NCBI GenBank assembly: GCA_004195035.1 | Contig: SGBD01000004.1 | Coordinates: forward strand, 124,001-188,000 | Direction: 5' to 3' | Length of the DNA stretch: 64,000 nt | Source of the DNA: Candidatus Acidulodesulfobacterium ferriphilum | GTDB lineage: Bacteria > SZUA-79 > Acidulodesulfobacterales > Acidulodesulfobacteraceae | Shown: positions 1 through 64,000 of the stretch, in pieces | How the letters are laid out: every line of letters begins with the position of its first letter | How positions within the stretch are numbered: position 1 is the first letter of the stretch | Program-made: the position numbers and the translations under genes | Notes under the pieces: model-generated | Database searches by the model: none | Told to the model about the DNA's origin: nothing | Seen by the model: only the letters and a program-made list of their open reading frames with translations

Positions 1-2013
1 CCGCTTAACCTCTTCCTTTGTAAGAGGCGAAAATATGACGATATCGTCAATCCTGTTTATGAACTCCGGCGAAAAGAAATTTTCGATTTCCTTGTTTATG
101 GTCGTCCTTATAGATTTAACTATATCATGGGATTCGATGAACCCTAACGGCTTAGTGAATCTTGAAAATTCATGGGAACCTAAATTTGAAGTCATGATAA
201 TGACCGAATCGGAAAAATAAACCCTTTTTCCCCTGCCGTCCGTGAGGAAACCCTCGTCAAAAACCTGAAGGAAGAGATTAAAAACCTGGTCGCTCGCCTT
301 TTCTATTTCGTCAAGCAAAATAACGGAATACGGATTATCCTTAACCTGATTTGTTAAAATCCCTCCCCTTGTCGATCCGACAATACCGCGGGGCATGCCT
401 ATTAATTTGTCCACCGCGATAGAGCCGTCTTTATATTCGGACATATCGACTCTGACAATATTTTTAGCGGAACCGAATAAATATTCTGCCATTGCTTTTG
501 CCGTCTCTGTTTTACCTACCCCGGTAGGGCCAAGAAAAAGAAGCACGGCATCCGGCCTGTCAAAGTTTCCTTTGAGCGGCCCTTTGTTAAGCCTTATGTG
601 CTTTGCAAGGGAGTCTATGGCTTCTTTTTGGCCGACGATCCGCTTAGAGAAAAAGTCCTCCATATCCTGAAATCTTTCAAGTACATCCCTTTTAATTAAA
701 TCTATAGGCATATTCGCTTCCTGGGAAATAACCTGATAAATATTTTCCTTTTTAACGACCCTGTCCTCATTGTAAATCTCGGCTTTAACACACCCCGAAT
801 CTATCCACCCGATAACCTTATCGGGCAATCTTAAGGATTTTGAATAGCGGGCGGATAACGATAAGGATTCCTCTATTGCCGATTCCTCTATTTCCACATC
901 ATAAGTATCCTCAAACCTTCTTTTTAATCCGTAAAGTATCCTTTTGGTATCGTCAATCGATGGTTCTTTAACATTGACAAGCCGAAAACGACGCGCCAAT
1001 GCTTCATCCTCCGCAATAAACTCTTTATATTCCGACAGCGTCGTCGCTCCAATTATTTGCACCTCTCCCCTTGCTAAAGAAGACTTTAATATGTTGGCGG
1101 CATCGCTTGGAACGGCAATAGCGGAGCCTGCCCCTATAATCGAATGGACCTCATCGACAAAAATTATTATATTTTTTCTAGACTTTAACTCGTTAATAAT
1201 TTTTTCCATTCTATCTTCAAACATACCTCTGAATACCGTCCCTGCAACTAAAGAATTCATTTGAAGATTTACGATAATTTTATTTCTGAGCCTTGGAGGA
1301 ACATTATAGGGTTCAAGCTCTATTTTTCTTGCGAGACCTTCTACTATCGCAGTTTTACCCACGCCGGGTTCACCGACGATAATAACGGAATTCGGCCTGT
1401 CAACATGACAGAGTATCTCCATAACTCTTGTAATTTCTTCCTCTCTCCCAAAAACTAAGGACAGCTTATCCATTATGGCAAGTTTACTGATGTTTATGGC
1501 ATGCTGCCTTAATGTGTAGGGTAAATCATATTTCCTTTTATTCTCGTCGCTCCTGTTTTTTCTTTCCCTGATTTTTTGAAAAATCTTATCTGCAATTATC
1601 ACGGAATCGATGTTAAGGCTTTTAAAAACCTTAACCGGAACCGAGCTGGGCTCCTGAAACATAACCATTAAAAAATCGGTAGAATCTATCAGGCTTCTAC
1701 CCGAACTTTGCGCGTAATCATAAGCGCTTTTAAATAAATTTCTTGTTTGAATGGGTATCTTCAGCCCTTCGCCGACATACTGCTCCGACGACATCATAAA
1801 ATCGTTTAACAGTTTTAAAACCTTTCTCTTATCGATTTTTAAATCGGCAAATATTTCGTTCAGAAGCTCTTCGTCCACCACGGTTAAGGCGTAAAGTACA
1901 TGTTCGAGCCCCAAATAATAATGCTTTCTCCGTTTAGATTCTTCTATCGATATAGTAAGAACCCTGTATCCGCTTTCCGATAATTTGTCCTCATAATTAT
2001 CTAAATTAAACAT
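1..2013 (-). CDS. Clp-family AAA+ unfoldase (ClpA/ClpC-like), C-terminus cut by window edge
   Basis: A double-ring AAA+ unfoldase, expected to feed substrates to ClpP. It begins at an ATG at 2013 and runs off the window start, so 671 residues are visible. In order: an N-terminal Clp_N domain (about 1-150), a first Walker A (GEPGVGKT, 214-221) with Walker B (FVDEVH, near 287), a second Walker A (GPTGVGKT, 495-502) with LLDEIEKA, and an NRID motif near the visible end. No ClpB-type coiled-coil middle domain separates the two ATPase modules. An LGF tripeptide (623-625) sits where ClpA/ClpC carry the ClpP-docking loop. Together these favour a protease-coupled ClpA/ClpC type over a ClpB disaggregase. 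hsp20 lies 108 bp upstream on the same strand. The exact subfamily is not settled. Confidence 0.9.
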   Translation of the reverse strand, partial: MFNLDNYEDKLSESGYRVLTISIEESKRRKHYYLGLEHVLYALTVVDEELLNEIFADLKIDKRKVLKLLNDFMMSSEQYVGEGLKIPIQTRNLFKSAYDYAQSSGRSLIDSTDFLMVMFQEPSSVPVKVFKSLNIDSVIIADKIFQKIRERKNRSDENKRKYDLPYTLRQHAINISKLAIMDKLSLVFGREEEITRVMEILCHVDRPNSVIIVGEPGVGKTAIVEGLARKIELEPYNVPPRLRNKIIVNLQMNSLVAGTVFRGMFEDRMEKIINELKSRKNIIIFVDEVHSIIGAGSAIAVPSDAANILKSSLARGEVQIIGATTLSEYKEFIAEDEALARRFRLVNVKEPSIDDTKRILYGLKRRFEDTYDVEIEESAIEESLSLSARYSKSLRLPDKVIGWIDSGCVKAEIYNEDRVVKKENIYQVISQEANMPIDLIKRDVLERFQDMEDFFSKRIVGQKEAIDSLAKHIRLNKGPLKGNFDRPDAVLLFLGPTGVGKTETAKAMAEYLFGSAKNIVRVDMSEYKDGSIAVDKLIGMPRGIVGSTRGGILTNQVKDNPYSVILLDEIEKASDQVFNLFLQVFDEGFLTDGRGKRVYFSDSVIIMTSNLGSHEFSRFTKPLGFIESHDIVKSIRTTINKEIENFFSPEFINRIDDIVIFSPLTKEEVKR

Positions 2014-2121
2014 AATAAGTTTTTACCTTCCATAAAATTATTTTATTCTCCATTTTTAATCATATATCATATATTTAATATATTTGCCTATATTTACCGT
2101 TCACAAGAGTTATTTAATTAA

Positions 2122-2460
2122 TTATTTAATGTCGATGCTCGTCAATGTAAAACTATCGTCCTTCTCTTTTTTAAGGATAACTATCTCGAGCAGCCCTTCT
2201 TTAAACGAAGCGGATATAGAATCCCTGCTTACGGCTTTCGGCAAATTAAAAGTCCTTTTAAAAACGCCGAACGGCCTTTCCATTCTTTGAAAACTTTCTT
2301 CCCCCGAAAGCCCTTCGCGCCTTTTTATTCCGCTGACTTCAATATAGTTATGCGTAAGCTCTATATTTATATCCTCCTTTCTGACCCCTGCGAGCTCTAT
2401 CTGTATAACAACGGAGCCGGTTGTTTCAAACATATCGGAAATTGGAGTAAAACAATACAT
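2122..2460 (-). CDS. Small heat-shock protein, Hsp20/alpha-crystallin family
   Basis: An ATP-independent holdase chaperone of about 112 residues, essentially one alpha-crystallin domain with very short tails. Visible family signatures are VVIQIELAGVRKEDINIEL, the GVFKRTFNLP strand and the late KEGLLEI motif (A-x-x-x-x-G-x-L-x-I type). The frame opens earlier at a TTG (2475), but no ribosome-binding site supports it, so I choose the ATG at 2460. It is followed by the Clp ATPase on the same strand, a plausible hsp20-clp stress operon. I see no CIRCE element upstream. Confidence 0.88.
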   Translation of the reverse strand: MYCFTPISDMFETTGSVVIQIELAGVRKEDINIELTHNYIEVSGIKRREGLSGEESFQRMERPFGVFKRTFNLPKAVSRDSISASFKEGLLEIVILKKEKDDSFTLTSIDIK

Positions 2461-2606
2461 TTTTAACAATCTCAAAAATTTTAGTTTATTTTATACTTTA
2501 ATAAATATATGATTTATACTTATAATTATATCAAAATAAATTTTAAAAACAAAATACATTCTAAAATAATGAAACCTAAATTCTTATTAATCCAATTTTA
2601 AAACCT

Positions 2607-3101
2607 GTGTTAAAACCAGTTTTTTACAAGTATCTTATAATGATAGCGATAAATGTAACTCCTTTAATCGGCGGGAAATATGTCTCGACGGCATATGCTG
2701 TCTATAATAAATTAAACCCCTACATAAGCATCGCGCTCATAACGGTATCCGAGACACTGTTGTGTTCGATATTATTCTACATTGGGATAAAACTGGGGTC
2801 GTTAAAATCGTTAAGTAAATTATTAGGCGCAAAAAAGACTAAAAAAGCCCATAACTATATCGTAAAATACGGCCCCGTTATCGGTCTTTTTGTGGGCCAG
2901 ATGTTTATCGGAGCGCCGCCTATTGCGCTTGCGCTGGGGCTTATATACGATTCGGGGAACAGCAGAGGCTCAAGGGATAAGAATGTGTTTTTATTTTTCT
3001 TCCTTCCGCTTTTTATCAGTATATTGCTTTATGCCGTTTTTAATTTCTATTTAAATACTATAACAATCGTCTCTTTAGAAAATATATTCCATATTATTTA
3101 A
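2607..3101 (+). CDS. Small integral membrane protein, possibly small multidrug export/DedA-like
   Basis: A polytopic membrane protein of up to 164 residues with about four hydrophobic segments and Gly/Pro-rich turns (TPLIGGKY, GQMFIGAPPIALALG). The pattern recalls the small multidrug export family (PF06695), but I cannot confirm membership. The frame opens at a GTG (2607); an ATG at 2640 (MIAINVTPLIGG) gives a more natural N-terminus. Neither has a strong ribosome-binding site. It is divergent from hsp20 and convergent with the secreted protein at 3117, so it is probably a single transcription unit. Substrate unknown. Confidence 0.6.
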   Translation: MLKPVFYKYLIMIAINVTPLIGGKYVSTAYAVYNKLNPYISIALITVSETLLCSILFYIGIKLGSLKSLSKLLGAKKTKKAHNYIVKYGPVIGLFVGQMFIGAPPIALALGLIYDSGNSRGSRDKNVFLFFFLPLFISILLYAVFNFYLNTITIVSLENIFHII

Positions 3102-3116
3102 ATTTTTAGCCGAAAA

Positions 3117-3827
3117 TTATTTAACATCGACTATAATCGTATCGCCTTTTACAGGATATACCCTTGCATCTAAATATGTTTTGACCCTGCCTTTTACGCT
3201 TTTTAACAGCCTTATGATGCTCCCGTAATATAAAACTTTGATTTCCACAAAATTAATCGAAAAAGATGACACATAGAGGTTTTTTAAATGTTTTGAATAT
3301 TTTATCATTAATTTTTGTAATTTATTCGGTTCGGCGTAACTGTACTTGCCGATAAACCTGATATAATAAACATGATATTTTACTTTTGGAGATACCCCGA
3401 CATTTTTAACGACCTTAAATCCTAAACTTTTAAGCTTATTCCTTAACTCCTTTTCCCTGATTAAAACATTTATTTTAATGTAATAAAGGTTAAGATAACT
3501 TTTTGCTTTAATAACTTTAAAGGAATATATGTATTTCATTTCATTTGAATAAATATTTTTATTTAATATTTTGCCATTTTTACCGTTTTTCCTTAAACTA
3601 AATTTTTTGCCCGTTAATTTCTCTACAGCCTTTCTTAAAGACAGCCCCAATGCCTTTTTTACCGCTAAAGACTGCAAAGTGCCGCTATTATTTTTTGAAA
3701 CGACGACATAAGTTTCTATATTTATATTAAGTCCGTAAGCACTTTTTAAAAAAAAACTCAAAAATCCGCATAAAAAAACAAATAAAAATAGAACAGGTAA
3801 AAATTTATTAAATCTTGTTAATCGCAT
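3117..3827 (-). CDS. Secreted or periplasmic protein of unknown function
   Basis: 236 residues with a clear N-terminal signal (basic MRLTRFNK, then a long hydrophobic core ending near SAYG), so exported. The mature part is rich in Lys, Tyr, Val and Ile and looks all alpha/beta. An early helix (KALGLSLRKAVEKLTG) and a later strand (YYIKINVLIREKELRNKL) recall the layout of flagellar assembly T or DUF2066-like envelope proteins, but that is only an impression. It overlaps the upstream lipoprotein gene by 20 bp, so the two are probably translated together and may work together in the envelope. Confidence 0.6.
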   Translation of the reverse strand: MRLTRFNKFLPVLFLFVFLCGFLSFFLKSAYGLNINIETYVVVSKNNSGTLQSLAVKKALGLSLRKAVEKLTGKKFSLRKNGKNGKILNKNIYSNEMKYIYSFKVIKAKSYLNLYYIKINVLIREKELRNKLKSLGFKVVKNVGVSPKVKYHVYYIRFIGKYSYAEPNKLQKLMIKYSKHLKNLYVSSFSINFVEIKVLYYGSIIRLLKSVKGRVKTYLDARVYPVKGDTIIVDVK

Positions 3828-4485
3828 CTTTAGCGCGCCTCTTATAGCTTGAATTTAGTTTTGCCACTATTTTAAAACATCTTAACGCATTTAACGAGTC
3901 CCCGTGATAAAAAAACAACAAACCTTTGTAATAATAAAGCCTCTCTATATTTGCGCCTTCCCTTTTTAATTTTGAAATAATTTTCATGGATGAATCAAAA
4001 TATCCCTTTTGCCTGTTTATCAAATTGATTTTTATTTTATAGAAAAGATATTCTGCTTTATCCTGTTTTGAATTAATGAGGCTTTTAGATGCCTTTAGAT
4101 ATTTAACGCATTTTTTTCTTTTACCCTGCATCGTATAAATTATCGCCAAATGCAAATTAGCGAAAAGGGGGTGAACGCCCTCATTAATCATTTCTTTAAG
4201 GTAAACCTTGGCAATATCGAGGTTATTATCTTTTATGAGCCTGTCTATTCCGAACATTTTATATTTAAAGCTTGTAAGCGGTTCCTTGATTGCCACGCTG
4301 TTTTTTGCAGAATTATAAGCGCATCCGGAGGTAAAAACAGGTAAAATCAAAAGTAAAAATACCATCGCCGCGCCGGCATATATTTGCCGAAGGGGTTGCC
4401 TTTGCATGCCGCTTATGCAGGCAAAGACGGCGGCAGGCCGGAAAATCCTGTCTCTTTTCCCTTTAGCCTTAATCATAAGAACCAT
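3808..4485 (-). CDS. TPR-like lipoprotein
   Basis: 225 residues. A hydrophobic stretch ends in the lipobox TSGC, so the mature protein is probably lipid-anchored. The rest is helical with repeat-like pairs (YLKEMINEGVHPLFANLHLA, YYYKGLLFFYHGDSLNALRC), consistent with tetratricopeptide repeats and a scaffolding role. The true start is unclear: ATG at 4485, at codon 4, or at codon 27 (MQRQPLRQIYAG), none with a good ribosome-binding site. A GC-rich imperfect hairpin at 4396-4424 lies inside the N-terminal coding part. It starts 4 bp after the hflX stop. Confidence 0.65.
   Translation of the reverse strand: MVLMIKAKGKRDRIFRPAAVFACISGMQRQPLRQIYAGAAMVFLLLILPVFTSGCAYNSAKNSVAIKEPLTSFKYKMFGIDRLIKDNNLDIAKVYLKEMINEGVHPLFANLHLAIIYTMQGKRKKCVKYLKASKSLINSKQDKAEYLFYKIKINLINRQKGYFDSSMKIISKLKREGANIERLYYYKGLLFFYHGDSLNALRCFKIVAKLNSSYKRRAKDAINKI
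4396..4424. repeat. GC-rich imperfect hairpin inside the lipoprotein N-terminus
   Basis: The arms are TTGCC-TT-TGCAT and ATGCA-GGCAA around a 7-nt loop, with one 2-nt bulge. The segment and its flanks are far richer in G+C than neighbouring sequence and are translated as part of the odd extension before the signal peptide. It resembles the in-frame hairpins in the tRNA nucleotidyltransferase, purC and cobU genes of this window. Confidence 0.45.
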
Positions 4486-4488
4486 AAA

Positions 4489-5577
4489 CTATACATTGTT
4501 AAATATTTTTTCTTTCAACATGCCGATGTTATCGCCTGTTTTTGCGGAAACCGGTATTACGGAATTCCCCGTTAATTGTTCCAATTTTGTTTGCAAAAAT
4601 CTCACCCGCGCCGAAGTTAAAAGGTCTATCTTATTTAAAACCACTATTGTCTTTTTTTCACCCGCGCCGATAGAATCTAATATCTTTATGACTTCCTCAG
4701 ACTTGCGCAAAGCGTCTTTTTGAGTCGGGTCTATAACATGTATTAAAACATTCGAATGAACCGCCTCTTCAAGCGTTGACTTAAATGATTCCACCAAAAA
4801 CAGCGGCAGGTTCTGGATAAACCCAACCGTATCGGATATTATAACTTTCCTTTTACTGTCTTTGTCATAAACCCCAGCCATCTTTGTTCCCAGTGTGGCA
4901 AAAAGTTTATTCTCTCCATTGCCGCCCCTTTTCGTTAAAGCGGAAAGCATCGTCGTTTTTCCGGAGTTAGTGTAGCCTACGAGGGTTGCCGTAGATAGAC
5001 CCTGTTTCTTTCTTGTGGCCCTGTGCAAACCCCTTGTCTTTTCGGCCAGCTTAAGCTTATCCTTTATGTAAGTAATCCTTTGCCTTACCTTTCTCCTGTC
5101 GGTTTCCAGCTTGGTTTCTCCGGGACCCCTCGTTCCTATGCCTGCGCCTGTCCTTGAAAGCATTATACCACTTCCCTTAAGTCTTGGCAAAATGTAATTT
5201 AACATTGCAAGTTCAACCTGATATTTACTCTCGGCCGTTCTTGCGCGCGTTGCAAATATGTCTAAAATAAGCCTTGTTCTATCGATAACATTTACGCCCA
5301 CATATTCGGACATATTTCTTTCCTGGGCAGGGCTTAGATTGACATCTATTATCACCAAATCCGCCGCGCCTTTAAGTATCAGCACTTTAATATCTTCAAG
5401 CATTCCCCTTGATAGATAATAAGCGGGGTCAATCTTTTTAACCGTTTTTAAGACCCTGCCCGCATTCACGGCGCCGGCGGTTTCTGAAAGCAAAGCAAGC
5501 TCTTCAAGTAAATCCTCGCTTTTTTCTCTCTCCGAATCGGCTCTATTAATCCCGATAAGTACCGCCCTTTGAACCAT
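4489..5577 (-). CDS. hflX: GTPase HflX
   Basis: Ribosome-associated GTPase that splits or rescues stalled 70S ribosomes, mainly under heat stress. 362 residues, shorter than E. coli HflX because of a shorter C-terminus. Family hallmarks are the Gly-rich GTRGPGETKLETDRR linker (149-163), the G1 loop GYTNSGKT (201-208), the switch II region SDTVGFIQNLP and the NKID specificity loop. The N-terminal domain contains DLVIIDVNLSPAQERN. It starts at ATG 5577 and is followed closely by the lipoprotein gene. Confidence 0.95.
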   Translation of the reverse strand: MVQRAVLIGINRADSEREKSEDLLEELALLSETAGAVNAGRVLKTVKKIDPAYYLSRGMLEDIKVLILKGAADLVIIDVNLSPAQERNMSEYVGVNVIDRTRLILDIFATRARTAESKYQVELAMLNYILPRLKGSGIMLSRTGAGIGTRGPGETKLETDRRKVRQRITYIKDKLKLAEKTRGLHRATRKKQGLSTATLVGYTNSGKTTMLSALTKRGGNGENKLFATLGTKMAGVYDKDSKRKVIISDTVGFIQNLPLFLVESFKSTLEEAVHSNVLIHVIDPTQKDALRKSEEVIKILDSIGAGEKKTIVVLNKIDLLTSARVRFLQTKLEQLTGNSVIPVSAKTGDNIGMLKEKIFNNV

Positions 5578-5628
5578 TTATTAGTTAAATTTATTAATTA
5601 AATTATCTTTATTATTTATCTTTTGCCA

Positions 5629-7029
5629 TTAATACATTAAATCGGGTATATTATTCAATCTGTTTAACTCTTCTAATTCCGCAGGCATAGAATCGTCTCT
5701 CCTGCCCATTAACAGGTAAGCAAATTTTTTTCCTTTTTCAACGCCAGGCTGGTCGAATGGATTAATCTTTAAAAGCATGCCTAAAACGGGAACCATTTCC
5801 ATAGACATAAAGGATAACTCTCCAAGCGTAAACTCGTCTATTTTATCCACTGTAACCCTGAATGACGGCCTTCCGCCAATTGCAAGCGCAAGTTCAACGC
5901 CCGTAAGTTCATTAAGAAGAAGTTCGGATAACTTTTTGTCTTTTAAATAATCATATTCTTTAAACCCATCTGGGTTTATTATATAATCTTTACAAAAATT
6001 CTTTAGGCAAAAAAAGCCTATCAGCTTATCCTGCGGCCCCTGCATATAAAGCTGAAGCTGTGAATGCTGGTCGGTAGCGCCTGCCGCGGGAACGGGGGTC
6101 GGCGATGTCAAATCCTTTCCGAGGCTTTCGGCGAAAAGCTGTCTGAACCATCTTGAGTACTCTCTTAAATAATCGCTGTAAGCATTAATTATAAATATAT
6201 TTCTTTTTTTCTGTTTGTAATAAAGGTAAATGATAGCGGCTAAGGAATAAACGGGGTTGTTTTCAAAAACGCCTTTATTTAATATATTATCCCTGTAAGA
6301 AATTGCTCCATGTAAAAACTTGTCTATATTAAGCCCCATCACATAAGCGGGGAAAAGGGTTCCCGCCGTTACAACGGAATATCTCCCGCCGACATTTTTT
6401 GCAATATCTAAAGTGGATATGCCGCTTTCATCGGCATAGCGCCTTAAAAATCCGCTTCTTTTATCGGTTATAAACAAAAGATTATCCTTATAATTTTTCA
6501 CCTCATTTTCAAGCATCTCTTTAACGATAAAAAACTGGGATACAACCTCGATAGTATCCGCGGATTTAGAAACAAAACAAAACAGGGTCTTTTTTATATC
6601 GATGTTTTGCATGCTCTTATGAATATAACAGGGGTCAATATTTTCGGAAAAAATAACATTTACTTTTTTATGGAAAACTCCGCCGTTTTTTACCTTTTCG
6701 CTTATATTTCCATTGTTATAACTATTGCGAAATATCCCGTCTAATGCCTCTTTTAAAAATATTGCGCCAAGCGATGACCCGCCCATTCCAAAAACATACA
6801 GAGTGTTAAAATCTTTTGAAAACAGCCTATCCGCAGTTTCCTTCACGGCCGTAACCATCCCTGAGTCGCCTATCTCGTCATAAAAACCGATATCCCCGTT
6901 CCTTCTTAGTTCGTTAAGATTTCTTCTTGCCTGAACCAGATCGTTTTCTAAAGAACGAATTTCCGTTATAGAAAGTCCGTTTTCTCCGATTGCAGACTTT
7001 AAGGCGTACTTAAAGTTAAACTCTATCAT
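5629..7029 (-). CDS. pgi: Glucose-6-phosphate isomerase
   Basis: Interconverts glucose 6-phosphate and fructose 6-phosphate in the cytoplasm. 466 residues, the compact bacterial form. Both family signatures are visible: GGRYSVVTAGTLFPAYVMG in the first SIS domain and NPFDQPGVEKGKKFAY (from residue 423), plus the phosphate-binding FGMGGSSLGA and the TDQHSQ loop. Its start overlaps the upstream nucleotidyltransferase stop by 4 bp, which indicates translational coupling. Confidence 0.96.
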   Translation of the reverse strand: MIEFNFKYALKSAIGENGLSITEIRSLENDLVQARRNLNELRRNGDIGFYDEIGDSGMVTAVKETADRLFSKDFNTLYVFGMGGSSLGAIFLKEALDGIFRNSYNNGNISEKVKNGGVFHKKVNVIFSENIDPCYIHKSMQNIDIKKTLFCFVSKSADTIEVVSQFFIVKEMLENEVKNYKDNLLFITDKRSGFLRRYADESGISTLDIAKNVGGRYSVVTAGTLFPAYVMGLNIDKFLHGAISYRDNILNKGVFENNPVYSLAAIIYLYYKQKKRNIFIINAYSDYLREYSRWFRQLFAESLGKDLTSPTPVPAAGATDQHSQLQLYMQGPQDKLIGFFCLKNFCKDYIINPDGFKEYDYLKDKKLSELLLNELTGVELALAIGGRPSFRVTVDKIDEFTLGELSFMSMEMVPVLGMLLKINPFDQPGVEKGKKFAYLLMGRRDDSMPAELEELNRLNNIPDLMY

Positions 7030-8561
7030 TTTTTAACCCCCCCCTCCATTTTTTTAACGATATATTTATTTTTAACATAAAGAATCTCGGCATCCTTTGA
7101 TTTAAGCTTGCCGTCTATCTTTAAAAGTTTAATCTCTTCTAGTATAGAACCGCATACGGGACCTTCGCATATACCGAAGGATTTAATGTCGTTTCCGCTA
7201 ATTACGGGCTTTATGAATTTTATTTTATTTATATATTTTGCAGCCCATTTTGCAAAATTTAAAGCCAATCTGCCTTTATTATTATTTTTAAAAAGATAAA
7301 ATAAAATCCCGTCTTCGCTAAACCCCTTAAACATAAGATATATTTCGCTATCTGTTAATTTTAATAACCCGTTGCCGCATAATTTATTTGCACGTTTTTC
7401 CTTAGCTTCATCCAATTTGGAGAACAGCGAAGCTAATCTTTTTTCTTCCAGATACATCGATAAAATTATTTGTTTAATCTTTTCCCCCAGAGCCAATCTT
7501 TCTATTACCGCATTAAACCCGGCAAGGTTTAAATGATGCAAAAGTTCGGCGATATAAAATATATGGATATTTTGACTAGTTTTGCGGCTTTTTGCAATTT
7601 TTCTAAAAACCCTTTTGTTATCATTATTAAACCTCAGCTTAGAATAAATGCCCTTAAGAATACCCAGTGCCTCAAGCCTGGCAAAATATATCTCAGGACT
7701 TTTTTCTTTTAACAGAAGGTTTAATTCTGCCGTTATTCTCTTTCCCGAAATATTATCCAAAACCTTAGCATCAAGAGCCTTTTTAATGAGGATTATCGTA
7801 TGCCTTTCGATGCCGAACCCGAGCCTTTTCTCAAATCTGACCGCCCTAAATATCCGGGTGGGGTCTTCTTTGAAACTTAAATCATGCAATACTCTAATTT
7901 TTTTGTTGAATATATCGGATAAGCCCCCCGTATAATCCTTTACGACAAGAAATGCAATTTTGGCAGAACGGGGCAAGCCTGCGCCGTTCTGCGAACCATC
8001 CGTATTAAGGCTAAAAGACAGCGTATTTATAGTAAAATCCCTCCTGAAGACATCGTCTTTAAGGCTTGTCCCTCCTATGCTGACGGAAGGCAGAGCGCCG
8101 TGATTCAGGTATGTTTCGGTTCTTGCGGAAGCTAAATCGACTTTTAAAGGTTTTTTATTAATTAAAAATTCAACGGATGCCGTTCTAAATCTTTTATGAA
8201 TTTTTATATAATTTATTGCAAAACCGGTATCGTTTCTTTTTCTTATTAATTCTGCAAATCGTTCGGCGTTTCCCTCTAATACAATATCTATATCGAGGCA
8301 GATACCTTGGCCATTTTCTTTCTTAGAAATGTTAAAAACCTTTGAGGAGGCAAAGCGGGAAGAGGTTTCAGGGTTTATTTTCATGCTGTATATTATAATA
8401 TCCCTGACAAATCCCCCTATCAAAAAGGAGTTATATCCGATACTTCCCGCAAAAATACCTATCCTTTTAATTAATTCTAGTCCGTCTCTGCCGTAATCAT
8501 ATATATTAAAAACTTCAAGCAAAGAGCGTTTAATTAAATTTTTGTTTAAATCCATCGGCAT
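7026..8561 (-). CDS. tRNA nucleotidyltransferase / poly(A) polymerase family protein
   Basis: Class II nucleotidyltransferase that adds all or part of the 3' CCA of tRNAs, or polyadenylates RNA. 511 residues. Visible: the catalytic-domain FLIGGFVRDIII, the acidic pair LDIDIVLEG, RRDFTINTLSF and the neck motif EDPTRIFRAVRFEKRLGFG. The C-terminal half is the helical tRNA-binding part. The EDPTRIFRAVRF form is common in A-adding or bifunctional enzymes, so full CCA activity cannot be assumed; all three tRNAs in this window encode CCA. A GC-rich hairpin (7963-7992) is inserted in frame after residue 190. It overlaps pgi by 4 bp. Confidence 0.88.
   Translation of the reverse strand: MPMDLNKNLIKRSLLEVFNIYDYGRDGLELIKRIGIFAGSIGYNSFLIGGFVRDIIIYSMKINPETSSRFASSKVFNISKKENGQGICLDIDIVLEGNAERFAELIRKRNDTGFAINYIKIHKRFRTASVEFLINKKPLKVDLASARTETYLNHGALPSVSIGGTSLKDDVFRRDFTINTLSFSLNTDGSQNGAGLPRSAKIAFLVVKDYTGGLSDIFNKKIRVLHDLSFKEDPTRIFRAVRFEKRLGFGIERHTIILIKKALDAKVLDNISGKRITAELNLLLKEKSPEIYFARLEALGILKGIYSKLRFNNDNKRVFRKIAKSRKTSQNIHIFYIAELLHHLNLAGFNAVIERLALGEKIKQIILSMYLEEKRLASLFSKLDEAKEKRANKLCGNGLLKLTDSEIYLMFKGFSEDGILFYLFKNNNKGRLALNFAKWAAKYINKIKFIKPVISGNDIKSFGICEGPVCGSILEEIKLLKIDGKLKSKDAEILYVKNKYIVKKMEGGVKK
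7963..7992. repeat. In-frame GC-rich hairpin in the tRNA nucleotidyltransferase gene
   Basis: Perfect 9-bp arms GCAGAACGG and CCGTTCTGC flank a 12-nt loop. The 30-bp element equals ten codons and encodes part of a loop (SQNGAGLPRSAK) between two core motifs of the enzyme. Its high G+C stands out from the AT-rich gene around it. Confidence 0.6.
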
Positions 8562-8570
8562 TTTAGATTA

Positions 8571-9533
8571 CTATTTATGGTTAACCCCTTTGATTAAAAA
8601 ATTTTTCAAATGCTTTTCCATAATTTCCAGCCTTTCTTCTATATCGGTCTGCGTTATTATTATCCCGTTTTCCACCTTTTTAAAATAGGTAGCCTGTCTT
8701 TTTGCGTATTGTCTTGTCGCAGCCGCAATCCTCTGAAACAATTCCTCATCCGTATTAATCTCTTTGTTTAAATACATAATCCCTTCTTTATAGCCGATGC
8801 TTTTAAACGGCTTTGAATCTTCAGGGCAGCCTTTATCAATTATACCTTTAATTTCATCTATTAAACCTGCTTTTAAAATAGCATCCGTTCTTTTTATTAT
8901 ACATGATGCCAGATAATCTTTGGGAGGAATTAAAATAAAATACAGGTAATCATAAAGGGGTTTTCCAAACGGATTTTTGGAGAGATAGGACGAAAAAGGC
9001 CTGCCTGTAGCATCGTAAACTTCGTAGGCCCGCGCAATTCTTTGTTTATCGTTCGGCGATATTTTTTTAGCATACGCCGGATCAACTTCTTTAAGCTTTT
9101 CGTAAACAGCGGCCGTTCCCAATTTATCGATTAGTTCAACCATCTTTTGTCTGTATTTAGATTTGCTTAATTCCGGAATAGGAGAAAAACCGTAGATTAA
9201 TGACTTCATATAAAGGGCTGTGCCACCCACAAAAAGCGGTATCTTCCCTTTTTTTGTGATGCCGTTAATCGTATGCCTTGCATCCTCCGCAAAACTGTGG
9301 GCATTATACTCTTCGTCAGGGTACTTTATATCAAAAAGGTGGTGTTTGACACTTTTTTTGGCGCTTTCATAAGGTTTTGCCGTTCCGATATCAAAATACT
9401 TATAAAAGCATAAAGAATCAAAATTAACTATTTCAAATTTAAAGGGGAGGCGTTCCGTTAACTTAAGAGAAGTTTCCGTTTTCCCTGCGCAGGTTACCCC
9501 TCCGATGATAACTATTTTTTGAAGATTTGACAT
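8571..9533 (-). CDS. miaA: tRNA dimethylallyltransferase
   Basis: Transfers dimethylallyl from DMAPP to A37 of tRNAs that read UNN codons. About 320 residues. The P-loop is VTCAGKT, with Cys where Ala is usual in PTASGKT. FDSLCFYKYFDIGTAKP, GGTALYMKSLIYGF and KSIGYKEGI are recognisable family segments. The frame opens at a TTG (9563), but the ATG at 9533 (MSNLQKIVIIGG) gives the normal N-terminus. It is 10 bp upstream of the nucleotidyltransferase gene, so two tRNA-maturation enzymes are adjacent. Confidence 0.93.
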   Translation of the reverse strand: MSNLQKIVIIGGVTCAGKTETSLKLTERLPFKFEIVNFDSLCFYKYFDIGTAKPYESAKKSVKHHLFDIKYPDEEYNAHSFAEDARHTINGITKKGKIPLFVGGTALYMKSLIYGFSPIPELSKSKYRQKMVELIDKLGTAAVYEKLKEVDPAYAKKISPNDKQRIARAYEVYDATGRPFSSYLSKNPFGKPLYDYLYFILIPPKDYLASCIIKRTDAILKAGLIDEIKGIIDKGCPEDSKPFKSIGYKEGIMYLNKEINTDEELFQRIAAATRQYAKRQATYFKKVENGIIITQTDIEERLEIMEKHLKNFLIKGVNHK

Positions 9534-9567
9534 GGGTAGAATAAAATCCCGAATCAAAAACAACAGC

Positions 9568-9828
9568 CTAATTGGCGCTACCGTTTATCTTTTTCTCGCT
9601 GTTTTCGCTTTTTTGCTCCTTTTTAATCTTATACACGGCATAAAAATGGTATATGAGAGCAATTAAAATTCCCACTATAACAGAGGAAAATACTATTACG
9701 GAGATAGGAAGTTTTATGGATTCGAAACCCAAAAATTTTACGCTTACGCGCTCAGGATTTTCTGCCGTAAAGACTAATACGACGGCAACAAAAATAATGA
9801 AAAGTATCAGATTTATAATCTTAATCAT
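9568..9828 (-). CDS. LapA/YciS-like inner-membrane protein (DUF1049)
   Basis: 86 residues with two transmembrane helices (about 4-20 and 41-63) joined by the conserved ENPERVSVKFLGFE turn, then a short cytoplasmic charged tail. The architecture is that of LapA-domain proteins; in E. coli LapA helps control lipopolysaccharide synthesis. An AGGTA ribosome-binding site precedes the ATG. It sits between HIT and miaA in the same direction. The role in this organism is inferred. Confidence 0.75.
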   Translation of the reverse strand: MIKIINLILFIIFVAVVLVFTAENPERVSVKFLGFESIKLPISVIVFSSVIVGILIALIYHFYAVYKIKKEQKSENSEKKINGSAN

Positions 9829-9864
9829 TTGTTTACCTGTTATATAATTTTAAATCTTTTCGAT

Positions 9865-10350
9865 TTAAAGTTTAATCTTCTGAAACTCGCCTATCAATTT
9901 ATTATATGTATCGTCCAATATTTCGGAAACAACTCTCAGTTCCGAACATACGGTATAAAAACTGACATCCCCTTCCCACCTCGGAATTATATGGAAATGC
10001 AAATGCTGCTCGATACCCGCTCCGGCAGCCTTACCCAAATTCAGTCCGACATTAATAGCATCGCAACGGTAAACCTTCTTTAATATATCGCAGCTTATGG
10101 ATAAAAGTTTCATAACTTCGGCGCCGGCTTCCCATGAAAGTCCGTTAAGCTCTTTAGCATGCGCAGCGGGAATAACAAGAAGATGTCCGCAATTATAAGG
10201 AAATGTGTTTAATTTTATATATGAATATTTTCCTTTAAAAAGAACATACTTATCCTCAAAGCATGTATTGTCTTCGCAAAAAACACATTCATCCTTTGAT
10301 TTGTCTCTAACTAAATAATCCATACGCCATGGGGCATAAATAATTTCCAT
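9865..10350 (-). CDS. HIT-family nucleotide hydrolase/phosphorylase
   Basis: 161 residues. The catalytic histidine triad is HLHFHIIPRW. Upstream are a zinc-type CVFC pair and the substrate-binding segment YPYNCGHLLVIP. The size and the WRMDYL N-terminus match the AP4A phosphorylase-like HIT group, which cleaves dinucleoside polyphosphates or nucleotidyl conjugates. The substrate cannot be told from sequence. It follows sppA with a 17-bp gap. Confidence 0.9.
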   Translation of the reverse strand: MEIIYAPWRMDYLVRDKSKDECVFCEDNTCFEDKYVLFKGKYSYIKLNTFPYNCGHLLVIPAAHAKELNGLSWEAGAEVMKLLSISCDILKKVYRCDAINVGLNLGKAAGAGIEQHLHFHIIPRWEGDVSFYTVCSELRVVSEILDDTYNKLIGEFQKIKL

Positions 10351-10374
10351 AAATTAGAAATTAGAAATTAGAAA
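10351..10374. repeat. Short AT-rich tandem repeat
   Basis: Three perfect 7-bp units (AAATTAG) plus a partial fourth lie between the HIT and sppA genes and reach into the last codons of sppA. Probably a slippage-prone spacer; no function is apparent. Confidence 0.6.
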
Positions 10375-11294
10375 TTTAATCCTGCGCTATTATATGCTAT
10401 AAGTCCGCCGCCTTTTAAAAAGGTTTTGCCGCCCACATAATCGATAAAAGATTTCACTGCCCTTTTTATAACGGATTGGAATAAATTGGGTTGTTTTCTG
10501 ACAGGGTAGATAACGGTTGGTTTGCCTTTTATGCCGGCTAATACCTTTGCCGCATCAATCGCATCCTCGAAATCGCCGAGTTTATCCACAAGGTGGTATT
10601 TAAGCGCCTGCTGTCCAGAGTAAACCATACCGTTGGCAAGCTTTTTAACATATGCGACTTTGAGGCTCCTTCCTTTTGCAACGGCATCTACAAACTGGCC
10701 GTACACATCCATAACAACGCCCTGAAGCTTTTCTCTCTGCTTTGGAGTCATTTCTTTGAAAGGGGTGCCGATGTCCTTATACGGACCGCTTACGATGTAA
10801 TTATAAGACACGCCGACCTTTTTCATTAGTTTATATACATTGGGCATCTCCATTATGACGCCGATCGAACCTGTTAATGTTCCCGGCTCTGCCACTATTT
10901 CGTTTGCGGCGGAAGACACATAATATGCCCCCGATGCGGCAACGGAACCCATTGAAACCACAACCTTCTTGTATTTCTTAAACTTAGTCAACTGTTCATA
11001 AATAGCTTGAGACGGGGCAACCTCTCCGCCGGGCGAATTAACCCTTATTACAACGGCCTTAACGAAGGAATCATGTTTATAATGATTAAGGAGGGATATA
11101 AAATTTGACGAGCTGTTTATTGCGCCTGTAAGGTTTATTATTCCAATCGCATAGGGAGAAGAACCCTGCACTACATTATAATTAGACTTTACTTGAAATT
11201 TAAATAAAATCAAGTAGATGCCCAGTCCAAAAATTCCGATAAATACGATTAAAAATAATAAACCGCTTAAAAATGGATGTTTGCCTGTACTCAT
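10368..11294 (-). CDS. sppA: Signal peptide peptidase SppA, short (36 kDa-type) form
   Basis: Membrane-anchored serine protease that degrades cleaved signal peptides. 308 residues with one N-terminal transmembrane helix (about 9-31). The nucleophile Ser lies in SMGSVAASGAYYVSSAA, and the general-base Lys is probably that in GPYKDIGTPFKEM. The INSPGG-like segment is VNSPGGEV. The length matches the Bacillus-type single-domain form, not the E. coli tandem form. It follows rpsA on the same strand. Confidence 0.93.
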   Translation of the reverse strand: MSTGKHPFLSGLLFLIVFIGIFGLGIYLILFKFQVKSNYNVVQGSSPYAIGIINLTGAINSSSNFISLLNHYKHDSFVKAVVIRVNSPGGEVAPSQAIYEQLTKFKKYKKVVVSMGSVAASGAYYVSSAANEIVAEPGTLTGSIGVIMEMPNVYKLMKKVGVSYNYIVSGPYKDIGTPFKEMTPKQREKLQGVVMDVYGQFVDAVAKGRSLKVAYVKKLANGMVYSGQQALKYHLVDKLGDFEDAIDAAKVLAGIKGKPTVIYPVRKQPNLFQSVIKRAVKSFIDYVGGKTFLKGGGLIAYNSAGLNF

Positions 11295-11330
11295 ATGTTT
11301 ATGTTTGCTTTATTAGATTTACTGATTTAC

Positions 11331-12941
11331 TTAACTTTGCTCGGAATTAAGAAGAGACAAGCCGATTTTTTGTTCGTTAGAATCCACCATAATTATCTCC
11401 GCATTGATATTGGAACCCACGGAAATATCACTTTTTGCAATAAAGTTTTCGGGAATCTTCGAATTATGAATCAATCCCTCAATACCGTCTTCAAGGTAAA
11501 CAAATATACCGAATTCCGTAATATTGGATATGACGCCTGAGACTGTCATCCCAACCGAATATCTATCCTTAATATTTTTCCATGGACTTTCCGTAAGCTG
11601 TTTTATGCCCAGATATACCTTTTGCCTTTCCTCATCGATGTTTAAAACTACGCACTTGATGTTTTCTCCGATTTTGAAGAGCTCCTGAGGGTGTTTTGTT
11701 CTTTTTGACCAGGAAAAATCGCTTTGTTTAATGTATGCGTCAAAATTTTTATCTAACTCAACGGATATTCCGAATTCATATATATTTTTAATGGCACCTT
11801 CAACAACGGCGCCGACGGGATACTTATCTTTTAACTTATTCCACGGGCTTTCGGTAAGCCTTTTTATGCTCAAAGAGAGCTTTTTGGTTTCGGGTTCTAT
11901 GCTCAAAATTACGGTTTTAACCCTCTGCCCTTTTGTCAGAAAGGTTTTTAGATCGACCGACTTTTTATCCCAACTCATCTCGGACATATGTATGAGCCCC
12001 TCGACATCGTCGTCAAGCTCGACAAATGCGCCGTAATCCGTAATATTTATTATAACGCCTTCAACCACATCGCCCTGTTTATGCCTTTCAAGTATATCCT
12101 CCCACGGGTCTTTAAAGAGTTGTTTATAACCGAGGGAAACCCTGTGTTTTTCTTCATCGTACTTGATAACCTTTACATTGATTTTTTGTCCAAGGCTTAA
12201 CACCTCCGAAGGGTGGGATATTCTTTTCCATGAAATGTCGGTAATATAGATAAGTCCATCCATGCCGCCTAAATCGACGAAAACGCCGTAATCCGTAATA
12301 TTTTTAACTATACCTTCAAGCACATCACCTTCTTTTATATCGGTTAAAACATTTTCTTTTAATTTTTTAATTGCATCTTCTATAACCTTGCGCCGGGAAA
12401 CTATAACATTGCAATTTTTTTTGTTTACGCTTATAACCTTTAATTCAAGATTCCTTCCCAGAAAAGCGTCAAAATCCTTTGTAAGCTTGACATCGATTTG
12501 GGAACCGGGTAAAAATGCGGTAACGCCGTTCAAATCTATAATTAACCCGCCTCTTGTTTTCGCCACGACGGTCCCGTTGACTATTTCGTCCCCCTCGCAA
12601 GCTTTTTCGATATCATCCAATGCGTAAACATTTTTGGCTTTCTCCCGTGAACATATTAAATACCCTGCCTTATCGTCATAATGCCCGACAAAAACCTCTA
12701 TGCTGTCGCCTGTTGAAATAGTCGTAATATCCACATTGCCACCCGAAGAAAACTCTTCTATCGTGATTATTCCGTCGGATTTATCTCCGACATCGACATA
12801 AATATAATTTTCATCGATATTTAAAATCTTTCCCTGCCTCACGAGTCCTTTGCTATTCATATTTTCATAAGAACTGAGTAAAAGCTCGAACTCCGTAGGA
12901 TTTTCTAAAGATTTACCGTAATTAAAATTTTGCTTTGCCAT
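11331..12941 (-). CDS. rpsA: 30S ribosomal protein S1
   Basis: RNA-binding ribosomal protein needed to start translation on most mRNAs. 536 residues with six S1 (OB-fold) domains at about 35-105, 120-190, 205-275, 290-360, 375-450 and 465-530. Domains 3 and 4 are the most canonical (VKNITDYGVFVDLGG, IINITDYGAFVELDD). Domain 5 is more divergent. A GGAGGG site precedes the ATG. It sits downstream of ispH and aroA; the cmk gene often found beside rpsA is absent here. Confidence 0.96.
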   Translation of the reverse strand: MAKQNFNYGKSLENPTEFELLLSSYENMNSKGLVRQGKILNIDENYIYVDVGDKSDGIITIEEFSSGGNVDITTISTGDSIEVFVGHYDDKAGYLICSREKAKNVYALDDIEKACEGDEIVNGTVVAKTRGGLIIDLNGVTAFLPGSQIDVKLTKDFDAFLGRNLELKVISVNKKNCNVIVSRRKVIEDAIKKLKENVLTDIKEGDVLEGIVKNITDYGVFVDLGGMDGLIYITDISWKRISHPSEVLSLGQKINVKVIKYDEEKHRVSLGYKQLFKDPWEDILERHKQGDVVEGVIINITDYGAFVELDDDVEGLIHMSEMSWDKKSVDLKTFLTKGQRVKTVILSIEPETKKLSLSIKRLTESPWNKLKDKYPVGAVVEGAIKNIYEFGISVELDKNFDAYIKQSDFSWSKRTKHPQELFKIGENIKCVVLNIDEERQKVYLGIKQLTESPWKNIKDRYSVGMTVSGVISNITEFGIFVYLEDGIEGLIHNSKIPENFIAKSDISVGSNINAEIIMVDSNEQKIGLSLLNSEQS

Positions 12942-12997
12942 AAATATTGGTACTCCCTCCTAAAATTGATAAAACTAATCTAACACATTTAAACAAA

Positions 12998-13882
12998 TTA
13001 AGCAAATCTTTTGTTTGTCCTTATTTTTTGATTATCGTCTAATTGCCGTATTGTATTAACCACCTTTTCTATAATCCAGTCGGGAGTGGAAGCCCCCGCC
13101 GTAATCCCAACCATGTCGGCATTTATAAACCATCCAGGATTAACCTCTTTTTCGGTTTCTATATGATAGGTATTCTTTTGGATAGCCGCGCAGATATTTT
13201 TAAGTTTATTCGTGTTTGCACTGTTATACCCTCCGACGACTATCATCACATCAACATTAGAAGCAAGGACTTTAGATTCATCCTGTTTTAATTTTGTCGC
13301 ATCGCAAATGGTGTTGAAAACAACTATTTCCTTTTTAGCAATTTTAAATATCTCATTAATCACGGAGTTATAAAAATTAACATCCTGCGTAGTTTGGGAA
13401 ATTAAAGCCAATTTTTCGGAAACGGGGATATTTTTTAAATCGTCCAGACCGTTTATTATTAAAAACCTGTTTTTATCGGCAAAACTAATTACGCTTTGAA
13501 CCTCGGGATGATTTTTGTCCCCGACCATTATTATAAAATATCCGTCTAAGGCGGCCATGGTTATGTAGTTCTGCGCCTGTTTTACAAACGGGCAGGTGGC
13601 GTCGATTGTCTTTACCCCCTTCAATTTAAGCTTTTCCATAATGTCGGATTTAACGCCGTGAGAGCGGATTATAATGGTATTGTAGCCATTGTCCTCGATA
13701 TTATCTACAGGATAAACTCCTTTTTCTTCCAAAGATTTAACCACCTGCGGATTATGAATAATCGGTCCGAGAGTATTTAATTTTTCGGATAATTTGCAGG
13801 TCTTTGACGCATCGACTGCCATTTTGACCGCCCTTTTTACACCGAAACAAAACCCTGCGGATGGCGCAACAATTATATTCAT
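12998..13882 (-). CDS. ispH: 4-hydroxy-3-methylbut-2-enyl diphosphate reductase
   Basis: Last step of the MEP isoprenoid pathway, giving IPP and DMAPP. 294 residues with the three cluster-binding cysteines at C12 (AGFCFGV), C97 (DATCPF) and C193 (NTICDAT). The catalytic Glu region is TTQDV, and the conserved histidines (GPIIHNPQVV, IIRSHG) are present. The ATG overlaps the aroA stop by 4 bp. Its DMAPP product is a substrate of MiaA encoded nearby. Confidence 0.96.
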   Translation of the reverse strand: MNIIVAPSAGFCFGVKRAVKMAVDASKTCKLSEKLNTLGPIIHNPQVVKSLEEKGVYPVDNIEDNGYNTIIIRSHGVKSDIMEKLKLKGVKTIDATCPFVKQAQNYITMAALDGYFIIMVGDKNHPEVQSVISFADKNRFLIINGLDDLKNIPVSEKLALISQTTQDVNFYNSVINEIFKIAKKEIVVFNTICDATKLKQDESKVLASNVDVMIVVGGYNSANTNKLKNICAAIQKNTYHIETEKEVNPGWFINADMVGITAGASTPDWIIEKVVNTIRQLDDNQKIRTNKRFA

Positions 13883-15279
13883 GGCCCATTGCCCCCTTCC
13901 TCCTTTGTTAATTTAGAAAGGATGTCAAAAAATTCGGGAAAAGAAGTGCCGATACATTTTATATCGCGAACCTCGGTCCCTATGTTTTTAAGCAATAACC
14001 CCATAACTACCATTGACATCGCAATCCTGTGGTCGCCAAAAGAATCCGCGGCCACAAAATCCTTATTATTTAATTTTACACCATTTCCTGTAAAAATTAA
14101 ATCAGGATTTCCGGTAAGCTCGAATCCGTCCTCTAATTCTTTAATTTTAACTCCAAAAAGACTTAAATTAGAAACAATGGTTTTAATTCTGTCGCTTTCT
14201 TTTACCCTTAATTCTCCTGCCCCCGTTACTTTAGTGATACCGCCTGCAAACGATGCTATTACCGCAAAAATAGGAAATTCGTCTATCATATCGGAAACCA
14301 ATTCGGGCGGCACGGCAACCCCTTGCAAATTTGAATATTTTGCCTTGATAGTTCCAACCTTCTCCAATTTTTTGTCTTCAAGGGTTATTTCTATGTTAGC
14401 GCCCATCATCTCTAAAACCTTTAAGAGTCCTGTTCTTTTTTCGTTTAACAAGACATTTTTAATGATAATTTCGGAATTTTTACGCAAAATACCAAGCGCA
14501 ATGAAAAAAGAGGCGCTGCTAAAGTCTCCGGGGACAGTAATCTCAAAAGGCTTAAGCTCGCCGCCGCCTTCCACGGTTATAAGGTTGTCGTCAAATTTTG
14601 GATTTTCGACGGCAATGCGGCAGCCTTGAAGCTTTAAAAAGTTTTCCGTATGGTTTCTTGTCGCCTTTTTTTCATATATTACGGTATTCCCCTCCGCAAA
14701 AAGAGCGGCAAGCATAATGCAGGATTTAACTTGAGCGCTTGGAACAGGCATTTCATAATAAATCGATTTTAGTTTTCCTCCTTTAATGGCAATCGGAGGA
14801 TAATTTCCGTTTTCCCGCCCTGTTATCTTCGCTCCCATGAGGCTTAACGGTTCCGTTATGCGCCTCATGGGCCGGGAATTTAAATATTTATCGCCCGATA
14901 ACACGGAAAAAAATTCGTTTCCCGCAAGTATCCCTGCTATAAGACGCGTAAGCGTTCCTGAATTAGCGGTATTAATAATTGTCTTAGGCTCTTTTAATCC
15001 ATGAAGGCCAACGCCGTTAATTACAAAATCTTTTGAATTTTTATTGTTTTTATCGGGCTTAGCCGCAGCTATTGCTACCCCAAGCTTTCTAAATGCCGCA
15101 ATAGTTGCCAGATTATCTCGCGAAAGCGATAAATTATAGACTTTCGAAATTCCGGAGGCAAGGCTTCCTAACATAATAGCTCTGTGAGATATGGATTTGT
15201 CGCCGGGAACCTCCAGTGTAGCATTAAATCCTTTTGAAATACCCGTAACAAGCGCTCTGCCGGATTTTAATTTAATCAA
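13879..15279 (-). CDS. aroA: 3-phosphoshikimate 1-carboxyvinyltransferase (EPSP synthase)
   Basis: Sixth step of the shikimate pathway. 466 residues. Signatures: PGDKSISHRAIMLG at the N-terminus, NSGTLTRLIAG and the C-terminal RVKESDRI. The start is a TTG at 15279, supported by an AGGAGG site a few bases upstream; no in-frame ATG would keep the PGDKS region. It is one of a run of aromatic amino acid genes (tyrA, aroF, hisC upstream) and is coupled to ispH downstream. Confidence 0.95.
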   Translation of the reverse strand: MIKLKSGRALVTGISKGFNATLEVPGDKSISHRAIMLGSLASGISKVYNLSLSRDNLATIAAFRKLGVAIAAAKPDKNNKNSKDFVINGVGLHGLKEPKTIINTANSGTLTRLIAGILAGNEFFSVLSGDKYLNSRPMRRITEPLSLMGAKITGRENGNYPPIAIKGGKLKSIYYEMPVPSAQVKSCIMLAALFAEGNTVIYEKKATRNHTENFLKLQGCRIAVENPKFDDNLITVEGGGELKPFEITVPGDFSSASFFIALGILRKNSEIIIKNVLLNEKRTGLLKVLEMMGANIEITLEDKKLEKVGTIKAKYSNLQGVAVPPELVSDMIDEFPIFAVIASFAGGITKVTGAGELRVKESDRIKTIVSNLSLFGVKIKELEDGFELTGNPDLIFTGNGVKLNNKDFVAADSFGDHRIAMSMVVMGLLLKNIGTEVRDIKCIGTSFPEFFDILSKLTKEEGGNGP

Positions 15280-15296
15280 AAACCCTCCTGCCTGAT

Positions 15297-16199
15297 TTAT
15301 ATTTTTTTTCTACTATCGGCTATTTTTGTAATTATGTTCTTTAAGCCTTCCTCGTCGCCCGTTTCCAGAAATCCTTTTAAGATATTCGCAGACGCGATAA
15401 AATCCTCTAAAGAGGCGGCTATATTTTCGTTGTTCATTAAAAATATATCTGTCCAAATATCGGGCGAAGAAGAGGCAATTCTCGTCGAATCCCTAAAGCC
15501 GCTTCCTATAAGGCTGAATGTGCCGTTCCCGCTTTCTTTTCCTCTTTGAATAAAAGATAAAACCGTATCGGATAAAACAAAAGCAATCAGATGAGGTAAA
15601 TGGCTCGTGTATGCGACGATATTGTCATGAAAATCCGCCGCCAGATAAACGACATTCATCTTAAGCATCTTCCAAAATTTAGCTACCGCTTCAACCTTAT
15701 CGGTACGGGTTTTGTCGGCTAAATCGCTGTCTTCCTTGATAACAACGCAATTTTTATTCTTAAATAAATTGAAATCGGCATTTTCAGGTCCGGATTTATC
15801 TGAACCGCATATCGGGTGGGATCCTACAAAATTTTTAAAGTTTTTGATTTCGGCATTATGCGTAATTACGCTTTTAACGCTTCCGATATCGGTAATAAAA
15901 GGCGCGTTTTCAAAGAAAGTTTTATACCTGTCAAAAAGCGTTAATATTGCTTTGGGGGTGGTGCATAATATTACTAAGGAGGTTAAATCGTCCAGAGAGT
16001 TGCCGTAACACGGATTCTTATGAGCATCCATATTGAAATCCATGGCATAATCGATGATCCCGCTGGAAAGGCAGTAATCGATTTTTTTTTGAATTATATC
16101 ATATCCGCTTATTTTTATTTCCGGGTGAATAGTTTTTACCGCCCCTGCAATAGATGCCCCCATGAAACCGAGTCCAATGATAGATATTTCTTTAAACAT
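15297..16199 (-). CDS. tyrA: Prephenate/arogenate dehydrogenase
   Basis: Oxidative decarboxylation of prephenate (or arogenate) in tyrosine synthesis. 300 residues. The Rossmann NAD(P) fingerprint GLGFMGASIAGAVK is at 9-22, and the dehydrogenase motif GSHPICGSDKSGPENAD carries the catalytic His. SHLPHLIAFVL is also typical. No chorismate mutase or ACT domain is fused. It lies 17 bp upstream of aroA. Confidence 0.93.
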   Translation of the reverse strand: MFKEISIIGLGFMGASIAGAVKTIHPEIKISGYDIIQKKIDYCLSSGIIDYAMDFNMDAHKNPCYGNSLDDLTSLVILCTTPKAILTLFDRYKTFFENAPFITDIGSVKSVITHNAEIKNFKNFVGSHPICGSDKSGPENADFNLFKNKNCVVIKEDSDLADKTRTDKVEAVAKFWKMLKMNVVYLAADFHDNIVAYTSHLPHLIAFVLSDTVLSFIQRGKESGNGTFSLIGSGFRDSTRIASSSPDIWTDIFLMNNENIAASLEDFIASANILKGFLETGDEEGLKNIITKIADSRKKI

Positions 16200-16298
16200 C
16201 AGTAAGTTACTCCGTCAGCCGAAAGCTGTCATCCTCCCCCTTAAAAGAAGGCGATTTTATTTTTCTATAGAAAATTTAAAATTCCCGAATCAAATGGT

Positions 16299-17318
16299 TT
16301 ACATGCTTCTATTAACGGCTTCGGCAACCAATCTCCCCCTGTCAAGCAGTTCGCTGAAGGTATTATATTTTAAGGATTGAGCGCCGTCGGAAAATGCCTT
16401 TTCGGGTACGGGGTGAACTTCTATCATAAGTCCATCTGCCCCTACGGCAATAGCGGCGAGAGAAAGCGGTTCCACATAGTACCAGACGCCTGCGGCATGC
16501 GACGGATCGACGATAACGGGAAGATGCGAAAGTCTTTTTAAAACAGGAACCGCGCTTAAATCAAGGGTATTTCTCGTAGATGTTTCGTATGTTCTTATCC
16601 CTCTTTCACAAAGTATAACATCCAGATTGCCGTTTGACATAATATACTCTGCGGACATTAAAAATTCCTGTATGGTTGAACAAAGCCCCCTTTTTAAGAT
16701 AACAGGTTTTTTAACCTTTCCGACCTCCTGAAGAAGCCTGAAATTTTGCATATTTCTTGCGCCTATCTGTATAATATCGGCATAAGAACATACCAGATCC
16801 AAATCCCTTGGGTCCATAACCTCCGTTGCAACTAAAAGCCCTGTTTTTCTCCTTGCCTCGCTCAGATATTTTAATCCTTCTTCTCCCAAACCTTGAAAGG
16901 TATAAGGACTTGTCCTCGGTTTAAATGCTCCTCCCCTGAGCACCGATGCTCCCGCCGTCTTAATATTTTCGGCAATTTCCGTAACATTTTCAAGTGTTTC
17001 GACGGCACAAGGTCCTGCAATTACGATAATCTTATTGCCGCCTATTTCGATGTTCCCGACTTTAATGACTGTCCTTTCTTTTCCTATTTCTTTTGAAGCC
17101 AGTTTATAGGGCTTTGATATTCTTATGGCTTTATCTACTCCGGGAAGCGCCTCCGCCTCTTCAAAAAAGGCTTTAACCGCGTCCTCATGCCCGATACACC
17201 CGATAATCGTAACATCTGCCCCTTCGGATATATGTGGCTTTAAACCCGCCTGATCTATTTTATCTAAAATATACTTAACCTGCTGTTCCGTAGCTCCTTT
17301 TTTTAACACCAAAATCAT
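16299..17318 (-). CDS. aroF: 3-deoxy-7-phosphoheptulonate synthase, type I-beta
   Basis: First step of the shikimate pathway, from PEP and erythrose 4-phosphate. 339 residues: a ferredoxin-like N-terminal regulatory domain (about 1-68) fused to the TIM barrel. Barrel motifs are [48 protein letters not shown] and DPSHAAG. The N-terminal domain normally binds phenylalanine or tyrosine for feedback control. A GGGAGA site precedes the ATG. Part of the aromatic gene group. Confidence 0.95.
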
Positions 17319-17461
17319 TTATCGTCTCCCATGCTATTTTATTCTTATATTATTTTAATCGTTTTTCATTAGTTTTAAAATATGCTTAGCAGAATTTTTC
17401 GTTTATCGTTTTATTTTACCTTATTGAAATAAAATTGTAAAAAACTTTTATATACCCAAAA

Positions 17462-18577
17462 TTATATAACTTTGCCCAAGGCTTTAATTAATCTAATATT
17501 TTCCCTGCGCGTACCGATAGTTATTCTGACCATATCGTCATATCCAAACCTATCCATGGGCCTTATGATAATGCCCATATTTAAAAGTTTCTCGTATATG
17601 TCTGCCGCTTTCCGTCCTTTTAGTTTTACCAGTATAAAATTAGCGCCCGTTTCGACAAATTCTATGCCTAATATCCCTAAAGCCGAATAGAGATAATTTT
17701 TTTCGGCCTCGTTAGTTTCGACTACCTTTTTAACATATTCCTTGTCCTTTAAAGCAGCCTGCGCACCCGCTAAAGACAGGGAATTTACATTAAACGGCTC
17801 CCTTACCCTGTCCATTAGAGATATTAAATCCTTATGCCCAATTCCGTATCCCACTCTAAGTCCTGCCAACCCGTACACCTTCGAAAAAGTCCTTAAAACA
17901 ATCACATTTGGAAAATCTGCAATATCCGTTTCATCTATCAGCGATTTTCCCATGTACTCTATGTAAGCCTCGTCGATTATAACCAGAATGTTATCCTTAA
18001 CCTTTTTAATAAAATCTTTTATTATGCGGTTTGAAAAAAAAGTCCCCGTCGGATTGTTCGGATTAGAAATAAAAATAACTTTGGTTTTATCGTCTATTAA
18101 TTTATACATATCGTCCAAATTTAGGGCGTAATCCTTAAGCTTGCTTATTTTTAACTTTAAACCTAATTGTTCTCCTGCAAGGTAATATGCGACAAACGAA
18201 GGAAACGGGGCAATCAGATTTTCGTTCCTCTTGCAAAATGTCCTGACGGCTATATCTATTAACTCGTTAGAGCCGTTTCCCAGAATAAAATTTTCGGGTT
18301 TTAACTTATCCGATTTAACACCTGCCGCCTTAAAAAAATGAACCAGTTCCTCCTTCAGGTAAAAGCCGGAGCCGTCGGGATATCTGTTTAAATTTTTAAG
18401 ACAGGATTTAATGGATTTGAGCGCTCCTTGAGAAGGGCATGACGGATTTTCATTCGAGGCTAATTTTACTATATTTTTAATACCCTTTTCCCTTTCCACC
18501 TCTTCTATGGGTTTTCCGGGAATATACGGGTTTATTTTATAGATATAATCTGGAGCCTTTACATTAAAAGATTTCAT
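17462..18577 (-). CDS. hisC: Histidinol-phosphate aminotransferase-like enzyme
   Basis: PLP enzyme of aminotransferase class I/II. 371 residues. It shows LASNENPSCPS, the ISNPNNPTGTFF motif, the Asp in VIIDEAYIEY and the PLP lysine in RTFSKVYGLAGLRVGYG. HisC homologues often also transaminate prephenate or aromatic keto acids. Its position beside aroF, tyrA and aroA rather than other his genes suggests an aromatic role here, possibly dual. The split is inferred from context only. Confidence 0.88.
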   Translation of the reverse strand: MKSFNVKAPDYIYKINPYIPGKPIEEVEREKGIKNIVKLASNENPSCPSQGALKSIKSCLKNLNRYPDGSGFYLKEELVHFFKAAGVKSDKLKPENFILGNGSNELIDIAVRTFCKRNENLIAPFPSFVAYYLAGEQLGLKLKISKLKDYALNLDDMYKLIDDKTKVIFISNPNNPTGTFFSNRIIKDFIKKVKDNILVIIDEAYIEYMGKSLIDETDIADFPNVIVLRTFSKVYGLAGLRVGYGIGHKDLISLMDRVREPFNVNSLSLAGAQAALKDKEYVKKVVETNEAEKNYLYSALGILGIEFVETGANFILVKLKGRKAADIYEKLLNMGIIIRPMDRFGYDDMVRITIGTRRENIRLIKALGKVI

Positions 18578-18605
18578 ATATAATTTACCTTGTTTTTTAT
18601 ACCGC

Positions 18606-19262
18606 TTACTTATGCGAACCCGTAAATTTTACAGAAGCCGCAGGTTTTTTAACGGAATAGTCTTTTGGCTTAGCTATCTTCTTTATGTCTGCGGTAGTAT
18701 TTTGAATAACAGCCCTTTCGTAAATCTTAACCCATGCGCAATCCAAATTCTCGTCAACCTCGCATTTATAATTTTTCATCCCGCCGCAGGGACCATTCAA
18801 AAGCCCTTTTGGACACAATGTTACGGGGCAAATTCCTCCTGTTTCGTTTAAAACGCATTTCCCGCACAAAGAACACATCTCCTTCAAAGAAGAGAGGTTT
18901 TCGATATTGCCCAAAAACATCGTATCGACGCCGGAGATTACCATTTTTGAATCGTCAAGCGCATTAACCGCCGATTGCACGCCGCTTCCGCAGGATAGAA
19001 CCAATATTGAAGCGGATTTGGCAACAAATTCTTTATTATCCCTGACCGCTTTTCTAACCTTTTGGAGGTGGCACATTGCATCTATTACATAAGTTCCGTT
19101 TACGGAGATATTTTTATCCTCCAGAATCCCCTTCATTGCCGCAACTTCTTTCGGGCCTCCCGTCCTCGAGGTATCGGAGCATATCCCGCATCCAAATATA
19201 AAAACGGAACCGCGGATTTTTTTAATTATATCTTCTAATTCCTTTTGTTTGGTAACTATCAT
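18606..19262 (-). CDS. metV: MetV-like zinc/iron-sulfur partner of methylenetetrahydrofolate reductase
   Basis: 218 residues, cysteine-rich. The motif run C130, C133, C136, C145, C150 and C159 (SLCGKCVLNE, CPVTLCPKGLLNGPCGG) is the MTHFR C-terminal zinc-binding domain (PF12225). More cysteines occur at C25, C28, C64 and C91. In acetogens MetV is the electron-entry partner of MetF in methylene-THF reduction without direct NADH use. Its ATG overlaps the folD stop by 4 bp, and metF lies 4 kb upstream in the same direction. The partnership with MetF here is inferred. Confidence 0.85.
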   Translation of the reverse strand: MIVTKQKELEDIIKKIRGSVFIFGCGICSDTSRTGGPKEVAAMKGILEDKNISVNGTYVIDAMCHLQKVRKAVRDNKEFVAKSASILVLSCGSGVQSAVNALDDSKMVISGVDTMFLGNIENLSSLKEMCSLCGKCVLNETGGICPVTLCPKGLLNGPCGGMKNYKCEVDENLDCAWVKIYERAVIQNTTADIKKIAKPKDYSVKKPAASVKFTGSHK

Positions 19263-20167
19263 ATATTCTCATCAATCTTATTAGATAACATTGCCGCCTT
19301 GGCGGTATTTTCCATTAAAACCGAAACGGTCACGGGTCCAACGCCGCCGGGGACGGGGGTTATTTTGGAAACCTTGCTTATAACCTTTTCGAAATTTACA
19401 TCTCCGCAAATATGCCCATCAAGCCTTGAAATGCCGACATCGATTACAACCGCGTCGTCTTTTAAATAGCTGTCATCGATAAGATTTGCCTTGCCTGCGG
19501 CTGAAATTAAAATATCTGCCCCCTTTGTAAAACATTTAATATCTTTTGTGAAAATATTGAGCGAGACAACGGTGGCAAGCCTGTTTATAAGCATTATAGC
19601 AAGAGGCTTCCCTACGATATTGCTTTGTCCTATTATGACGCAATTTTCCCCTTTAACCGAAATATCGTAATAATCGAGCATTTTAATAATTCCATATGGG
19701 GTACAGGGGTAAAAAGGCGAATTTTCCGTAAAAATCTTTCCTACATTTAAAGGGTGGAAGCCGTCAACATCCTTATTGGGGCAGATTGCATCCATAACGG
19801 CTTTTGCATTTATATGAGGCGGCAGGGGAAGCTGGACTAAAATTCCGTGGACTAAAGGGTCGTTATTTAATTCCTCTATCTTGTTCAAAAGCTCTTTTTC
19901 GGTTAAGCCTTCAGGGTAAATAAATTTTTGGGATAGTATCCCGCACCTTTCGGCGGCGCGTTCTTTATTCCTGACATATATAACGGAAGCCTTGTTTTCT
20001 CCAACCAAAATGACGGCGATTAACGGCACTATTCCCGCTTTTTTTAACCCGCTGACTTTAAGCGCTACGGAAGATTCTAATTCTCCGGCTATTAACCTGC
20101 CATCGATAATCTTTTCTTTAAATTTATCATAACAACTATTATTATTTATGTAATTATTTGATGTCAT
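19259..20167 (-). CDS. folD: Methylene-THF dehydrogenase / methenyl-THF cyclohydrolase
   Basis: Bifunctional enzyme interconverting methylene-, methenyl- and 10-formyl-THF. 302 residues. It has the active-site segment VIYVRNKERAAERCG (Tyr and Lys), VQLPLPPHINAKAV, the PCTPYGIIKML loop, the NADP site GQSNIVGKPLA and the end motif TPVPGGVGPVTVSVLMENT. It is coupled to metV and follows porB by 14 bp. It provides the middle steps between formyl-THF and MetF. Confidence 0.96.
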   Translation of the reverse strand: MTSNNYINNNSCYDKFKEKIIDGRLIAGELESSVALKVSGLKKAGIVPLIAVILVGENKASVIYVRNKERAAERCGILSQKFIYPEGLTEKELLNKIEELNNDPLVHGILVQLPLPPHINAKAVMDAICPNKDVDGFHPLNVGKIFTENSPFYPCTPYGIIKMLDYYDISVKGENCVIIGQSNIVGKPLAIMLINRLATVVSLNIFTKDIKCFTKGADILISAAGKANLIDDSYLKDDAVVIDVGISRLDGHICGDVNFEKVISKVSKITPVPGGVGPVTVSVLMENTAKAAMLSNKIDENI

Positions 20168-20181
20168 TAATTTAAATTTAA

Positions 20182-21078
20182 TTAAATTAAACCGTAGCGG
20201 GCAATATTTTCATCGGCTATCTTTTGTATCTTTTCTATTTCCGTTTTGCCGGCCTCATCCTTAAACAGATGTTTAAATCTTCCTTGGAGCTTAAGATATT
20301 CCTCGACCGGAATCTTTTTACTTATCTTTTTGACGGAAATTATCCTGTCATATTCTGCTTCAAATAAAGGATAAAGACCTGTCTGAACCGCGAGTTGGGC
20401 AATTTTAACGGAATATCTCGGTTCATATTTCCACCCTGGAACGCAGGGAACATCTATTTGCAGATACTTGGCGCCCTTTATGGATTTGGCCTTTTTAACC
20501 TTTTTTTGAAGGTCAATGGGATAACCGGCGGATGCAACCGCGGTGTACGGAATTCTGTGGGCCATGGCAATCTCCGGCATATATTTTTTAGGCCGTGAAT
20601 TACCGAACGACTTTTTTCCCGAAGGGCTTGTGGTGGTGTAAGCGTCGAAAGGCGTAAGTCCGCTTCTTTGATAGCCGGTATTCATATATGCCCCGTTGTC
20701 ATAGCAAATGTACAGGACATCGTGGTTTCTTTCGAACATGCCGCTAAGCGCCTGAAGCCCTATATCGGCCGTCCCCCCGTCCCCCCCCTGCGCTATTACC
20801 GTTATGTCGTCTTTTTTCCCCATAGCCTTAAGGGCGGCTTCAATGCCGGATGCTACCGCGGCAGAATTTTCGAAAAGAGAATGAATCCACGGAATTCTCC
20901 ATGAGGACTCGGGATAGCGGGTTGAAAACACCTCAAGACACCCGGTTGCAGCGGTTGCTATGGTATTTTTGCCGAGAACTTCGAGTATCAGCTTAACAGC
21001 CATAGATTGAGCGCAGCCGGAACATCCCGTATGCCCCATCGTAAAAAGCTCGGTATGTGTTTCCTCTTTAGTTAGCAT
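20182..21078 (-). CDS. porB: Pyruvate:ferredoxin oxidoreductase, beta subunit
   Basis: TPP-binding subunit of the four-subunit 2-oxoacid:ferredoxin oxidoreductase. 298 residues. GHTGCSGCAQS near the N-terminus supplies cluster cysteines, joined by TGCLEVFSTRYP and a later Cys in IDVPCVPGW. The TPP motif is GGDGGTADIGLQALSG...NGAYMNTGYQRS. The sequence matches the pyruvate-type (PorB) more than oxoglutarate or VOR types. Genes run porG-porD-porA-porB. Confidence 0.93.
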   Translation of the reverse strand: MLTKEETHTELFTMGHTGCSGCAQSMAVKLILEVLGKNTIATAATGCLEVFSTRYPESSWRIPWIHSLFENSAAVASGIEAALKAMGKKDDITVIAQGGDGGTADIGLQALSGMFERNHDVLYICYDNGAYMNTGYQRSGLTPFDAYTTTSPSGKKSFGNSRPKKYMPEIAMAHRIPYTAVASAGYPIDLQKKVKKAKSIKGAKYLQIDVPCVPGWKYEPRYSVKIAQLAVQTGLYPLFEAEYDRIISVKKISKKIPVEEYLKLQGRFKHLFKDEAGKTEIEKIQKIADENIARYGLI

Positions 21079-21116
21079 AATTTATTTTCCTATTTATATT
21101 TTAATTTATTTAATTT

Positions 21117-22289
21117 TTAAAGATACTGCTGGGATAATCCTACAAACTCGCCATCAACGTTTTCTTCCTTTTCCGCCCTCATAACAAGGTCATAAATATT
21201 TTTAGGAGTAATATCCCTGCCGCCAAGCCCGATTGTATATCCATTAACGCTGATAGAGGTCATTTTATGCTTATAAAGAACATCCCTTATTTCCATAGAA
21301 AGAATCCCGCCCTTGCCAAGCGATATTGCCTTTTCTATCACTATAACATTCTGTGCATTTTGAAGAGCATCCGCAATCTCGTCTTCAGGAAAAGGTCTAA
21401 AGGAACGAACCTTTAAAACGCCAATCTTTTTTCCCGATTCTCTTAATTCGTCGACAACGTCTTTTATGGTTCCAAGCACGGATCCCATTGCGACAATAAC
21501 TATTTTTGCGTCATCCATTTTATAGGCATCTATCAAGGCGCCTTGAAATTTGCCGAACATTTCCTTGTATTCCTGTGCTGCCTGTATTATATAGCGCTTG
21601 GAATTATTGACGGCGTTCGAAAGATTATACCTCGATTCCATATAAACGGAAGGTTCGCCCAGCGTTCCAAAAGAATAAGGATTATCTACATCGAGCTTAT
21701 ATTCCATATTTAAGGGCGGCAAATACTCCCTGACCTTTTCGATGCTGTCTATTGTCTCTACAACCTCGAATGTATGCGTTAAAACAAAACCATCGACATT
21801 GACCGTGACCGGAAGCATAACATCAGGATTTTCGGCAATTTTAAACGCTTGAATATGCATATCGTACGCCTCCTGATTATTTTCCGCAATGAGCGTAATT
21901 GCGCCCGTATCTCTGATCGCCATTGCGTCCTGCATATCGTTCCAAATGTTTATCGGCGCGGAAACAGCTCTGTTTGCGATAGTTAAAACAACGGGAAGCC
22001 TCATGCCCGCGATGTTGTATATCACCTCTTCCATATATAAAAGCCCCTGGGAAGCCGTTGCGGTATAAGTTCTAACCCCGCAAGCGCTGGCGCCCAAAAC
22101 AACGGAAGCCGCCGAGTGTTCGCTTTCAACCATAATAAATTCCGCTTTTAAATCACCGTCGGCAACCATTTGAGAAAGATGTTCCACAATATGGGTTTGC
22201 GGGGTAATTGGATAAGCAGAAATAACATGGGGCTCGGTCATCCTCACCCCGTCCGAAATAGCCATTGACCCTTCAAGAACCTTTTTCAT
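21117..22289 (-). CDS. porA: Pyruvate:ferredoxin oxidoreductase, alpha subunit
   Basis: 390 residues. It contains the substrate- and TPP-side domains of the alpha chain: SAYPITPQTHIVEHL, VESEHSAASVVLGASACG, TATASQGLLYM and the central NIWNDMQDAMAIRDTG. With beta, gamma and delta it oxidises pyruvate to acetyl-CoA and CO2, or runs in reverse with reduced ferredoxin. It lies between porD and porB with normal spacing. Confidence 0.95.
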   Translation of the reverse strand: MKKVLEGSMAISDGVRMTEPHVISAYPITPQTHIVEHLSQMVADGDLKAEFIMVESEHSAASVVLGASACGVRTYTATASQGLLYMEEVIYNIAGMRLPVVLTIANRAVSAPINIWNDMQDAMAIRDTGAITLIAENNQEAYDMHIQAFKIAENPDVMLPVTVNVDGFVLTHTFEVVETIDSIEKVREYLPPLNMEYKLDVDNPYSFGTLGEPSVYMESRYNLSNAVNNSKRYIIQAAQEYKEMFGKFQGALIDAYKMDDAKIVIVAMGSVLGTIKDVVDELRESGKKIGVLKVRSFRPFPEDEIADALQNAQNVIVIEKAISLGKGGILSMEIRDVLYKHKMTSISVNGYTIGLGGRDITPKNIYDLVMRAEKEENVDGEFVGLSQQYL

Positions 22290-22361
22290 AATATATTCAC
22301 CGGATTAAAAATTTATTTAAATGAATATTAATATCAATATCAATCTAATGCTAATCACAAT

Positions 22362-22625
22362 TTATTTTTCTATTAGAACCATATCTATATCGTCAACGGG
22401 GCATTCTTCGGCGCATATGCCGCACCCCTTGCAGTAATCTGCATCATAATCGTATATTTTTGTTTTCTTGTCGCCATAGACAACCCCTTCAGGACAAAAA
22501 TAAATACAAAGATTGCATCCCGTGCATTTTTCCTGTTTAAACACAGGATTTTCATTTGCAAAAGACCCTGTTTTATTCGAAAGAGCCGCTCCCGGAAGGG
22601 CGATAATTCCAATCTTAAAATCCAC
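22362..22625 (-). CDS. porD: Pyruvate:ferredoxin oxidoreductase, delta subunit (2[4Fe-4S] ferredoxin)
   Basis: 87 residues with two ferredoxin motifs, CTGCNLCIYFCPEG and CKGCGICAEECPVD, holding two [4Fe-4S] clusters for electron transfer to soluble ferredoxin. The start is a GTG at 22625, overlapping the porG end by 11 bp, with an AGGAGA-like site upstream inside porG. Complete for the family. Confidence 0.93.
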   Translation of the reverse strand: MDFKIGIIALPGAALSNKTGSFANENPVFKQEKCTGCNLCIYFCPEGVVYGDKKTKIYDYDADYCKGCGICAEECPVDDIDMVLIEK

Positions 22626-23184
22626 TCCTGTCTCCTTTTATGTAATTATAAGCAACTTGAGCGGCTTCGGCATTGGGCTTGCCTAATTTTGAACCGAACC
22701 TGTTTTCTATTTCTTTTTTAATCGATTCTATGCTGACATCTCCGCTTATTGCAGAAAAAGCGCCAAGTAAAGTCGTATTGGCAATCGGTTTATTTAAAAT
22801 CTTAAGGGCAATTTTTAATGCTGGAAATAAGACAACATTTTCTTCGCTAACCCCGCCAAGTTCATTAATAACATCTTTTATACCGGCTTCCGAATTTATC
22901 AACATTTTTCCGTTTTCCCTGAGCCCCTTATAAACTGGGACAGACTTAAGGAGGGTTATATCCTGAACAATGACATAATTTGGATCGTATATTTGATGCC
23001 TTGTCCTGATAGGTTTATCTGAAAATCTTGCAAAAGCTTGAACAGGAGCGCCCGTCCTTTCCGACCCGAAGGATGGAAATGCCTGGCAATAATTTCCGTC
23101 GTCAAAAAAGCTGAGGGCAAGAATGGATGCCATTGTAACGGAACCCTGGCCGCCTCTGCCATGTATTCTGATTTCTTTCATCAT
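22615..23184 (-). CDS. porG: Pyruvate:ferredoxin oxidoreductase, gamma subunit
   Basis: 189 residues. The family start EIRIHGRGGQGSVTMASIL is present, as are AFPSFGSERTGAPVQAF and an internal NTTLLGAFSA. It is the first gene of porGDAB. The region between it and metF holds a 50-bp perfect palindrome (23201-23250), which may end the upstream transcript or cover the por promoter. Confidence 0.94.
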   Translation of the reverse strand: MMKEIRIHGRGGQGSVTMASILALSFFDDGNYCQAFPSFGSERTGAPVQAFARFSDKPIRTRHQIYDPNYVIVQDITLLKSVPVYKGLRENGKMLINSEAGIKDVINELGGVSEENVVLFPALKIALKILNKPIANTTLLGAFSAISGDVSIESIKKEIENRFGSKLGKPNAEAAQVAYNYIKGDRSGF

Positions 23185-23200
23185 AAAATTTTTCCTTTTT

Positions 23201-23250
23201 TATTCGAATAAGTAGGGACAGGCTTAAGCCTGTCCCTACTTATTCGAATA
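23201..23250. repeat. 50-bp perfect palindrome between metF and porG
   Basis: The two 25-nt halves are exact reverse complements with no spacer; the core reads GTAGGGACAGG-CTTAAG-CCTGTCCCTAC and the outer arms include TATTCGAATAAG. It lies just upstream of porG and downstream of metF. A zero-length loop is unusual for a terminator, and no strong T-run follows on either strand. A repeated extragenic palindrome is one reading. Confidence 0.85.
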
Positions 23251-23316
23251 TATGAAATGAATTAAAGATTTTTATATCGGTGTTTTAAAAATTATACACT
23301 TTTTAAAGCTTGAATG

Positions 23317-24231
23317 TCAAGAGTTTTCCGAACCTTTTTTCTCAAATTCGTCTAAAAAATAAGGAATTTTATCTTCTATGCCGTAAGCCATTATGTGGAT
23401 GCCATGTACTAACGGCTTTAATTCCCTTGCAATCCTTGCGGCAATTTCAACCCCTTTTTTTACCGGATTAAGGGCATTATCAAGCTCGCCTATAAGCGTT
23501 TCCGGTATATAAATCCCCGGAATAGCCTGATTCATAAAACGGGCAGTCTTTCCTGATTTTAATATATAGATTCCGGCAATAATTTTTATATCTTTATAAT
23601 TTTTATAAAAATCGTAAAATTTATTAAACTTTTCAACGGAAAATACCGCCTGCGTTTGGAAAAAATCGCATCCGGCAGTAATTTTTTTTTCAAATTTTAT
23701 AAGCTGGGGCTCAAGCGGAACAGATTCGGGATTTACAGCCGCCCCTATATAAAAATCCGTAGGATCGTTAAGTTTGTTTCCGTTCATATCGGCTCCGGCA
23801 TTCAATCCTTTTACTATTTCGATTAAATTAGCCGAATCTATATCGTAAACCGCCTTTGCATGCTTGTGGTCGCCGAAAGATATGTGATCTCCCGTAAGAG
23901 CTAAAACATTTTTTACTTGAAAAGCGGCGGCGCCGAGCAAGTCTGATTCCAGAGCCATGCGGTTTCTATCTCTGCAGGTCTGCTGAAAAATAGGTTCTCC
24001 TCCCGCCTGCTTTATGTAAATCGAACCCGCAAGGGAGGACATTTTCATATTTGCACCCTGATTGTCCGTAATGTTAAAGGCTGTTATACGATTTTTTAAA
24101 AGCTCGTATATGCTTTTCATTTTGGAAAGATCTGTCCCCCTTTCAGGGGATATTTCGGATGTATAGACAAACGCGCCTGCGTTTAAACTTTCTTTTAATT
24201 TATTGCCTGATTTAAAATTCGTTAACATCAT
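23317..24231 (-). CDS. metF: 5,10-methylenetetrahydrofolate reductase
   Basis: Reduces methylene-THF to methyl-THF, FAD-dependent. 304 residues. It has the TIM-barrel markers TSEISPERGTD, NITDNQGANMKMSS, QQTCRDRNRMALESDLLGA, LALTGDHISFGDH and FFQTQAVFSVEKF. The MetV-like gene 4 kb downstream suggests a two-subunit MetFV reductase. It sits between pheA and the por operon on the same strand. Confidence 0.95.
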   Translation of the reverse strand: MMLTNFKSGNKLKESLNAGAFVYTSEISPERGTDLSKMKSIYELLKNRITAFNITDNQGANMKMSSLAGSIYIKQAGGEPIFQQTCRDRNRMALESDLLGAAAFQVKNVLALTGDHISFGDHKHAKAVYDIDSANLIEIVKGLNAGADMNGNKLNDPTDFYIGAAVNPESVPLEPQLIKFEKKITAGCDFFQTQAVFSVEKFNKFYDFYKNYKDIKIIAGIYILKSGKTARFMNQAIPGIYIPETLIGELDNALNPVKKGVEIAARIARELKPLVHGIHIMAYGIEDKIPYFLDEFEKKGSENS

Positions 24232-24255
24232 GAAATATTTTCCATAGCGGTGCGG

Positions 24256-25347
24256 TTAAATATTGTTTGCGGCGGCTTCATAAGAACCGAGTATTTTTAT
24301 AAATATCGTGTATTCTTCTATCCCTTTTAACGCTTTTTTAAGCCTTTCGTCGGATTCATGAGAACTCACATCTATAAAAAACAGGTAGTCCCAGTTAAAT
24401 TTCTTAGACGGCCTTGACTCTATTTTGGTTATGTTAATGTTGTTTTCATAAAACGGTTTTAAAATTTTGAACAGCGCCCCGACTGAATTTTTAATGGAAA
24501 ATAAAATAGATGTCTTATCATTGCCTGTTTTTGAAGTCTTTTCCCCGTTTGAAATAATTAAAAATCTCGTAAAATTATTGCTGTAATCCTCGATATGGGG
24601 GAGCAGTATATTTAACCCGTAAATCCGCCCCGCTAATTCGGACGCTATTGCGGCAGCGCCGGCTTCCTTAGATGCCATAATACAGGCATCTGCCGTTGAA
24701 AAAGCGTCTATAAGTGCCGCATCTTTAAAATTTTCTTCCAAAAAATTTCTGCATTGGCCGAAAGCCTGCGGATGAGAATAAATCTTATCAATATTTTTAA
24801 TGCCGCTTTCCTTTGAAAAAAGGAAATGGCTGACGGGAATTATCTCTTCCCCTATTATTGTAACATCGGAATTTACAAACATATCGAATGTAGCGTTTAC
24901 CATGCCCTCGATGGTATTTTCTACAGGAACAACACCGTAATTCGAAAGCCCCTTGGAGACCGAATCGAAGACCTCGCCGATAGTTTTAAGTGGAATTAAA
25001 GTTCTTGACGAACCAAATCTTTTTATGGCGGCAATATGGGTATAAGTTCCTTCCGGACCAAAATAACCGACCCTTATTTTTGATTCCAGGTCAATGCAGG
25101 CAGATATAATTTCCCTGAATATATTTTGCAAATGCTCGTCTTTTAACGGGCCTTTATTGTGTTTCTTTATATTTCTAAAGACCTCGCTTTCCCTGCCCGG
25201 ATTATAATATGTTTCATTATTGGAAGACTTTATTTTCCCGACATTTAAAGCAACTTTGCCCCTTTTATTAAGAAGCAGGGTAAGCTCTTCATCTATCTTG
25301 TCTATTTCTTTTCTTAAAGTTTGGAGTTCTTCTATGTTTTTATGCAT
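24256..25347 (-). CDS. pheA: Bifunctional chorismate mutase / prephenate dehydratase
   Basis: 363 residues in the standard order: AroQ chorismate mutase (about 5-85; RKEIDKIDEELTLLLNKR), prephenate dehydratase (about 90-270; VGYFGPEGTYTHIAA, VPVENTIEGMVN) and a C-terminal ACT domain (about 280-355) with the Phe-binding ESRPSKKFNWDYLFFID. Expect feedback inhibition by phenylalanine. It supplies the phenylalanine branch opposite tyrA. Confidence 0.95.
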   Translation of the reverse strand: MHKNIEELQTLRKEIDKIDEELTLLLNKRGKVALNVGKIKSSNNETYYNPGRESEVFRNIKKHNKGPLKDEHLQNIFREIISACIDLESKIRVGYFGPEGTYTHIAAIKRFGSSRTLIPLKTIGEVFDSVSKGLSNYGVVPVENTIEGMVNATFDMFVNSDVTIIGEEIIPVSHFLFSKESGIKNIDKIYSHPQAFGQCRNFLEENFKDAALIDAFSTADACIMASKEAGAAAIASELAGRIYGLNILLPHIEDYSNNFTRFLIISNGEKTSKTGNDKTSILFSIKNSVGALFKILKPFYENNINITKIESRPSKKFNWDYLFFIDVSSHESDERLKKALKGIEEYTIFIKILGSYEAAANNI

Positions 25348-25452
25348 TTAATCCCTTAATCCCTTGACATTTTAACATTTTTAAAATTTAAAGTATTTTA
25401 CATAATTTTTAAAAAAAAGGCAAAACAAAGATTGAAGAAACTTACCATGCTT

Positions 25453-26691
25453 TTACCGTCCCGCTTTATTTCTCTGCATTAATCTGCCCGCAATAAATGA
25501 AAGAAATAAAAACAGGGCAATAACTGTAAAAACAAATCTTATCCCGTAAGCCTCGCCGAGATACGCCAAAAAAAACGGGCCGATTATTCCGCCCAAATCA
25601 AAATTAGACTGATATACAGTGTTTGCCGCCACTATATCGTTTGTGCCCACAACCTCTGAAATCTTCATTGTCCCGATAGGAAAAATAAGCGCGTGCGGAA
25701 TACCGAGCAAAATTAAGCTTAACGCATAAAAGAATATGCCTTTCGATAAAACCATAAAAATAAAAGAAAGGCTTGCCAAAAATATGGAAATATTTAAAAT
25801 CTCGGCCTTGTTTTTTATAGCACCCTTTTTTGTAAAATATAACAAACCGAGCCTGACAATTAATGAGGATATAAAAAACAGGGCAAACAAAAGGGTTATC
25901 TCAAAATATTTAATATGGAAATTATCTTTTGCGTAAACGCCTCCGAAAGCAACAATAGAAGCAAAACCTATACTAAAGGCCGTATTATAAAAGATAACCT
26001 CCAGAAAGCCATAATTTTTGAATAATCTTGCAATGCTGCCGCCCTTTTTAATTTTACCGCTGCCGCTTTCATTGTTTCCCAAAGTTTCCTTATTTTTAGC
26101 GGCGGCGTTCATTTGTTCTTTTTTTATCCGCTCCGTTAAAATATTTTTGGCTGTTTTGTTTATTTTTACCGCAAAGAAAAAAGCAGTAATCCCAAACCCG
26201 CAAAGCATAAGATAGATATATCGGATGCTCAAAACTGAAAGCAAAGCCGAACCTAATAATGGACCAAAAACAAGTGCAAGGCTTAACATTAAGGAATATA
26301 CGGTAAGATTTTTTTCGACATCCGCCTTATCGGAAACCAAATGGACAAGGGATAACAGAAACGGCATAATAATGGCTGTTGCAAAACCCGATAAAATTAC
26401 GAAAATTAAAAATTCGGGAAAGGATGTCGAAATAAAATATCCAAAAATTGCAAAACTGAATAAAATTAGCCCTGCTATAATAAATCTGGAAATTAATTGC
26501 GGTTTTACCCTGATGCTTAAAAGATACCTGACTAAAAGAGTGCTGATAGCGTATGTAGCTGTTGTAACGCCGATGTAAACAAGATTTACATCAAGGACAT
26601 ACTTAACAAAGAGCGGATTTATCGATTGAATCATATTCGTATTGGCTCTTTGAAGAAGTATAACGAGAAAAACGAAGAAAATAGCAGGCAT
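25453..26691 (-). CDS. Major facilitator superfamily transporter
   Basis: 412 residues with about twelve hydrophobic helices and a charged central loop (near 190-225, rich in Lys, Asn and Gly) between the two six-helix halves. The region AFGGVYAKDNF and the loop after helix 2 (RYLLSIRVKPQLISR) fit the MFS fold. Substrate not predictable. It starts 5 bp after the hydrolase gene stop, so the two are probably co-transcribed and may handle the same compound. Confidence 0.82.
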   Translation of the reverse strand: MPAIFFVFLVILLQRANTNMIQSINPLFVKYVLDVNLVYIGVTTATYAISTLLVRYLLSIRVKPQLISRFIIAGLILFSFAIFGYFISTSFPEFLIFVILSGFATAIIMPFLLSLVHLVSDKADVEKNLTVYSLMLSLALVFGPLLGSALLSVLSIRYIYLMLCGFGITAFFFAVKINKTAKNILTERIKKEQMNAAAKNKETLGNNESGSGKIKKGGSIARLFKNYGFLEVIFYNTAFSIGFASIVAFGGVYAKDNFHIKYFEITLLFALFFISSLIVRLGLLYFTKKGAIKNKAEILNISIFLASLSFIFMVLSKGIFFYALSLILLGIPHALIFPIGTMKISEVVGTNDIVAANTVYQSNFDLGGIIGPFFLAYLGEAYGIRFVFTVIALFLFLSFIAGRLMQRNKAGR

Positions 26692-26696
26692 ATTAC

Positions 26697-27305
26697 TTAA
26701 GCCTTTTCTTCTTTAATGTAAGAAACTATTAATGAAATAATCTCGTCTTTTGATTCCGTCGCGAAAATATTCTGGGCATGGGCGCTGCCGTTAAAAAAGC
26801 GGATGGTTTTTGGAGACTTGGTCTGGGCATGCATTTTTTTAATGCCTTCCGCAAACTGTTCCCCTTCCGAGCCTAAATAGTGAACGGGGACATCGATAAA
26901 ATCGATGCCATCGACATAGACGGGGGATAAGGCAATAACGGATTTTATTTCCGACGGTTTAAAAAGTTTCGATGCGTTTAAAACGGCGGCACCTCCCATA
27001 CTGGAGCCCAAGAGCGTTATGTTTTTTACAAAATCCAAGCTCTTAGCAAAATTAATAGCCCCTATAACATCCTCTCCGTACGCAAAAGGAGATCCCCTGC
27101 CCTGTTTTGAATTTCCGTAACCCCTAAAATCGAAGGCTAAAGACGATATTTTATTTTTTAGAAGAACCTCGCACAGGTCATAATAACTTTCTTTGTTAAA
27201 AACCTTGCCGTGCGCCAGTATAACAATATCGGGATACGAACCGAATAAAGAACCGTAAATATTTCCGCCGTCGGCGGCTTCAAAACCAACCTCTTTAAAG
27301 TTCAT
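26697..27305 (-). CDS. Alpha/beta-hydrolase
   Basis: 202 residues. The nucleophile elbow is GSSMGG, with DFRGYGNSKQGRG before it and a late Asp/His pair (HAQNIF carries the probable catalytic His). Compact, with no lid domain or signal peptide, so cytoplasmic. Probably an esterase or serine aminopeptidase-like enzyme; substrate unknown. Directly upstream of the MFS gene and downstream of gcvPB. Confidence 0.82.
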   Translation of the reverse strand: MNFKEVGFEAADGGNIYGSLFGSYPDIVILAHGKVFNKESYYDLCEVLLKNKISSLAFDFRGYGNSKQGRGSPFAYGEDVIGAINFAKSLDFVKNITLLGSSMGGAAVLNASKLFKPSEIKSVIALSPVYVDGIDFIDVPVHYLGSEGEQFAEGIKKMHAQTKSPKTIRFFNGSAHAQNIFATESKDEIISLIVSYIKEEKA

Positions 27306-27382
27306 GGCTATACCCCCTATTTTTATTTAATATTAATATTTTAGCATATTAATCTATTAATTCAACAACAAGATATGAATTA

Positions 27383-28870
27383 TTAATATTTAAATACGGG
27401 GTGTTTATTTGCCAGCACCTCGTTAACCCTTTTAACCTTTGTTCTGCGGGGAGATTTAAGGGCGGCAGATTTTTTGGTTTTAAAGCCGATTTTTTCTACC
27501 GCCTTTAGAAACTTGTCTATCGTCTTTACTGACTCTGTCTCTGTCGGTTCTATCATGATAGCGCCGTGTATATTTTTTGGAAAGTAAACCGTTGGAGGAT
27601 GAAAGCCGTAATCTATTAAAAGCTTTGCAAGTTCAAGGGTTGATATTCCATTATCCTCTATCGCCTTATCGGTAAAAACACATTCGTGCATACATAATCT
27701 ATCTTCAAAGGGGTCTGCGCCGTTCAATATTTTGCCAAGTCTTTTTTTGATATAATTTGCGTTAAGGACGGCAATTTCGCTGACCGCCGAAATATTATCG
27801 TTTCCAAGGGAAAGAATATAAGCGTAAGCCTTTAAAAGGACGCCGAAATTACATAAAAATGGAGCGATTCTCCCGATGGTTTGTTTTTTGTCTTCGCTTA
27901 AATTATAATTACCGTTATTAAAACTCACATAGGGTACAGGCAGATAGTCCTTCAGAAAACCCGCGACTCCAACGGCTCCGCTCCCGGGTCCGCCTCCCCC
28001 GTGCGGAGTGGAAAATGTCTTGTGTAAATTAAGCTGGATTATATCTATCCCCATATCGGAAACCTTAACATTTCCGATAAAGGCATTAAAATTAGCCCCG
28101 TCCATATAAACCAATGAGCCGTTTTTATGCATGATTTCACTTATCTTTTTAATATCTTTTTCAAAAATTCCAAGGGTGTTGGGGTTTGTTATCATTATCG
28201 CCGCAACATTTTTAGAGAGGTATCCTTCCACATCTTTTGCCTCGATATGCCCGTTTGCGCCTGTTTTAATTTCCACCGGAGTAAAGCCTGCGAGGGCGGA
28301 ACTCGCAGGATTGGTTCCATGCGCGCTGTCGGGTATGAGTATGGTATCCCTTTGCTCTCCCTTTAGGTCATAATATCTTTTTATAATCTTTAATCCCGTA
28401 AATTCGCCTGCGGCGCCGGCCTGGGGCGAAAAACTAAATTCATCCAAACCTGTAAGCTCGCAAAGAATGAGATTAAAATCGTGTATTATTTTTAAAACCG
28501 GCTGAACAAGGTGAACGGGCGTTAAAGGGTGTAAATTTTTTATATTATCAAATGATGCTATTAACTCGTTTATCTTTGGATTATATTTCATGGTACAGGA
28601 ACCTAACGGATAAAAAACCGAATCTACGCACATATTCCAGCTCGATAGTCTGACAAAATGCCTGACCACGGTCGGTTCTGAAACCTCCGGAAGCCTTGGC
28701 GGCTTTTTCCTTATAAATTTTTTATTTATATAATTCTCCGGCGTTTTCTCTAATTCTGAATCTTTAAGCCCGCAATCAGGGATGCTTATGCCGCAAACCC
28801 CTTTAGAGCCCTGACGAATTAATAAATCCTCATCAAAAAAAAGACCTGAAATTCCCGGAAAATTTACCAT
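27383..28870 (-). CDS. gcvPB: Glycine decarboxylase (P-protein), subunit 2
   Basis: C-terminal half of the two-piece P-protein; carries the PLP lysine K284 in NLHKTFSTPHGGGGPG. 495 residues. PLGSCTMKYNPK and AHGTNPASSALAGF are typical. It pairs with gcvPA directly upstream (3-bp gap). The split arrangement is common in anaerobes and thermophiles. In the reverse direction the system makes glycine from CO2, ammonia and methylene-THF. Confidence 0.95.
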   Translation of the reverse strand: MVNFPGISGLFFDEDLLIRQGSKGVCGISIPDCGLKDSELEKTPENYINKKFIRKKPPRLPEVSEPTVVRHFVRLSSWNMCVDSVFYPLGSCTMKYNPKINELIASFDNIKNLHPLTPVHLVQPVLKIIHDFNLILCELTGLDEFSFSPQAGAAGEFTGLKIIKRYYDLKGEQRDTILIPDSAHGTNPASSALAGFTPVEIKTGANGHIEAKDVEGYLSKNVAAIMITNPNTLGIFEKDIKKISEIMHKNGSLVYMDGANFNAFIGNVKVSDMGIDIIQLNLHKTFSTPHGGGGPGSGAVGVAGFLKDYLPVPYVSFNNGNYNLSEDKKQTIGRIAPFLCNFGVLLKAYAYILSLGNDNISAVSEIAVLNANYIKKRLGKILNGADPFEDRLCMHECVFTDKAIEDNGISTLELAKLLIDYGFHPPTVYFPKNIHGAIMIEPTETESVKTIDKFLKAVEKIGFKTKKSAALKSPRRTKVKRVNEVLANKHPVFKY

Positions 28871-28873
28871 CTT

Positions 28874-30328
28874 TTACACCGCCGTTTTTATTATATCTTT
28901 TGCGCTTTCCGCATATCTTTCGATATCGTCCATATCGTTATTTTCCGTTGCAGAGACCAAAATCCCGCTTTCGGCAATTTGTATGCCTGCTAAAATCCCT
29001 TTATCCGCCATTTTTTCAATAAACCGGAGAGCGGTAATTTTTTCATTTTTGATCTTTAATGTAAACTCGTTAAAAAAATCGCCCGAAAACCACGGCTCAA
29101 AAAATCCGGTTTTTAGAAGTTTTTCATATAATATATGCGCAAGTTTAAGATTTAAAAGCGATAACTCCCCGAATCCTCTTTTTGAACATAAAGAAAGATA
29201 AATGGCCGCCCTGACGGCATTTAAAGAATTGTTAGTGCAAATATTCGAGGTTGCGGCACCGCGCCTTATATGCTGTTCCCTCGTCGCGAGAATAAAGGCA
29301 TAAGCGTCCTTGTTTTTGGCGTCTTTTGTCTTTCCGACAATCCTTCCCGGCATCTGCCTGATATAATCTTTCTTTGCGCCAAAAAGCCCGAGAAGCGGAC
29401 CGCCGAAATTCATATAATTGCCGAATGAATTTCCTTCTCCTGCAAATATATCGGCGTTATAAAAACCGGGAGGGTTTATGACGCCGAAACTAAACGGCTC
29501 CGTTGAGGAAACAACAAAAAACGGCTTTGGATTAAAGCTGTGAACTAAAGGTTCTAATTCCCCTAAATCTTCTATGATTCCGTAATAGTTCGGCTGCTGA
29601 ATAACCACCGTGGAAACATTATTTTTAAGTTTTAATTTTAAATCGCTTAAATCGGTTTGACCTGTTTTCCTATCAAGCTTGACCGTTTCTATTTTTGCCT
29701 TTATATCACCTATAAATGATTTAATAACCGAAAAATAATGCGGATTAATCCCTTCGGAAATTAAAATTAAATGATCCGAATGGGGATTTATTTCATTTTT
29801 TGAATAATTATTTTGAGGCTGCCTGTTTTGGAGACTTTGATTCGGATTTGCATTTAAATAAAGCCTCAGGGACATTAATATCGCCTCTGCCAAGCTTTCT
29901 GCGCCGTCATACATAGATGCGTTTACGACATCCATTCCCAAAATCTCTGCCGCCATGGATTGAAATTCAAATAAAGCAAAAAGGGTTCCCTGACTAACCT
30001 CAGGTTGATAAGGCGTATATGGAGTATAAAATTCGGATCTGGAAATAAGACTGTCTATTGCCGCTGGAACAAAATGACTATAAACCCCTCCGCCCGCAAA
30101 GATAGAAAATCGGTTTTTATCAGGAAGTTTTAAGGCAATATCTTCAAAATAACGGTATAAAGATGACTCATCCATTCCTCGGGAGAGTGTTTTTAAATTA
30201 TCGGCATCTATTAAAGTAATGTCTCCAATAATTTTCTCGAATAATTCCTTTTTGCCCTCTACATTAAGAACGGAATAAAGCCTTTTAATATCGGTTTCGG
30301 AATTTGGAAAATAACGAAAATTAGGCAT
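28874..30328 (-). CDS. gcvPA: Glycine decarboxylase (P-protein), subunit 1
   Basis: N-terminal half of the split P-protein, about 484 residues. FYTPYTPYQPEVSQGTLFAL, MYDGAESLAEAILM, FGNYMNFGGPLLGLF and IRRGAATSNICTNNSL are recognisable. The frame opens at an ATG at 30352, but the ATG at 30328 (MPNFRYFPNSETD) matches the usual N-terminus; either way it overlaps gcvH. An Asn/Gln-rich insert near 165-185 looks like a flexible loop. Confidence 0.94.
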   Translation of the reverse strand: MPNFRYFPNSETDIKRLYSVLNVEGKKELFEKIIGDITLIDADNLKTLSRGMDESSLYRYFEDIALKLPDKNRFSIFAGGGVYSHFVPAAIDSLISRSEFYTPYTPYQPEVSQGTLFALFEFQSMAAEILGMDVVNASMYDGAESLAEAILMSLRLYLNANPNQSLQNRQPQNNYSKNEINPHSDHLILISEGINPHYFSVIKSFIGDIKAKIETVKLDRKTGQTDLSDLKLKLKNNVSTVVIQQPNYYGIIEDLGELEPLVHSFNPKPFFVVSSTEPFSFGVINPPGFYNADIFAGEGNSFGNYMNFGGPLLGLFGAKKDYIRQMPGRIVGKTKDAKNKDAYAFILATREQHIRRGAATSNICTNNSLNAVRAAIYLSLCSKRGFGELSLLNLKLAHILYEKLLKTGFFEPWFSGDFFNEFTLKIKNEKITALRFIEKMADKGILAGIQIAESGILVSATENNDMDDIERYAESAKDIIKTAV

Positions 30329-30713
30329 GGGAGGATGCCACGAAAGATTCATAGGTATTTTTATCCATTAAGCCTGATGCATCCGGACGGTCGTACGTTT
30401 CCACTCTGGCAATATAACCTGACCCGTAAGGATCCGTATTAATGAGTTCGGAAGAATCGTTTAAATTGAGATTAACGGAAAGAATTTTAAGGGTGACAGG
30501 CGCATATATCTCCGAAACCGACTTTACGGACTCTATTTCCCCTACCTTTTCCCCTTTTTGATAAGTTTTTCCGACATCTGGAAGGGTAATATATATTATA
30601 TCTCCAAGTTCGGATTGGGCAAAATCGGAAATCCCCAGATAAAAAATATTATCTGTCTCTTTTGAAATCCATTCATGGGATTCCGAGAAATAAAATTGGC
30701 CGTTAATCGTCAT
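30321..30713 (-). CDS. gcvH: Glycine cleavage system H protein
   Basis: Lipoyl carrier that shuttles the aminomethyl group between the P, T and L proteins. 130 residues. The lipoylated lysine is K64 in GEIESVKSVSEIYAPV. HEWI and LGDIIYITLPDVG are conserved. It sits between gcvT (25-bp gap) and gcvPA (overlap). No lipoyl dehydrogenase (L-protein) gene is in the window. Confidence 0.96.
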   Translation of the reverse strand: MTINGQFYFSESHEWISKETDNIFYLGISDFAQSELGDIIYITLPDVGKTYQKGEKVGEIESVKSVSEIYAPVTLKILSVNLNLNDSSELINTDPYGSGYIARVETYDRPDASGLMDKNTYESFVASSHA

Positions 30714-30738
30714 TTTAAACGCTCCTTACTTAATTTAA

Positions 30739-31920
30739 TTATGTTGATTTGCCTTTTTTGTGAAACGGCGGGTTTACAACCTCAGCCTTTTCGAAATTTC
30801 CCCTTATGTCGATAAAAAAGTTTTTTAAAGATGAAGGACTGATATTGGTATCGGAAATATATGCGCTTCCTATAGGAAACTTGTTTGACGGGCTATAAGT
30901 CCCGCTGGCAATACATCCGATAGGCTTAAGATTTTCGTCGAGAATTCTTTGTGAATGTCTGGGTATTTGCTTGCCCGAAAGTTTAAAAAAAATAAGTCTT
31001 TTCTCTTTGCTTTTAATATTTTTTAGCGCCGCTTTTCCGATAAAATCTTTTGCCCCGGAGAGATATTTTTCAAGACCTGCGTCATAAGGATTAATAGTTT
31101 CGTCAAGCTCATGGCCGTAGAGAGGCAAGGCAGCCTCGAACCTCAAAGTATCCCTCGCGCCTAAGCCGACCGGAACAAGGTTTGAAAGATAGCTATGCTT
31201 CAAAAGATAGTCCCATATAATTTTTGTCTCTTCGGCCGGCACAAATATTTCGAATCCAAACTCCCCCGTATATCCGCTCCTTGAAATTAAAGCCTCTACA
31301 TTAACATCTTTAAACAGTATGCAGCTAAACTCAAAATGTTTTAATTCCGTAACGGGCTTAGGCTTATATTTTAAATCAAAAAACCCGCATCTTCCAATTT
31401 TGACGATTTCATCTACTAAAGGGTATATTATATCCCTTGATTTAGGACCCTGAACCGAAATAAGTCCGATCTTTTCACTGACATTAGATACATTGACATC
31501 GTATCCCTTTTTTTGAAATTCGGATTGCTGATAATGAAGCCATGAAAAATCCTTTTGGGTATTGGCGGCATTTACCACTGCCATAAATTCATTTTCGGAA
31601 AACTTAAACATGGTTACATCGTCGATTATCCCGCCCTTTTCATTAAGTATCAATGAATATATTATCTCGTCAGGCTCAATTTTCGAAACATCGGCGGTAA
31701 AGACATAATCTACAAAAGCCCCCGCATCATTTCCCTTAATAATTATCTCTCCCATGTGGCTAATATCGAAAAGCCCAGAGTTATTTCTGACATTTAAATG
31801 CTCGAAGGTAATGCTTTTGTAATAAAGCGGCATTAAAAATCCAGCAAAAGGGACAATCTTAGCCCCTAATTTTACATGTTCGTCATAGAGGGGGGTTTTT
31901 TTGTTAATCTCCGTTTCCAT
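30739..31920 (-). CDS. gcvT: Aminomethyltransferase (glycine cleavage T protein)
   Basis: Transfers the methylene group from H-protein to THF, releasing ammonia. 393 residues, slightly long. Family segments: LFDISHMGEI, IIDDVTMFKF, SRSGYTGEFGFEIF and GLGARDTLRFEAALPLYG. First gene of gcvT-gcvH-gcvPA-gcvPB. I see no glycine riboswitch in the 165 bp upstream, which also holds the promoter of the divergent initiator tRNA. Confidence 0.95.
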   Translation of the reverse strand: METEINKKTPLYDEHVKLGAKIVPFAGFLMPLYYKSITFEHLNVRNNSGLFDISHMGEIIIKGNDAGAFVDYVFTADVSKIEPDEIIYSLILNEKGGIIDDVTMFKFSENEFMAVVNAANTQKDFSWLHYQQSEFQKKGYDVNVSNVSEKIGLISVQGPKSRDIIYPLVDEIVKIGRCGFFDLKYKPKPVTELKHFEFSCILFKDVNVEALISRSGYTGEFGFEIFVPAEETKIIWDYLLKHSYLSNLVPVGLGARDTLRFEAALPLYGHELDETINPYDAGLEKYLSGAKDFIGKAALKNIKSKEKRLIFFKLSGKQIPRHSQRILDENLKPIGCIASGTYSPSNKFPIGSAYISDTNISPSSLKNFFIDIRGNFEKAEVVNPPFHKKGKST

Positions 31921-32043
31921 CGAAAATAATCCATTATAAATAAATTTAATTTATTTTTACTTCTGCTTGATTAATTATTATAAATTTTATATAAAAAATC
32001 AAGGACATTTTGAGGCTTGAATTTTTGGACCGCTAAATTTATG

Positions 32044-32072
32044 TTGCAATGGAACAAATAAAATTATATAAT
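32044..32072 (+). promoter_or_regulatory. Sigma-70 promoter of the initiator tRNA
   Basis: TTGCAA and TATAAT are separated by exactly 17 bp. The expected start point lies about 7 bp downstream, just before the tRNA at 32086. The perfect -10 suits a strongly expressed tRNA gene. Confidence 0.75.
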
Positions 32073-32085
32073 GATTTAATTATAT

Positions 32086-32162
<77 letters not shown>

Positions 32163-32247
32163 TTCTACTATTCCATTCCCAATACTTTCTATTTTTAAAT
32201 CCGTACACCCCAGAGAAAGGAGTTGACCGATATTAGCCTTAATTATA

Positions 32248-33753
32248 TTAATCTATCCTGTAATAGTCGTCTTCTAATCTTACTATATCGTCTTCCTTAA
32301 GATACTCCCCGACCTGAGCCTCTATTAAAACAAGAGGGATAAGACCCGGATTTTCAAGACGGTGAACGGAGCCTATGGGAATATAAGTGGACTCGTTAGC
32401 TTTAAGAAGCACGGTTTTATCGTCAACCGTAACTAATGCCGTTCCGCTTGTTACAATCCAGTGTTCCGACCTGTGAAAATGCTTTTGAAGCGATAACTTG
32501 GCCCCGGGCTTGACGGAAATCTTTTTTATTTTATAAAGGCTCGATTCCAGTAAAATGGTATAAGACCCCCATGGCCTATGTACCGTCATATGTTGCGCAT
32601 GGAGTTCCGAATTGCTTTTCTTTAATTCCTCTACAATCTTTTTAACATTTTGCGACGACCCTCTTTTCGCTATTAAAAGCGCATCGTCCGTATCGATAAC
32701 GATTAAATCCTCTATATCGATTGTGGCAACCATTCTGCTGCTTGACATTATAAGGTTATTTTTTGAATTAATGTTTAACGCGCCTTTTAATACGGCATTG
32801 TTATTTTCATCTTTTTTAAACTCGTCGTAAAGCGAATCAAAACTGCCTAAATCGGACCACTCGATGTCGGCAAGTATTGCTTTTACCATGGGAGTTTTTT
32901 CTAAAAGCGCAAAATCTATGGAATTTTCTTCTATATTAAGCATATCATTTTCCAAAATTCTTACCATCGAACCGTCTTTTTTGGCATTGCCGTAAGCGGT
33001 ATTCGAAGATTCATAAATATTCGGGCATATTGTTTTAAGCTCTTTTAGCAATACCTCCGGCTTAAACATAAACATCCCGCTATTCCAATAAAAATTACCG
33101 CTTGAAAGGTAACGGCAAGCCGTTTCCTTATCCGGCTTTTCCTTAAAAAAAGCAACGGAAAAAACATCTTCGTATAAATCTACTCCGTCAAATGTATTCG
33201 GATTTAACAATATGTTTTTATCGGGATTATGGTTATTCTTATTATTGATTTTATCAATTAAACCGACCCCGCCACCGTTCGAGATAACCTCGATATACCC
33301 GTATCCCGTTTCGGGAGACGACGGTTTTATGCCAAACATGACTATATTGCCATCTTTAGCCGATGTTTTAGCAATTTCAATAACTTTCTTATAAGAATTT
33401 TGGTTTTTTATTAAATGATCCGACGGGGTAACAAACAGTACATCGTTTTTATTTTGATTTTTAACGGCATCGAAACAGGATAAGGCAATTGCCGCCGCAG
33501 TATTTCTACCTGCCGGCTCAAGAATAAACCTGTAATTTTTTACCCCGATTTCTTCGAGCTGGTCAAGAGCAATAAAGTACTGGTCTTTATTCGTAACAAT
33601 TAAAAAATCGCCGCAAAAATCCCTGTTGCGCAAAACCGTCATTTGAAATAAGGACATATTATCGATTAACTTATAAAATTGCTTTGGAAAAAATTTTCTC
33701 GAAATCGGCCACAACCTTGTACCGCTGCCGCCGCATAAAATAACATTGGTCAT
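32248..33753 (-). CDS. manC: Mannose-1-phosphate guanylyltransferase / mannose-6-phosphate isomerase
   Basis: Makes GDP-mannose for surface polysaccharides. 501 residues: nucleotidyltransferase domain (about 1-290; LCGGSGTRLWPISRKFFPKQF and a VTPSDHLI segment) and a C-terminal cupin isomerase domain (about 385-500; HRPWGSYTILLES, LSLQKHFHRSEHW, Zn-type His and Glu). FYWNSGMFMFKP is also typical. Same direction as ugd upstream, 138 bp apart, both serving sugar-nucleotide supply. Confidence 0.93.
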   Translation of the reverse strand: MTNVILCGGSGTRLWPISRKFFPKQFYKLIDNMSLFQMTVLRNRDFCGDFLIVTNKDQYFIALDQLEEIGVKNYRFILEPAGRNTAAAIALSCFDAVKNQNKNDVLFVTPSDHLIKNQNSYKKVIEIAKTSAKDGNIVMFGIKPSSPETGYGYIEVISNGGGVGLIDKINNKNNHNPDKNILLNPNTFDGVDLYEDVFSVAFFKEKPDKETACRYLSSGNFYWNSGMFMFKPEVLLKELKTICPNIYESSNTAYGNAKKDGSMVRILENDMLNIEENSIDFALLEKTPMVKAILADIEWSDLGSFDSLYDEFKKDENNNAVLKGALNINSKNNLIMSSSRMVATIDIEDLIVIDTDDALLIAKRGSSQNVKKIVEELKKSNSELHAQHMTVHRPWGSYTILLESSLYKIKKISVKPGAKLSLQKHFHRSEHWIVTSGTALVTVDDKTVLLKANESTYIPIGSVHRLENPGLIPLVLIEAQVGEYLKEDDIVRLEDDYYRID

Positions 33754-33891
33754 AACCGCCTACCCCCTTTTTTCTCTCTTTCTTTTCTTTGATAATTATA
33801 AATCAATTAAGATAATATGTCCCCATCGGCAAAAGGCATAGATATGTACCTGACTTAAGCGTGCTCTATTAATCTATATAATCTATTAATC

Positions 33892-35196
33892 CTATCTCCC
33901 GATAGAATAATAATTTATGCCTATTTCGGACATCTTTTTAGGGTCGTATATGTTTCTTCCGTCAAATATGACATTGCCTTTTAAATTATCTTTAATCTTT
34001 TTAAAATCCGGCACCCTGAAATCGTTCCATTCCGTCGCGATAATAAGCCCGTCGGAATCTTTTAGCGCTCCGTACATATCGCTTGCGTATCCTATCTCGG
34101 GAAAAACTTTTTTTGCGTTATCCATCGCAATTGGATCGTAAGCCTTAATTTTCGCGCCGTAAGAAAGTAATTTCGAGATAATAACTAAAGACGGCGCCTC
34201 CCTTATATCGTCGGTTTTCGGTTTAAACGATAAGCCCCATAAGGCAAAAGTCTTACCCGAAATATCCCCTTTGAAATATTTCAAAATATAACCCAATAAC
34301 GCCTCTTTTTGATAATAATTAACCTCATCGACCGCCTTCAGCAGTTTAAAATCGTATCCGTTTGTTTTTGCGGTTTGATAAAGAGCCTTAACATCCTTGG
34401 GAAAACAGCTTCCGCCATATCCGATGCCTGGAAATAAAAAAGACTTTCCGATTCTTTTATCGGAACCTATCCCTATTCTTACATTGTCCACATTTGCCCC
34501 TGCCAAAGAACATATATTGGCAAGTTCGTTCATAAATGTTATTCTCAATGCAAGCATTGCATTGGCGGCATATTTTGTAAGCTCGGAAGAATTGGTATCC
34601 ATAAAATATATAGGCGCTCCGGTTCTGACAAAAGGCTCGTAAATCTCGTCCATAATCTCTTTTGCCTTTAACGACTGCTTGTCGGCGTTTATTCCGATAA
34701 TTATCCTGTCGGGTCTCTGAAAATCTTCTATCGCGGCACCCTCCTTTAGAAATTCCGGATTCGAAACTACGCTAAAATCATCCGTTATTTTCCTCATCAT
34801 GTCATCGACCTTTCTGCAGGTTCCGACCGGAACGGTGCTTTTTACGACAACAGTTTTGTAACCGTTAATAGAATTTGCGATACTTTCGGCTACCATAAAA
34901 ACATTAGACAAATCGGCCTCTCCATTTTCCTGAGGCGGGGTTCCCACGGCTATAAAAATAACATCTGTTTTTTTAACGGCAAAATCCATGTCTTCCGTGA
35001 AAATAAGCCTTTCATTTTTTACATTTTTACCCACCAGTTCTTTAAGCCCTGGCTCGTAGATGGGTATTATACCGTTGTTTAACGAAAATACCTTGTTTGT
35101 ATCGTTATCGACGCAATATACGGTGTTTCCGGAATCGGACAAACAAGCGCCCGTAACAAGACCGACATACCCTGTTCCTATAATCGAAATATTCAT
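33892..35196 (-). CDS. ugd: UDP-glucose 6-dehydrogenase
   Basis: Oxidises UDP-glucose to UDP-glucuronate with two NAD. 434 residues. Rossmann GTGYVGLVTGACL at the N-terminus, AVGTPPQENGEADLS, NPEFLKEGAAIEDFQRPDRI, the catalytic Cys in PGIGYGGSCFPKDVKAL and ALWGLSFKPKTDDIREAPS. GDP-mannose or UDP-N-acetyl-mannosamine dehydrogenases are related, but the motif forms favour UDP-glucose. Upstream of manC. Confidence 0.93.
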   Translation of the reverse strand: MNISIIGTGYVGLVTGACLSDSGNTVYCVDNDTNKVFSLNNGIIPIYEPGLKELVGKNVKNERLIFTEDMDFAVKKTDVIFIAVGTPPQENGEADLSNVFMVAESIANSINGYKTVVVKSTVPVGTCRKVDDMMRKITDDFSVVSNPEFLKEGAAIEDFQRPDRIIIGINADKQSLKAKEIMDEIYEPFVRTGAPIYFMDTNSSELTKYAANAMLALRITFMNELANICSLAGANVDNVRIGIGSDKRIGKSFLFPGIGYGGSCFPKDVKALYQTAKTNGYDFKLLKAVDEVNYYQKEALLGYILKYFKGDISGKTFALWGLSFKPKTDDIREAPSLVIISKLLSYGAKIKAYDPIAMDNAKKVFPEIGYASDMYGALKDSDGLIIATEWNDFRVPDFKKIKDNLKGNVIFDGRNIYDPKKMSEIGINYYSIGR

Positions 35197-35476
35197 CTAT
35201 GAGATAATCCTCCTTCTTTTAACAGTTCTATAATAGAAAAACCATGAAATTCCGCTTATTAAATTTAAAATTTAATAAATTATTTATAGAATATCAATTA
35301 TATTATGATATAAGGGTTGATTTCTTCAAAAAATAAGATATAGATATATATAAATAAAATTAGTTTAATTGTACATTTATATTAAGAAAAAATCAAAAAT
35401 ATTCTTGAATATTCTTAAGGTTTCCTTTGATTTCTCCAATCTTCCTTAATGGCTTAAATTAATTTTAATTAACATC

Positions 35477-35505
35477 TTGACTTGTACAAAATAATAAAAT
35501 ATACT
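35477..35505 (+). promoter_or_regulatory. Near-consensus sigma-70 promoter of the peroxiredoxin gene
   Basis: TTGACT, 17 bp, TATACT. The start would be near 35512, leaving a 5' leader of about 60 nt that ends in an AGGAGG site. The rest of the 374-bp gap (35197-35570) is very AT-rich and shows no gene. I saw no clear OxyR or PerR site. Confidence 0.7.
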
Positions 35506-35570
35506 AAACAGTAATTATTATTAAATAAAATAATATAACAAAATTAACAAATTAAAAAGGAGGTTTTTTT

Positions 35571-36191
35571 ATGTGCGAATATTGTGAAGAGTATGAAGCG
35601 GCCGTTATCGGAAAACCGGTTCCATCATTTGGGGAAATCAATACTTTTGATCCTAAAACAGGCGGATTCGGAAAATTTAGCATAGAAGAGGCTAAAAAAA
35701 ACAAAAAATGGACTGTTCTCGTATTTTATCCCGCCGATTACACTTTTGTTTGCCCAACCGAACTGCAGGACTATGCAGGGAAACAGGAAGAACTCGAAAA
35801 GATGGGCGCTCAAATAATTTCCGTCAGCACCGATACCCATTTTGTCCATATGGCATGGCAAAGAGATGAAAAATTATTGGAAAAGGTAAAATTTGCAATG
35901 GGAGCAGATCCAACGGGAAAGGTATCCAGAATATTCGGCGTATATGACGAGGGTTCTGGACTTGCTTTAAGAGGCACATTTATAATTAATCCTGAGGGCA
36001 CGCTGGTTGCATCCGAAGTCAATTTTTACAATGTCGGCAGAAACGCAGACGAACTTGTTAGAAAGGTTGAAGCAAACATCTATGTTTCAACCCACCCTGA
36101 TGAGGTTTGCCCCGCAAAATGGCATAAGGGCGGAAAAACGATTAAACCCGGTCCTGCCGTTGTCGGACATGTCTACGAAGCCTTAAAATAA
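35571..36191 (+). CDS. 2-Cys peroxiredoxin (AhpC/Prx1 type)
   Basis: Reduces peroxides in the cytoplasm. 206 residues. Peroxidatic Cys61 in FYPADYTFVCPTE and resolving Cys180 in DEVCPAKWHKGGKTIKPG, with GTFIINPEG between. The C-terminal extension after VCP is the long AhpC/Prx type. Odd: an extra CxxC at residues 2-5 (MCEYCEEYE), not part of the normal mechanism. A strong AGGAGG site, near-consensus promoter and own terminator mark a single, highly expressed gene. No AhpF is adjacent. Confidence 0.94.
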   Translation: MCEYCEEYEAAVIGKPVPSFGEINTFDPKTGGFGKFSIEEAKKNKKWTVLVFYPADYTFVCPTELQDYAGKQEELEKMGAQIISVSTDTHFVHMAWQRDEKLLEKVKFAMGADPTGKVSRIFGVYDEGSGLALRGTFIINPEGTLVASEVNFYNVGRNADELVRKVEANIYVSTHPDEVCPAKWHKGGKTIKPGPAVVGHVYEALK

Positions 36192-36212
36192 AAAGACAAT
36201 AAAAAAGGTAAG

Positions 36213-36248
36213 AAAAAAGGGTCTGATTTCAAATCAGACCCTTTTTTT
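36213..36248. terminator. Bidirectional rho-independent terminator between the peroxiredoxin gene and purC
   Basis: Perfect inverted repeat: AAAAAGGGTCTGATTT, one central C, then its reverse complement ending in TTTTTTT. It gives a T-run after the hairpin on both strands and lies between two convergent genes, so it can end both transcripts. Confidence 0.88.
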
Positions 36249-36265
36249 ATTTTTAATTTGTAAGA

Positions 36266-37048
36266 TTATAATATTATTTTTGATGTTATATCATAGACCC
36301 TCTTATAAGCCTCTTCAACGCCGCCAAGGTCCCTCCTGAATCTATCTTTGTCAACTTTTTCAAGGGTTATCTTATCCCATAACCTCATTGTGTCGGGAGT
36401 AATTTCGTCTGCCAAAAGGACTTTTCCGTTTAAAGTGCCGAATTCCAGTTTGTAGTCCACAAGTAAAAGTCCATTTTTATCAAAAAAATCTTTTAAAATT
36501 TCATTTATCTTTAAAGCAATAATTTTAGCCTCTTCTATATCCTTAATTTCTCCTAAATCAAATGCCTTAACATAAGTCTCGTTAATCATCGGGTCGCCAA
36601 GTTCATCGCTTTTAAAATATAATTCAACCACGGGAGAGGGTAATTTAACTCCTTCTTCCACCCCCATCTTTTTCGCAAGGCTTCCGGCGGTGATGTTTCT
36701 GACCACAAACTCGACTGGAAACATTTTCAAATGGTTTACAAGCATTTCCCTGTTAGATAATTTCTCGATGAAATGACTTTCTATGCCGCGGTCTTTTAAA
36801 AGTTTAAATAAAGAGGCGGATATAGCGTTGTTATATTCCCCTTTATTCATAATTATCCCTTTTTTTTGCCCGTTAAATGCCGTTGCATCATCCTTAAAAT
36901 AGGTTATCAACTTATTTTTATCTCCTGGATGCTCATAAAGTATCTTCGCTTTGCCTTCGTAAATCTTTTTTAAGCTCTTCCCTTCCGCAACTCTTTGACC
37001 GCTTCGCTTTCGGCCTTCGGCCCCATGAAGTTCCTTCGAAACTTTCAT
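36266..37048 (-). CDS. purC: Phosphoribosylaminoimidazole-succinocarboxamide synthase (SAICAR synthetase)
   Basis: Condenses CAIR with aspartate in purine synthesis. 260 residues. The family start KKIYEGKAKILY occurs only at residue 27, after a Gly/Arg/Lys-rich extension (ELHGAEGRKRSGQRVAEGKS). FPVEFVVRNITAGSLAKKMG, LVDYKLEFG and LADEITPDTMRLWD are typical. The AGGAGG site before ATG 37048 shows that the extension is translated. The extension is encoded by GC-rich hairpin-like DNA, unlike the rest of the gene. Confidence 0.94.
   Translation of the reverse strand: MKVSKELHGAEGRKRSGQRVAEGKSLKKIYEGKAKILYEHPGDKNKLITYFKDDATAFNGQKKGIIMNKGEYNNAISASLFKLLKDRGIESHFIEKLSNREMLVNHLKMFPVEFVVRNITAGSLAKKMGVEEGVKLPSPVVELYFKSDELGDPMINETYVKAFDLGEIKDIEEAKIIALKINEILKDFFDKNGLLLVDYKLEFGTLNGKVLLADEITPDTMRLWDKITLEKVDKDRFRRDLGGVEEAYKRVYDITSKIIL
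36992..37030. repeat. In-frame GC-rich hairpin-like segment in the purC 5' end
   Basis: On the coding strand it contains GGCCGAAGGCC and GCGAAGC stem-loops within outer CTTC/GAAG arms. It encodes a basic, low-complexity extension that normal PurC proteins lack. Compare the elements in the tRNA nucleotidyltransferase and cobU genes. Confidence 0.4.
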
Positions 37049-37214
37049 AAACTCCTCCTTAAGTTTATAAATTAAAAAAATAAACCAAAACTGTCTATAT
37101 TTTAATCCAAAAACGATTTTAAATCAATTCAAATAATGTTAAAATAAAAGAAACGGCGGCAACTTTTAAAATTGGAATAAAGGAAAAGGCTTTAGCTATT
37201 TAACTTTTGATATT

Positions 37215-38024
37215 ATGAAAAACAATAAGGTCTTAGTATATGCATTAATTATATCTCTTATTATACACTCAGCTTTAATCTTGTTTTTATTGGGATACAA
37301 CAACAAGAAAACCAAAAAGCACCATAAATATACAAAACCTGTCATAGTCGAACCTTATAAATTTATCAAAAACTTAGAAAAATTTAAAATAAAAAAACCA
37401 AAATATGCCAGTATTAAACCGCATTCCGCTCCCAAAAATACAAGGTTAAAAGCCCCTTCGTCTTATAGAAGCCCTTCTTACGCGGCCGCTATGACATCCA
37501 GCGCCCCGCCTGCACAGGTTCAAAATCGCAGGATTATAAGCAGTTCCCATATTTTTTCAAATAATCATAATGTCCAGCCAAAACAAAATCAAAGATTAAG
37601 CAATCTTTATCCTATGGGAAAACAGTTTTTTAATCAAAATCCGCAACCCCAAAAATCTGGGATAAAGAATCCTTCTCATGGAGTAAAATCCGCAACCGTG
37701 AACCTGAATACGACAACTATAAAATATGCCTCGTATCTTTTGCATATCAAAAATAAAATAGAAAATGTCTGGGAATATCCGGCAAAGGCGCAAAGAGAAG
37801 GAATATCGGGATTGCTTGTTATCGAATTTTCTATAAACAAGAACGGGTCCGTTTACAGAGTGAAAATTTTAAGGACTTCCGGAAAGAAAATGTTGGATAG
37901 GGCGGCCGTTAAGGCGATATATGACGCGGCGCGTTATAATCCTTTCCCTCATTACTGGACCATAAAAAGGTTGAATATAATAGGAACCTTCATTTACAGG
38001 TTGTCCAATTTTTATCTTTACTAG
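37215..38024 (+). CDS. TonB-family energy transducer
   Basis: 269 residues. One N-terminal transmembrane helix (about 8-27) with a short cytoplasmic head, a long Pro/Ser/Asn/Gln/Lys-rich periplasmic linker (about 35-170) and a C-terminal TonB domain (VWEYPAKAQREGISGLLVIE, SVYRVKILRTSGKKMLDRAA). It would couple ExbBD to outer-membrane receptors, but none of these is encoded nearby. The linker lacks the long Pro-Glu/Pro-Lys runs of E. coli TonB. Confidence 0.85.
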   Translation: MKNNKVLVYALIISLIIHSALILFLLGYNNKKTKKHHKYTKPVIVEPYKFIKNLEKFKIKKPKYASIKPHSAPKNTRLKAPSSYRSPSYAAAMTSSAPPAQVQNRRIISSSHIFSNNHNVQPKQNQRLSNLYPMGKQFFNQNPQPQKSGIKNPSHGVKSATVNLNTTTIKYASYLLHIKNKIENVWEYPAKAQREGISGLLVIEFSINKNGSVYRVKILRTSGKKMLDRAAVKAIYDAARYNPFPHYWTIKRLNIIGTFIYRLSNFYLY

Positions 38025-38051
38025 GACTCAGGTAATATTTTTCGGATTATT

Positions 38052-38735
38052 TTAATCTACTTTTATTATGTACGGCTTCAGATTGAATTTCTTCGATATT
38101 ATATTTTCTACTGATTTTGCGCCTTTATTAGTGGAAAATTTTCCGACCCTGACCTGCTCGTAAGAAGCCTTTCCCTTTTTTCCGGAAATACTTATCGGAA
38201 CGATATAGGCAAAAAAACCCATAGAATTAAGTTTATCGGCCAATTTCTTTGCATCGCTATATTTTGAAAGGGCTGCCACTTGAATCGTGTAATATACCTT
38301 GGAAACAAAGGGGGAAGCGGCTGTTTTTTGTTTTACGGGAGGCTTTTTTGTAATATATTTATATATGTAAATAGGTTTTTTCACATACACGATTTTTGTC
38401 CTGACCTTGGATTCCGGTTTCGGAGCAGGAGCAAGAGCAGGTTTTTCGGCAGGCTTTTTGGCGGCATTGCCATTTTTTAATGAGGCCAGCTTTGATATCG
38501 GGGCAAATTTTATGTTGCCCGTTGAAACAGGAGTCTTTTTTTCAGCCTTTTGGTTGCCGATTATGTTTAAAGGGGAAACCGAAGGGTTGCTCTCAGTTTT
38601 TAAAGAAGACTCTTTAATAACGCCCTCTTTTGATTTTCGAGGGGACAATTTTTTTCCCACAAATAATCCTAATGCGAATACTATAAATAGGATTACTAAA
38701 AATACAATAGCCGCTGAAAGTTTATCTTTTTTCAA
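38052..38735 (-). CDS. SPOR-domain membrane protein
   Basis: 227 residues. Cytoplasmic stub, one transmembrane helix (about 8-26), a long Ala/Pro/Lys-rich periplasmic linker with a KKPAEKPALAPAPKPESK stretch, then a C-terminal SPOR domain (YYTIQVAALSKYSDAKKLAD to the end) that binds denuded septal peptidoglycan. Probably a cell-division protein akin to FtsN or DedD. The start is a TTG directly after the stop of the small upstream ORF, so translation is probably coupled. Confidence 0.84.
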   Translation of the reverse strand: MKKDKLSAAIVFLVILFIVFALGLFVGKKLSPRKSKEGVIKESSLKTESNPSVSPLNIIGNQKAEKKTPVSTGNIKFAPISKLASLKNGNAAKKPAEKPALAPAPKPESKVRTKIVYVKKPIYIYKYITKKPPVKQKTAASPFVSKVYYTIQVAALSKYSDAKKLADKLNSMGFFAYIVPISISGKKGKASYEQVRVGKFSTNKGAKSVENIISKKFNLKPYIIKVD

Positions 38736-38736
38736 A

Positions 38737-38922
38737 TCAGTTTACTCTATAATTTTTATTATCGTTTATAAGATATAATAAATCTTCAAAACCTGTTATC
38801 GTTAATGTAACATCCCTGCTAAAATCAGAACAATTAAAAATCTCTATCCCTGAAATATTATATTTTTTATTACAAACACCCCGCCATGCACATACCGCGC
38901 AAAGAACCACATTCTCGTCCAT
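38737..38922 (-). CDS. Small cysteine-containing protein of unknown function
   Basis: 61 residues. Cysteines at LCAVCAWRGVC and a fourth in NCSDFSRDVTLT suggest a four-Cys metal site. A GGAGAGG site 9 bp before the ATG and tight coupling to the SPOR gene support a real gene. The CAVCAWRG...C..FSRD pattern seems familiar from deltaproteobacterial hypothetical proteins, but I cannot name a family. Possibly a zinc-ribbon-like accessory. Confidence 0.65.
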   Translation of the reverse strand: MDENVVLCAVCAWRGVCNKKYNISGIEIFNCSDFSRDVTLTITGFEDLLYLINDNKNYRVN

Positions 38923-39147
38923 AATATTTTGACCTCTCCAGTTTTATTTATTATAAATCTAAAAAATATATAAATCAATTAGCAATTAATTTTTGCAATT
39001 AATTTTTTATATTATTATATCATATAACTAACATAACTAAAAAATAAAAGTATATAAAAATCTTAAATTATTTATTTTATAGTGTCTAATATGTTAAAAT
39101 AACCAAAAATAATTAATAAAGAAATAATATTAAATAAGAGGGCTTGA

Positions 39148-40695
39148 TTGACTACTGAACTTATAATAAACAGAGATGAATATGAAACACGCGTCGCACT
39201 GATAGAGAGCGGTCAATTATCCGAAATTTTTATCGAAAGAAAGTCGGATTCTCCAAAACATGGAAACATATATAAAGGAAAGGTAATGCAGATTCTTCCC
39301 GGCATTCAGGCATCTTTTATAGATATAGGCTGGGAAAAATCCGCATTTTTATATGCCGGCGACTTTTATGAAATAGATGCAATTGATTATGATTTTTTTG
39401 AGCCCGGTGCAGAAGAACCGCCTCTTAACGAACTTAATAATGACAGCGAGATTAATATCGATACGCCGGCACATAAAAGGGTTAAGAAAAAGAGGAAAGG
39501 CTTGCCTAATATAGATCAGCTTTTGAAAAAGAATCAAGAAATTCTTGTTCAAATCGCCAAAGAACCCGTTAAAACAAAAGGCGCCCGCGTTACAAGCCAC
39601 ATATCCCTTCCAGGAAGATTTCTGGTATATATGCCGACATCTCCTTCGGTTGGAATTTCAAGGAAGATTAGAAGCGATGAAGAGAAAAAAAGGCTTAAAA
39701 ATATTGTTTTAAAATACAGAAGCGAAGGCACCGGATTTATAATAAGAACTGCTGCCGAAAATGCTTCCGAAATCGACATCGAAAAAGACATAAAATTTCT
39801 TACCGCCCTATGGAATAATATTTATAGGGACCAGCTCAAAGCAAAAGCTCCCAAACTTATATTTCAAGATATAAGCATATCCTTAAGAGCGCTGAGGGAT
39901 TTATTAAATAAAACAATAAACAAAATTATTGTGGACGACAGGGAAGAATACGAGAAAATAGTGGAATTTTTAACGATTCAATCGCCCGAATATACAAATA
40001 TAGTCGAGTTTTATGCCAACCCCTTACCGATATTCGAACATTTCAATATCGAGAAAGAAATAGCAAAAGCATTGAACAAAAAGGTATGGCTTAAATCCGG
40101 CGGCTATATAGTAATCGATTATGCGGAAGCCCTTACGGCAATAGATGTAAATACGGGCAAATATGTGGGCAAAAAAAACTTTGAAGATACGATATTAAAA
40201 ACAAATCTGGAAGCCGCAAAGGAAATAGCATATCAATTAAAGCTAAGGAATATAGGCGGTATTATCGTAATAGATTTTATCGATATGGCAAAGGAGAATC
40301 ACAAAGAAAAAGTATATCACGCCTTAGAAAATTCTCTTAAAAATGACAGGGTCAAAACCACCATTAACAAGATAACGGAACTTGGACTGGTAGAGATGAC
40401 AAGAAAAAGAACGGGAAATAGTATTACCAGCGCGTTTCTGGAGCAATGCCCGATGTGCGAAGGTCTCGGCATGATAAAATCGCCTCAAACCATTTGTTTT
40501 GAAATATTCAGGAGTATACCTGCATACGCAAAAAAGACAAGGTCAAAAAAAATTACTATAACGGTACATTCCCATATAATGAATAAACTGTACGAATATG
40601 AAAAAGAACTTAAAGAATTAGAAGCGGCAATTAACAAAACGATAATAATTAAAATGCAGGATAGTTTTTATCCCGAATACTTCGAAATTTCATAA
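39148..40695 (+). CDS. rng: Ribonuclease E/G family endoribonuclease (RNase G-like)
   Basis: Endoribonuclease that processes rRNA and decays mRNA. 515 residues, RNase G-sized, with no long C-terminal scaffold. It contains an N-terminal S1 domain (KGKVMQILPGIQASFIDIGW) with a charged insert (about 85-125), the catalytic acidic residues in ALTAIDVNTGKYVG and IVIDFIDM, and the Zn-link CPMCEGLG. The start is a TTG at 39148 after a GAGGG site; no ATG lies near. Confidence 0.93.
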   Translation: MTTELIINRDEYETRVALIESGQLSEIFIERKSDSPKHGNIYKGKVMQILPGIQASFIDIGWEKSAFLYAGDFYEIDAIDYDFFEPGAEEPPLNELNNDSEINIDTPAHKRVKKKRKGLPNIDQLLKKNQEILVQIAKEPVKTKGARVTSHISLPGRFLVYMPTSPSVGISRKIRSDEEKKRLKNIVLKYRSEGTGFIIRTAAENASEIDIEKDIKFLTALWNNIYRDQLKAKAPKLIFQDISISLRALRDLLNKTINKIIVDDREEYEKIVEFLTIQSPEYTNIVEFYANPLPIFEHFNIEKEIAKALNKKVWLKSGGYIVIDYAEALTAIDVNTGKYVGKKNFEDTILKTNLEAAKEIAYQLKLRNIGGIIVIDFIDMAKENHKEKVYHALENSLKNDRVKTTINKITELGLVEMTRKRTGNSITSAFLEQCPMCEGLGMIKSPQTICFEIFRSIPAYAKKTRSKKITITVHSHIMNKLYEYEKELKELEAAINKTIIIKMQDSFYPEYFEIS

Positions 40696-40709
40696 ATTGC
40701 AAGATATTC

Positions 40710-41036
40710 TCATTTATTTTTTTTATTAGAATCTTTCTTTTTTTTATGAATAAATTTAAATACTATTTCTCCTTTCTTAATCATATTCAGCTTTTCCCTT
40801 GCCAAATTTGCGATATATTGCCTGTTATTGATTAATTCGTATATTTGTTTGTCTATTTTATAATTACTTTTTTTAATTAAAGTAATTTCCTGTTTCAACT
40901 TTTGTTCTTCCGCCCTTAATCTGTACACTTTTACTATTCCCTGAAGGCTGTATATCACGAATAACGCCAGTAAAAACGCAAAAACAGAACCAGCTATTAA
41001 TATTGCGTTAAGACTTTTTCCCTTGCTTGATTTCAT
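40710..41036 (-). CDS. FtsB/DivIC-family septum formation protein
   Basis: 108 residues. One transmembrane helix (about 10-30) followed by a coiled coil (about 35-75; LRAEEQKLKQEITLIKKSNY) and the family end pattern ANLAREKLNMIKKGEIVFKF. Bitopic inner-membrane divisome protein. The gene begins inside the 3' end of the ThiC-family gene (29-bp overlap), so the two are translationally linked though functionally unrelated. Confidence 0.85.
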   Translation of the reverse strand: MKSSKGKSLNAILIAGSVFAFLLALFVIYSLQGIVKVYRLRAEEQKLKQEITLIKKSNYKIDKQIYELINNRQYIANLAREKLNMIKKGEIVFKFIHKKKKDSNKKNK

Positions 41037-42315
41037 ATTTAAAATATTTCCTTATCCTTAGCGGTGCGCAGAATTCCCCGCACATACTGCATCCTGCGGT
41101 ATCATCCTGATTTTTTAATTTAAATAATTTTCTGGCATATTCGGGGTCTATGGAATACTTAAACTGCTTTTCCCAGTCAATGTCCCTGCGAGCCTTCGAT
41201 ATATTCAAATCATCCCCGTTTTTTTTAAGTTTTATCATGTCCCCGATATGAGCCGCAATCTTAGCCGCTTTAACCCCTATTTCGACATCTTCCCCTGACG
41301 GCAAACCTAAATGTTCAGAGGGGGTAACATAGCAAAGAAAATCCGCCCCGTAAGATGATGATAATGCCCCTCCTATCGCGGAAGAAATATGGTCATAACC
41401 GGCCGCAACATCCGTGACAAGCGGCCCGAGGACATAAAACGGCGCTTCGTTCGACATCCTTTTTTGAATCTTGACATTGGCTTCTATCTCGTCGATCGGA
41501 ATATGCCCGGGGCCTTCTACTATAACTTGAACGCCGTAGTCCCTTGCTATATCGCAAAGTTCGCAATTGATAATAAGTTCCTGCATATACGCCCTGTCGA
41601 AAGAATCGTGCGTCGAACCTGCCCTTAAACCGTTTCCCAGACTTAAAACGGTATCATATTTTTTTAATATCTTTAAAACATCTTCGAATCTTTCATATAA
41701 GGGGTTTTCCTTATTGTTTTCTATCATCCATGCAACTAAATACGCCCCTCCTTTTGAAACAAGACCCGCATATCTGTATGATTGTTTTTTTAATCTCTCG
41801 AGAGATATTAAATTTAAACCGGAGTGAATAGCCATAAAAGAAACACCGCTTTCACACTGTTTTTCTATAACATCGAAGACTAAATTTTCGGGCATTTTTA
41901 CCGGATTTTTATATCTGTCTATAGCTTCCCTGAATGCCTGATAAAGAGGAACTGTCCCGACGGGCAAAGAGGTATTATTCAAAACCTCTTTGCGTATAAA
42001 ATCTAAATCTCCCCCGACGCTTAACTCCATCAGCGTATCGGCTCCACTATCTTCGGCAATTATGGCCTTTCTAACTTCTTCTTCTATGTCGGCATGATTT
42101 GTGGAAGTTCCGATGCTTGCATTGATTTTTGTGGTCAGGCCACTGCCTATCCCGACAAATTTATCTTTATTTTTATTGTGTAAAATAACCGCCTTGCCGT
42201 TTGAAATATTTTCAATTAAATGTTCTTTTGCAATGCTTTCCTTATTAAATGCATAATCCATTGCCGCCGTCCAGATACCCCGAGTCGCGGATTCTTTTTC
42301 CGTCATATTCGCCAT
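41008..42315 (-). CDS. thiC: ThiC-family radical SAM enzyme: HMP-P synthase ThiC or 5-hydroxybenzimidazole synthase (BzaF)
   Basis: 435 residues, the short form without the N-terminal extension of E. coli ThiC. Core motifs are LMELSVGGDL, PVGTVPLYQA, LSLGNGLRAG, VIVEGPGHIPIDEIE, APFYVLGPLVTDVAAGYDH and LCYVTPSEHLGLPS. Departures from typical ThiC: SLGNGLRAG instead of SLGDGLRPG, IHSG instead of IHAG, and a C-terminal cluster motif CSMCGEFC that is C-x2-C-x3-C rather than C-x2-C-x4-C. It lies downstream of cobU-cobT-cobS-cbiA with no other thiamine genes and no TPP riboswitch in the 80 bp before it. The context fits BzaF, which makes the cobamide lower-ligand precursor from AIR. ThiC function remains possible. 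Confidence 0.88.
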   Translation of the reverse strand: MANMTEKESATRGIWTAAMDYAFNKESIAKEHLIENISNGKAVILHNKNKDKFVGIGSGLTTKINASIGTSTNHADIEEEVRKAIIAEDSGADTLMELSVGGDLDFIRKEVLNNTSLPVGTVPLYQAFREAIDRYKNPVKMPENLVFDVIEKQCESGVSFMAIHSGLNLISLERLKKQSYRYAGLVSKGGAYLVAWMIENNKENPLYERFEDVLKILKKYDTVLSLGNGLRAGSTHDSFDRAYMQELIINCELCDIARDYGVQVIVEGPGHIPIDEIEANVKIQKRMSNEAPFYVLGPLVTDVAAGYDHISSAIGGALSSSYGADFLCYVTPSEHLGLPSGEDVEIGVKAAKIAAHIGDMIKLKKNGDDLNISKARRDIDWEKQFKYSIDPEYARKLFKLKNQDDTAGCSMCGEFCAPLRIRKYFKYEIKQGKKS

Positions 42316-42396
42316 AAAGTTATTAATTATCCTTTTTAATTTTTGATTTTGAATTAAAATCAGATTATTTATTTTATTATTCCGTTAATCTTAATT

Positions 42397-43911
42397 TTAT
42401 ATCATTTTAGCATTATCTATTATATTTTTTGCGATTAGCTTGTTCGAGAAAAAAGACAAATGAATATAACTGCCTATAGCGTTTAAAACGCTATACCCCT
42501 CTTTTTTTAAAACCTCCGGCGAAGCTAAACTTTCGCATTCGAAAATGTTTTTTAAAGCCGCAGAATTTTCTCCTGTGGAAGCTGCTCGTCCGTGATTGCC
42601 ATAACTATATTGATTATATCCGTCATCGTTTTGATAGCCTGTTATAATTTTAGAATAATGGAACTCATGTCCGTTTACCCTTAATCCCGCATCTCCCATA
42701 AATGATTTTTCTTTAAGGCAAACATTTCTATAACCTAAGGAAAGCCTCGTATTATCCATAGTCACGCCAAACGGAAGTATTCCCAATAAATCCCAATTTT
42801 TACTTTTATAGGTAAGACTTTTGCACAAATACATGAATCCCCCGCATTCCGCATATATTATACCATTATTTTCAAAAAATTTATAAATTTCATTCATTAT
42901 GCCCCGATTTTCCGCAAGATTTTTTGCGTAAATTTCAGGATAACCGCCGCCTATATAAATTGCTCCGATGCCTTTTGGCATAGTTTTATCCGATAGCGGA
43001 CTGAAAAAAACAATTTCCGCTCCAAAATTCTTTAAAATTTCGAAATTAAAATTATAATAAAAAAAGAATGCCTTATCATAGGCAACGGCAATTTTTACCC
43101 TTTTATTATTTTTCTTTACGGATAAACCATTATTGCTTTCAGTCTTAAATTGCGTATTTTTTATCCGCTTTGCATAATTAAAAAACAAATCATTAAAGCC
43201 TTTTGACTCTTTCTTAAGGGTTCTTATCATTAAATCTATATCTATATTGCGGAAAACTTCATTTTTTATATTACTTATAATTTTTTCGAATCCCCCTATC
43301 GCCCCTTCAGGATTTTGCGTAATCGGGGCTATAAGGCCGAGATGCCTTTCCTTGATAGAAAAAACTCCTCCGTCATTCAAAACATAGCCAAAAACCTCTA
43401 TATCTTTAATATTTTCTTTAATCTCGTTAAATATAATTTCATAATGTCTTGCCGAAGAAATATTATTTAAAATAACTCCGCAAACATTAACCCCCTTTTT
43501 ATATTTCTTAAGGCCGTAAACAAGGGAAGCCATGGTAGATGAAATTCGTTTAGAATCCATTACCAAAACTACTGGAAATTTAAATTTTTTTGCAATCGCG
43601 TAAGAATTTCCATCGTATAAACCCATAGCGCTTTCCACGATAAAGGCTCTGTTTTCGTTTAAATCACGCGCACAGCCCGCATCGCCGTCAAAAACCCATG
43701 AATTTAAAAACTTAACCGGTATCAAAAATGGGTCAAGGTTTTTAACTCCTGTTTTCACAGCCTTCGATATTACGATTGGGTCAAGGAAATCAGGCCCTGC
43801 TTTAAAAATATCTATAGCGCAACCCATCTCTTTCACTTTATTTGAAAAAGCCATGGTTATCATCGATTTCCCCGAAGAAGACCTGTCCGACGCAAAAAAA
43901 ACCGAAAACAT
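42397..43911 (-). CDS. cbiA: Cobyrinic acid a,c-diamide synthase
   Basis: Amidates cobyrinic acid (or hydrogenobyrinic acid) with glutamine and ATP. 504 residues: N-terminal dethiobiotin synthetase-like ATP domain (FFASDRSSSGKSMITMAF P-loop, KAGPDFLDPIV) and C-terminal class I glutamine amidotransferase-like domain (IYIGGGYPEIYAKNL, YAECGGFMYLCKSL with the nucleophile Cys, and a late His). An extended charged segment near 225-265 joins the domains. Part of the cob run. Confidence 0.92.
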   Translation of the reverse strand: MFSVFFASDRSSSGKSMITMAFSNKVKEMGCAIDIFKAGPDFLDPIVISKAVKTGVKNLDPFLIPVKFLNSWVFDGDAGCARDLNENRAFIVESAMGLYDGNSYAIAKKFKFPVVLVMDSKRISSTMASLVYGLKKYKKGVNVCGVILNNISSARHYEIIFNEIKENIKDIEVFGYVLNDGGVFSIKERHLGLIAPITQNPEGAIGGFEKIISNIKNEVFRNIDIDLMIRTLKKESKGFNDLFFNYAKRIKNTQFKTESNNGLSVKKNNKRVKIAVAYDKAFFFYYNFNFEILKNFGAEIVFFSPLSDKTMPKGIGAIYIGGGYPEIYAKNLAENRGIMNEIYKFFENNGIIYAECGGFMYLCKSLTYKSKNWDLLGILPFGVTMDNTRLSLGYRNVCLKEKSFMGDAGLRVNGHEFHYSKIITGYQNDDGYNQYSYGNHGRAASTGENSAALKNIFECESLASPEVLKKEGYSVLNAIGSYIHLSFFSNKLIAKNIIDNAKMI

Positions 43912-43968
43912 AAGGATGCAAGTTTAATTAAAATTTATCTAAATTTATTAATATCCATTAATGCCGAT

Positions 43969-44784
43969 TTAAGATAGGATTTTATAAAATCCGTGCAATG
44001 CAATCATATAAACGGCTTCGGATACCTTGACGCTAAAACCGAGCATGTCGCCGTTTACCCCGCCAAATTTTTTAGCAAAATAAAACGCCGCGGCCAGAAC
44101 AAAAAAAATTGAAATCAGCGCCGAAAAAATGCCTGCCAGTTTTAAAAAAATAAAGATGATTATAACAGTAAAAACAGAGGCGGCAATGAATGTCGAAAGC
44201 TTTGTTCCCACGGTAAAGATCGTTCCTATCCCCTTAAAATCCTCCGGCGTATTAGAAAAATAAGACAATAACACTATGGAATACCTGCCTATAACGGGAA
44301 ATGTCAATAATGATAAATAAATAAACCCTGAATTTATTCCGTTAACCGCGAGCCACATAATCAATATATAAAAAATAACCGCGATAATTCCCGAAGTCCC
44401 TGCGTTAACATCCTTCATTGCATTATAAAATCTGACCTTATCGCCGCTTTTTAAGTAAGCAAAAAGTCCGTCCGTCGTATCCGACAGGCCGTCGAAGTGA
44501 AGCCCGCCCGTTAAAATAAAAAGAAACAGGATAGACATTAAGACGGAAGCCGGGGCCGCCGAAAACTTATTAAAAATATAAAATACGAGGGCTAAAATTG
44601 CCCCGATAAACAGCCCAGCCAGAGGAAAATATTTTATGGATGCCGTCAACTTAATTATTGCCGAATTATCGCCCTCACCGCCGTTAGCCTTATCTTTTCT
44701 TCTTAGTCTGAATATTGTTAAAAAGCTTACGGCTTCCAATAAATTACTCACGATAAACGCCTGTTTTATTCGCTCATTGGCCAT
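43969..44784 (-). CDS. cobS: Adenosylcobinamide-GDP ribazoletransferase (cobalamin synthase)
   Basis: Integral membrane enzyme joining adenosylcobinamide-GDP to the alpha-ribazole. 271 residues with several transmembrane helices. The family motif GGLHFDGLSDTTDGL and the following KDVNAGTSGIIAV are present; FGGVNGDMLG closes the conserved core. Between cobT and cbiA, all in the same direction with short gaps. Confidence 0.93.
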   Translation of the reverse strand: MANERIKQAFIVSNLLEAVSFLTIFRLRRKDKANGGEGDNSAIIKLTASIKYFPLAGLFIGAILALVFYIFNKFSAAPASVLMSILFLFILTGGLHFDGLSDTTDGLFAYLKSGDKVRFYNAMKDVNAGTSGIIAVIFYILIMWLAVNGINSGFIYLSLLTFPVIGRYSIVLLSYFSNTPEDFKGIGTIFTVGTKLSTFIAASVFTVIIIFIFLKLAGIFSALISIFFVLAAAFYFAKKFGGVNGDMLGFSVKVSEAVYMIALHGFYKILS

Positions 44785-44841
44785 TATTTTCCGTAATCAG
44801 TTTATTTTTGAGGTTCTGTTATCTTCCGTTATTAATATTAA

Positions 44842-45930
44842 TTATTTATTAAGTTTTGACGCAAAGACATTTGCCTCATCGAATGTCAACATATTGTTAT
44901 ACATGTTAATAGCCGTTTCGATTATCTTCATCGCTATAACTGCACCCGTTCCCTCTCCTAAACGCATAGACAAATCCAGGATCGGTTTTTTACCTTTTAT
45001 AAGGTTAACGGCGGTTTTATGACCTCTTTCTTTTGATAAATGGCCTAAAAACATGTAATCCAAAACATCGGGGTTAAGATTGACGGCTATTAGCGCTCCT
45101 GCGGTAGAAATAAAGCCATCGACTACAACGGGAACCCTGTTAATGGCACACCCCAATATAAAACCTGCTATTGCGCCGATTTCAAATCCGCCAACCCCCG
45201 CTAAAACATCTATCGGGTCGCCGCCGTTTTGTATATTGGATTTAATTGCTTTTTCGATAATAGAGGCCTTTTTGCTTATTATGCTTGAACTTACGCCTGT
45301 TCCGCGGCCGCAAACAAATACGGGCGATTTTCCTGAATAAAAACAAGTAATCGCGGAAGACGGGGTTGTATTGCCTATACCCATATCGCCGGTTGCGCAA
45401 AAATCAGCCCCTCTTTCCTTGACGATATTGGATATTTCTATTCCTTTAAGAATTGATTTTAAAGCATCGTCATATGTCATGGCCTTGGATTTAAATATAT
45501 TATTTGTTCCTGCCTTAATCTTTCCATTTATAAAATTGCCTCCTGCCGGCATTTTTAAATTCGCGTTAATTCCGACATCTACGACCAGAACATTGGCGTT
45601 TACGGAATTTGCTATCGCGTTTATGGCCGCGCCGCCGCTTAAAAAATTTATAACCATTTGAGCCGTAACATCCTGTTTAAACAGGCTAATTCCTTCTTCT
45701 ACGACTCCATGGTCGCCCGCAAATACGCAAACAAACTTATTTTTTAAATACGGTCTTTCTTCTTCCGTAATGGCAACGATATCTTTGGCAAACTCCTCCA
45801 ATCTGCCAAGGCTTCCCTTTGGCTTTATAAGCCTGTTAAGCCTATATTCCGCAATTTTATAAAATTTTTTTTTATCCGCAGGCTTTATTGAATTAACTAA
45901 TGAAAAAAGATAATCCTTTTTTTTGTTCAT
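44842..45930 (-). CDS. cobT: Nicotinate-nucleotide-dimethylbenzimidazole phosphoribosyltransferase
   Basis: Activates the lower-ligand base to its alpha-riboside phosphate. 362 residues. It shows LNRLIKPKGSLGRLEE, FAGDHGVVEEGISLF, MGIGNTTPSSAI, GGFEIGAIAGFILG, VVVDGFISTAGALIA and, near the end, the active-site LRLGEGTGA (Glu). If the adjacent ThiC paralogue is BzaF, the base it uses would derive from 5-hydroxybenzimidazole. Confidence 0.95.
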   Translation of the reverse strand: MNKKKDYLFSLVNSIKPADKKKFYKIAEYRLNRLIKPKGSLGRLEEFAKDIVAITEEERPYLKNKFVCVFAGDHGVVEEGISLFKQDVTAQMVINFLSGGAAINAIANSVNANVLVVDVGINANLKMPAGGNFINGKIKAGTNNIFKSKAMTYDDALKSILKGIEISNIVKERGADFCATGDMGIGNTTPSSAITCFYSGKSPVFVCGRGTGVSSSIISKKASIIEKAIKSNIQNGGDPIDVLAGVGGFEIGAIAGFILGCAINRVPVVVDGFISTAGALIAVNLNPDVLDYMFLGHLSKERGHKTAVNLIKGKKPILDLSMRLGEGTGAVIAMKIIETAINMYNNMLTFDEANVFASKLNK

Positions 45931-46054
45931 ATAAAAACTTTAAAAAATTAAAAATCTTTATCGTTATATTAATTTTGATTCTATTAATTTTATTATAGAT
46001 TATGATAAAAAGATAGATATAAAATTGGGCGCTTTTACTAAATCCGTCAGGTTT

Positions 46055-46660
46055 TTATTTCAATAATACTGGATTCCCCGCAATAATACAGAAGGCTTTG
46101 TCCGATAAGGCGGAAAGCTCCTGTTCCATTAACCCGTTCAATTCGATAAACTTTCTAAGATAAACATCCGCCGGCACCATATTGAAACCAAGCGAATCGG
46201 CTACGGTTATAACGGAGCATTTAATTTCCTTGAGGTATTTTGAAAGCCTTAAAATTGCTCCCTGCGCAAAATCAAAATCGGATATATTTTTAAAGATGGA
46301 AGATAGCCATAATGTTAAGGAATCAATGAGAATTATCCCCTTTTTATTTTTAAAAGATTTATAAGCGGCATCTATCGCGGCCCGCAAATCCGCAAAATTT
46401 TCGTGAACAATAAAAATATCCGACCTTTTTTCTTTATGTCTTTTTATTTTAAGAAGCATTTCACTATCCAAATTTTCAATTTTTGCGGTTGCGATAAAAT
46501 GGAGCGGACTATAATCCCGCCCTGCGGGGGCTAAATCGGGACTGGAGTCCAGACCGCCACCGAAAAATGTTTTATAAATCAATAAGGCTTGTTCTTCGGC
46601 ATATTTTGATTTACCGGAAGATATGCCGCCGGTTATAAAAATTTTGGGTGGATTTTCCAT
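46055..46660 (-). CDS. cobU: Adenosylcobinamide kinase / adenosylcobinamide-phosphate guanylyltransferase
   Basis: Phosphorylates and guanylylates adenosylcobinamide. 201 residues. P-loop GGISSGKSKYAEEQA (11-25), IATAKIENLDSEMLLKIKRH, the ILIDSLTLWLS motif and the late MVPADVYLRKFIELNGLMEQ. Between the P-loop helix and IATAK there is an extra loop of about 20 residues encoded by GC-rich palindromic DNA (46506-46550). First gene of the cobU-cobT-cobS-cbiA run. Confidence 0.93.
   Translation of the reverse strand: MENPPKIFITGGISSGKSKYAEEQALLIYKTFFGGGLDSSPDLAPAGRDYSPLHFIATAKIENLDSEMLLKIKRHKEKRSDIFIVHENFADLRAAIDAAYKSFKNKKGIILIDSLTLWLSSIFKNISDFDFAQGAILRLSKYLKEIKCSVITVADSLGFNMVPADVYLRKFIELNGLMEQELSALSDKAFCIIAGNPVLLK
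46506..46550. repeat. In-frame GC-rich interrupted palindrome in cobU
   Basis: The arms are GGACT...CCCG and CGGG...AGTCC with symmetrical 5-nt internal loops and a further GCCC/GGGC stem in the centre. 45 bp equals fifteen codons. It encodes a loop (SSPDLAPAGRDYSP region) that CobU proteins normally lack. Confidence 0.5.
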
Positions 46661-46706
46661 TTATATATTACAATTATATTACATTGCAAATTTTTTATAG
46701 AATTTT

Positions 46707-47942
46707 TTAAACAACCCCGTAAGCGGATTTTTTAACGGCTTCCAGATACATCAATGCTTCGCTGTCTATTTTTAGTATATCGTCAATCGTGGCAAGCGGA
46801 TTAATTTTTTTAAGTATCGCATTAGCCAAAATATAATAGCCGTTATAAAATGCGTCCACAAATTCAATCAGTTCTCCAAGTTTGCCTTTATGGTCAATTA
46901 ACGCATCGGAAATTGCGGAATCAATATTTATTTCTTTCAATAAATCCTGAAACGGCATTCCAAGGGCAACGCTTATGAGAGAAAGCATCCCCACTAAAAA
47001 GGCTTCATCGCCAAAACTTTTGCTTATGAATTTATTGCATATCGTTTCCATTGTTCTGCTTTTTACTATTGCGCTTTCCAGTATGAGATCCGATTCTAAA
47101 TCACTTTTGCCGGAAGCAAGCATCATGGTCAAAATCCATCTGGAAACATTGCCGTATCCCAAAAGCACGATGGCTTGCCTTAATGATGATATTTTTGCGG
47201 CAAATCCGTAAAAAACCGAGTTTATAAGCCTTAAAAGCCTAAAAACAAGAGCGGGCGAAGTTTTAAATAATGCTTCTATTTGCTCTATATCCGCATTTGC
47301 CTGAAAAGCGTTAAATATATTTATTAATAACCTATAGCTCTGGTCTAAACTCACGGAAGATAAAACGGAAGGCTTTTGAAAAAAATACCCCTGATATAAA
47401 TTAAAGCCGAGACTTTTATAAAAATAAAAATCTTCGTCCAGTTCAACTTTTTCGGCCAAAAACTTTACTCCGTAATCTTTTAGAAATAGAAGTATTTCTT
47501 TAATTTCGTTTTTTGAGTATTGCTTAACATCAATCTTGATATAATCGGATAATCTTAAGATAGGCTCCCATTCCTCGCCGTAAACAAAATCGTCCAGCGC
47601 AAACCTAAAACCTTTGTTTTTAAAATCTTGTATTATAGAAACAGCCGTTTCGTCTATTCTACTCGTTTCCAGTATTTCAAGGACTATTTTATCTTTAGGA
47701 AGCAAATCCATTATATCCTGCCTCAAAATATCGGGAACTATATTAATGAATGCGATTTTATCGCTTATCAATGTTTTAAAGCCGACATCATACATATTCT
47801 CCAGCACGCTTGCAGTAGCATTTAAATGATCGACCACCTCGGCAACATTTTCGCCGCTTCTTCTAAAAAGCATCTCGTAGCCGAATATACTTTTATCGCC
47901 GTTTATTATGGGCTGTCTTCCGATATAAATTGGTTTTTTCAT
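46707..47942 (-). CDS. EAL-HDOD signalling protein
   Basis: 411 residues. The N-terminal EAL phosphodiesterase-like domain (about 1-205) reads EMLFRR where an active enzyme has EALxR, but keeps the later acidic and Lys positions (VLEILE, FALDDF, YIKIDV, AEKVE, YFFQKP). The C-terminal HDOD domain (about 210-400) is typical (LFKTSPALVFRLLRLINSVF). This is the YuxH/CdgJ architecture, often a c-di-GMP effector rather than an enzyme. Monocistronic. Confidence 0.88.
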   Translation of the reverse strand: MKKPIYIGRQPIINGDKSIFGYEMLFRRSGENVAEVVDHLNATASVLENMYDVGFKTLISDKIAFINIVPDILRQDIMDLLPKDKIVLEILETSRIDETAVSIIQDFKNKGFRFALDDFVYGEEWEPILRLSDYIKIDVKQYSKNEIKEILLFLKDYGVKFLAEKVELDEDFYFYKSLGFNLYQGYFFQKPSVLSSVSLDQSYRLLINIFNAFQANADIEQIEALFKTSPALVFRLLRLINSVFYGFAAKISSLRQAIVLLGYGNVSRWILTMMLASGKSDLESDLILESAIVKSRTMETICNKFISKSFGDEAFLVGMLSLISVALGMPFQDLLKEINIDSAISDALIDHKGKLGELIEFVDAFYNGYYILANAILKKINPLATIDDILKIDSEALMYLEAVKKSAYGVV

Positions 47943-48203
47943 CTATTTTTAACGCTTTTCCTGCAATATTTATATTAACGATATTTATCGACATTTCAAT
48001 GCCCTGCTATTATAATTTCCGCTTTACATCTCTTACATATATATCTTTTATCATTGATTATCTAAAAGTCAAATATAAAGAGGATAGTTTAAAATTCTTT
48101 TTAGCGTAGAGGGGGCGTGGAGGCTTTAGGAGAATTAGCATAAATTTGACACATTACGGTGGAAAGACCAAAAGATGGAATCATGTAAACCTTTAAATTC
48201 ATA

Positions 48204-48278
48204 TGGTGGGCGCGGCAGGTCTCGAACCTGCGGCTTCCACCGTGTGAAGGTGGCACTCTACCCCTGAGTTACGCGCCC
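48204..48278 (-). tRNA. tRNA-Val (anticodon CAC)
   Basis: 75-nt cloverleaf with encoded CCA on the minus strand. The acceptor pairs GGGCGCG with CGCGCCC, the anticodon stem is CCACC/GGTGG with loop TTCACAC (anticodon at 48244-48246), and the T arm is GCAGG-TTCGAGA-CCTGC. Reads GUG. About 4.2 kb from a second valine tRNA (GAC) on the other strand. Confidence 0.95.
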
Positions 48279-48437
48279 TTAAAACCTTAATAGAAGGTAA
48301 TATAAACATAAATTATAAACAAATTTTCGTCTTTAATTTAGTTTAATAGCGTATAACAAAAATGTCAACAGATTATTAAATGCGAATTATTAAAGAACCC
48401 GAAAATAAGAAAAGTTAAATAAAACCTGCAAAAAGAT

Positions 48438-48479
48438 AAAAAAAATCCCGGCATTATTTTATTATATAATAATACCGGG
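48438..48479 (-). terminator. Rho-independent terminator of the SQR operon
   Basis: A CCCGG...CCGGG hairpin (48447-48479) with an AT-rich upper stem is followed on the minus strand by a run of eight T. It lies 65 bp beyond the DUF1641 gene stop, so it ends that operon before the tRNA-Val gene. Confidence 0.8.
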
Positions 48480-48543
48480 CAAACCGTGACAAAAATTCGC
48501 ACCGCAAATTTATCGGCTTTTTATTTCCCGCTCATCCCTGCTT

Positions 48544-49644
48544 TCAATCTTCCTTGCCAAAAGATGAACTTATAAATATGCTTTGCTGGTTTTCTCTTAA
48601 ATTTTTCGTCAAATTTTTAGCCAAAAGCATCATGAATTTAAGTCCAAAAATAACATCTTTGTCTTTTGTTAAAGAAATCAATGAAAAAATACCGCCTTTA
48701 TGATATTTTTCATCGTCTGCTTCGGTCAAAGTCTCATGCATTGAGCAATCGAGAGCTTTTACGAGTTCTTTTACATCCAGCTGGGTTAAAATGGCTTCCA
48801 CCATATCCAAACCAGTTCCGACAGCCCTGTCGATAAGCCCATCCGTCATCATTCTTCTTGCCGAAGCTACGCCGTTTGCAAGTTCGACAAGGTCATTTAA
48901 TGTGTTGCTATCAATAAATCCCTGGCCCGCGTCAAGAAGCGGCTTTATGTTGTATTGCAATGTCAGGTCGGTTAGTTCCGCCAGTTTTTCTGCCGTGCCG
49001 GCCATCCGCTCAATCATCGCATCGGTCGTTCCTTTAGCAAACCCTGCGGCAAAATCGCCCATTTCCTTAAGTATTTGGAGCGTACCAGACCTCTCGAGTT
49101 CGTCAATCTTTTCGAGCGAGGACTCTAAAGACTTTGATATTTGTTGTGTTTTTTTAACGAGCCCTGCCATATTTTCATCGCTAAGCACATCGGTTAGTTC
49201 CGCCAGTTTTTCTGCCGTGCCGGCCATCCGCTCAATCATCGCATCGGTCGTTCCTTTAGCAAACCCTGCGGCAAAATCGCCCATTTCCTTAAGTATTTGG
49301 AGCGTACCAGACCTCTCGAGTTCGTCAATCTTTTCGATGCCATTTTTCAGACTTTCCGACTTTTCGCCAATCTTTTTGATCATAGAAAGTTGTTCTTCGC
49401 CGGAAAAACTATCCAGCATTGAAAGACTGGTCATAATATTATCGGCCACCCTTTGAACCATTACATCCGTTGCGCTTTCCTTCTGAGCTTGAAGTATTGC
49501 GCTAAATTCATCGAGTGTGTCTAACCTATCTATAATATTTAACAAATGTTCTAAGGCTTGCGGTTTTTCCGTGAGTTTATTAGTTAGGGCGGCGCCGACA
49601 TCTATTTTTGAGCTACGCTGAACTTCGTTTGCATTTTCAGCCAT
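48544..49644 (-). CDS. DUF1641 protein with internal perfect repeat, linked to SQR
   Basis: 366 residues, mostly helical. The C-terminal part (TKDKDVIFGLKFMMLLAKNL) matches the DUF1641 pattern seen near SQR and formate dehydrogenase genes. Upstream, a 74-residue unit occurs twice with an identical core (ELERSGTLQILKEMGDFAAG, then DAMIERMAGTAEKLAELTD); the DNA repeat is 147 bp without a mismatch. No signal peptide, transmembrane segment or cysteine-rich motif except one Cys. A GGAGG site precedes the ATG. Last gene of the operon. Possibly a soluble or peripheral partner of SQR; function not known. Confidence 0.8.
   Translation of the reverse strand: MAENANEVQRSSKIDVGAALTNKLTEKPQALEHLLNIIDRLDTLDEFSAILQAQKESATDVMVQRVADNIMTSLSMLDSFSGEEQLSMIKKIGEKSESLKNGIEKIDELERSGTLQILKEMGDFAAGFAKGTTDAMIERMAGTAEKLAELTDVLSDENMAGLVKKTQQISKSLESSLEKIDELERSGTLQILKEMGDFAAGFAKGTTDAMIERMAGTAEKLAELTDLTLQYNIKPLLDAGQGFIDSNTLNDLVELANGVASARRMMTDGLIDRAVGTGLDMVEAILTQLDVKELVKALDCSMHETLTEADDEKYHKGGIFSLISLTKDKDVIFGLKFMMLLAKNLTKNLRENQQSIFISSSFGKED
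48969..49115. repeat. 147-bp perfect direct repeat, copy 1 (within DUF1641 gene)
   Basis: Identical over 147 bp to 49191-49337. The offset is 222 bp (74 codons), so the reading frame is kept. Synonymous sites are also identical, pointing to recent duplication or gene conversion. Confidence 0.93.
49191..49337. repeat. 147-bp perfect direct repeat, copy 2 (within DUF1641 gene)
   Basis: Second copy of the repeat at 48969-49115. The 75 bp between the copies is not repeated at this identity. Confidence 0.93.
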
Positions 49645-49670
49645 AATTGCCTCCTATTTTAATCGTTAAA

Positions 49671-50810
49671 TTAAAGAACACCCATCGGGGTTAACCAGTA
49701 AACCTTATTATATGTTAATTTAAACCAGTGAATAAGCGCTGACGGAGCAACGGGATTTGGCGGAGTATTATAATCAAACATAATATATGTTGCTTTACTT
49801 AAACCTGTCTCTATAAAACAGAAAACCTTCCCGTCATACCTGAACGGCGTTAGGCCTTCTCTTAACTCAGAGGCAATATTTTCGACGATAATATCCGATT
49901 CAAAGTGGGCAGTAGAACCTGCTTTGCTTATCGGAAGGTTTGTAGTATCCCCGACAACATAGACATTTGTCGCCCCTTCCATCTTAAGCGTAAATTTGTC
50001 GGTCGGTATAAACCCGTTCTGTCCAAGGCCGGAATCTTCGATTACCTGCGCCCCTTTGTGCGGCGGAATCGTGAGCAATAAATCATATTTTAAAGTTACG
50101 CCCTCTAAACTTGTGATGGTTCTTTTATTGGCATCAACCTCTTTCATATTAAACAAAGTTTCAGTTAAGATGCCGTGTTTTGGAAATGTTTTGGCCGCGA
50201 AATGGGCTACAGATTCGAGCCCGTGAAGTCTCCCTATCGGGTAAGTATAGGTATATTCAACCTTATCTCTTATCCCTCTTTGTTTAAACCAATCGTCCAG
50301 CATATATGTAACTTCTAACGGAGCAACAGGACATTTATGCGGCAAACCTATGGCGAGAACAATCTTGCCGCCCTTAAAAGTCATTAATTCATGGCGAAGT
50401 TTTAAACAGGCATCTACCTCGTAAAACCAGTGTCCGCCCTCTCTTAGCCCTGGTATCATTTCAGGGGCAGGCCTTGACCCTGTGGCAAGAACAACAATGT
50501 CATATTTTATAATCAAGCCGTTTTTAAGATGAACCTCATTTTTATCCTTATCGATTTTAACCGCGGGGTGAAGATGAAGTTCAACCATCGGGTCGAGTAA
50601 ATTTCTTTCGTCTCTGACAAGTTCATCATGGTGCTTTAAACCAAAAAGCATGTATAAAAGGCCAGGTTGATAAAAATGCTCCGGCTTATCCGATACCACA
50701 TCGATTACCAACTCGCCTTTTTTAAGCTCCTGCCTCATTTTTTTTGCAAGTAAATTAGCAATAATTGTTCCGCCGACCCCTCCTCCAACGATAACCACTC
50801 TTTTTGACAT
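49671..50810 (-). CDS. sqr: Sulfide:quinone oxidoreductase-type flavoprotein
   Basis: Two-electron oxidation of sulfide to sulfane sulfur or polysulfide with quinone as acceptor, membrane-associated. 379 residues. FAD fingerprint GGGVGG (9-14), VVLATGSRP and the second FAD motif VYVVGDTTNLPISKAGSTAHF. The redox cysteine pair is probably C160 (HKCPVAPLE) and C331 (VFCFIETG). The third SQR cysteine is not at its usual place; C135 lies a few residues later. The C-terminal HWFKLTYNKVYWLTP helix may be the membrane anchor. The CPVAPLE form fits an SQR subtype other than the classical type I; I cannot fix the type. Confidence 0.9.
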   Translation of the reverse strand: MSKRVVIVGGGVGGTIIANLLAKKMRQELKKGELVIDVVSDKPEHFYQPGLLYMLFGLKHHDELVRDERNLLDPMVELHLHPAVKIDKDKNEVHLKNGLIIKYDIVVLATGSRPAPEMIPGLREGGHWFYEVDACLKLRHELMTFKGGKIVLAIGLPHKCPVAPLEVTYMLDDWFKQRGIRDKVEYTYTYPIGRLHGLESVAHFAAKTFPKHGILTETLFNMKEVDANKRTITSLEGVTLKYDLLLTIPPHKGAQVIEDSGLGQNGFIPTDKFTLKMEGATNVYVVGDTTNLPISKAGSTAHFESDIIVENIASELREGLTPFRYDGKVFCFIETGLSKATYIMFDYNTPPNPVAPSALIHWFKLTYNKVYWLTPMGVL

Positions 50811-50820
50811 AACAACCTCC

Positions 50821-50850
50821 TTAATTACATTAATTACATTAATTACATTA
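50821..50850. repeat. Short tandem repeat upstream of SQR
   Basis: Three 9-bp units (TTAATTACA) plus a partial unit lie just upstream of the SQR ribosome-binding site. The length could change by slippage and shift spacing within the operon. Confidence 0.65.
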
Positions 50851-50902
50851 AAAGTTAAATTAATTTAAAGGTATTTTAACTTGCTCCTCTTTGCATCCTT
50901 TC

Positions 50903-51163
50903 TTACATTTCTTTAATCTTTTTTGAAAAAATTCGCCAATAACCGGTTTCTTCGATAACACCCATAAATTCCTGATGAACCTTGTTTAACCACTCCGGAA
51001 CATCTTTGGCGCTACCAGCGTCCCCTGAAATTAGTTCTATTATAGAGCCAACAGGCTGCTGCCTCATCTCCTTTATTAATTCCATAAGCGGCCCCGGGCA
51101 ATATGTCCCTCTTGCATCCACGGTAATAGTCGGTTTAACATCTTTTAAATTTACATCTGCCAT
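50903..51163 (-). CDS. TusA-family sulfur carrier, canonical CPxP
   Basis: 86 residues. Sulfur-carrier fold with the active Cys22 in YCPGPLMELIKEM. The C-terminal part (VHQEFMGVIEETGYWRIFSKK) is longer than in classical TusA. The frame opens at TTG 51178, but GGAGG sits 9 bp before the ATG at 51163 (MADVNLKD), so I use that. It probably carries persulfide sulfur between the SQR product, DsrE and a downstream oxidase or reductase. Confidence 0.9.
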   Translation of the reverse strand: MADVNLKDVKPTITVDARGTYCPGPLMELIKEMRQQPVGSIIELISGDAGSAKDVPEWLNKVHQEFMGVIEETGYWRIFSKKIKEM

Positions 51164-51294
51164 AGTAAACACCTCCAAAATAAAAATAATTAAGCGTTAA
51201 AATAAGATCACATAATATAAGATATAATAATACATATTTATTTATCTTAAAACCGTGCCATTGTTAAACTTATTGCTGTTTTTCGGTTTTAAAA

Positions 51295-51576
51295 TTACAT
51301 ATTATCCACTTTTTTAGCAAATATTCTCCAATAACCTGTTTCCTCGATAACAGATAAAAGTTCCTGATGAACTTTTTTTATCCATTCTATAACTTCTTTG
51401 ACATCTTCCTCTTTATCCGTTAATAATTCTATTACCGTGTTTTTCGGCTGCTGCCTCATTTCTATAATAAACTCGCCCACAGGCGGCATGCAGCACGATA
51501 CGCCCCTTATATCAACTACAACAGATTCGGTATATTCAATATTCTCTGCTAAATTACCCATACAAACATTATTCAT
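51295..51576 (-). CDS. TusA-family paralogue with degenerate active-site motif
   Basis: 93 residues. Clearly a paralogue of the next gene (shared RGxxC, EMRQQP, IEW-KKVHQE, VIEETGYWRIF-KK), but the CPxP motif is replaced: VSCCMPPVGEF has vicinal cysteines C28-C29, then Met-Pro-Pro, with one extra residue compared with its partner. The retained Cys could still carry sulfur, or the protein may bind metal or act as a structural partner. No strong ribosome-binding site. Second gene of the operon. Confidence 0.85.
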   Translation of the reverse strand: MNNVCMGNLAENIEYTESVVVDIRGVSCCMPPVGEFIIEMRQQPKNTVIELLTDKEEDVKEVIEWIKKVHQELLSVIEETGYWRIFAKKVDNM

Positions 51577-51672
51577 TTCAATATCTTAAGATATTGAAAA
51601 ATGCATTTAAAAATTAAATTTAAAAAAGCAGTTTTATTTCTAATTGATATGCATGTGCATTATGAATTAAAA

Positions 51673-52071
51673 TTAAAATGTAATGGTTTCCGCCCCTTCC
51701 ATAATTCCCAGAAACGCGGCAAGGCCTAAATTATCATCGACAATATCTATTAAATCGTCTTTTTCGATCCCTAAAATATCCATTACCATAGAGCACACAT
51801 AAATTTTAATGCCCCCAAGCATTTTAGCCTGGTCAAACAGTTCATAAAACATTGCGGCCTTCTTTTCCTTAATCTGGTGATAAATTTTACCCCCGGTAAA
51901 ATTCTTTTTCTCCACATTTTCCTTTAAATAATTGTAAACCGCGTTCATAGTTACAAAAACGGAAACATCGATGCCGGAAACTGCCGCAACGGATGCGATC
52001 ATTGATGCTACATGAGATTTTTCATATTCCTCAGAGGCAATTATTATTGCCAGTTTTTGGTTATCTGCCAT
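51673..52071 (-). CDS. DsrE-family protein
   Basis: 132 residues. DsrE/F-like alpha/beta fold with N-terminal KLAIIIASEEYEKSHVASMI and a single cysteine, C93, in IKIYVCSMVMDILGI, at the usual sulfur-binding position. A strong AGGAGG site. First gene of the operon, before two TusA-like genes. The arrangement matches DsrE-TusA sulfur-trafficking modules of sulfur-oxidising microbes. No transmembrane helix, so probably cytoplasmic. Confidence 0.9.
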   Translation of the reverse strand: MADNQKLAIIIASEEYEKSHVASMIASVAAVSGIDVSVFVTMNAVYNYLKENVEKKNFTGGKIYHQIKEKKAAMFYELFDQAKMLGGIKIYVCSMVMDILGIEKDDLIDIVDDNLGLAAFLGIMEGAETITF

Positions 52072-52294
52072 AAATGGTCCTCCTATGTTTTTATATTTTA
52101 TTTTAATAATTTATTTTAATGCTTAATGTAAATTTAGTTTTTTGATAAAATTTTTTAAAAAGATAAAAATTCCCTCTTCTATATTTATAATTATATGAAA
52201 TGCAAAATATATACCGAAATCATAATTATTTTTAAGTTAGACAATTCCTTTAAAATCAAGGATTTGATTTTTTAATTTCATAATGAAAATTAGA

Positions 52295-52337
52295 TTTATG
52301 ACAATTTGACAAATTATTTATGACAAATTGTCATAAA
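52295..52337. promoter_or_regulatory. Paired palindromic operator upstream of the sulfur operon
   Basis: A perfect 10+1+10 palindrome, TTTATGACAA-A-TTGTCATAAA (52317-52337), is preceded 22 bp earlier by a second copy of its left half (52295-52304) with a weaker right half. Two sites about two helical turns apart suggest cooperative binding by a dimeric regulator. It lies in the 415-bp gene-free gap (52072-52486) between divergent dsrE and tRNA-Val, about 225 bp from the dsrE start. The rest of the gap shows only AT-rich sequence and the tRNA promoter. The cognate regulator is unknown. Confidence 0.65.
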
Positions 52338-52395
52338 CCCATAATCTATCAATAAAATATGTTAAAATGTTTCAAAATCTGATAAATAATGCCTA

Positions 52396-52425
52396 TTGAC
52401 AAATCAGGTATTTCGGTTGTAATAT
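52396..52425 (+). promoter_or_regulatory. Probable promoter of tRNA-Val(GAC)
   Basis: Perfect -35 TTGACA followed after 18 bp by TAATAT. The start would be near 52432, giving a leader of about 55 nt before the tRNA. Confidence 0.5.
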
Positions 52426-52486
52426 ATATTATCTTTTATTTTTCGGATTGCTTTTTATAAAAAGCTGAAAGGGTTTCTATTCATAC

Positions 52487-52562
<76 letters not shown>

Positions 52563-52604
52563 GATAAACCGCAGTATTTAAGGCATTTCAAGCAATATCC
52601 TATC

Positions 52605-52633
52605 TTGACATAATTTCTTAATTTTGATAAAAT
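52605..52633 (+). promoter_or_regulatory. Integrase promoter
   Basis: TTGACA, exactly 17 bp, TAAAAT. The start is expected near 52640, about 54 bp before the integrase ATG. The two GCATACAA repeats lie immediately downstream of the start, where a bound integrase could repress its own gene. Confidence 0.65.
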
Positions 52634-52655
52634 TTAATCAATTTTAACGAATTTT

Positions 52656-52675
52656 GCATACAAAAACGCATACAA
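52656..52675 (+). repeat. Two GCATACAA direct repeats before the integrase
   Basis: GCATACAA at 52656-52663 and 52668-52675, period 12 bp. Short directly repeated sites next to the attachment site are typical of arm-type binding sites of tyrosine integrases; this assignment is inferred from position. Confidence 0.5.
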
Positions 52676-52693
52676 TTTTTAGGGTAAAATAAT

Positions 52694-53725
52694 ATGAGAA
52701 TTTACAGGCGCGGTAGTATCTATTGGTGCGAGTTCAGGCTTGACAATAAGCATTATCAATACTCTTGCAAGACAAAAGAAAAAGAAATAGCGCAAGAAGT
52801 AGCGTCGGCAATTTATGCGGATATGATACGGGACAGATTTAATATACCGGCGAAAAATAAGGCTCAACGTTTATTTGCCGAAACCTATCAGGAATATTTA
52901 AAAAATCTTAATAATTCAAAAGGGACTATTGAAAAGAAAAAATGGCATTATAAGCATTTTATTAAATTATTTAAAGATAAATACATTGCAGATATTGACG
53001 TTAAAAATTATCAATTAACAAGAAAGCTTGAAATACAGAACGAACCTAAGAATAAAGGCAAAAACGACAGTCAAATAACTTATGCTATTGTCAATAGCGA
53101 AATAATGACCTTATCTAATTTCTTTAATTTTTGTATTGAGAAAGGCTATATAGATAAGAACCCTGCATTTAAAATTAAGAAACTAAATGAACTATCCCGC
53201 ATTAAAACTTTATCAAACTCCGACATCGAGAAACTCATCGCAGGCGCTACAAATAAGTTGACTAAAGATTTAATTACTTTTTTAATTTATACCGGTTGCC
53301 GCAAAGGCGAGGCTCTTAACTTAAAATGGGACGACGTGGACTTGCAGAATAACGTAATAGCTATTAAAGGAACTAAAACCAAGTATGACAGGTATATTCC
53401 GATTTCAAAACCGTTAAAAGAGCTTTTAAGGCAAGTCGGAAAAAATCAGGATGGTTTATACGTATTCGAGAGGAACGGGGCTAAATTAACCGATTTTAAG
53501 CGTTCCTTTCATACGGCGTGCCGTAATGCCGGATTAAAAGATTTAAGGATCCACGACTTGCGCCACGTATTCGCAAGCAAAATGGTAATGAACGGGACGT
53601 CTTTATTTATTACAGGCGAACTGTTAGGACATAGGACTACGCAAATGACAAAGCGGTATAGCCATTTAGTCCCGGAGACGCTTAAGAAAGCGGTTGACGA
53701 TGTATTTAACAAAAAAATATTGTAA
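52694..53725 (+). CDS. Tyrosine recombinase (integrative-element integrase)
   Basis: 343 residues. N-terminal arm-binding region (1-50; RIYRRGSIYWCEFRL), a core-binding SAM-like domain (about 58-155) and a C-terminal catalytic domain with the full set: R203 (TGCRKGEAL), a beta-hairpin Lys near 228-230, H287 and R290 (HDLRHVF), H313 (LGHRT) and the nucleophile Y322 (KRYSHL). It looks active. Its stop overlaps the next ATG (TAATG), so the phosphoesterase is translationally coupled. A second copy of its last codons is found after that gene. Confidence 0.95.
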   Translation: MRIYRRGSIYWCEFRLDNKHYQYSCKTKEKEIAQEVASAIYADMIRDRFNIPAKNKAQRLFAETYQEYLKNLNNSKGTIEKKKWHYKHFIKLFKDKYIADIDVKNYQLTRKLEIQNEPKNKGKNDSQITYAIVNSEIMTLSNFFNFCIEKGYIDKNPAFKIKKLNELSRIKTLSNSDIEKLIAGATNKLTKDLITFLIYTGCRKGEALNLKWDDVDLQNNVIAIKGTKTKYDRYIPISKPLKELLRQVGKNQDGLYVFERNGAKLTDFKRSFHTACRNAGLKDLRIHDLRHVFASKMVMNGTSLFITGELLGHRTTQMTKRYSHLVPETLKKAVDDVFNKKIL

Positions 53726-54396
53726 TGCAAATACAAACTTGGTTAGCCGCAAATACATTCGTTATTTCAGACACGCATTTTGGGCACGCAAATATTATGC
53801 GGTCTGAACCGTTAAGAAGCGGCCTGGTTAATTCTGTTAAAACAGATGTTTCTAATTACGTTGATTTAACCGCGGCGGCTGACCGTAAATTGATAGATAA
53901 TTGGAATTCCGTCGTATCTGCAGACGATAATATCTTACATTTGGGCGATGCCGTCTGGGGCGGAAAAGACAAAATAACGAAATATATAAAGGAACTTAAC
54001 GGCCGGATTTATTTGATTAAAGGAAATCACGACGCCGATAATGCCGCATACAAGGAATTAGGCATTAATATTATCGAAAACATTCATTTATTTATAGACG
54101 GTTCTTACGATATAATACCCGCAAAACATAAATACGCTAACGCTATTATAACCGAAATTGACGGCAAGAGGATTATGTTTTCGCATTTTCCTGTTGTAAA
54201 TGATATCGTTGAGGATATGGAGAATTTTGCCGGGATAACCAAAGAGCTTTATGAAATTTTTAAAAATTATAACTGCAATTTAAACATACACGGACACACA
54301 CATTCGCAATCAATTAAAATAGCTTCGTTCTGCAAAAACGCTTCAATAGAAGCAATCGGGAATTTTAAACCGCACAAAATCGGCGAAATTATATAG
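53725..54396 (+). CDS. Calcineurin-like metallophosphoesterase
   Basis: 223 residues. Metal-binding motifs in order: SDTHFGHANI, LGDAVWGG, KGNHDADN, FSHFP and HGHTHSQS, i.e. a complete two-metal site. It matches phage- and element-borne phosphoesterases of the hydrolase class; the substrate could be a nucleic acid end, a cyclic nucleotide or a phosphoprotein. Its ATG overlaps the integrase stop. Its stop codon lies within the duplicated integrase tail, so the gene appears to have been placed inside an integrase 3' end. Confidence 0.88.
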   Translation: MQIQTWLAANTFVISDTHFGHANIMRSEPLRSGLVNSVKTDVSNYVDLTAAADRKLIDNWNSVVSADDNILHLGDAVWGGKDKITKYIKELNGRIYLIKGNHDADNAAYKELGINIIENIHLFIDGSYDIIPAKHKYANAIITEIDGKRIMFSHFPVVNDIVEDMENFAGITKELYEIFKNYNCNLNIHGHTHSQSIKIASFCKNASIEAIGNFKPHKIGEII

Positions 54397-54442
54397 CCAT
54401 CTGGTGCCTGATACGTTAAAGAAGGCGGTTGACAACGTGTAG
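54392..54442 (+). pseudogene. Remnant of a second integrase C-terminus
   Basis: Sixteen codons and a stop read YSHLVPDTLKKAVDNV, matching residues 322-337 of the intact integrase at 14 of 16 positions. The similarity begins at the catalytic Tyr codon and is lost upstream of it. The DNA is diverged from the intact copy, so it is not a recent exact duplication. It directly abuts the phosphoesterase stop. Confidence 0.85.
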
Positions 54443-54685
54443 GATAAGAGCGATAAAAAAAGTTAATTTATCTAAATTTTAAACAGATGCCTTAAAAGGC
54501 AAATTATGGTGTTCTGGAGAATGGAAAATTAAGTGGCTGACTAGATTATTTATTATTCAGGGGGGGTATAATGCTGTTAAAGGTTTTACCGAGAATGTTT
54601 TTATTAAGGTAGGGGTAAGTTCTTGATGGTCCCGTTTTTCTCTTAAGTTCTTTACAAACGAATAATAATTTCCTTTCGATATCGC

Positions 54686-54862
54686 TCAGTCCTTCTTTTT
54701 TGGCGTTGTTAATATTAACATATAAATTTTATATTTTTCAAAAAGTTCTAGCGCTTCTTCCTGGAGCATAGGCGGTTCTCCATTATTGAATAATCTGTCA
54801 TAAAGTCTTGAAATTTCTATTTTGCCTTCATCAGAATATAAAAAATTAAAATCAATCACCAT
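54686..54862 (-). CDS. Small acidic protein of unknown function (island)
   Basis: About 58 residues (MVIDFNFLYSDEGKIEISRL...), soluble, with an acidic helix (LQEEALELFEKYKIYMLI) and a basic tail. The frame opens earlier (54916), but a GGAGGG site just before the ATG at 54862 fixes the start and removes the overlap with the next ORF. No family recognised. Confidence 0.5.
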   Translation of the reverse strand: MVIDFNFLYSDEGKIEISRLYDRLFNNGEPPMLQEEALELFEKYKIYMLILTTPKKKD

Positions 54863-54878
54863 AATCCCTCCAAAAAAG

Positions 54879-55103
54879 TTATTTACTATAGTGATAATTA
54901 TATAATCTTTCAGCAAACCCGTCTATTATTTTATTTTTTCTCATTTCGATTTCCGGAATAAAATCTTCCTCGAGCATTTCTTTAAGATTTATAACCGACC
55001 GCCTTTCTAATTTCAATTTGCGCATTTCTTCCGATATCTTCTTTCCTTTCTGGATAAGATAGACCAGAAAAAATATTTCCGCCGCCGCAAAAATCAATTC
55101 CAA
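54879..55103 (-). CDS. Small membrane-anchored coiled-coil protein (island)
   Basis: Up to 74 residues. A short hydrophobic N-terminal helix (AAAEIFFLVYLIQKG) is followed by a charged coiled-coil-like region (KKISEEMRKLKLERRS). The only available start is a TTG without a clear ribosome-binding site, so it may be a truncated gene. 16 bp upstream of the small acidic ORF, in the same direction. Confidence 0.4.
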   Translation of the reverse strand: MELIFAAAEIFFLVYLIQKGKKISEEMRKLKLERRSVINLKEMLEEDFIPEIEMRKNKIIDGFAERLYNYHYSK

Positions 55104-55210
55104 ACTGACACGAAATTTTAAACGGTCTCCCGATTTTATTAAACAAATTAATATTTATAGATATTTTAGTTTCAATAATTTGTATCTTACAATTGCCTTA
55201 AATAAAAAGA

Positions 55211-55546
55211 TTAATGCCTATTACTTAAATAAATACCAAATATCATACACCCTATAAAAAATATCCAAGCAATTAGCCAGTCTATAAAAGTTGTTTTACT
55301 CATTTCATGTTTATCGTCATCGTCATGTTTATCGTGAGGATATTCATAACGATCAACTGCTAAATTGAGATCATTTCGTTCATCATCTTGTTTTTTCAAC
55401 ATAGTTTGAAAAGCCTCATAATTGGATTTTTCTTGCTCTAAACGATCCTGTTCTTCATGATAATGTTTATGGTCTTGCTGTCTTTGTTCATATCTTTCTT
55501 GCTCTCTTTCTTGCTCTCTTTTCCAATAATCGTTTTCATCATCCAT
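55211..55546 (-). CDS. Charged, tail-anchored membrane protein of unknown function (island)
   Basis: 111 residues. The first 80 are extremely charged and Gln/Glu/Arg/His/Asp-rich (ERYEQRQQDHKHYHEEQDRL), predicted to form a long helix or coiled coil. A single transmembrane helix lies near the C-terminus (FIDWLIAWIFFIGCMIFGIY). An AGAGG site precedes the ATG. The His/Asp patches (YPHDKHDDDDKHE) could bind metal. No family recognised. Confidence 0.55.
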   Translation of the reverse strand: MDDENDYWKREQEREQERYEQRQQDHKHYHEEQDRLEQEKSNYEAFQTMLKKQDDERNDLNLAVDRYEYPHDKHDDDDKHEMSKTTFIDWLIAWIFFIGCMIFGIYLSNRH

Positions 55547-55729
55547 ACTAACCTCTAATAAAGATTAATTTAAAAAAAGAACTACAAAGTAAAACAAAAA
55601 CTAAATAAAGTATAAAACTATTAAATTACAACTAAATTCACATGCAAGTTGAGTTTATTTTCACCCGCCTCTGGAATTTGCGTATTTCGTTTTAATCGAA
55701 CGCTTTTTTAATAATTAAGCCTAAATATT

Positions 55730-56102
55730 CTATAAAAATTCAACAAAGGTATTTATAACTTTATCTAAATCTTTTTTAAGCTCATTTTTAATCTGTTCAA
55801 TCAAATTATATTTTTTGCCATCCCTTTTTGCTTATATAAATCAAATTCCCCTTTCTTATTAATTAGTATTTCAATACTTATTTTTTCAATATGAGTTTTT
55901 TAAGCCTCTTATTTCCTGCATATAACGGTCATTTTGGACACTCATATCGGTTTCTGTCGGACACTTGAAATATATCATTTGGTCTATTTCTTTTCAATAA
56001 TTTTCCATCAAAATCACCCAAACCTTCCCTGTATACATAATCTTTAACTTCTTGTTTAACCTGTAACAATTCAAGCCTCTCTTTAATGCCCTCAATTTCC
56101 AT
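55730..56102 (-). pseudogene. Decayed gene of unknown family
   Basis: The minus strand holds protein-like sequence broken by frameshifts. A 57-codon ORF (56102-55929; MEIEGIKERLELLQVKQEVK...) is followed by in-frame pieces in other frames, e.g. IEKISIEILINKKGEFDLYK and a last piece IEQIKNELKKDLDKVINTF ending at a TAG at 55730-55732. The Lys/Glu-rich helical character is continuous across frames, as expected of one gene with several indels. The rest of the 55547-56219 gap is AT-rich without another recognisable gene. Confidence 0.5.
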
Positions 56103-56219
56103 TTTAATCGAACACTGATTCCGTTTCTAACCGAACTCTAAAATCAGCAATTAATGCCTTTATAATTTTTTAAAAATTCACTACTATACTAAAACTTTAT
56201 TTTTCAACATTCTTTTTAA

Positions 56220-58496
56220 TTAACTTATTTGCCTCATAAGACATCTAACGGCCTCGGTATATATTCTAAATTTTTTTCCTTTAATAATTTTATCAAATAT
56301 TTTATCTTCTTCTGTTAAATATAAAGAGTAATTAGTCTTTTTGTGATTTTCGCAAACACTATCATCAGTTGCAAATCTTTTTCCGCACCATTTAAGATAT
56401 CCTTCATAAAAGCCTTCCCCAAATTCTTTTTTAGCATATTCTTCAAAATTTGGATCTTGGCAATATGTATAATATTGATTTTCAAGACCGCTCTTAATGT
56501 TTTTAAGCTTATTATTTAGCATTTCAGATTTCAAATCAGAGATATCTATTTTTTTTTCACCTACTAAGCTTGCAAAAGTGTTTATAGAATCTATGGCTTT
56601 TTTGATTCCATCTTTTTTCTTTTTATTATTATATTTTTCTGGATTAAAAATATCTGAGTCTATTATTGCCACATAATGCAATCCAAGTTTCCCTATAAGT
56701 TTTATATAATTAACTAAACTGCCGATACCTTCTATGTTGACTATTTCGATATCGCCAATACTTACATCGTTATTAAATTTTCCTCTACCTTTGATTCTTT
56801 CAAAAAAATCATTGTTTCTAATTAAACGCTTGGCAAGTATTTCTTCTGAAAACCCTTCCACTAAGACGACGCCTTTCGCAAAAAATAACCGTTTTAATTC
56901 TTCGTATTTAAAAAGTTGGATTCGTTCAAGGTTTTCAGGCTTGAATCTGCTAATCTCTGTATTTGTATCTTTATTTCTAAAAATAAATATGTTGCCTTTT
57001 TTATCTTTTTTGTCTATTTCAACCAAATCCGGCGAATGAGTAATAATAAAAAATTGATTACCGTTCTTTTTATTATATCTATCTATTTCAAGCAAAAGTT
57101 TATGCTGCAATGTCGGATATAGATTTTGAGCTGGTTCATCCAGAATAATTACTTTATTATTATTTCCTGCTATTACAGCTGAAAGCGTCAGCATTTCATA
57201 ATATCCGGCAGGACTGAATTCAAACGAATATTCTTCTGAATCCTGACCATCCTTAAAATATAGCTGTAATTCTAATTTATGGTCTATTATGGATACATCA
57301 ACGCTATTTATATTTTGATTAATTTGTGCGTCCGTCGTCTCACTTAAACCCCAGTTCTGCGGTTTAGGCAATGGCAAAATGTTTGTACCATTTGAAAATT
57401 CTTTTATTTCAGCAACCCTTACATCAAAATTTTTACCGTTTGATAATTTTTCAAATGTTTCTTTAACTTTATTATAATCATCAAATTTATTAATTTTTAA
57501 TTGCAACAAATAAGGATAAAGATTATTAGAATCGAAATTTTGCATCTCGTTTATTTCTTTTATGGACAATATGTTTTTAGAGGGGCATCTGAAATTATCC
57601 AATGTAACTATTGAATTTTCGAAAATCCACATAAATATTGTAGAAATAGAAACCCTATTCGTCCCAATAGATAAATCTAATTGACTATCTTTTATAAAAA
57701 AATTTTCCGCATATTTTATAACCTTAGATATATTATCAATTTCTCCATCTATTTTATTATCAGTTCCAAATCGGTTAAAATTTTCCAGAAGTAAAGAGTA
57801 TTTTACGTCTTCGTTATACCATGCTCTAAAAAAATCATTATAATCAGTGTTTTTATTTAAATAACTTGCTATGTCATTTATATTTCCAATAATTTCTTCT
57901 TTTTTTCTATCTGATTGAATGGAACCAAAATTATTTTGATGATAATCGTAGCCGTTTTCAACATAGCCAGTAACAAGAAAATTATTAACAATATCTATGG
58001 CAATTTTTTCTATTTTAATTGATTTGTAAAATATTTTATGGCTTTTGCTAATATCATCATATTCTATTATTAATTTACCTTTATTAAATATTTCTTTCCA
58101 GAGATAGTTAAAAAATTTAGTAGTATTTTGAAAAGAAAGTATATAATTACTGGAATTAAACGGCTTCATTATGATGTTTATTTTAAAGAAAATTATGGCG
58201 GTAGCTAATGAAATCATTTCAATTTCTTCGCCGCTTAAAATTAAATCAATATCGGCTTCAATCTTTATTTGGCGGGAGTCTCTCTTAAGATAATTTTGTA
58301 TATTTGCAGAATATGGAAAATTATATGGCTTTAAAATAGCCATTTTGATAAACCCCATTAATTTCGTAAAGTTAGTTTTACCGGCACCATTTGGCCCCAC
58401 TACGAAATTTAAATTTTCGTTCAGGTTTACAAGTTCAATACTTTCAAAAGAAAGAAAACCGCTTGCCTTAATACTGTTAATTTTAAGTCCCGGCAT
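56220..58496 (-). CDS. OLD-family ATPase/nuclease (AAA ATPase with TOPRIM)
   Basis: 758 residues. ABC/SMC-like ATPase split by a long insert: Walker A GPNGAGKT (34-41), signature-like FSPAGYYEMLTLSA, Walker B and D-loop near 450 (VIILDEPAQNLYP) and the switch His in FFIITHSPDL. A C-terminal TOPRIM domain follows (VLVEGFSEE near 546, then IIDSD near 613), giving the acidic residues for metal-dependent nuclease activity. This is the OLD-nuclease architecture of phage defence. It is 37 bp downstream of the type III restriction gene and in the same direction, so probably one operon. Confidence 0.9.
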   Translation of the reverse strand: MPGLKINSIKASGFLSFESIELVNLNENLNFVVGPNGAGKTNFTKLMGFIKMAILKPYNFPYSANIQNYLKRDSRQIKIEADIDLILSGEEIEMISLATAIIFFKINIIMKPFNSSNYILSFQNTTKFFNYLWKEIFNKGKLIIEYDDISKSHKIFYKSIKIEKIAIDIVNNFLVTGYVENGYDYHQNNFGSIQSDRKKEEIIGNINDIASYLNKNTDYNDFFRAWYNEDVKYSLLLENFNRFGTDNKIDGEIDNISKVIKYAENFFIKDSQLDLSIGTNRVSISTIFMWIFENSIVTLDNFRCPSKNILSIKEINEMQNFDSNNLYPYLLQLKINKFDDYNKVKETFEKLSNGKNFDVRVAEIKEFSNGTNILPLPKPQNWGLSETTDAQINQNINSVDVSIIDHKLELQLYFKDGQDSEEYSFEFSPAGYYEMLTLSAVIAGNNNKVIILDEPAQNLYPTLQHKLLLEIDRYNKKNGNQFFIITHSPDLVEIDKKDKKGNIFIFRNKDTNTEISRFKPENLERIQLFKYEELKRLFFAKGVVLVEGFSEEILAKRLIRNNDFFERIKGRGKFNNDVSIGDIEIVNIEGIGSLVNYIKLIGKLGLHYVAIIDSDIFNPEKYNNKKKKDGIKKAIDSINTFASLVGEKKIDISDLKSEMLNNKLKNIKSGLENQYYTYCQDPNFEEYAKKEFGEGFYEGYLKWCGKRFATDDSVCENHKKTNYSLYLTEEDKIFDKIIKGKKFRIYTEAVRCLMRQIS

Positions 58497-58533
58497 AAAT
58501 TTTTATTTATTAATTAATTTGACAATGGGTTAA

Positions 58534-61023
58534 TTACAGATTAAAAAATTTATTAATATCAATATCCTCTTTGCCCTCTTCAACCAATTTAAAGCTAAAA
58601 TCTTCGTTTAATTTAAGTTTAATCAATTTCAAATTAATTGATCTTATTTCTTCATTATTCATTCTATCAAAAACATTTTTTTTATATTGAGTATCCAAAT
58701 TACCAAGTAAATGCTCCCCCTTGCTCTCAATTATATAAACCAGCTCTATTTGATCGTTTTTATTTTTTTTGGCGGCTATGAAATCGGGATGAATTTTGCC
58801 TTTTTTCCATCCGCTAATTGCGTACCATTTTTTATTTTCCGCAACATTGCGCACCCACCATACAACGCTTTTTTTATTATCAATCAAATTAGCAACTTTT
58901 ATTTCCAGAGGATTCATTGATAATTTATCTGATTTTTCAAAAAGATTTGATTTATATGTTTCAATGCCCTCAGGATATACTTCATATTCTTCCGGCAATA
59001 AATAACCTATATCTTGGTCATCGCAAACCGCTAATATTAATTTTTTACTCTCTATCAAAGAATTAAAAATTTTTTCTTCCTGATTAAATTTTTCAAGCGA
59101 TAATTTTTTAATAATTTCATGGGTAATAAATCCGCTATTAACTATTAACTTTTCCTCGTTCTTATATTCTTTGTATTCTTTAATAAAATCATTTGCTAAA
59201 TCAAAAGCGACGAATGCATTATCGGTTACATCAGTTATTCTGCGGGTTAAATATGAAATTTCAAATAGTCCGCTTTCTTTCTCTTCTAAATATTTTTTCT
59301 CATATTTTTTATCTATGTCAACTAAAATTTCATAAGTGGTCGGTTTTTCATCGAGTAATGGAAAAATTTCATTTTTTAGCCATTCCCCATAGTTTACTTT
59401 ACTCCAATCAATATTAGGTTTAATATCAATATGATAAGAAAACCTGCGATAGCTTTCACTATTTTTTATTATCCAAACAGGCAAATACAACGATTCTGGA
59501 TATTTTTCAAGGATTTCAGGTTTAACTTTTGTTTTGATTTTTTTGGAACCTGCAGGGCCTGATTCCCTACTAATATTTTGGATTAAATCACCCAAACCTT
59601 CATTTTCAAACCCTTTTTGAATATTTTTTAACACATCCTCCGTATCGCCTTGATTAAAATAAACGTAGCTTTCATCAAGTTCTTTGATTCCGATTTTTTT
59701 AGCATACGGTTGGCGTAAAATCCTGCCGACTAACTGAGTCATTGATGATTCTGATCTTGCGTTAGGAATTATACCCAAAATATAAGCGAAAGAACAATCC
59801 CAACCCTCTTTTAAAGCTTCTTTGGTAATAATATATCTAATTTCGCTGGATTGAGATAAAAGCTTTTCCTCTCTAATTTCGTCTATTTCACTTGATTTAA
59901 CGGCAATTTCATGGGCAGGCACGCCTTGTTCTATCAGATATTCACGTACATCTTCGCTATGAACTTTACCTTTTTCTCGCTGATCTTTGCCTGTCCTTTC
60001 CGCCTGTATAAGGGCAATAGGTCTAATATAGATGTTTCTGTTGCTATTAAGTTTGATTGCTTCTTCTTCTATTGAGTTCCTTTTTTTCATTATTTCATTA
60101 ATCATCTCATGCCAATTTCCACTAATAGAAGGCGAGTGTAAATGTAAATCAAGCTTAATCATGCCTGCTTTTTCAAGCTGCCGACCGGTAATCTCCACAA
60201 GAACATTCATATGGTTTCGTTCTTTAGGAGTGGCCGATAGTCCGATAATCATTGAAGGATTTAAGCCATCAAGTGTCTTTTTTGCTATATCAGAGAACAT
60301 AGTGTGAAATTCATCTACTATAATTAATGGATTTAATATTCTTATAGCATTTCCTAAACTTGATTTCACAATTTTATTATTGAATAGGTCATCTTGTATA
60401 AAATCCAAATTTGGAATTTTTTCAAGAAGTTTTTGGTGTTCGTCATACCTATTATCTTGAGGAAAAAAATCAATATAGCCGCCGCTATCCTGAAATACTT
60501 TCATGTTTTCTTTAGTGTTTCTGCTAGTCGATTGGAACATTAACATTAAAATCACTAAATTATCTTCGGTGTCCTGACGGCGTAAAGACTGACCTTTTTC
60601 TAAAATAATTGTCCTATTGCCGCTGCATTGATCGAGCCATTGGCGGTAAATATGATTTTTATCTTTTAACTTTTCAATTGTTTGTCTATAAATTATTTCA
60701 CGGTGGACAATCCAAACGACAAGGCCGGTTCTTTTTTTGGCAAATAGATTATGGTATTCACGGATAGCTTCAATAGCCAAAAGCGTTTTTCCCCCGCCTG
60801 TTGGAATTTTTAAGCAAAAGCGGGGGTAAGATTCGCCCAGACCATTTTTAGGCCTATCGGCAAAATGAGATAAATTGAGATTATTATAAACTGCATCAAC
60901 ATAAGATATTGAACTTCTCAGGTTAACATCCAGTTTTTCAATTGCGCTTTTTACATTTTCGGCTTCTGTATAAAATTTTTTAAGCGCTTCTACGACATCA
61001 GTTTGGTAATCTTTTAGAATCAT
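58534..61023 (-). CDS. Type III restriction enzyme, Res subunit
   Basis: ATP-dependent translocase and endonuclease of a type III R-M system. 829 residues. SF2 helicase motifs: PTGGGKT (74-80), DEFH near 236, GLSATP and motif VI QLVGRILRQP; ALKEGWDCSFAYIL is typical of Res. A C-terminal PD-(D/E)xK nuclease is visible as HPDF (near 745) and IIESKG (near 763). All key residues are intact. It starts 2 bp after the mod stop. Confidence 0.94.
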   Translation of the reverse strand: MILKDYQTDVVEALKKFYTEAENVKSAIEKLDVNLRSSISYVDAVYNNLNLSHFADRPKNGLGESYPRFCLKIPTGGGKTLLAIEAIREYHNLFAKKRTGLVVWIVHREIIYRQTIEKLKDKNHIYRQWLDQCSGNRTIILEKGQSLRRQDTEDNLVILMLMFQSTSRNTKENMKVFQDSGGYIDFFPQDNRYDEHQKLLEKIPNLDFIQDDLFNNKIVKSSLGNAIRILNPLIIVDEFHTMFSDIAKKTLDGLNPSMIIGLSATPKERNHMNVLVEITGRQLEKAGMIKLDLHLHSPSISGNWHEMINEIMKKRNSIEEEAIKLNSNRNIYIRPIALIQAERTGKDQREKGKVHSEDVREYLIEQGVPAHEIAVKSSEIDEIREEKLLSQSSEIRYIITKEALKEGWDCSFAYILGIIPNARSESSMTQLVGRILRQPYAKKIGIKELDESYVYFNQGDTEDVLKNIQKGFENEGLGDLIQNISRESGPAGSKKIKTKVKPEILEKYPESLYLPVWIIKNSESYRRFSYHIDIKPNIDWSKVNYGEWLKNEIFPLLDEKPTTYEILVDIDKKYEKKYLEEKESGLFEISYLTRRITDVTDNAFVAFDLANDFIKEYKEYKNEEKLIVNSGFITHEIIKKLSLEKFNQEEKIFNSLIESKKLILAVCDDQDIGYLLPEEYEVYPEGIETYKSNLFEKSDKLSMNPLEIKVANLIDNKKSVVWWVRNVAENKKWYAISGWKKGKIHPDFIAAKKNKNDQIELVYIIESKGEHLLGNLDTQYKKNVFDRMNNEEIRSINLKLIKLKLNEDFSFKLVEEGKEDIDINKFFNL

Positions 61024-61025
61024 AT

Positions 61026-62663
61026 TTACTTTTTCTCAAAAAGGTTATAAGGAATACTTACAAAACTAATATTAAACCTCTCCAAATACTCCTCATCTAA
61101 AAAACAAGCAGGAGCATAAACTATCTTCTTTCCATTATCTTTTTTATTGACTTCTTCCGCCCAATCAAGAGTAATAGCTAATTTTTTCAATTTCTCCGTA
61201 TCTTTTTCATATATAAGATAAACCGTTTCGCTATTTATTTTACCGACAAAATAATTTTTTTCATTAATTGATTCTTCGTTATCCATTGTTTTGCCCGCTG
61301 CCAAGTAATAAACATATTTTGCAAATTCATTATAGGTTGGTAAATCGCCATTTAAAATTGAATCCGCATCAATCTTTGGTCCGAGCCTCATATAATAAAA
61401 ACCAACTTCTAATTTATCTCTTTCTATTACTCGCTTTACACGTTCTCTGGTAATTTCGTGAACATATTTAAAACCTGCCTTGTACGCAGGCTTGTCTTCT
61501 TCAATTTTTTCCGGAAGTTGCACTAAAATAAATTTTCTATTTCCGCCATCTTCTTTATTTAATTCCAAAACTGCATGAGCTGTTGTGCCGGAACCAGCGA
61601 ATGAGTCAAGTATGATATCATTATTCCTTAATCCACTCATAGTAAATAATCTTTTTAATAATGAAGTAGGTTTTGGATGATCAAATACTTTTAGACCATC
61701 AAAAATCTCCATTAGTTCTTTAGTTCCCATGGTAGTAGAACCAACGTTATCTAAAACACTTTGGTATTTTTTAAATCTATTTTCGTTTTCATCCGGCTCA
61801 TAAATTTTTTCATATGCTTCCAATAAATTTTTATTATTAAAAGCAAAATCAATATCCCCATTTTCAATAGCTTTTATCATTTTTGATTTATCCCAACGCC
61901 AACATCCATCACTTCCATCAGGCAATCTTGGAAAAAAATCATTACCATCGGGTCCTTTTATTGGATAAAACAAATTAGGCCTATCCTCTCTTCTACTATT
62001 AGACCCCCATTTCCTTAAAAGCTGTGTTGTATAATACTTTTCCTTATTTTGGTCAAACTTCGGAAAATTTCCTCCTTCTTTTATTTGCAATCCTGCATTA
62101 AATTGACTTTTATTCTTAGCATATACTAAAATATACTCGTGTATTGTTCTGTAATAATTATCATCTTCAGCCCCACTTTTACCTTTCCAAACCAATTTGG
62201 CTATGAAATTATCCATAAAAATTTCGTCGCATATATTTCTTAAATGGTGCTCTTCATTATTATCTATACTTATAAAAATAACCCCTTCATCGTTTAAGAA
62301 CTCTCTTAATAATTTTAAACGTGGAACCATCATGCAGAGCCACTTATCATGCTTAGTTAAATCATCTTTGCCAACAATTTCACCAATCCAAGCCCTTAAA
62401 AGAGGGCTATTAACTTTATCGTTATAAACCCAGTTTTCATTGCCAGTATTATACGGCGGATCGATATAGATACATTTTATTTTCCCCTGATACTTTGGCA
62501 ACAAACTCTTAAGCGCAATTAAATTATCCGCTTCTATAATTAGGTTTTCATCCTCATTTTTTCCTTTGGCAGATAATTTTTTATCCTTTTCCAGTATTTG
62601 ATACGGGAGTGATAAATGATGATTCCAAACAGCGTTTTTTCCTTTAAAATTTATTGTCGGCAT
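61026..62663 (-). CDS. Type III DNA adenine methyltransferase, Mod subunit
   Basis: N6-adenine methyltransferase that also gives Res its sequence specificity. 545 residues. Beta-class order: motif IV DPPYNTG (68-74) first, the target-recognition region in the middle (about 150-330), then SAM motif I SFAGSGTT (near 354) and KFILVQLPE. No simple repeat tracts suggesting phase variation are present in the gene. First of the mod-res-OLD run; a membrane-protein gene ends 88 bp upstream. Confidence 0.94.
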   Translation of the reverse strand: MPTINFKGKNAVWNHHLSLPYQILEKDKKLSAKGKNEDENLIIEADNLIALKSLLPKYQGKIKCIYIDPPYNTGNENWVYNDKVNSPLLRAWIGEIVGKDDLTKHDKWLCMMVPRLKLLREFLNDEGVIFISIDNNEEHHLRNICDEIFMDNFIAKLVWKGKSGAEDDNYYRTIHEYILVYAKNKSQFNAGLQIKEGGNFPKFDQNKEKYYTTQLLRKWGSNSRREDRPNLFYPIKGPDGNDFFPRLPDGSDGCWRWDKSKMIKAIENGDIDFAFNNKNLLEAYEKIYEPDENENRFKKYQSVLDNVGSTTMGTKELMEIFDGLKVFDHPKPTSLLKRLFTMSGLRNNDIILDSFAGSGTTAHAVLELNKEDGGNRKFILVQLPEKIEEDKPAYKAGFKYVHEITRERVKRVIERDKLEVGFYYMRLGPKIDADSILNGDLPTYNEFAKYVYYLAAGKTMDNEESINEKNYFVGKINSETVYLIYEKDTEKLKKLAITLDWAEEVNKKDNGKKIVYAPACFLDEEYLERFNISFVSIPYNLFEKK

Positions 62664-62751
62664 ATAATCCTTTATTTATAGGTTTAACAAAGATCTAATA
62701 ATTGTTCTTGTGATTCAAATCATTAATTATATTTATTTAAAAAGCTATTAT

Positions 62752-63438
62752 TTACAAAGTTTTAAGTTTTTCAAACAAAATATTTTTAGCTTCTTCCACC
62801 TCTCTATAGCTGTTTTTTAATCTTATCGCATTTTCTCTTAATATTCTCATGTAAGTGAGTAATTCTATCCTGTCAAAATGGGTTGGTGGTGCTTTATGAT
62901 AATATTGCTCTAAAAAATATATATATTTTTTTCTATAGTCATTATTAATATCAAATAAATCCAATAATCCTTTAATCTTATTATAAGCATTTATAATTAA
63001 TCTTATAAGTTCCTTATCTGTAATTTTACCTATTAAATTCGCATTATTATTATAAATTAAAAAATATTCTTCCCTTCTTATATAGAAAAGCTCTATAAAA
63101 ATATTTTCGGGCAAAATGTTTTCTATTAATTTGTTCAATTCATCATCTTTAGGATTTTTTAATAACCTTTCAATTTCATTAGCAAAATATTTATCATCTT
63201 TAGAAATTGAATTTAATTTCATTATTGCGGATTTAACCATATCTAATTCCCAAAAGGATTCAATTTCATGATAGACTCCATTTAAAAACGAATTTATTAA
63301 TTCCTTTCTTTGTTTTTCTTCTTTTTTAGAATCATAATGGAACGATAAAAAAGCGCCTATTAGAACAAATATGCCGCCGACCATCGCCCCAATTAATGCA
63401 CTCAAAAAGCTATTCCAAAAATTACTTACTTGTTCCAT
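62752..63438 (-). CDS. Membrane-anchored helical protein of unknown function (defence island)
   Basis: 228 residues. One N-terminal transmembrane helix with a Gly-rich face (LIGAMVGGIFVLIGAFLSFH, about 14-33), then a long, mostly helical cytoplasmic part with basic and acidic patches (KKEEKQRKELINSF; YREVEEAKNILFEKL). No catalytic motif recognised. Same strand and direct neighbour of mod. Could be a defence effector, a sensor or a passenger; no evidence decides. Confidence 0.6.
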   Translation of the reverse strand: MEQVSNFWNSFLSALIGAMVGGIFVLIGAFLSFHYDSKKEEKQRKELINSFLNGVYHEIESFWELDMVKSAIMKLNSISKDDKYFANEIERLLKNPKDDELNKLIENILPENIFIELFYIRREEYFLIYNNNANLIGKITDKELIRLIINAYNKIKGLLDLFDINNDYRKKYIYFLEQYYHKAPPTHFDRIELLTYMRILRENAIRLKNSYREVEEAKNILFEKLKTL

Positions 63439-63462
63439 TTTAAAATCCGTCTGTATTATTTT

Positions 63463-63881
63463 TCAAAACCTCATCATCGCTTCCAACTTCACTCCAGCGG
63501 ATATAAAGCCTTTGGCTTTATAAGCATCCGCCTTCGTATCATTAAGCACATATACGAATACCGTCCCTATCGCAACACCCGTCTTTGCGATTACCCTATA
63601 TCCGTAATAATTAGCCGTAGCCTTGCCGTATTGTCTTGCTTCCGCTATTATATTATTTATAACAGGTTTAATACCGTTTGGCAAGTTATTCCAACCCGCC
63701 ATATTAGTATTTTTAACTTCGGCTATATTACCGGAGCAAATCTTATAATTTTCGACAGCCCAGTATCTTGGATTAGGAAAACCCTGAGCGCGCCTTATAA
63801 TGCTTATAAGTTTACAACCTGAGATAGTCGTTGTTATCGGAATAGCGTTATAGATATAAGCTCCGTTCCGAGCCTATACGG
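63463..63881 (-). pseudogene. Open frame without a proper start: probable 5'-truncated or frameshifted gene
   Basis: An open frame of about 140 codons runs from just after a TGA at 63882-63884 to a stop at 63463. Its first ATG gives only 79 residues, yet the sequence upstream of that ATG also looks coding (RAQGFPNPRYWAVENYKICS). An intact gene would need a non-standard start; a lost 5' end or frameshift is simpler. The product is small, moderately hydrophobic and Gly/Ala/Tyr-rich near ATANYYGYRVIAKTGVAIG. No family recognised. Confidence 0.5.
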
Positions 63882-63898
63882 TCAAATTTGAAAGGATT

Positions 63899-64000
63899 TT
63901 AAAGCCGAGCAGAAGCATTTTTCAGCGTTCTTGAGAGATAATCCTCTATATGCCCTTTTTTTCTTATCGCAATATCTGGGCTATATTGCATAATTGCCTT
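63899..64000 (-). CDS. C-terminal fragment of an unidentified gene (window edge)
   Basis: 34 codons (including the stop) enter from the window end on the minus strand and stop at 63899-63901; the visible part contains YSPDIAIRKKGHIEDYLSR and ends NASARL. Too short to identify. It lies just upstream of, and in the same direction as, the truncated frame at 63463-63881. Confidence 0.4.
   Translation of the reverse strand, partial: KAIMQYSPDIAIRKKGHIEDYLSRTLKNASARL

Follow-up and report, generated by a model that had tools for sequence, protein, structure and literature searches.

Introduction

Why should a type III restriction-modification (R-M) operon end in a gene for an OLD-family ATPase and nuclease, and what might such a gene do there? 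The question arises from three genes, mod, res and OLD, of Candidatus Acidulodesulfobacterium ferriphilum. They lie in a stretch of 64,000 nucleotides, referred to here as the window (contig SGBD01000004.1, positions 124,001 to 188,000). The initial annotation suggested a possible composite defence in which the OLD protein either acts on the products of Res or serves as a back-up. Type III R-M systems modify an asymmetric site on one strand and require two sites for cutting. We describe the operon, its relatives within and outside the phylum, and the role that the OLD gene may have in it.

The mod-res-OLD operon

The mod, res and OLD genes are all on the minus strand at the coordinates first claimed for them, and they run in one direction with gaps of 2 bp and 37 bp. 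They are three separate intact genes, and the word "fused" in the title of the initial annotation is therefore wrong. The mod gene (61026..62663, minus strand) encodes a type III N6-adenine methyltransferase of 545 aa (PADLOC MTase_III PDLC03644, 1e-132 over residues 1-541; Pfam N6_N4_Mtase, 3e-34). Its motifs, DPPYNTG at residues 68-74 and then FAGSGTT at 355-361, stand in the beta-class order, with DPPY before FxGxG. The res gene (58534..61023, minus strand) adjoins mod across the 2-bp gap and encodes a type III restriction subunit of 829 aa that combines an SF2 helicase with a C-terminal PD-(D/E)xK-like nuclease (PADLOC REase_III PDLC03653, 8e-137; Pfam ResIII, 6e-17). The helicase motifs PTGGGKT (74-80), DEFH and SAT are present, and a nuclease-like PD...ESK is found at 746-768. 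The operon thus has what marks a type III system, namely a beta-class N6-adenine methyltransferase gene next to a Res with SF2 helicase motifs and a PD-(D/E)xK nuclease. This R-M core is presumably ordinary: Mod would modify DNA, and a Mod-Res complex would travel along DNA and cut it where it is unmodified. A further gene 88 bp upstream of mod (62752..63438, minus strand) encodes a protein of 228 aa whose N-terminus appears to include a membrane segment; no family was found for it, and the operon may begin with this gene. Small proteins that seem to have a membrane segment at the N-terminus recur beside R-M operons, at 62752-63438 of the window, L043:7734-8510 and L050:3475-4005.

The OLD gene (56220..58496, minus strand) encodes a protein of 758 aa with the two halves that define its family, an N-terminal ABC ATPase and a C-terminal TOPRIM nuclease with E and DxD residues (Pfam AAA_21, 7.5e-12, and OLD-like_TOPRIM, 2e-11, both above the gathering scores). 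Walker A (34-41), Walker B (D453/E454), H487 and the TOPRIM residues E547 and D613xD615 are invariant across a seven-member OLD alignment. Together with a motif check of Mod and Res, this bears out the early claim that the key motifs of all three proteins are intact. A single OLD match was found in the genome, and the gene is hence its sole copy. Among OLD orthologues dN is 0.21-0.32 and dS, which is near saturation, is about 1-1.4; from these values the gene looks to be under purifying selection. The 37-bp gap between res and OLD (58497..58533, minus strand) is A+T-rich and has no Shine-Dalgarno-like site, unlike the type I-linked OLD orthologues described below, which have GAGG ahead of the start. 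The absent site was considered as an oddity and dropped, since 9 of 45 genes of the window are without one as well. A scan for promoters and terminators performed at chance level, and no terminator was seen between mod, res and OLD; from the spacing of the genes we infer that they form an operon and are probably co-transcribed.

The operon is cargo of an integrative island

The operon is carried by a 15.9-kb integrative element whose ends are a 49-bp perfect direct repeat of the 3' end of tRNA-Val(gac). The tRNA gene lies at 52487-52562, and its 3' 49 bp (52514..52562, plus strand) form attL. The perfect repeat that closes the island is found beyond the window, at extended positions 68390-68438 (contig C4 192390-192438). 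A tyrosine integrase gene (52694..53725, plus strand; Pfam Phage_integrase, 4e-28) adjoins the tRNA gene, and its stop is overlapped by a gene for a calcineurin-like phosphoesterase (53725..54396, plus strand; Pfam Metallophos, 2e-10). Besides these two proteins and OLD, Res and Mod, the island encodes the 228-aa protein, a RepB-primase-like protein and a PIN protein. It is this island that would have delivered the OLD cassette to its present site.

The same tRNA-Val site is an integration hotspot in sister genomes. In G002 it is occupied by an island of 10.9 kb without R-M genes, in G008 by one of 17.6 kb that includes a Mod-like gene, and in G011 by one of 15.5 kb with the order hsdR-hsdM-hsdS-AIPR-OLD; no second repeat was seen near the site in G016 and G013. 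Varied cargo was found at the hotspot across the phylum (L160, L161, L162, L164, L166 and L167), with a different hsd-AIPR-OLD island in L162. In most hotspot genomes, conserved FAD-oxidoreductase and DsrE-like genes adjoin the tRNA-Val site. One hotspot locus (L161:5326-9741) has a Mod-like gene of 611 aa and an 858-aa gene without an assigned family, possibly a further type of R-M system.

OLD genes recur in R-M operons of the phylum

A search for OLD-TOPRIM domains in the home phylum, sampled as 30 genomes of one family, returned ten loci including the window. Nine of the ten lie in an R-M operon, as against none of 20 random 18-kb control regions (Fisher p 7e-7); counted by lineage, the OLD is with R-M in four of five, against 0/20 controls (p 4e-4). 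The sole home-phylum OLD locus outside an R-M operon is a Gabija locus, L049. A second mod-res-OLD operon, followed by DUF2971, is present in L040 and is strongly diverged from that of the window (Mod 37%, Res about 30% and OLD 25% identical). In L046, L047 and L048 the OLD gene comes first and is followed by mod, with res visible in L047. The OLD gene follows hsdR in L007 and L006, while L044 and L045 are type I loci with AIPR and OLD. The initial annotation had proposed a survey for a conserved mod-res-OLD order and would have given up its reading had the arrangement occurred only here. L040, a locus of the home phylum, shows that it does not, and with the OLD-mod(-res) loci and the R-M-touching OLD clade described below it confirms that the linkage recurs.

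The linkage is not specific to type III systems. The nearest OLD orthologues, 56-67% identical, are those of L007 (G023), L008 (G007, cut by a contig end) and L006 (G016), and in L009 (G003) the orthologue has decayed to a remnant beside an hsdR that is still intact. In L007, L008 and L009 the OLD gene lies about 38-45 bp behind a type I hsdR, and the contig of L006 starts inside the 3' end of the same hsdR. The domains of these HsdR partners (HSDR_N, T1R_D3-like and EcoR124_C) are those of type IC enzymes. Locus L041 is the hsd locus of L007 without OLD: it matches as far as the hsdR end plus 46 bp and resumes just past the OLD stop. The flanks of the two are 89-95% identical, with 95% identity past the OLD gene, and they differ by exactly the OLD gene. 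The OLD gene is therefore a precise presence/absence unit that the R-M core apparently does not need. A composite peculiar to type III, as first suggested, does not fit orthologues behind type IC hsdR genes, nearest Res relatives that lack OLD and an hsd locus that occurs with and without it.

These loci bear on the proposal that the OLD protein acts on Res products, as an exonuclease or nickase that completes restriction by breaking down the DNA which Res or HsdR has cut or stalled. In its favour, OLD proteins have been described as nickases or as exonucleases of 5'-3' polarity (PMC10568477), and the R-M partners seen here belong to the ATP-dependent types I and III. The genome already has AddAB-like nucleases of the RecB family, however, and the OLD gene changes its partner and its position, which makes product processing less likely. 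Sister hsd loci moreover retain intact genes without OLD, and OLD proteins coupled elsewhere to RT-msDNA, UvrD or BREX work without restriction ends. We regard product processing as unlikely.

A clade of long OLD proteins that switches partners

In a tree of 54 OLD proteins, built from a quick search and with several other long-branched rows, the long OLDs of 720-785 aa (window, L006, L007, L040, L046 and L047) group as a single clade (SH-aLRT 98), apart from the Gabija OLDs. A smaller tree that includes L008 nests the OLD of the window among type I-linked OLDs, and in 95% of its bootstraps the R-M type must have changed twice or more. A conflict between the OLD and HsdR trees was considered as well and was dropped: OLD is more diverged than HsdR, yet the branching is compatible. 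Judged from these sequences, the OLD gene is an optional, portable cassette common to the type I and type III R-M operons of the phylum.

A portable cassette need not interact with its neighbours. It is quite possible, though we would not expect it, that the OLD gene is an independent passenger, a stand-alone defence gene resembling class 1, for which R-M operons are merely good sites of landing and expression. R-M operons without OLD are common and the presence of OLD is optional; the partner type and the gene order vary, with OLD first in L046-L048 and last elsewhere; and the tRNA-Val hotspot that carries the operon here carries a different hsd, AIPR and OLD island in G011. Against this, every member of the long-OLD clade with a visible context touches a mod, res or hsdR gene despite great divergence, and a free passenger would be expected elsewhere too. 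Nor does the gene have the setting by which class 1 is defined, a single gene away from defence genes, as both it and its relatives sit in R-M operons.

Searches outside the phylum

Outside the phylum, 52 OLD loci could be assigned, and at seven of them R-M genes lie no more than 5 kb away on the same strand; four of these seven are Gabija systems. The broader idea of a preference for R-M operons among all OLDs was rejected, as 7/52 against 0/20 controls gives p 0.18 at this sample size. In L065, L056, L075 and L073, which belong to unrelated genomes, Gabija pairs of OLD and a UvrD-like gene lie directly beside hsdM/hsdS/hsdR or mod. The long-OLD clade was not found outside this phylum in profile searches of 386 and 388 genomes, in which at most two candidates per genome were scored. 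A peptide-pattern scan of genome contigs, with narrow patterns, recovered the three MAG orthologues already known and no others. Tblastn of plasmids with three OLDs gave weak Synechocystis matches or none, and no close OLD relative, while scans of viral contigs with OLD and Res and a phage tblastn gave no related match. No OLD was found near the closest Res relatives elsewhere, at 12 genome loci and 8 plasmid loci. Other ATPase genes accompany some of these: in the type III system of L128:4114-10458, genes for an AAA_21 ATPase and DUF4276 separate mod from res, and a Chryseobacterium oryzae plasmid (L138:1720-8514) carries a co-directional row of an HTH gene, an AAA_13 ATPase gene (PADLOC PDC-S06), mod and res. 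ABC-ATPase genes thus appear to recur at differing positions in the operons of these Res relatives.

Relation to known OLD systems

The OLD protein was modelled with AlphaFold2 from a seven-sequence alignment; the model is of moderate quality (pLDDT 66, pTM 0.62) and was therefore used for the fold class alone. Foldseek against the PDB aligned almost the entire chain with the effector OLDs GajA, Retron-Eco8 OLD and TsOLD, and a profile search with OLD returned TsOLD and the Eco8 OLD. These matches support an OLD fold for the modelled protein, not an assignment to a class. Likeness of fold and profile to GajA, the Eco8 OLD and AriA could mean that a retron, Gabija or PARIS system went unrecognised and stands beside the type III genes by chance. 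This is very improbable, given that no UvrD helicase, reverse transcriptase, Rfam ncRNA or separate TOPRIM gene was assigned within the island and that the Gabija OLDs sit on other branches of the OLD tree.

GajA, a class 2 OLD, shares the OLD fold and the E and DxD residues of TOPRIM and is among the best Foldseek matches; the OLD of the window differs from it in its longer Walker A-B stretch, its separate branch and the absence of a UvrD-like GajB helicase gene beside it. The class 3 OLD of Retron-Eco8 is similar in length (750 aa) and fold, and as an effector it is held by its partner complex. Here there is no RT or msDNA, no RT ORF was assigned and a tRNA is the sole Rfam match, so that the setting is not that of a retron I-B; the partner would instead be the R-M system. 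PARIS, in which AriA is an OLD-ABC ATPase and AriB a TOPRIM protein (class 4), likewise pairs an OLD ATPase with a TOPRIM nuclease, and as a guardian it responds to the anti-restriction protein Ocr. Our case has both domains in one 758-aa chain encoded in an R-M operon, with no separate ariA and ariB. Published OLD classes 1 to 5 include no R-M-operon class (PMC10568477, PMC12796447). The statement of the initial annotation that OLD nucleases act alone or with a UvrD-like helicase is incomplete: retrons and PARIS are missing from it, as are the OLD/TOPRIM back-up effectors published for BREX.

Among accessory genes of R-M loci, the nearest parallels are PrrC in EcoprrI and RloC, which are ABC-ATPase genes in R-M operons that are optional to restriction. 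EcoprrI is a type IC R-M system with PrrC (PMC12707154, PMC3506569), and the sister hsd loci here are type IC too (EcoR124_C). Unlike PrrC, a HEPN-fold tRNA anticodon nuclease, OLD has a TOPRIM nuclease, lies behind hsdR or res, and occurs with type III as well. Toxin-like genes of type I and III R-M loci are similarly described as exchangeable suicide genes, of HEPN, Sir2, ParB or REase kinds; that account does not mention OLD/TOPRIM (PMC3506569). In BREX and BREX-related systems, OLD-ABC/TOPRIM genes embedded in restriction-like operons have been proposed as suicide back-up effectors (PMC12839542). Those cases differ from ours, where the partners are classical type III and type I R-M systems and one OLD clade is exchanged between both. 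Back-up effectors of the OLD/TOPRIM kind in restriction-like operons are hence already known; the specific long-OLD clade is found only in this phylum. A survey of ABC ATPases was reportedly made by Krishnan et al. in 2020. PMC12839542 says that an ABC-ATPase survey describes OLD with RM-like systems, and this, together with the published BREX-linked effectors, limits the novelty of our finding.

A possible guardian of restriction

The second half of the initial proposal, that OLD is a back-up when restriction fails, is plausible. We tentatively favour it, at slightly under an even chance: OLD may be a guardian effector in the manner of PrrC or PARIS, called into action by the inhibition of restriction, and not a processor of Res products. 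Its gene has what a guardian would be expected to have, being an accessory ATPase gene within an R-M operon that appears dispensable, as hsd genes are present without it. Partner exchange, optional presence, variable order and a conserved active site argue for an accessory effector over a subunit of the type III enzyme. The ATPase half of OLD would keep the TOPRIM nuclease silent as long as restriction is intact. Once a phage blocks restriction or alters the state of the DNA, the TOPRIM nuclease would be released to cut nucleic acid, either DNA or tRNA, and the infection would be aborted. Counting against a guardian, the clustering with R-M genes may be mere hitchhiking in defence islands; the rate of 7/52 outside the phylum, the restriction of the clade to one phylum and the remnant beside an intact hsdR in L009 weaken the case.

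Taken as a whole, the locus suggests a swappable back-up defence module on a mobile island. That the long OLDs make up a distinct class of interchangeable guardians of types I and III, which abort infection on sensing a state common to both types, for instance an R subunit that is blocked or bound by a DNA mimic, is a bolder idea that we consider rather doubtful. If OLD does act as a guardian, PrrC and PARIS would be joined by single-chain OLD nucleases in sensing that restriction has failed, and the signal that these nucleases sense is predicted to be common to type I and type III enzymes.
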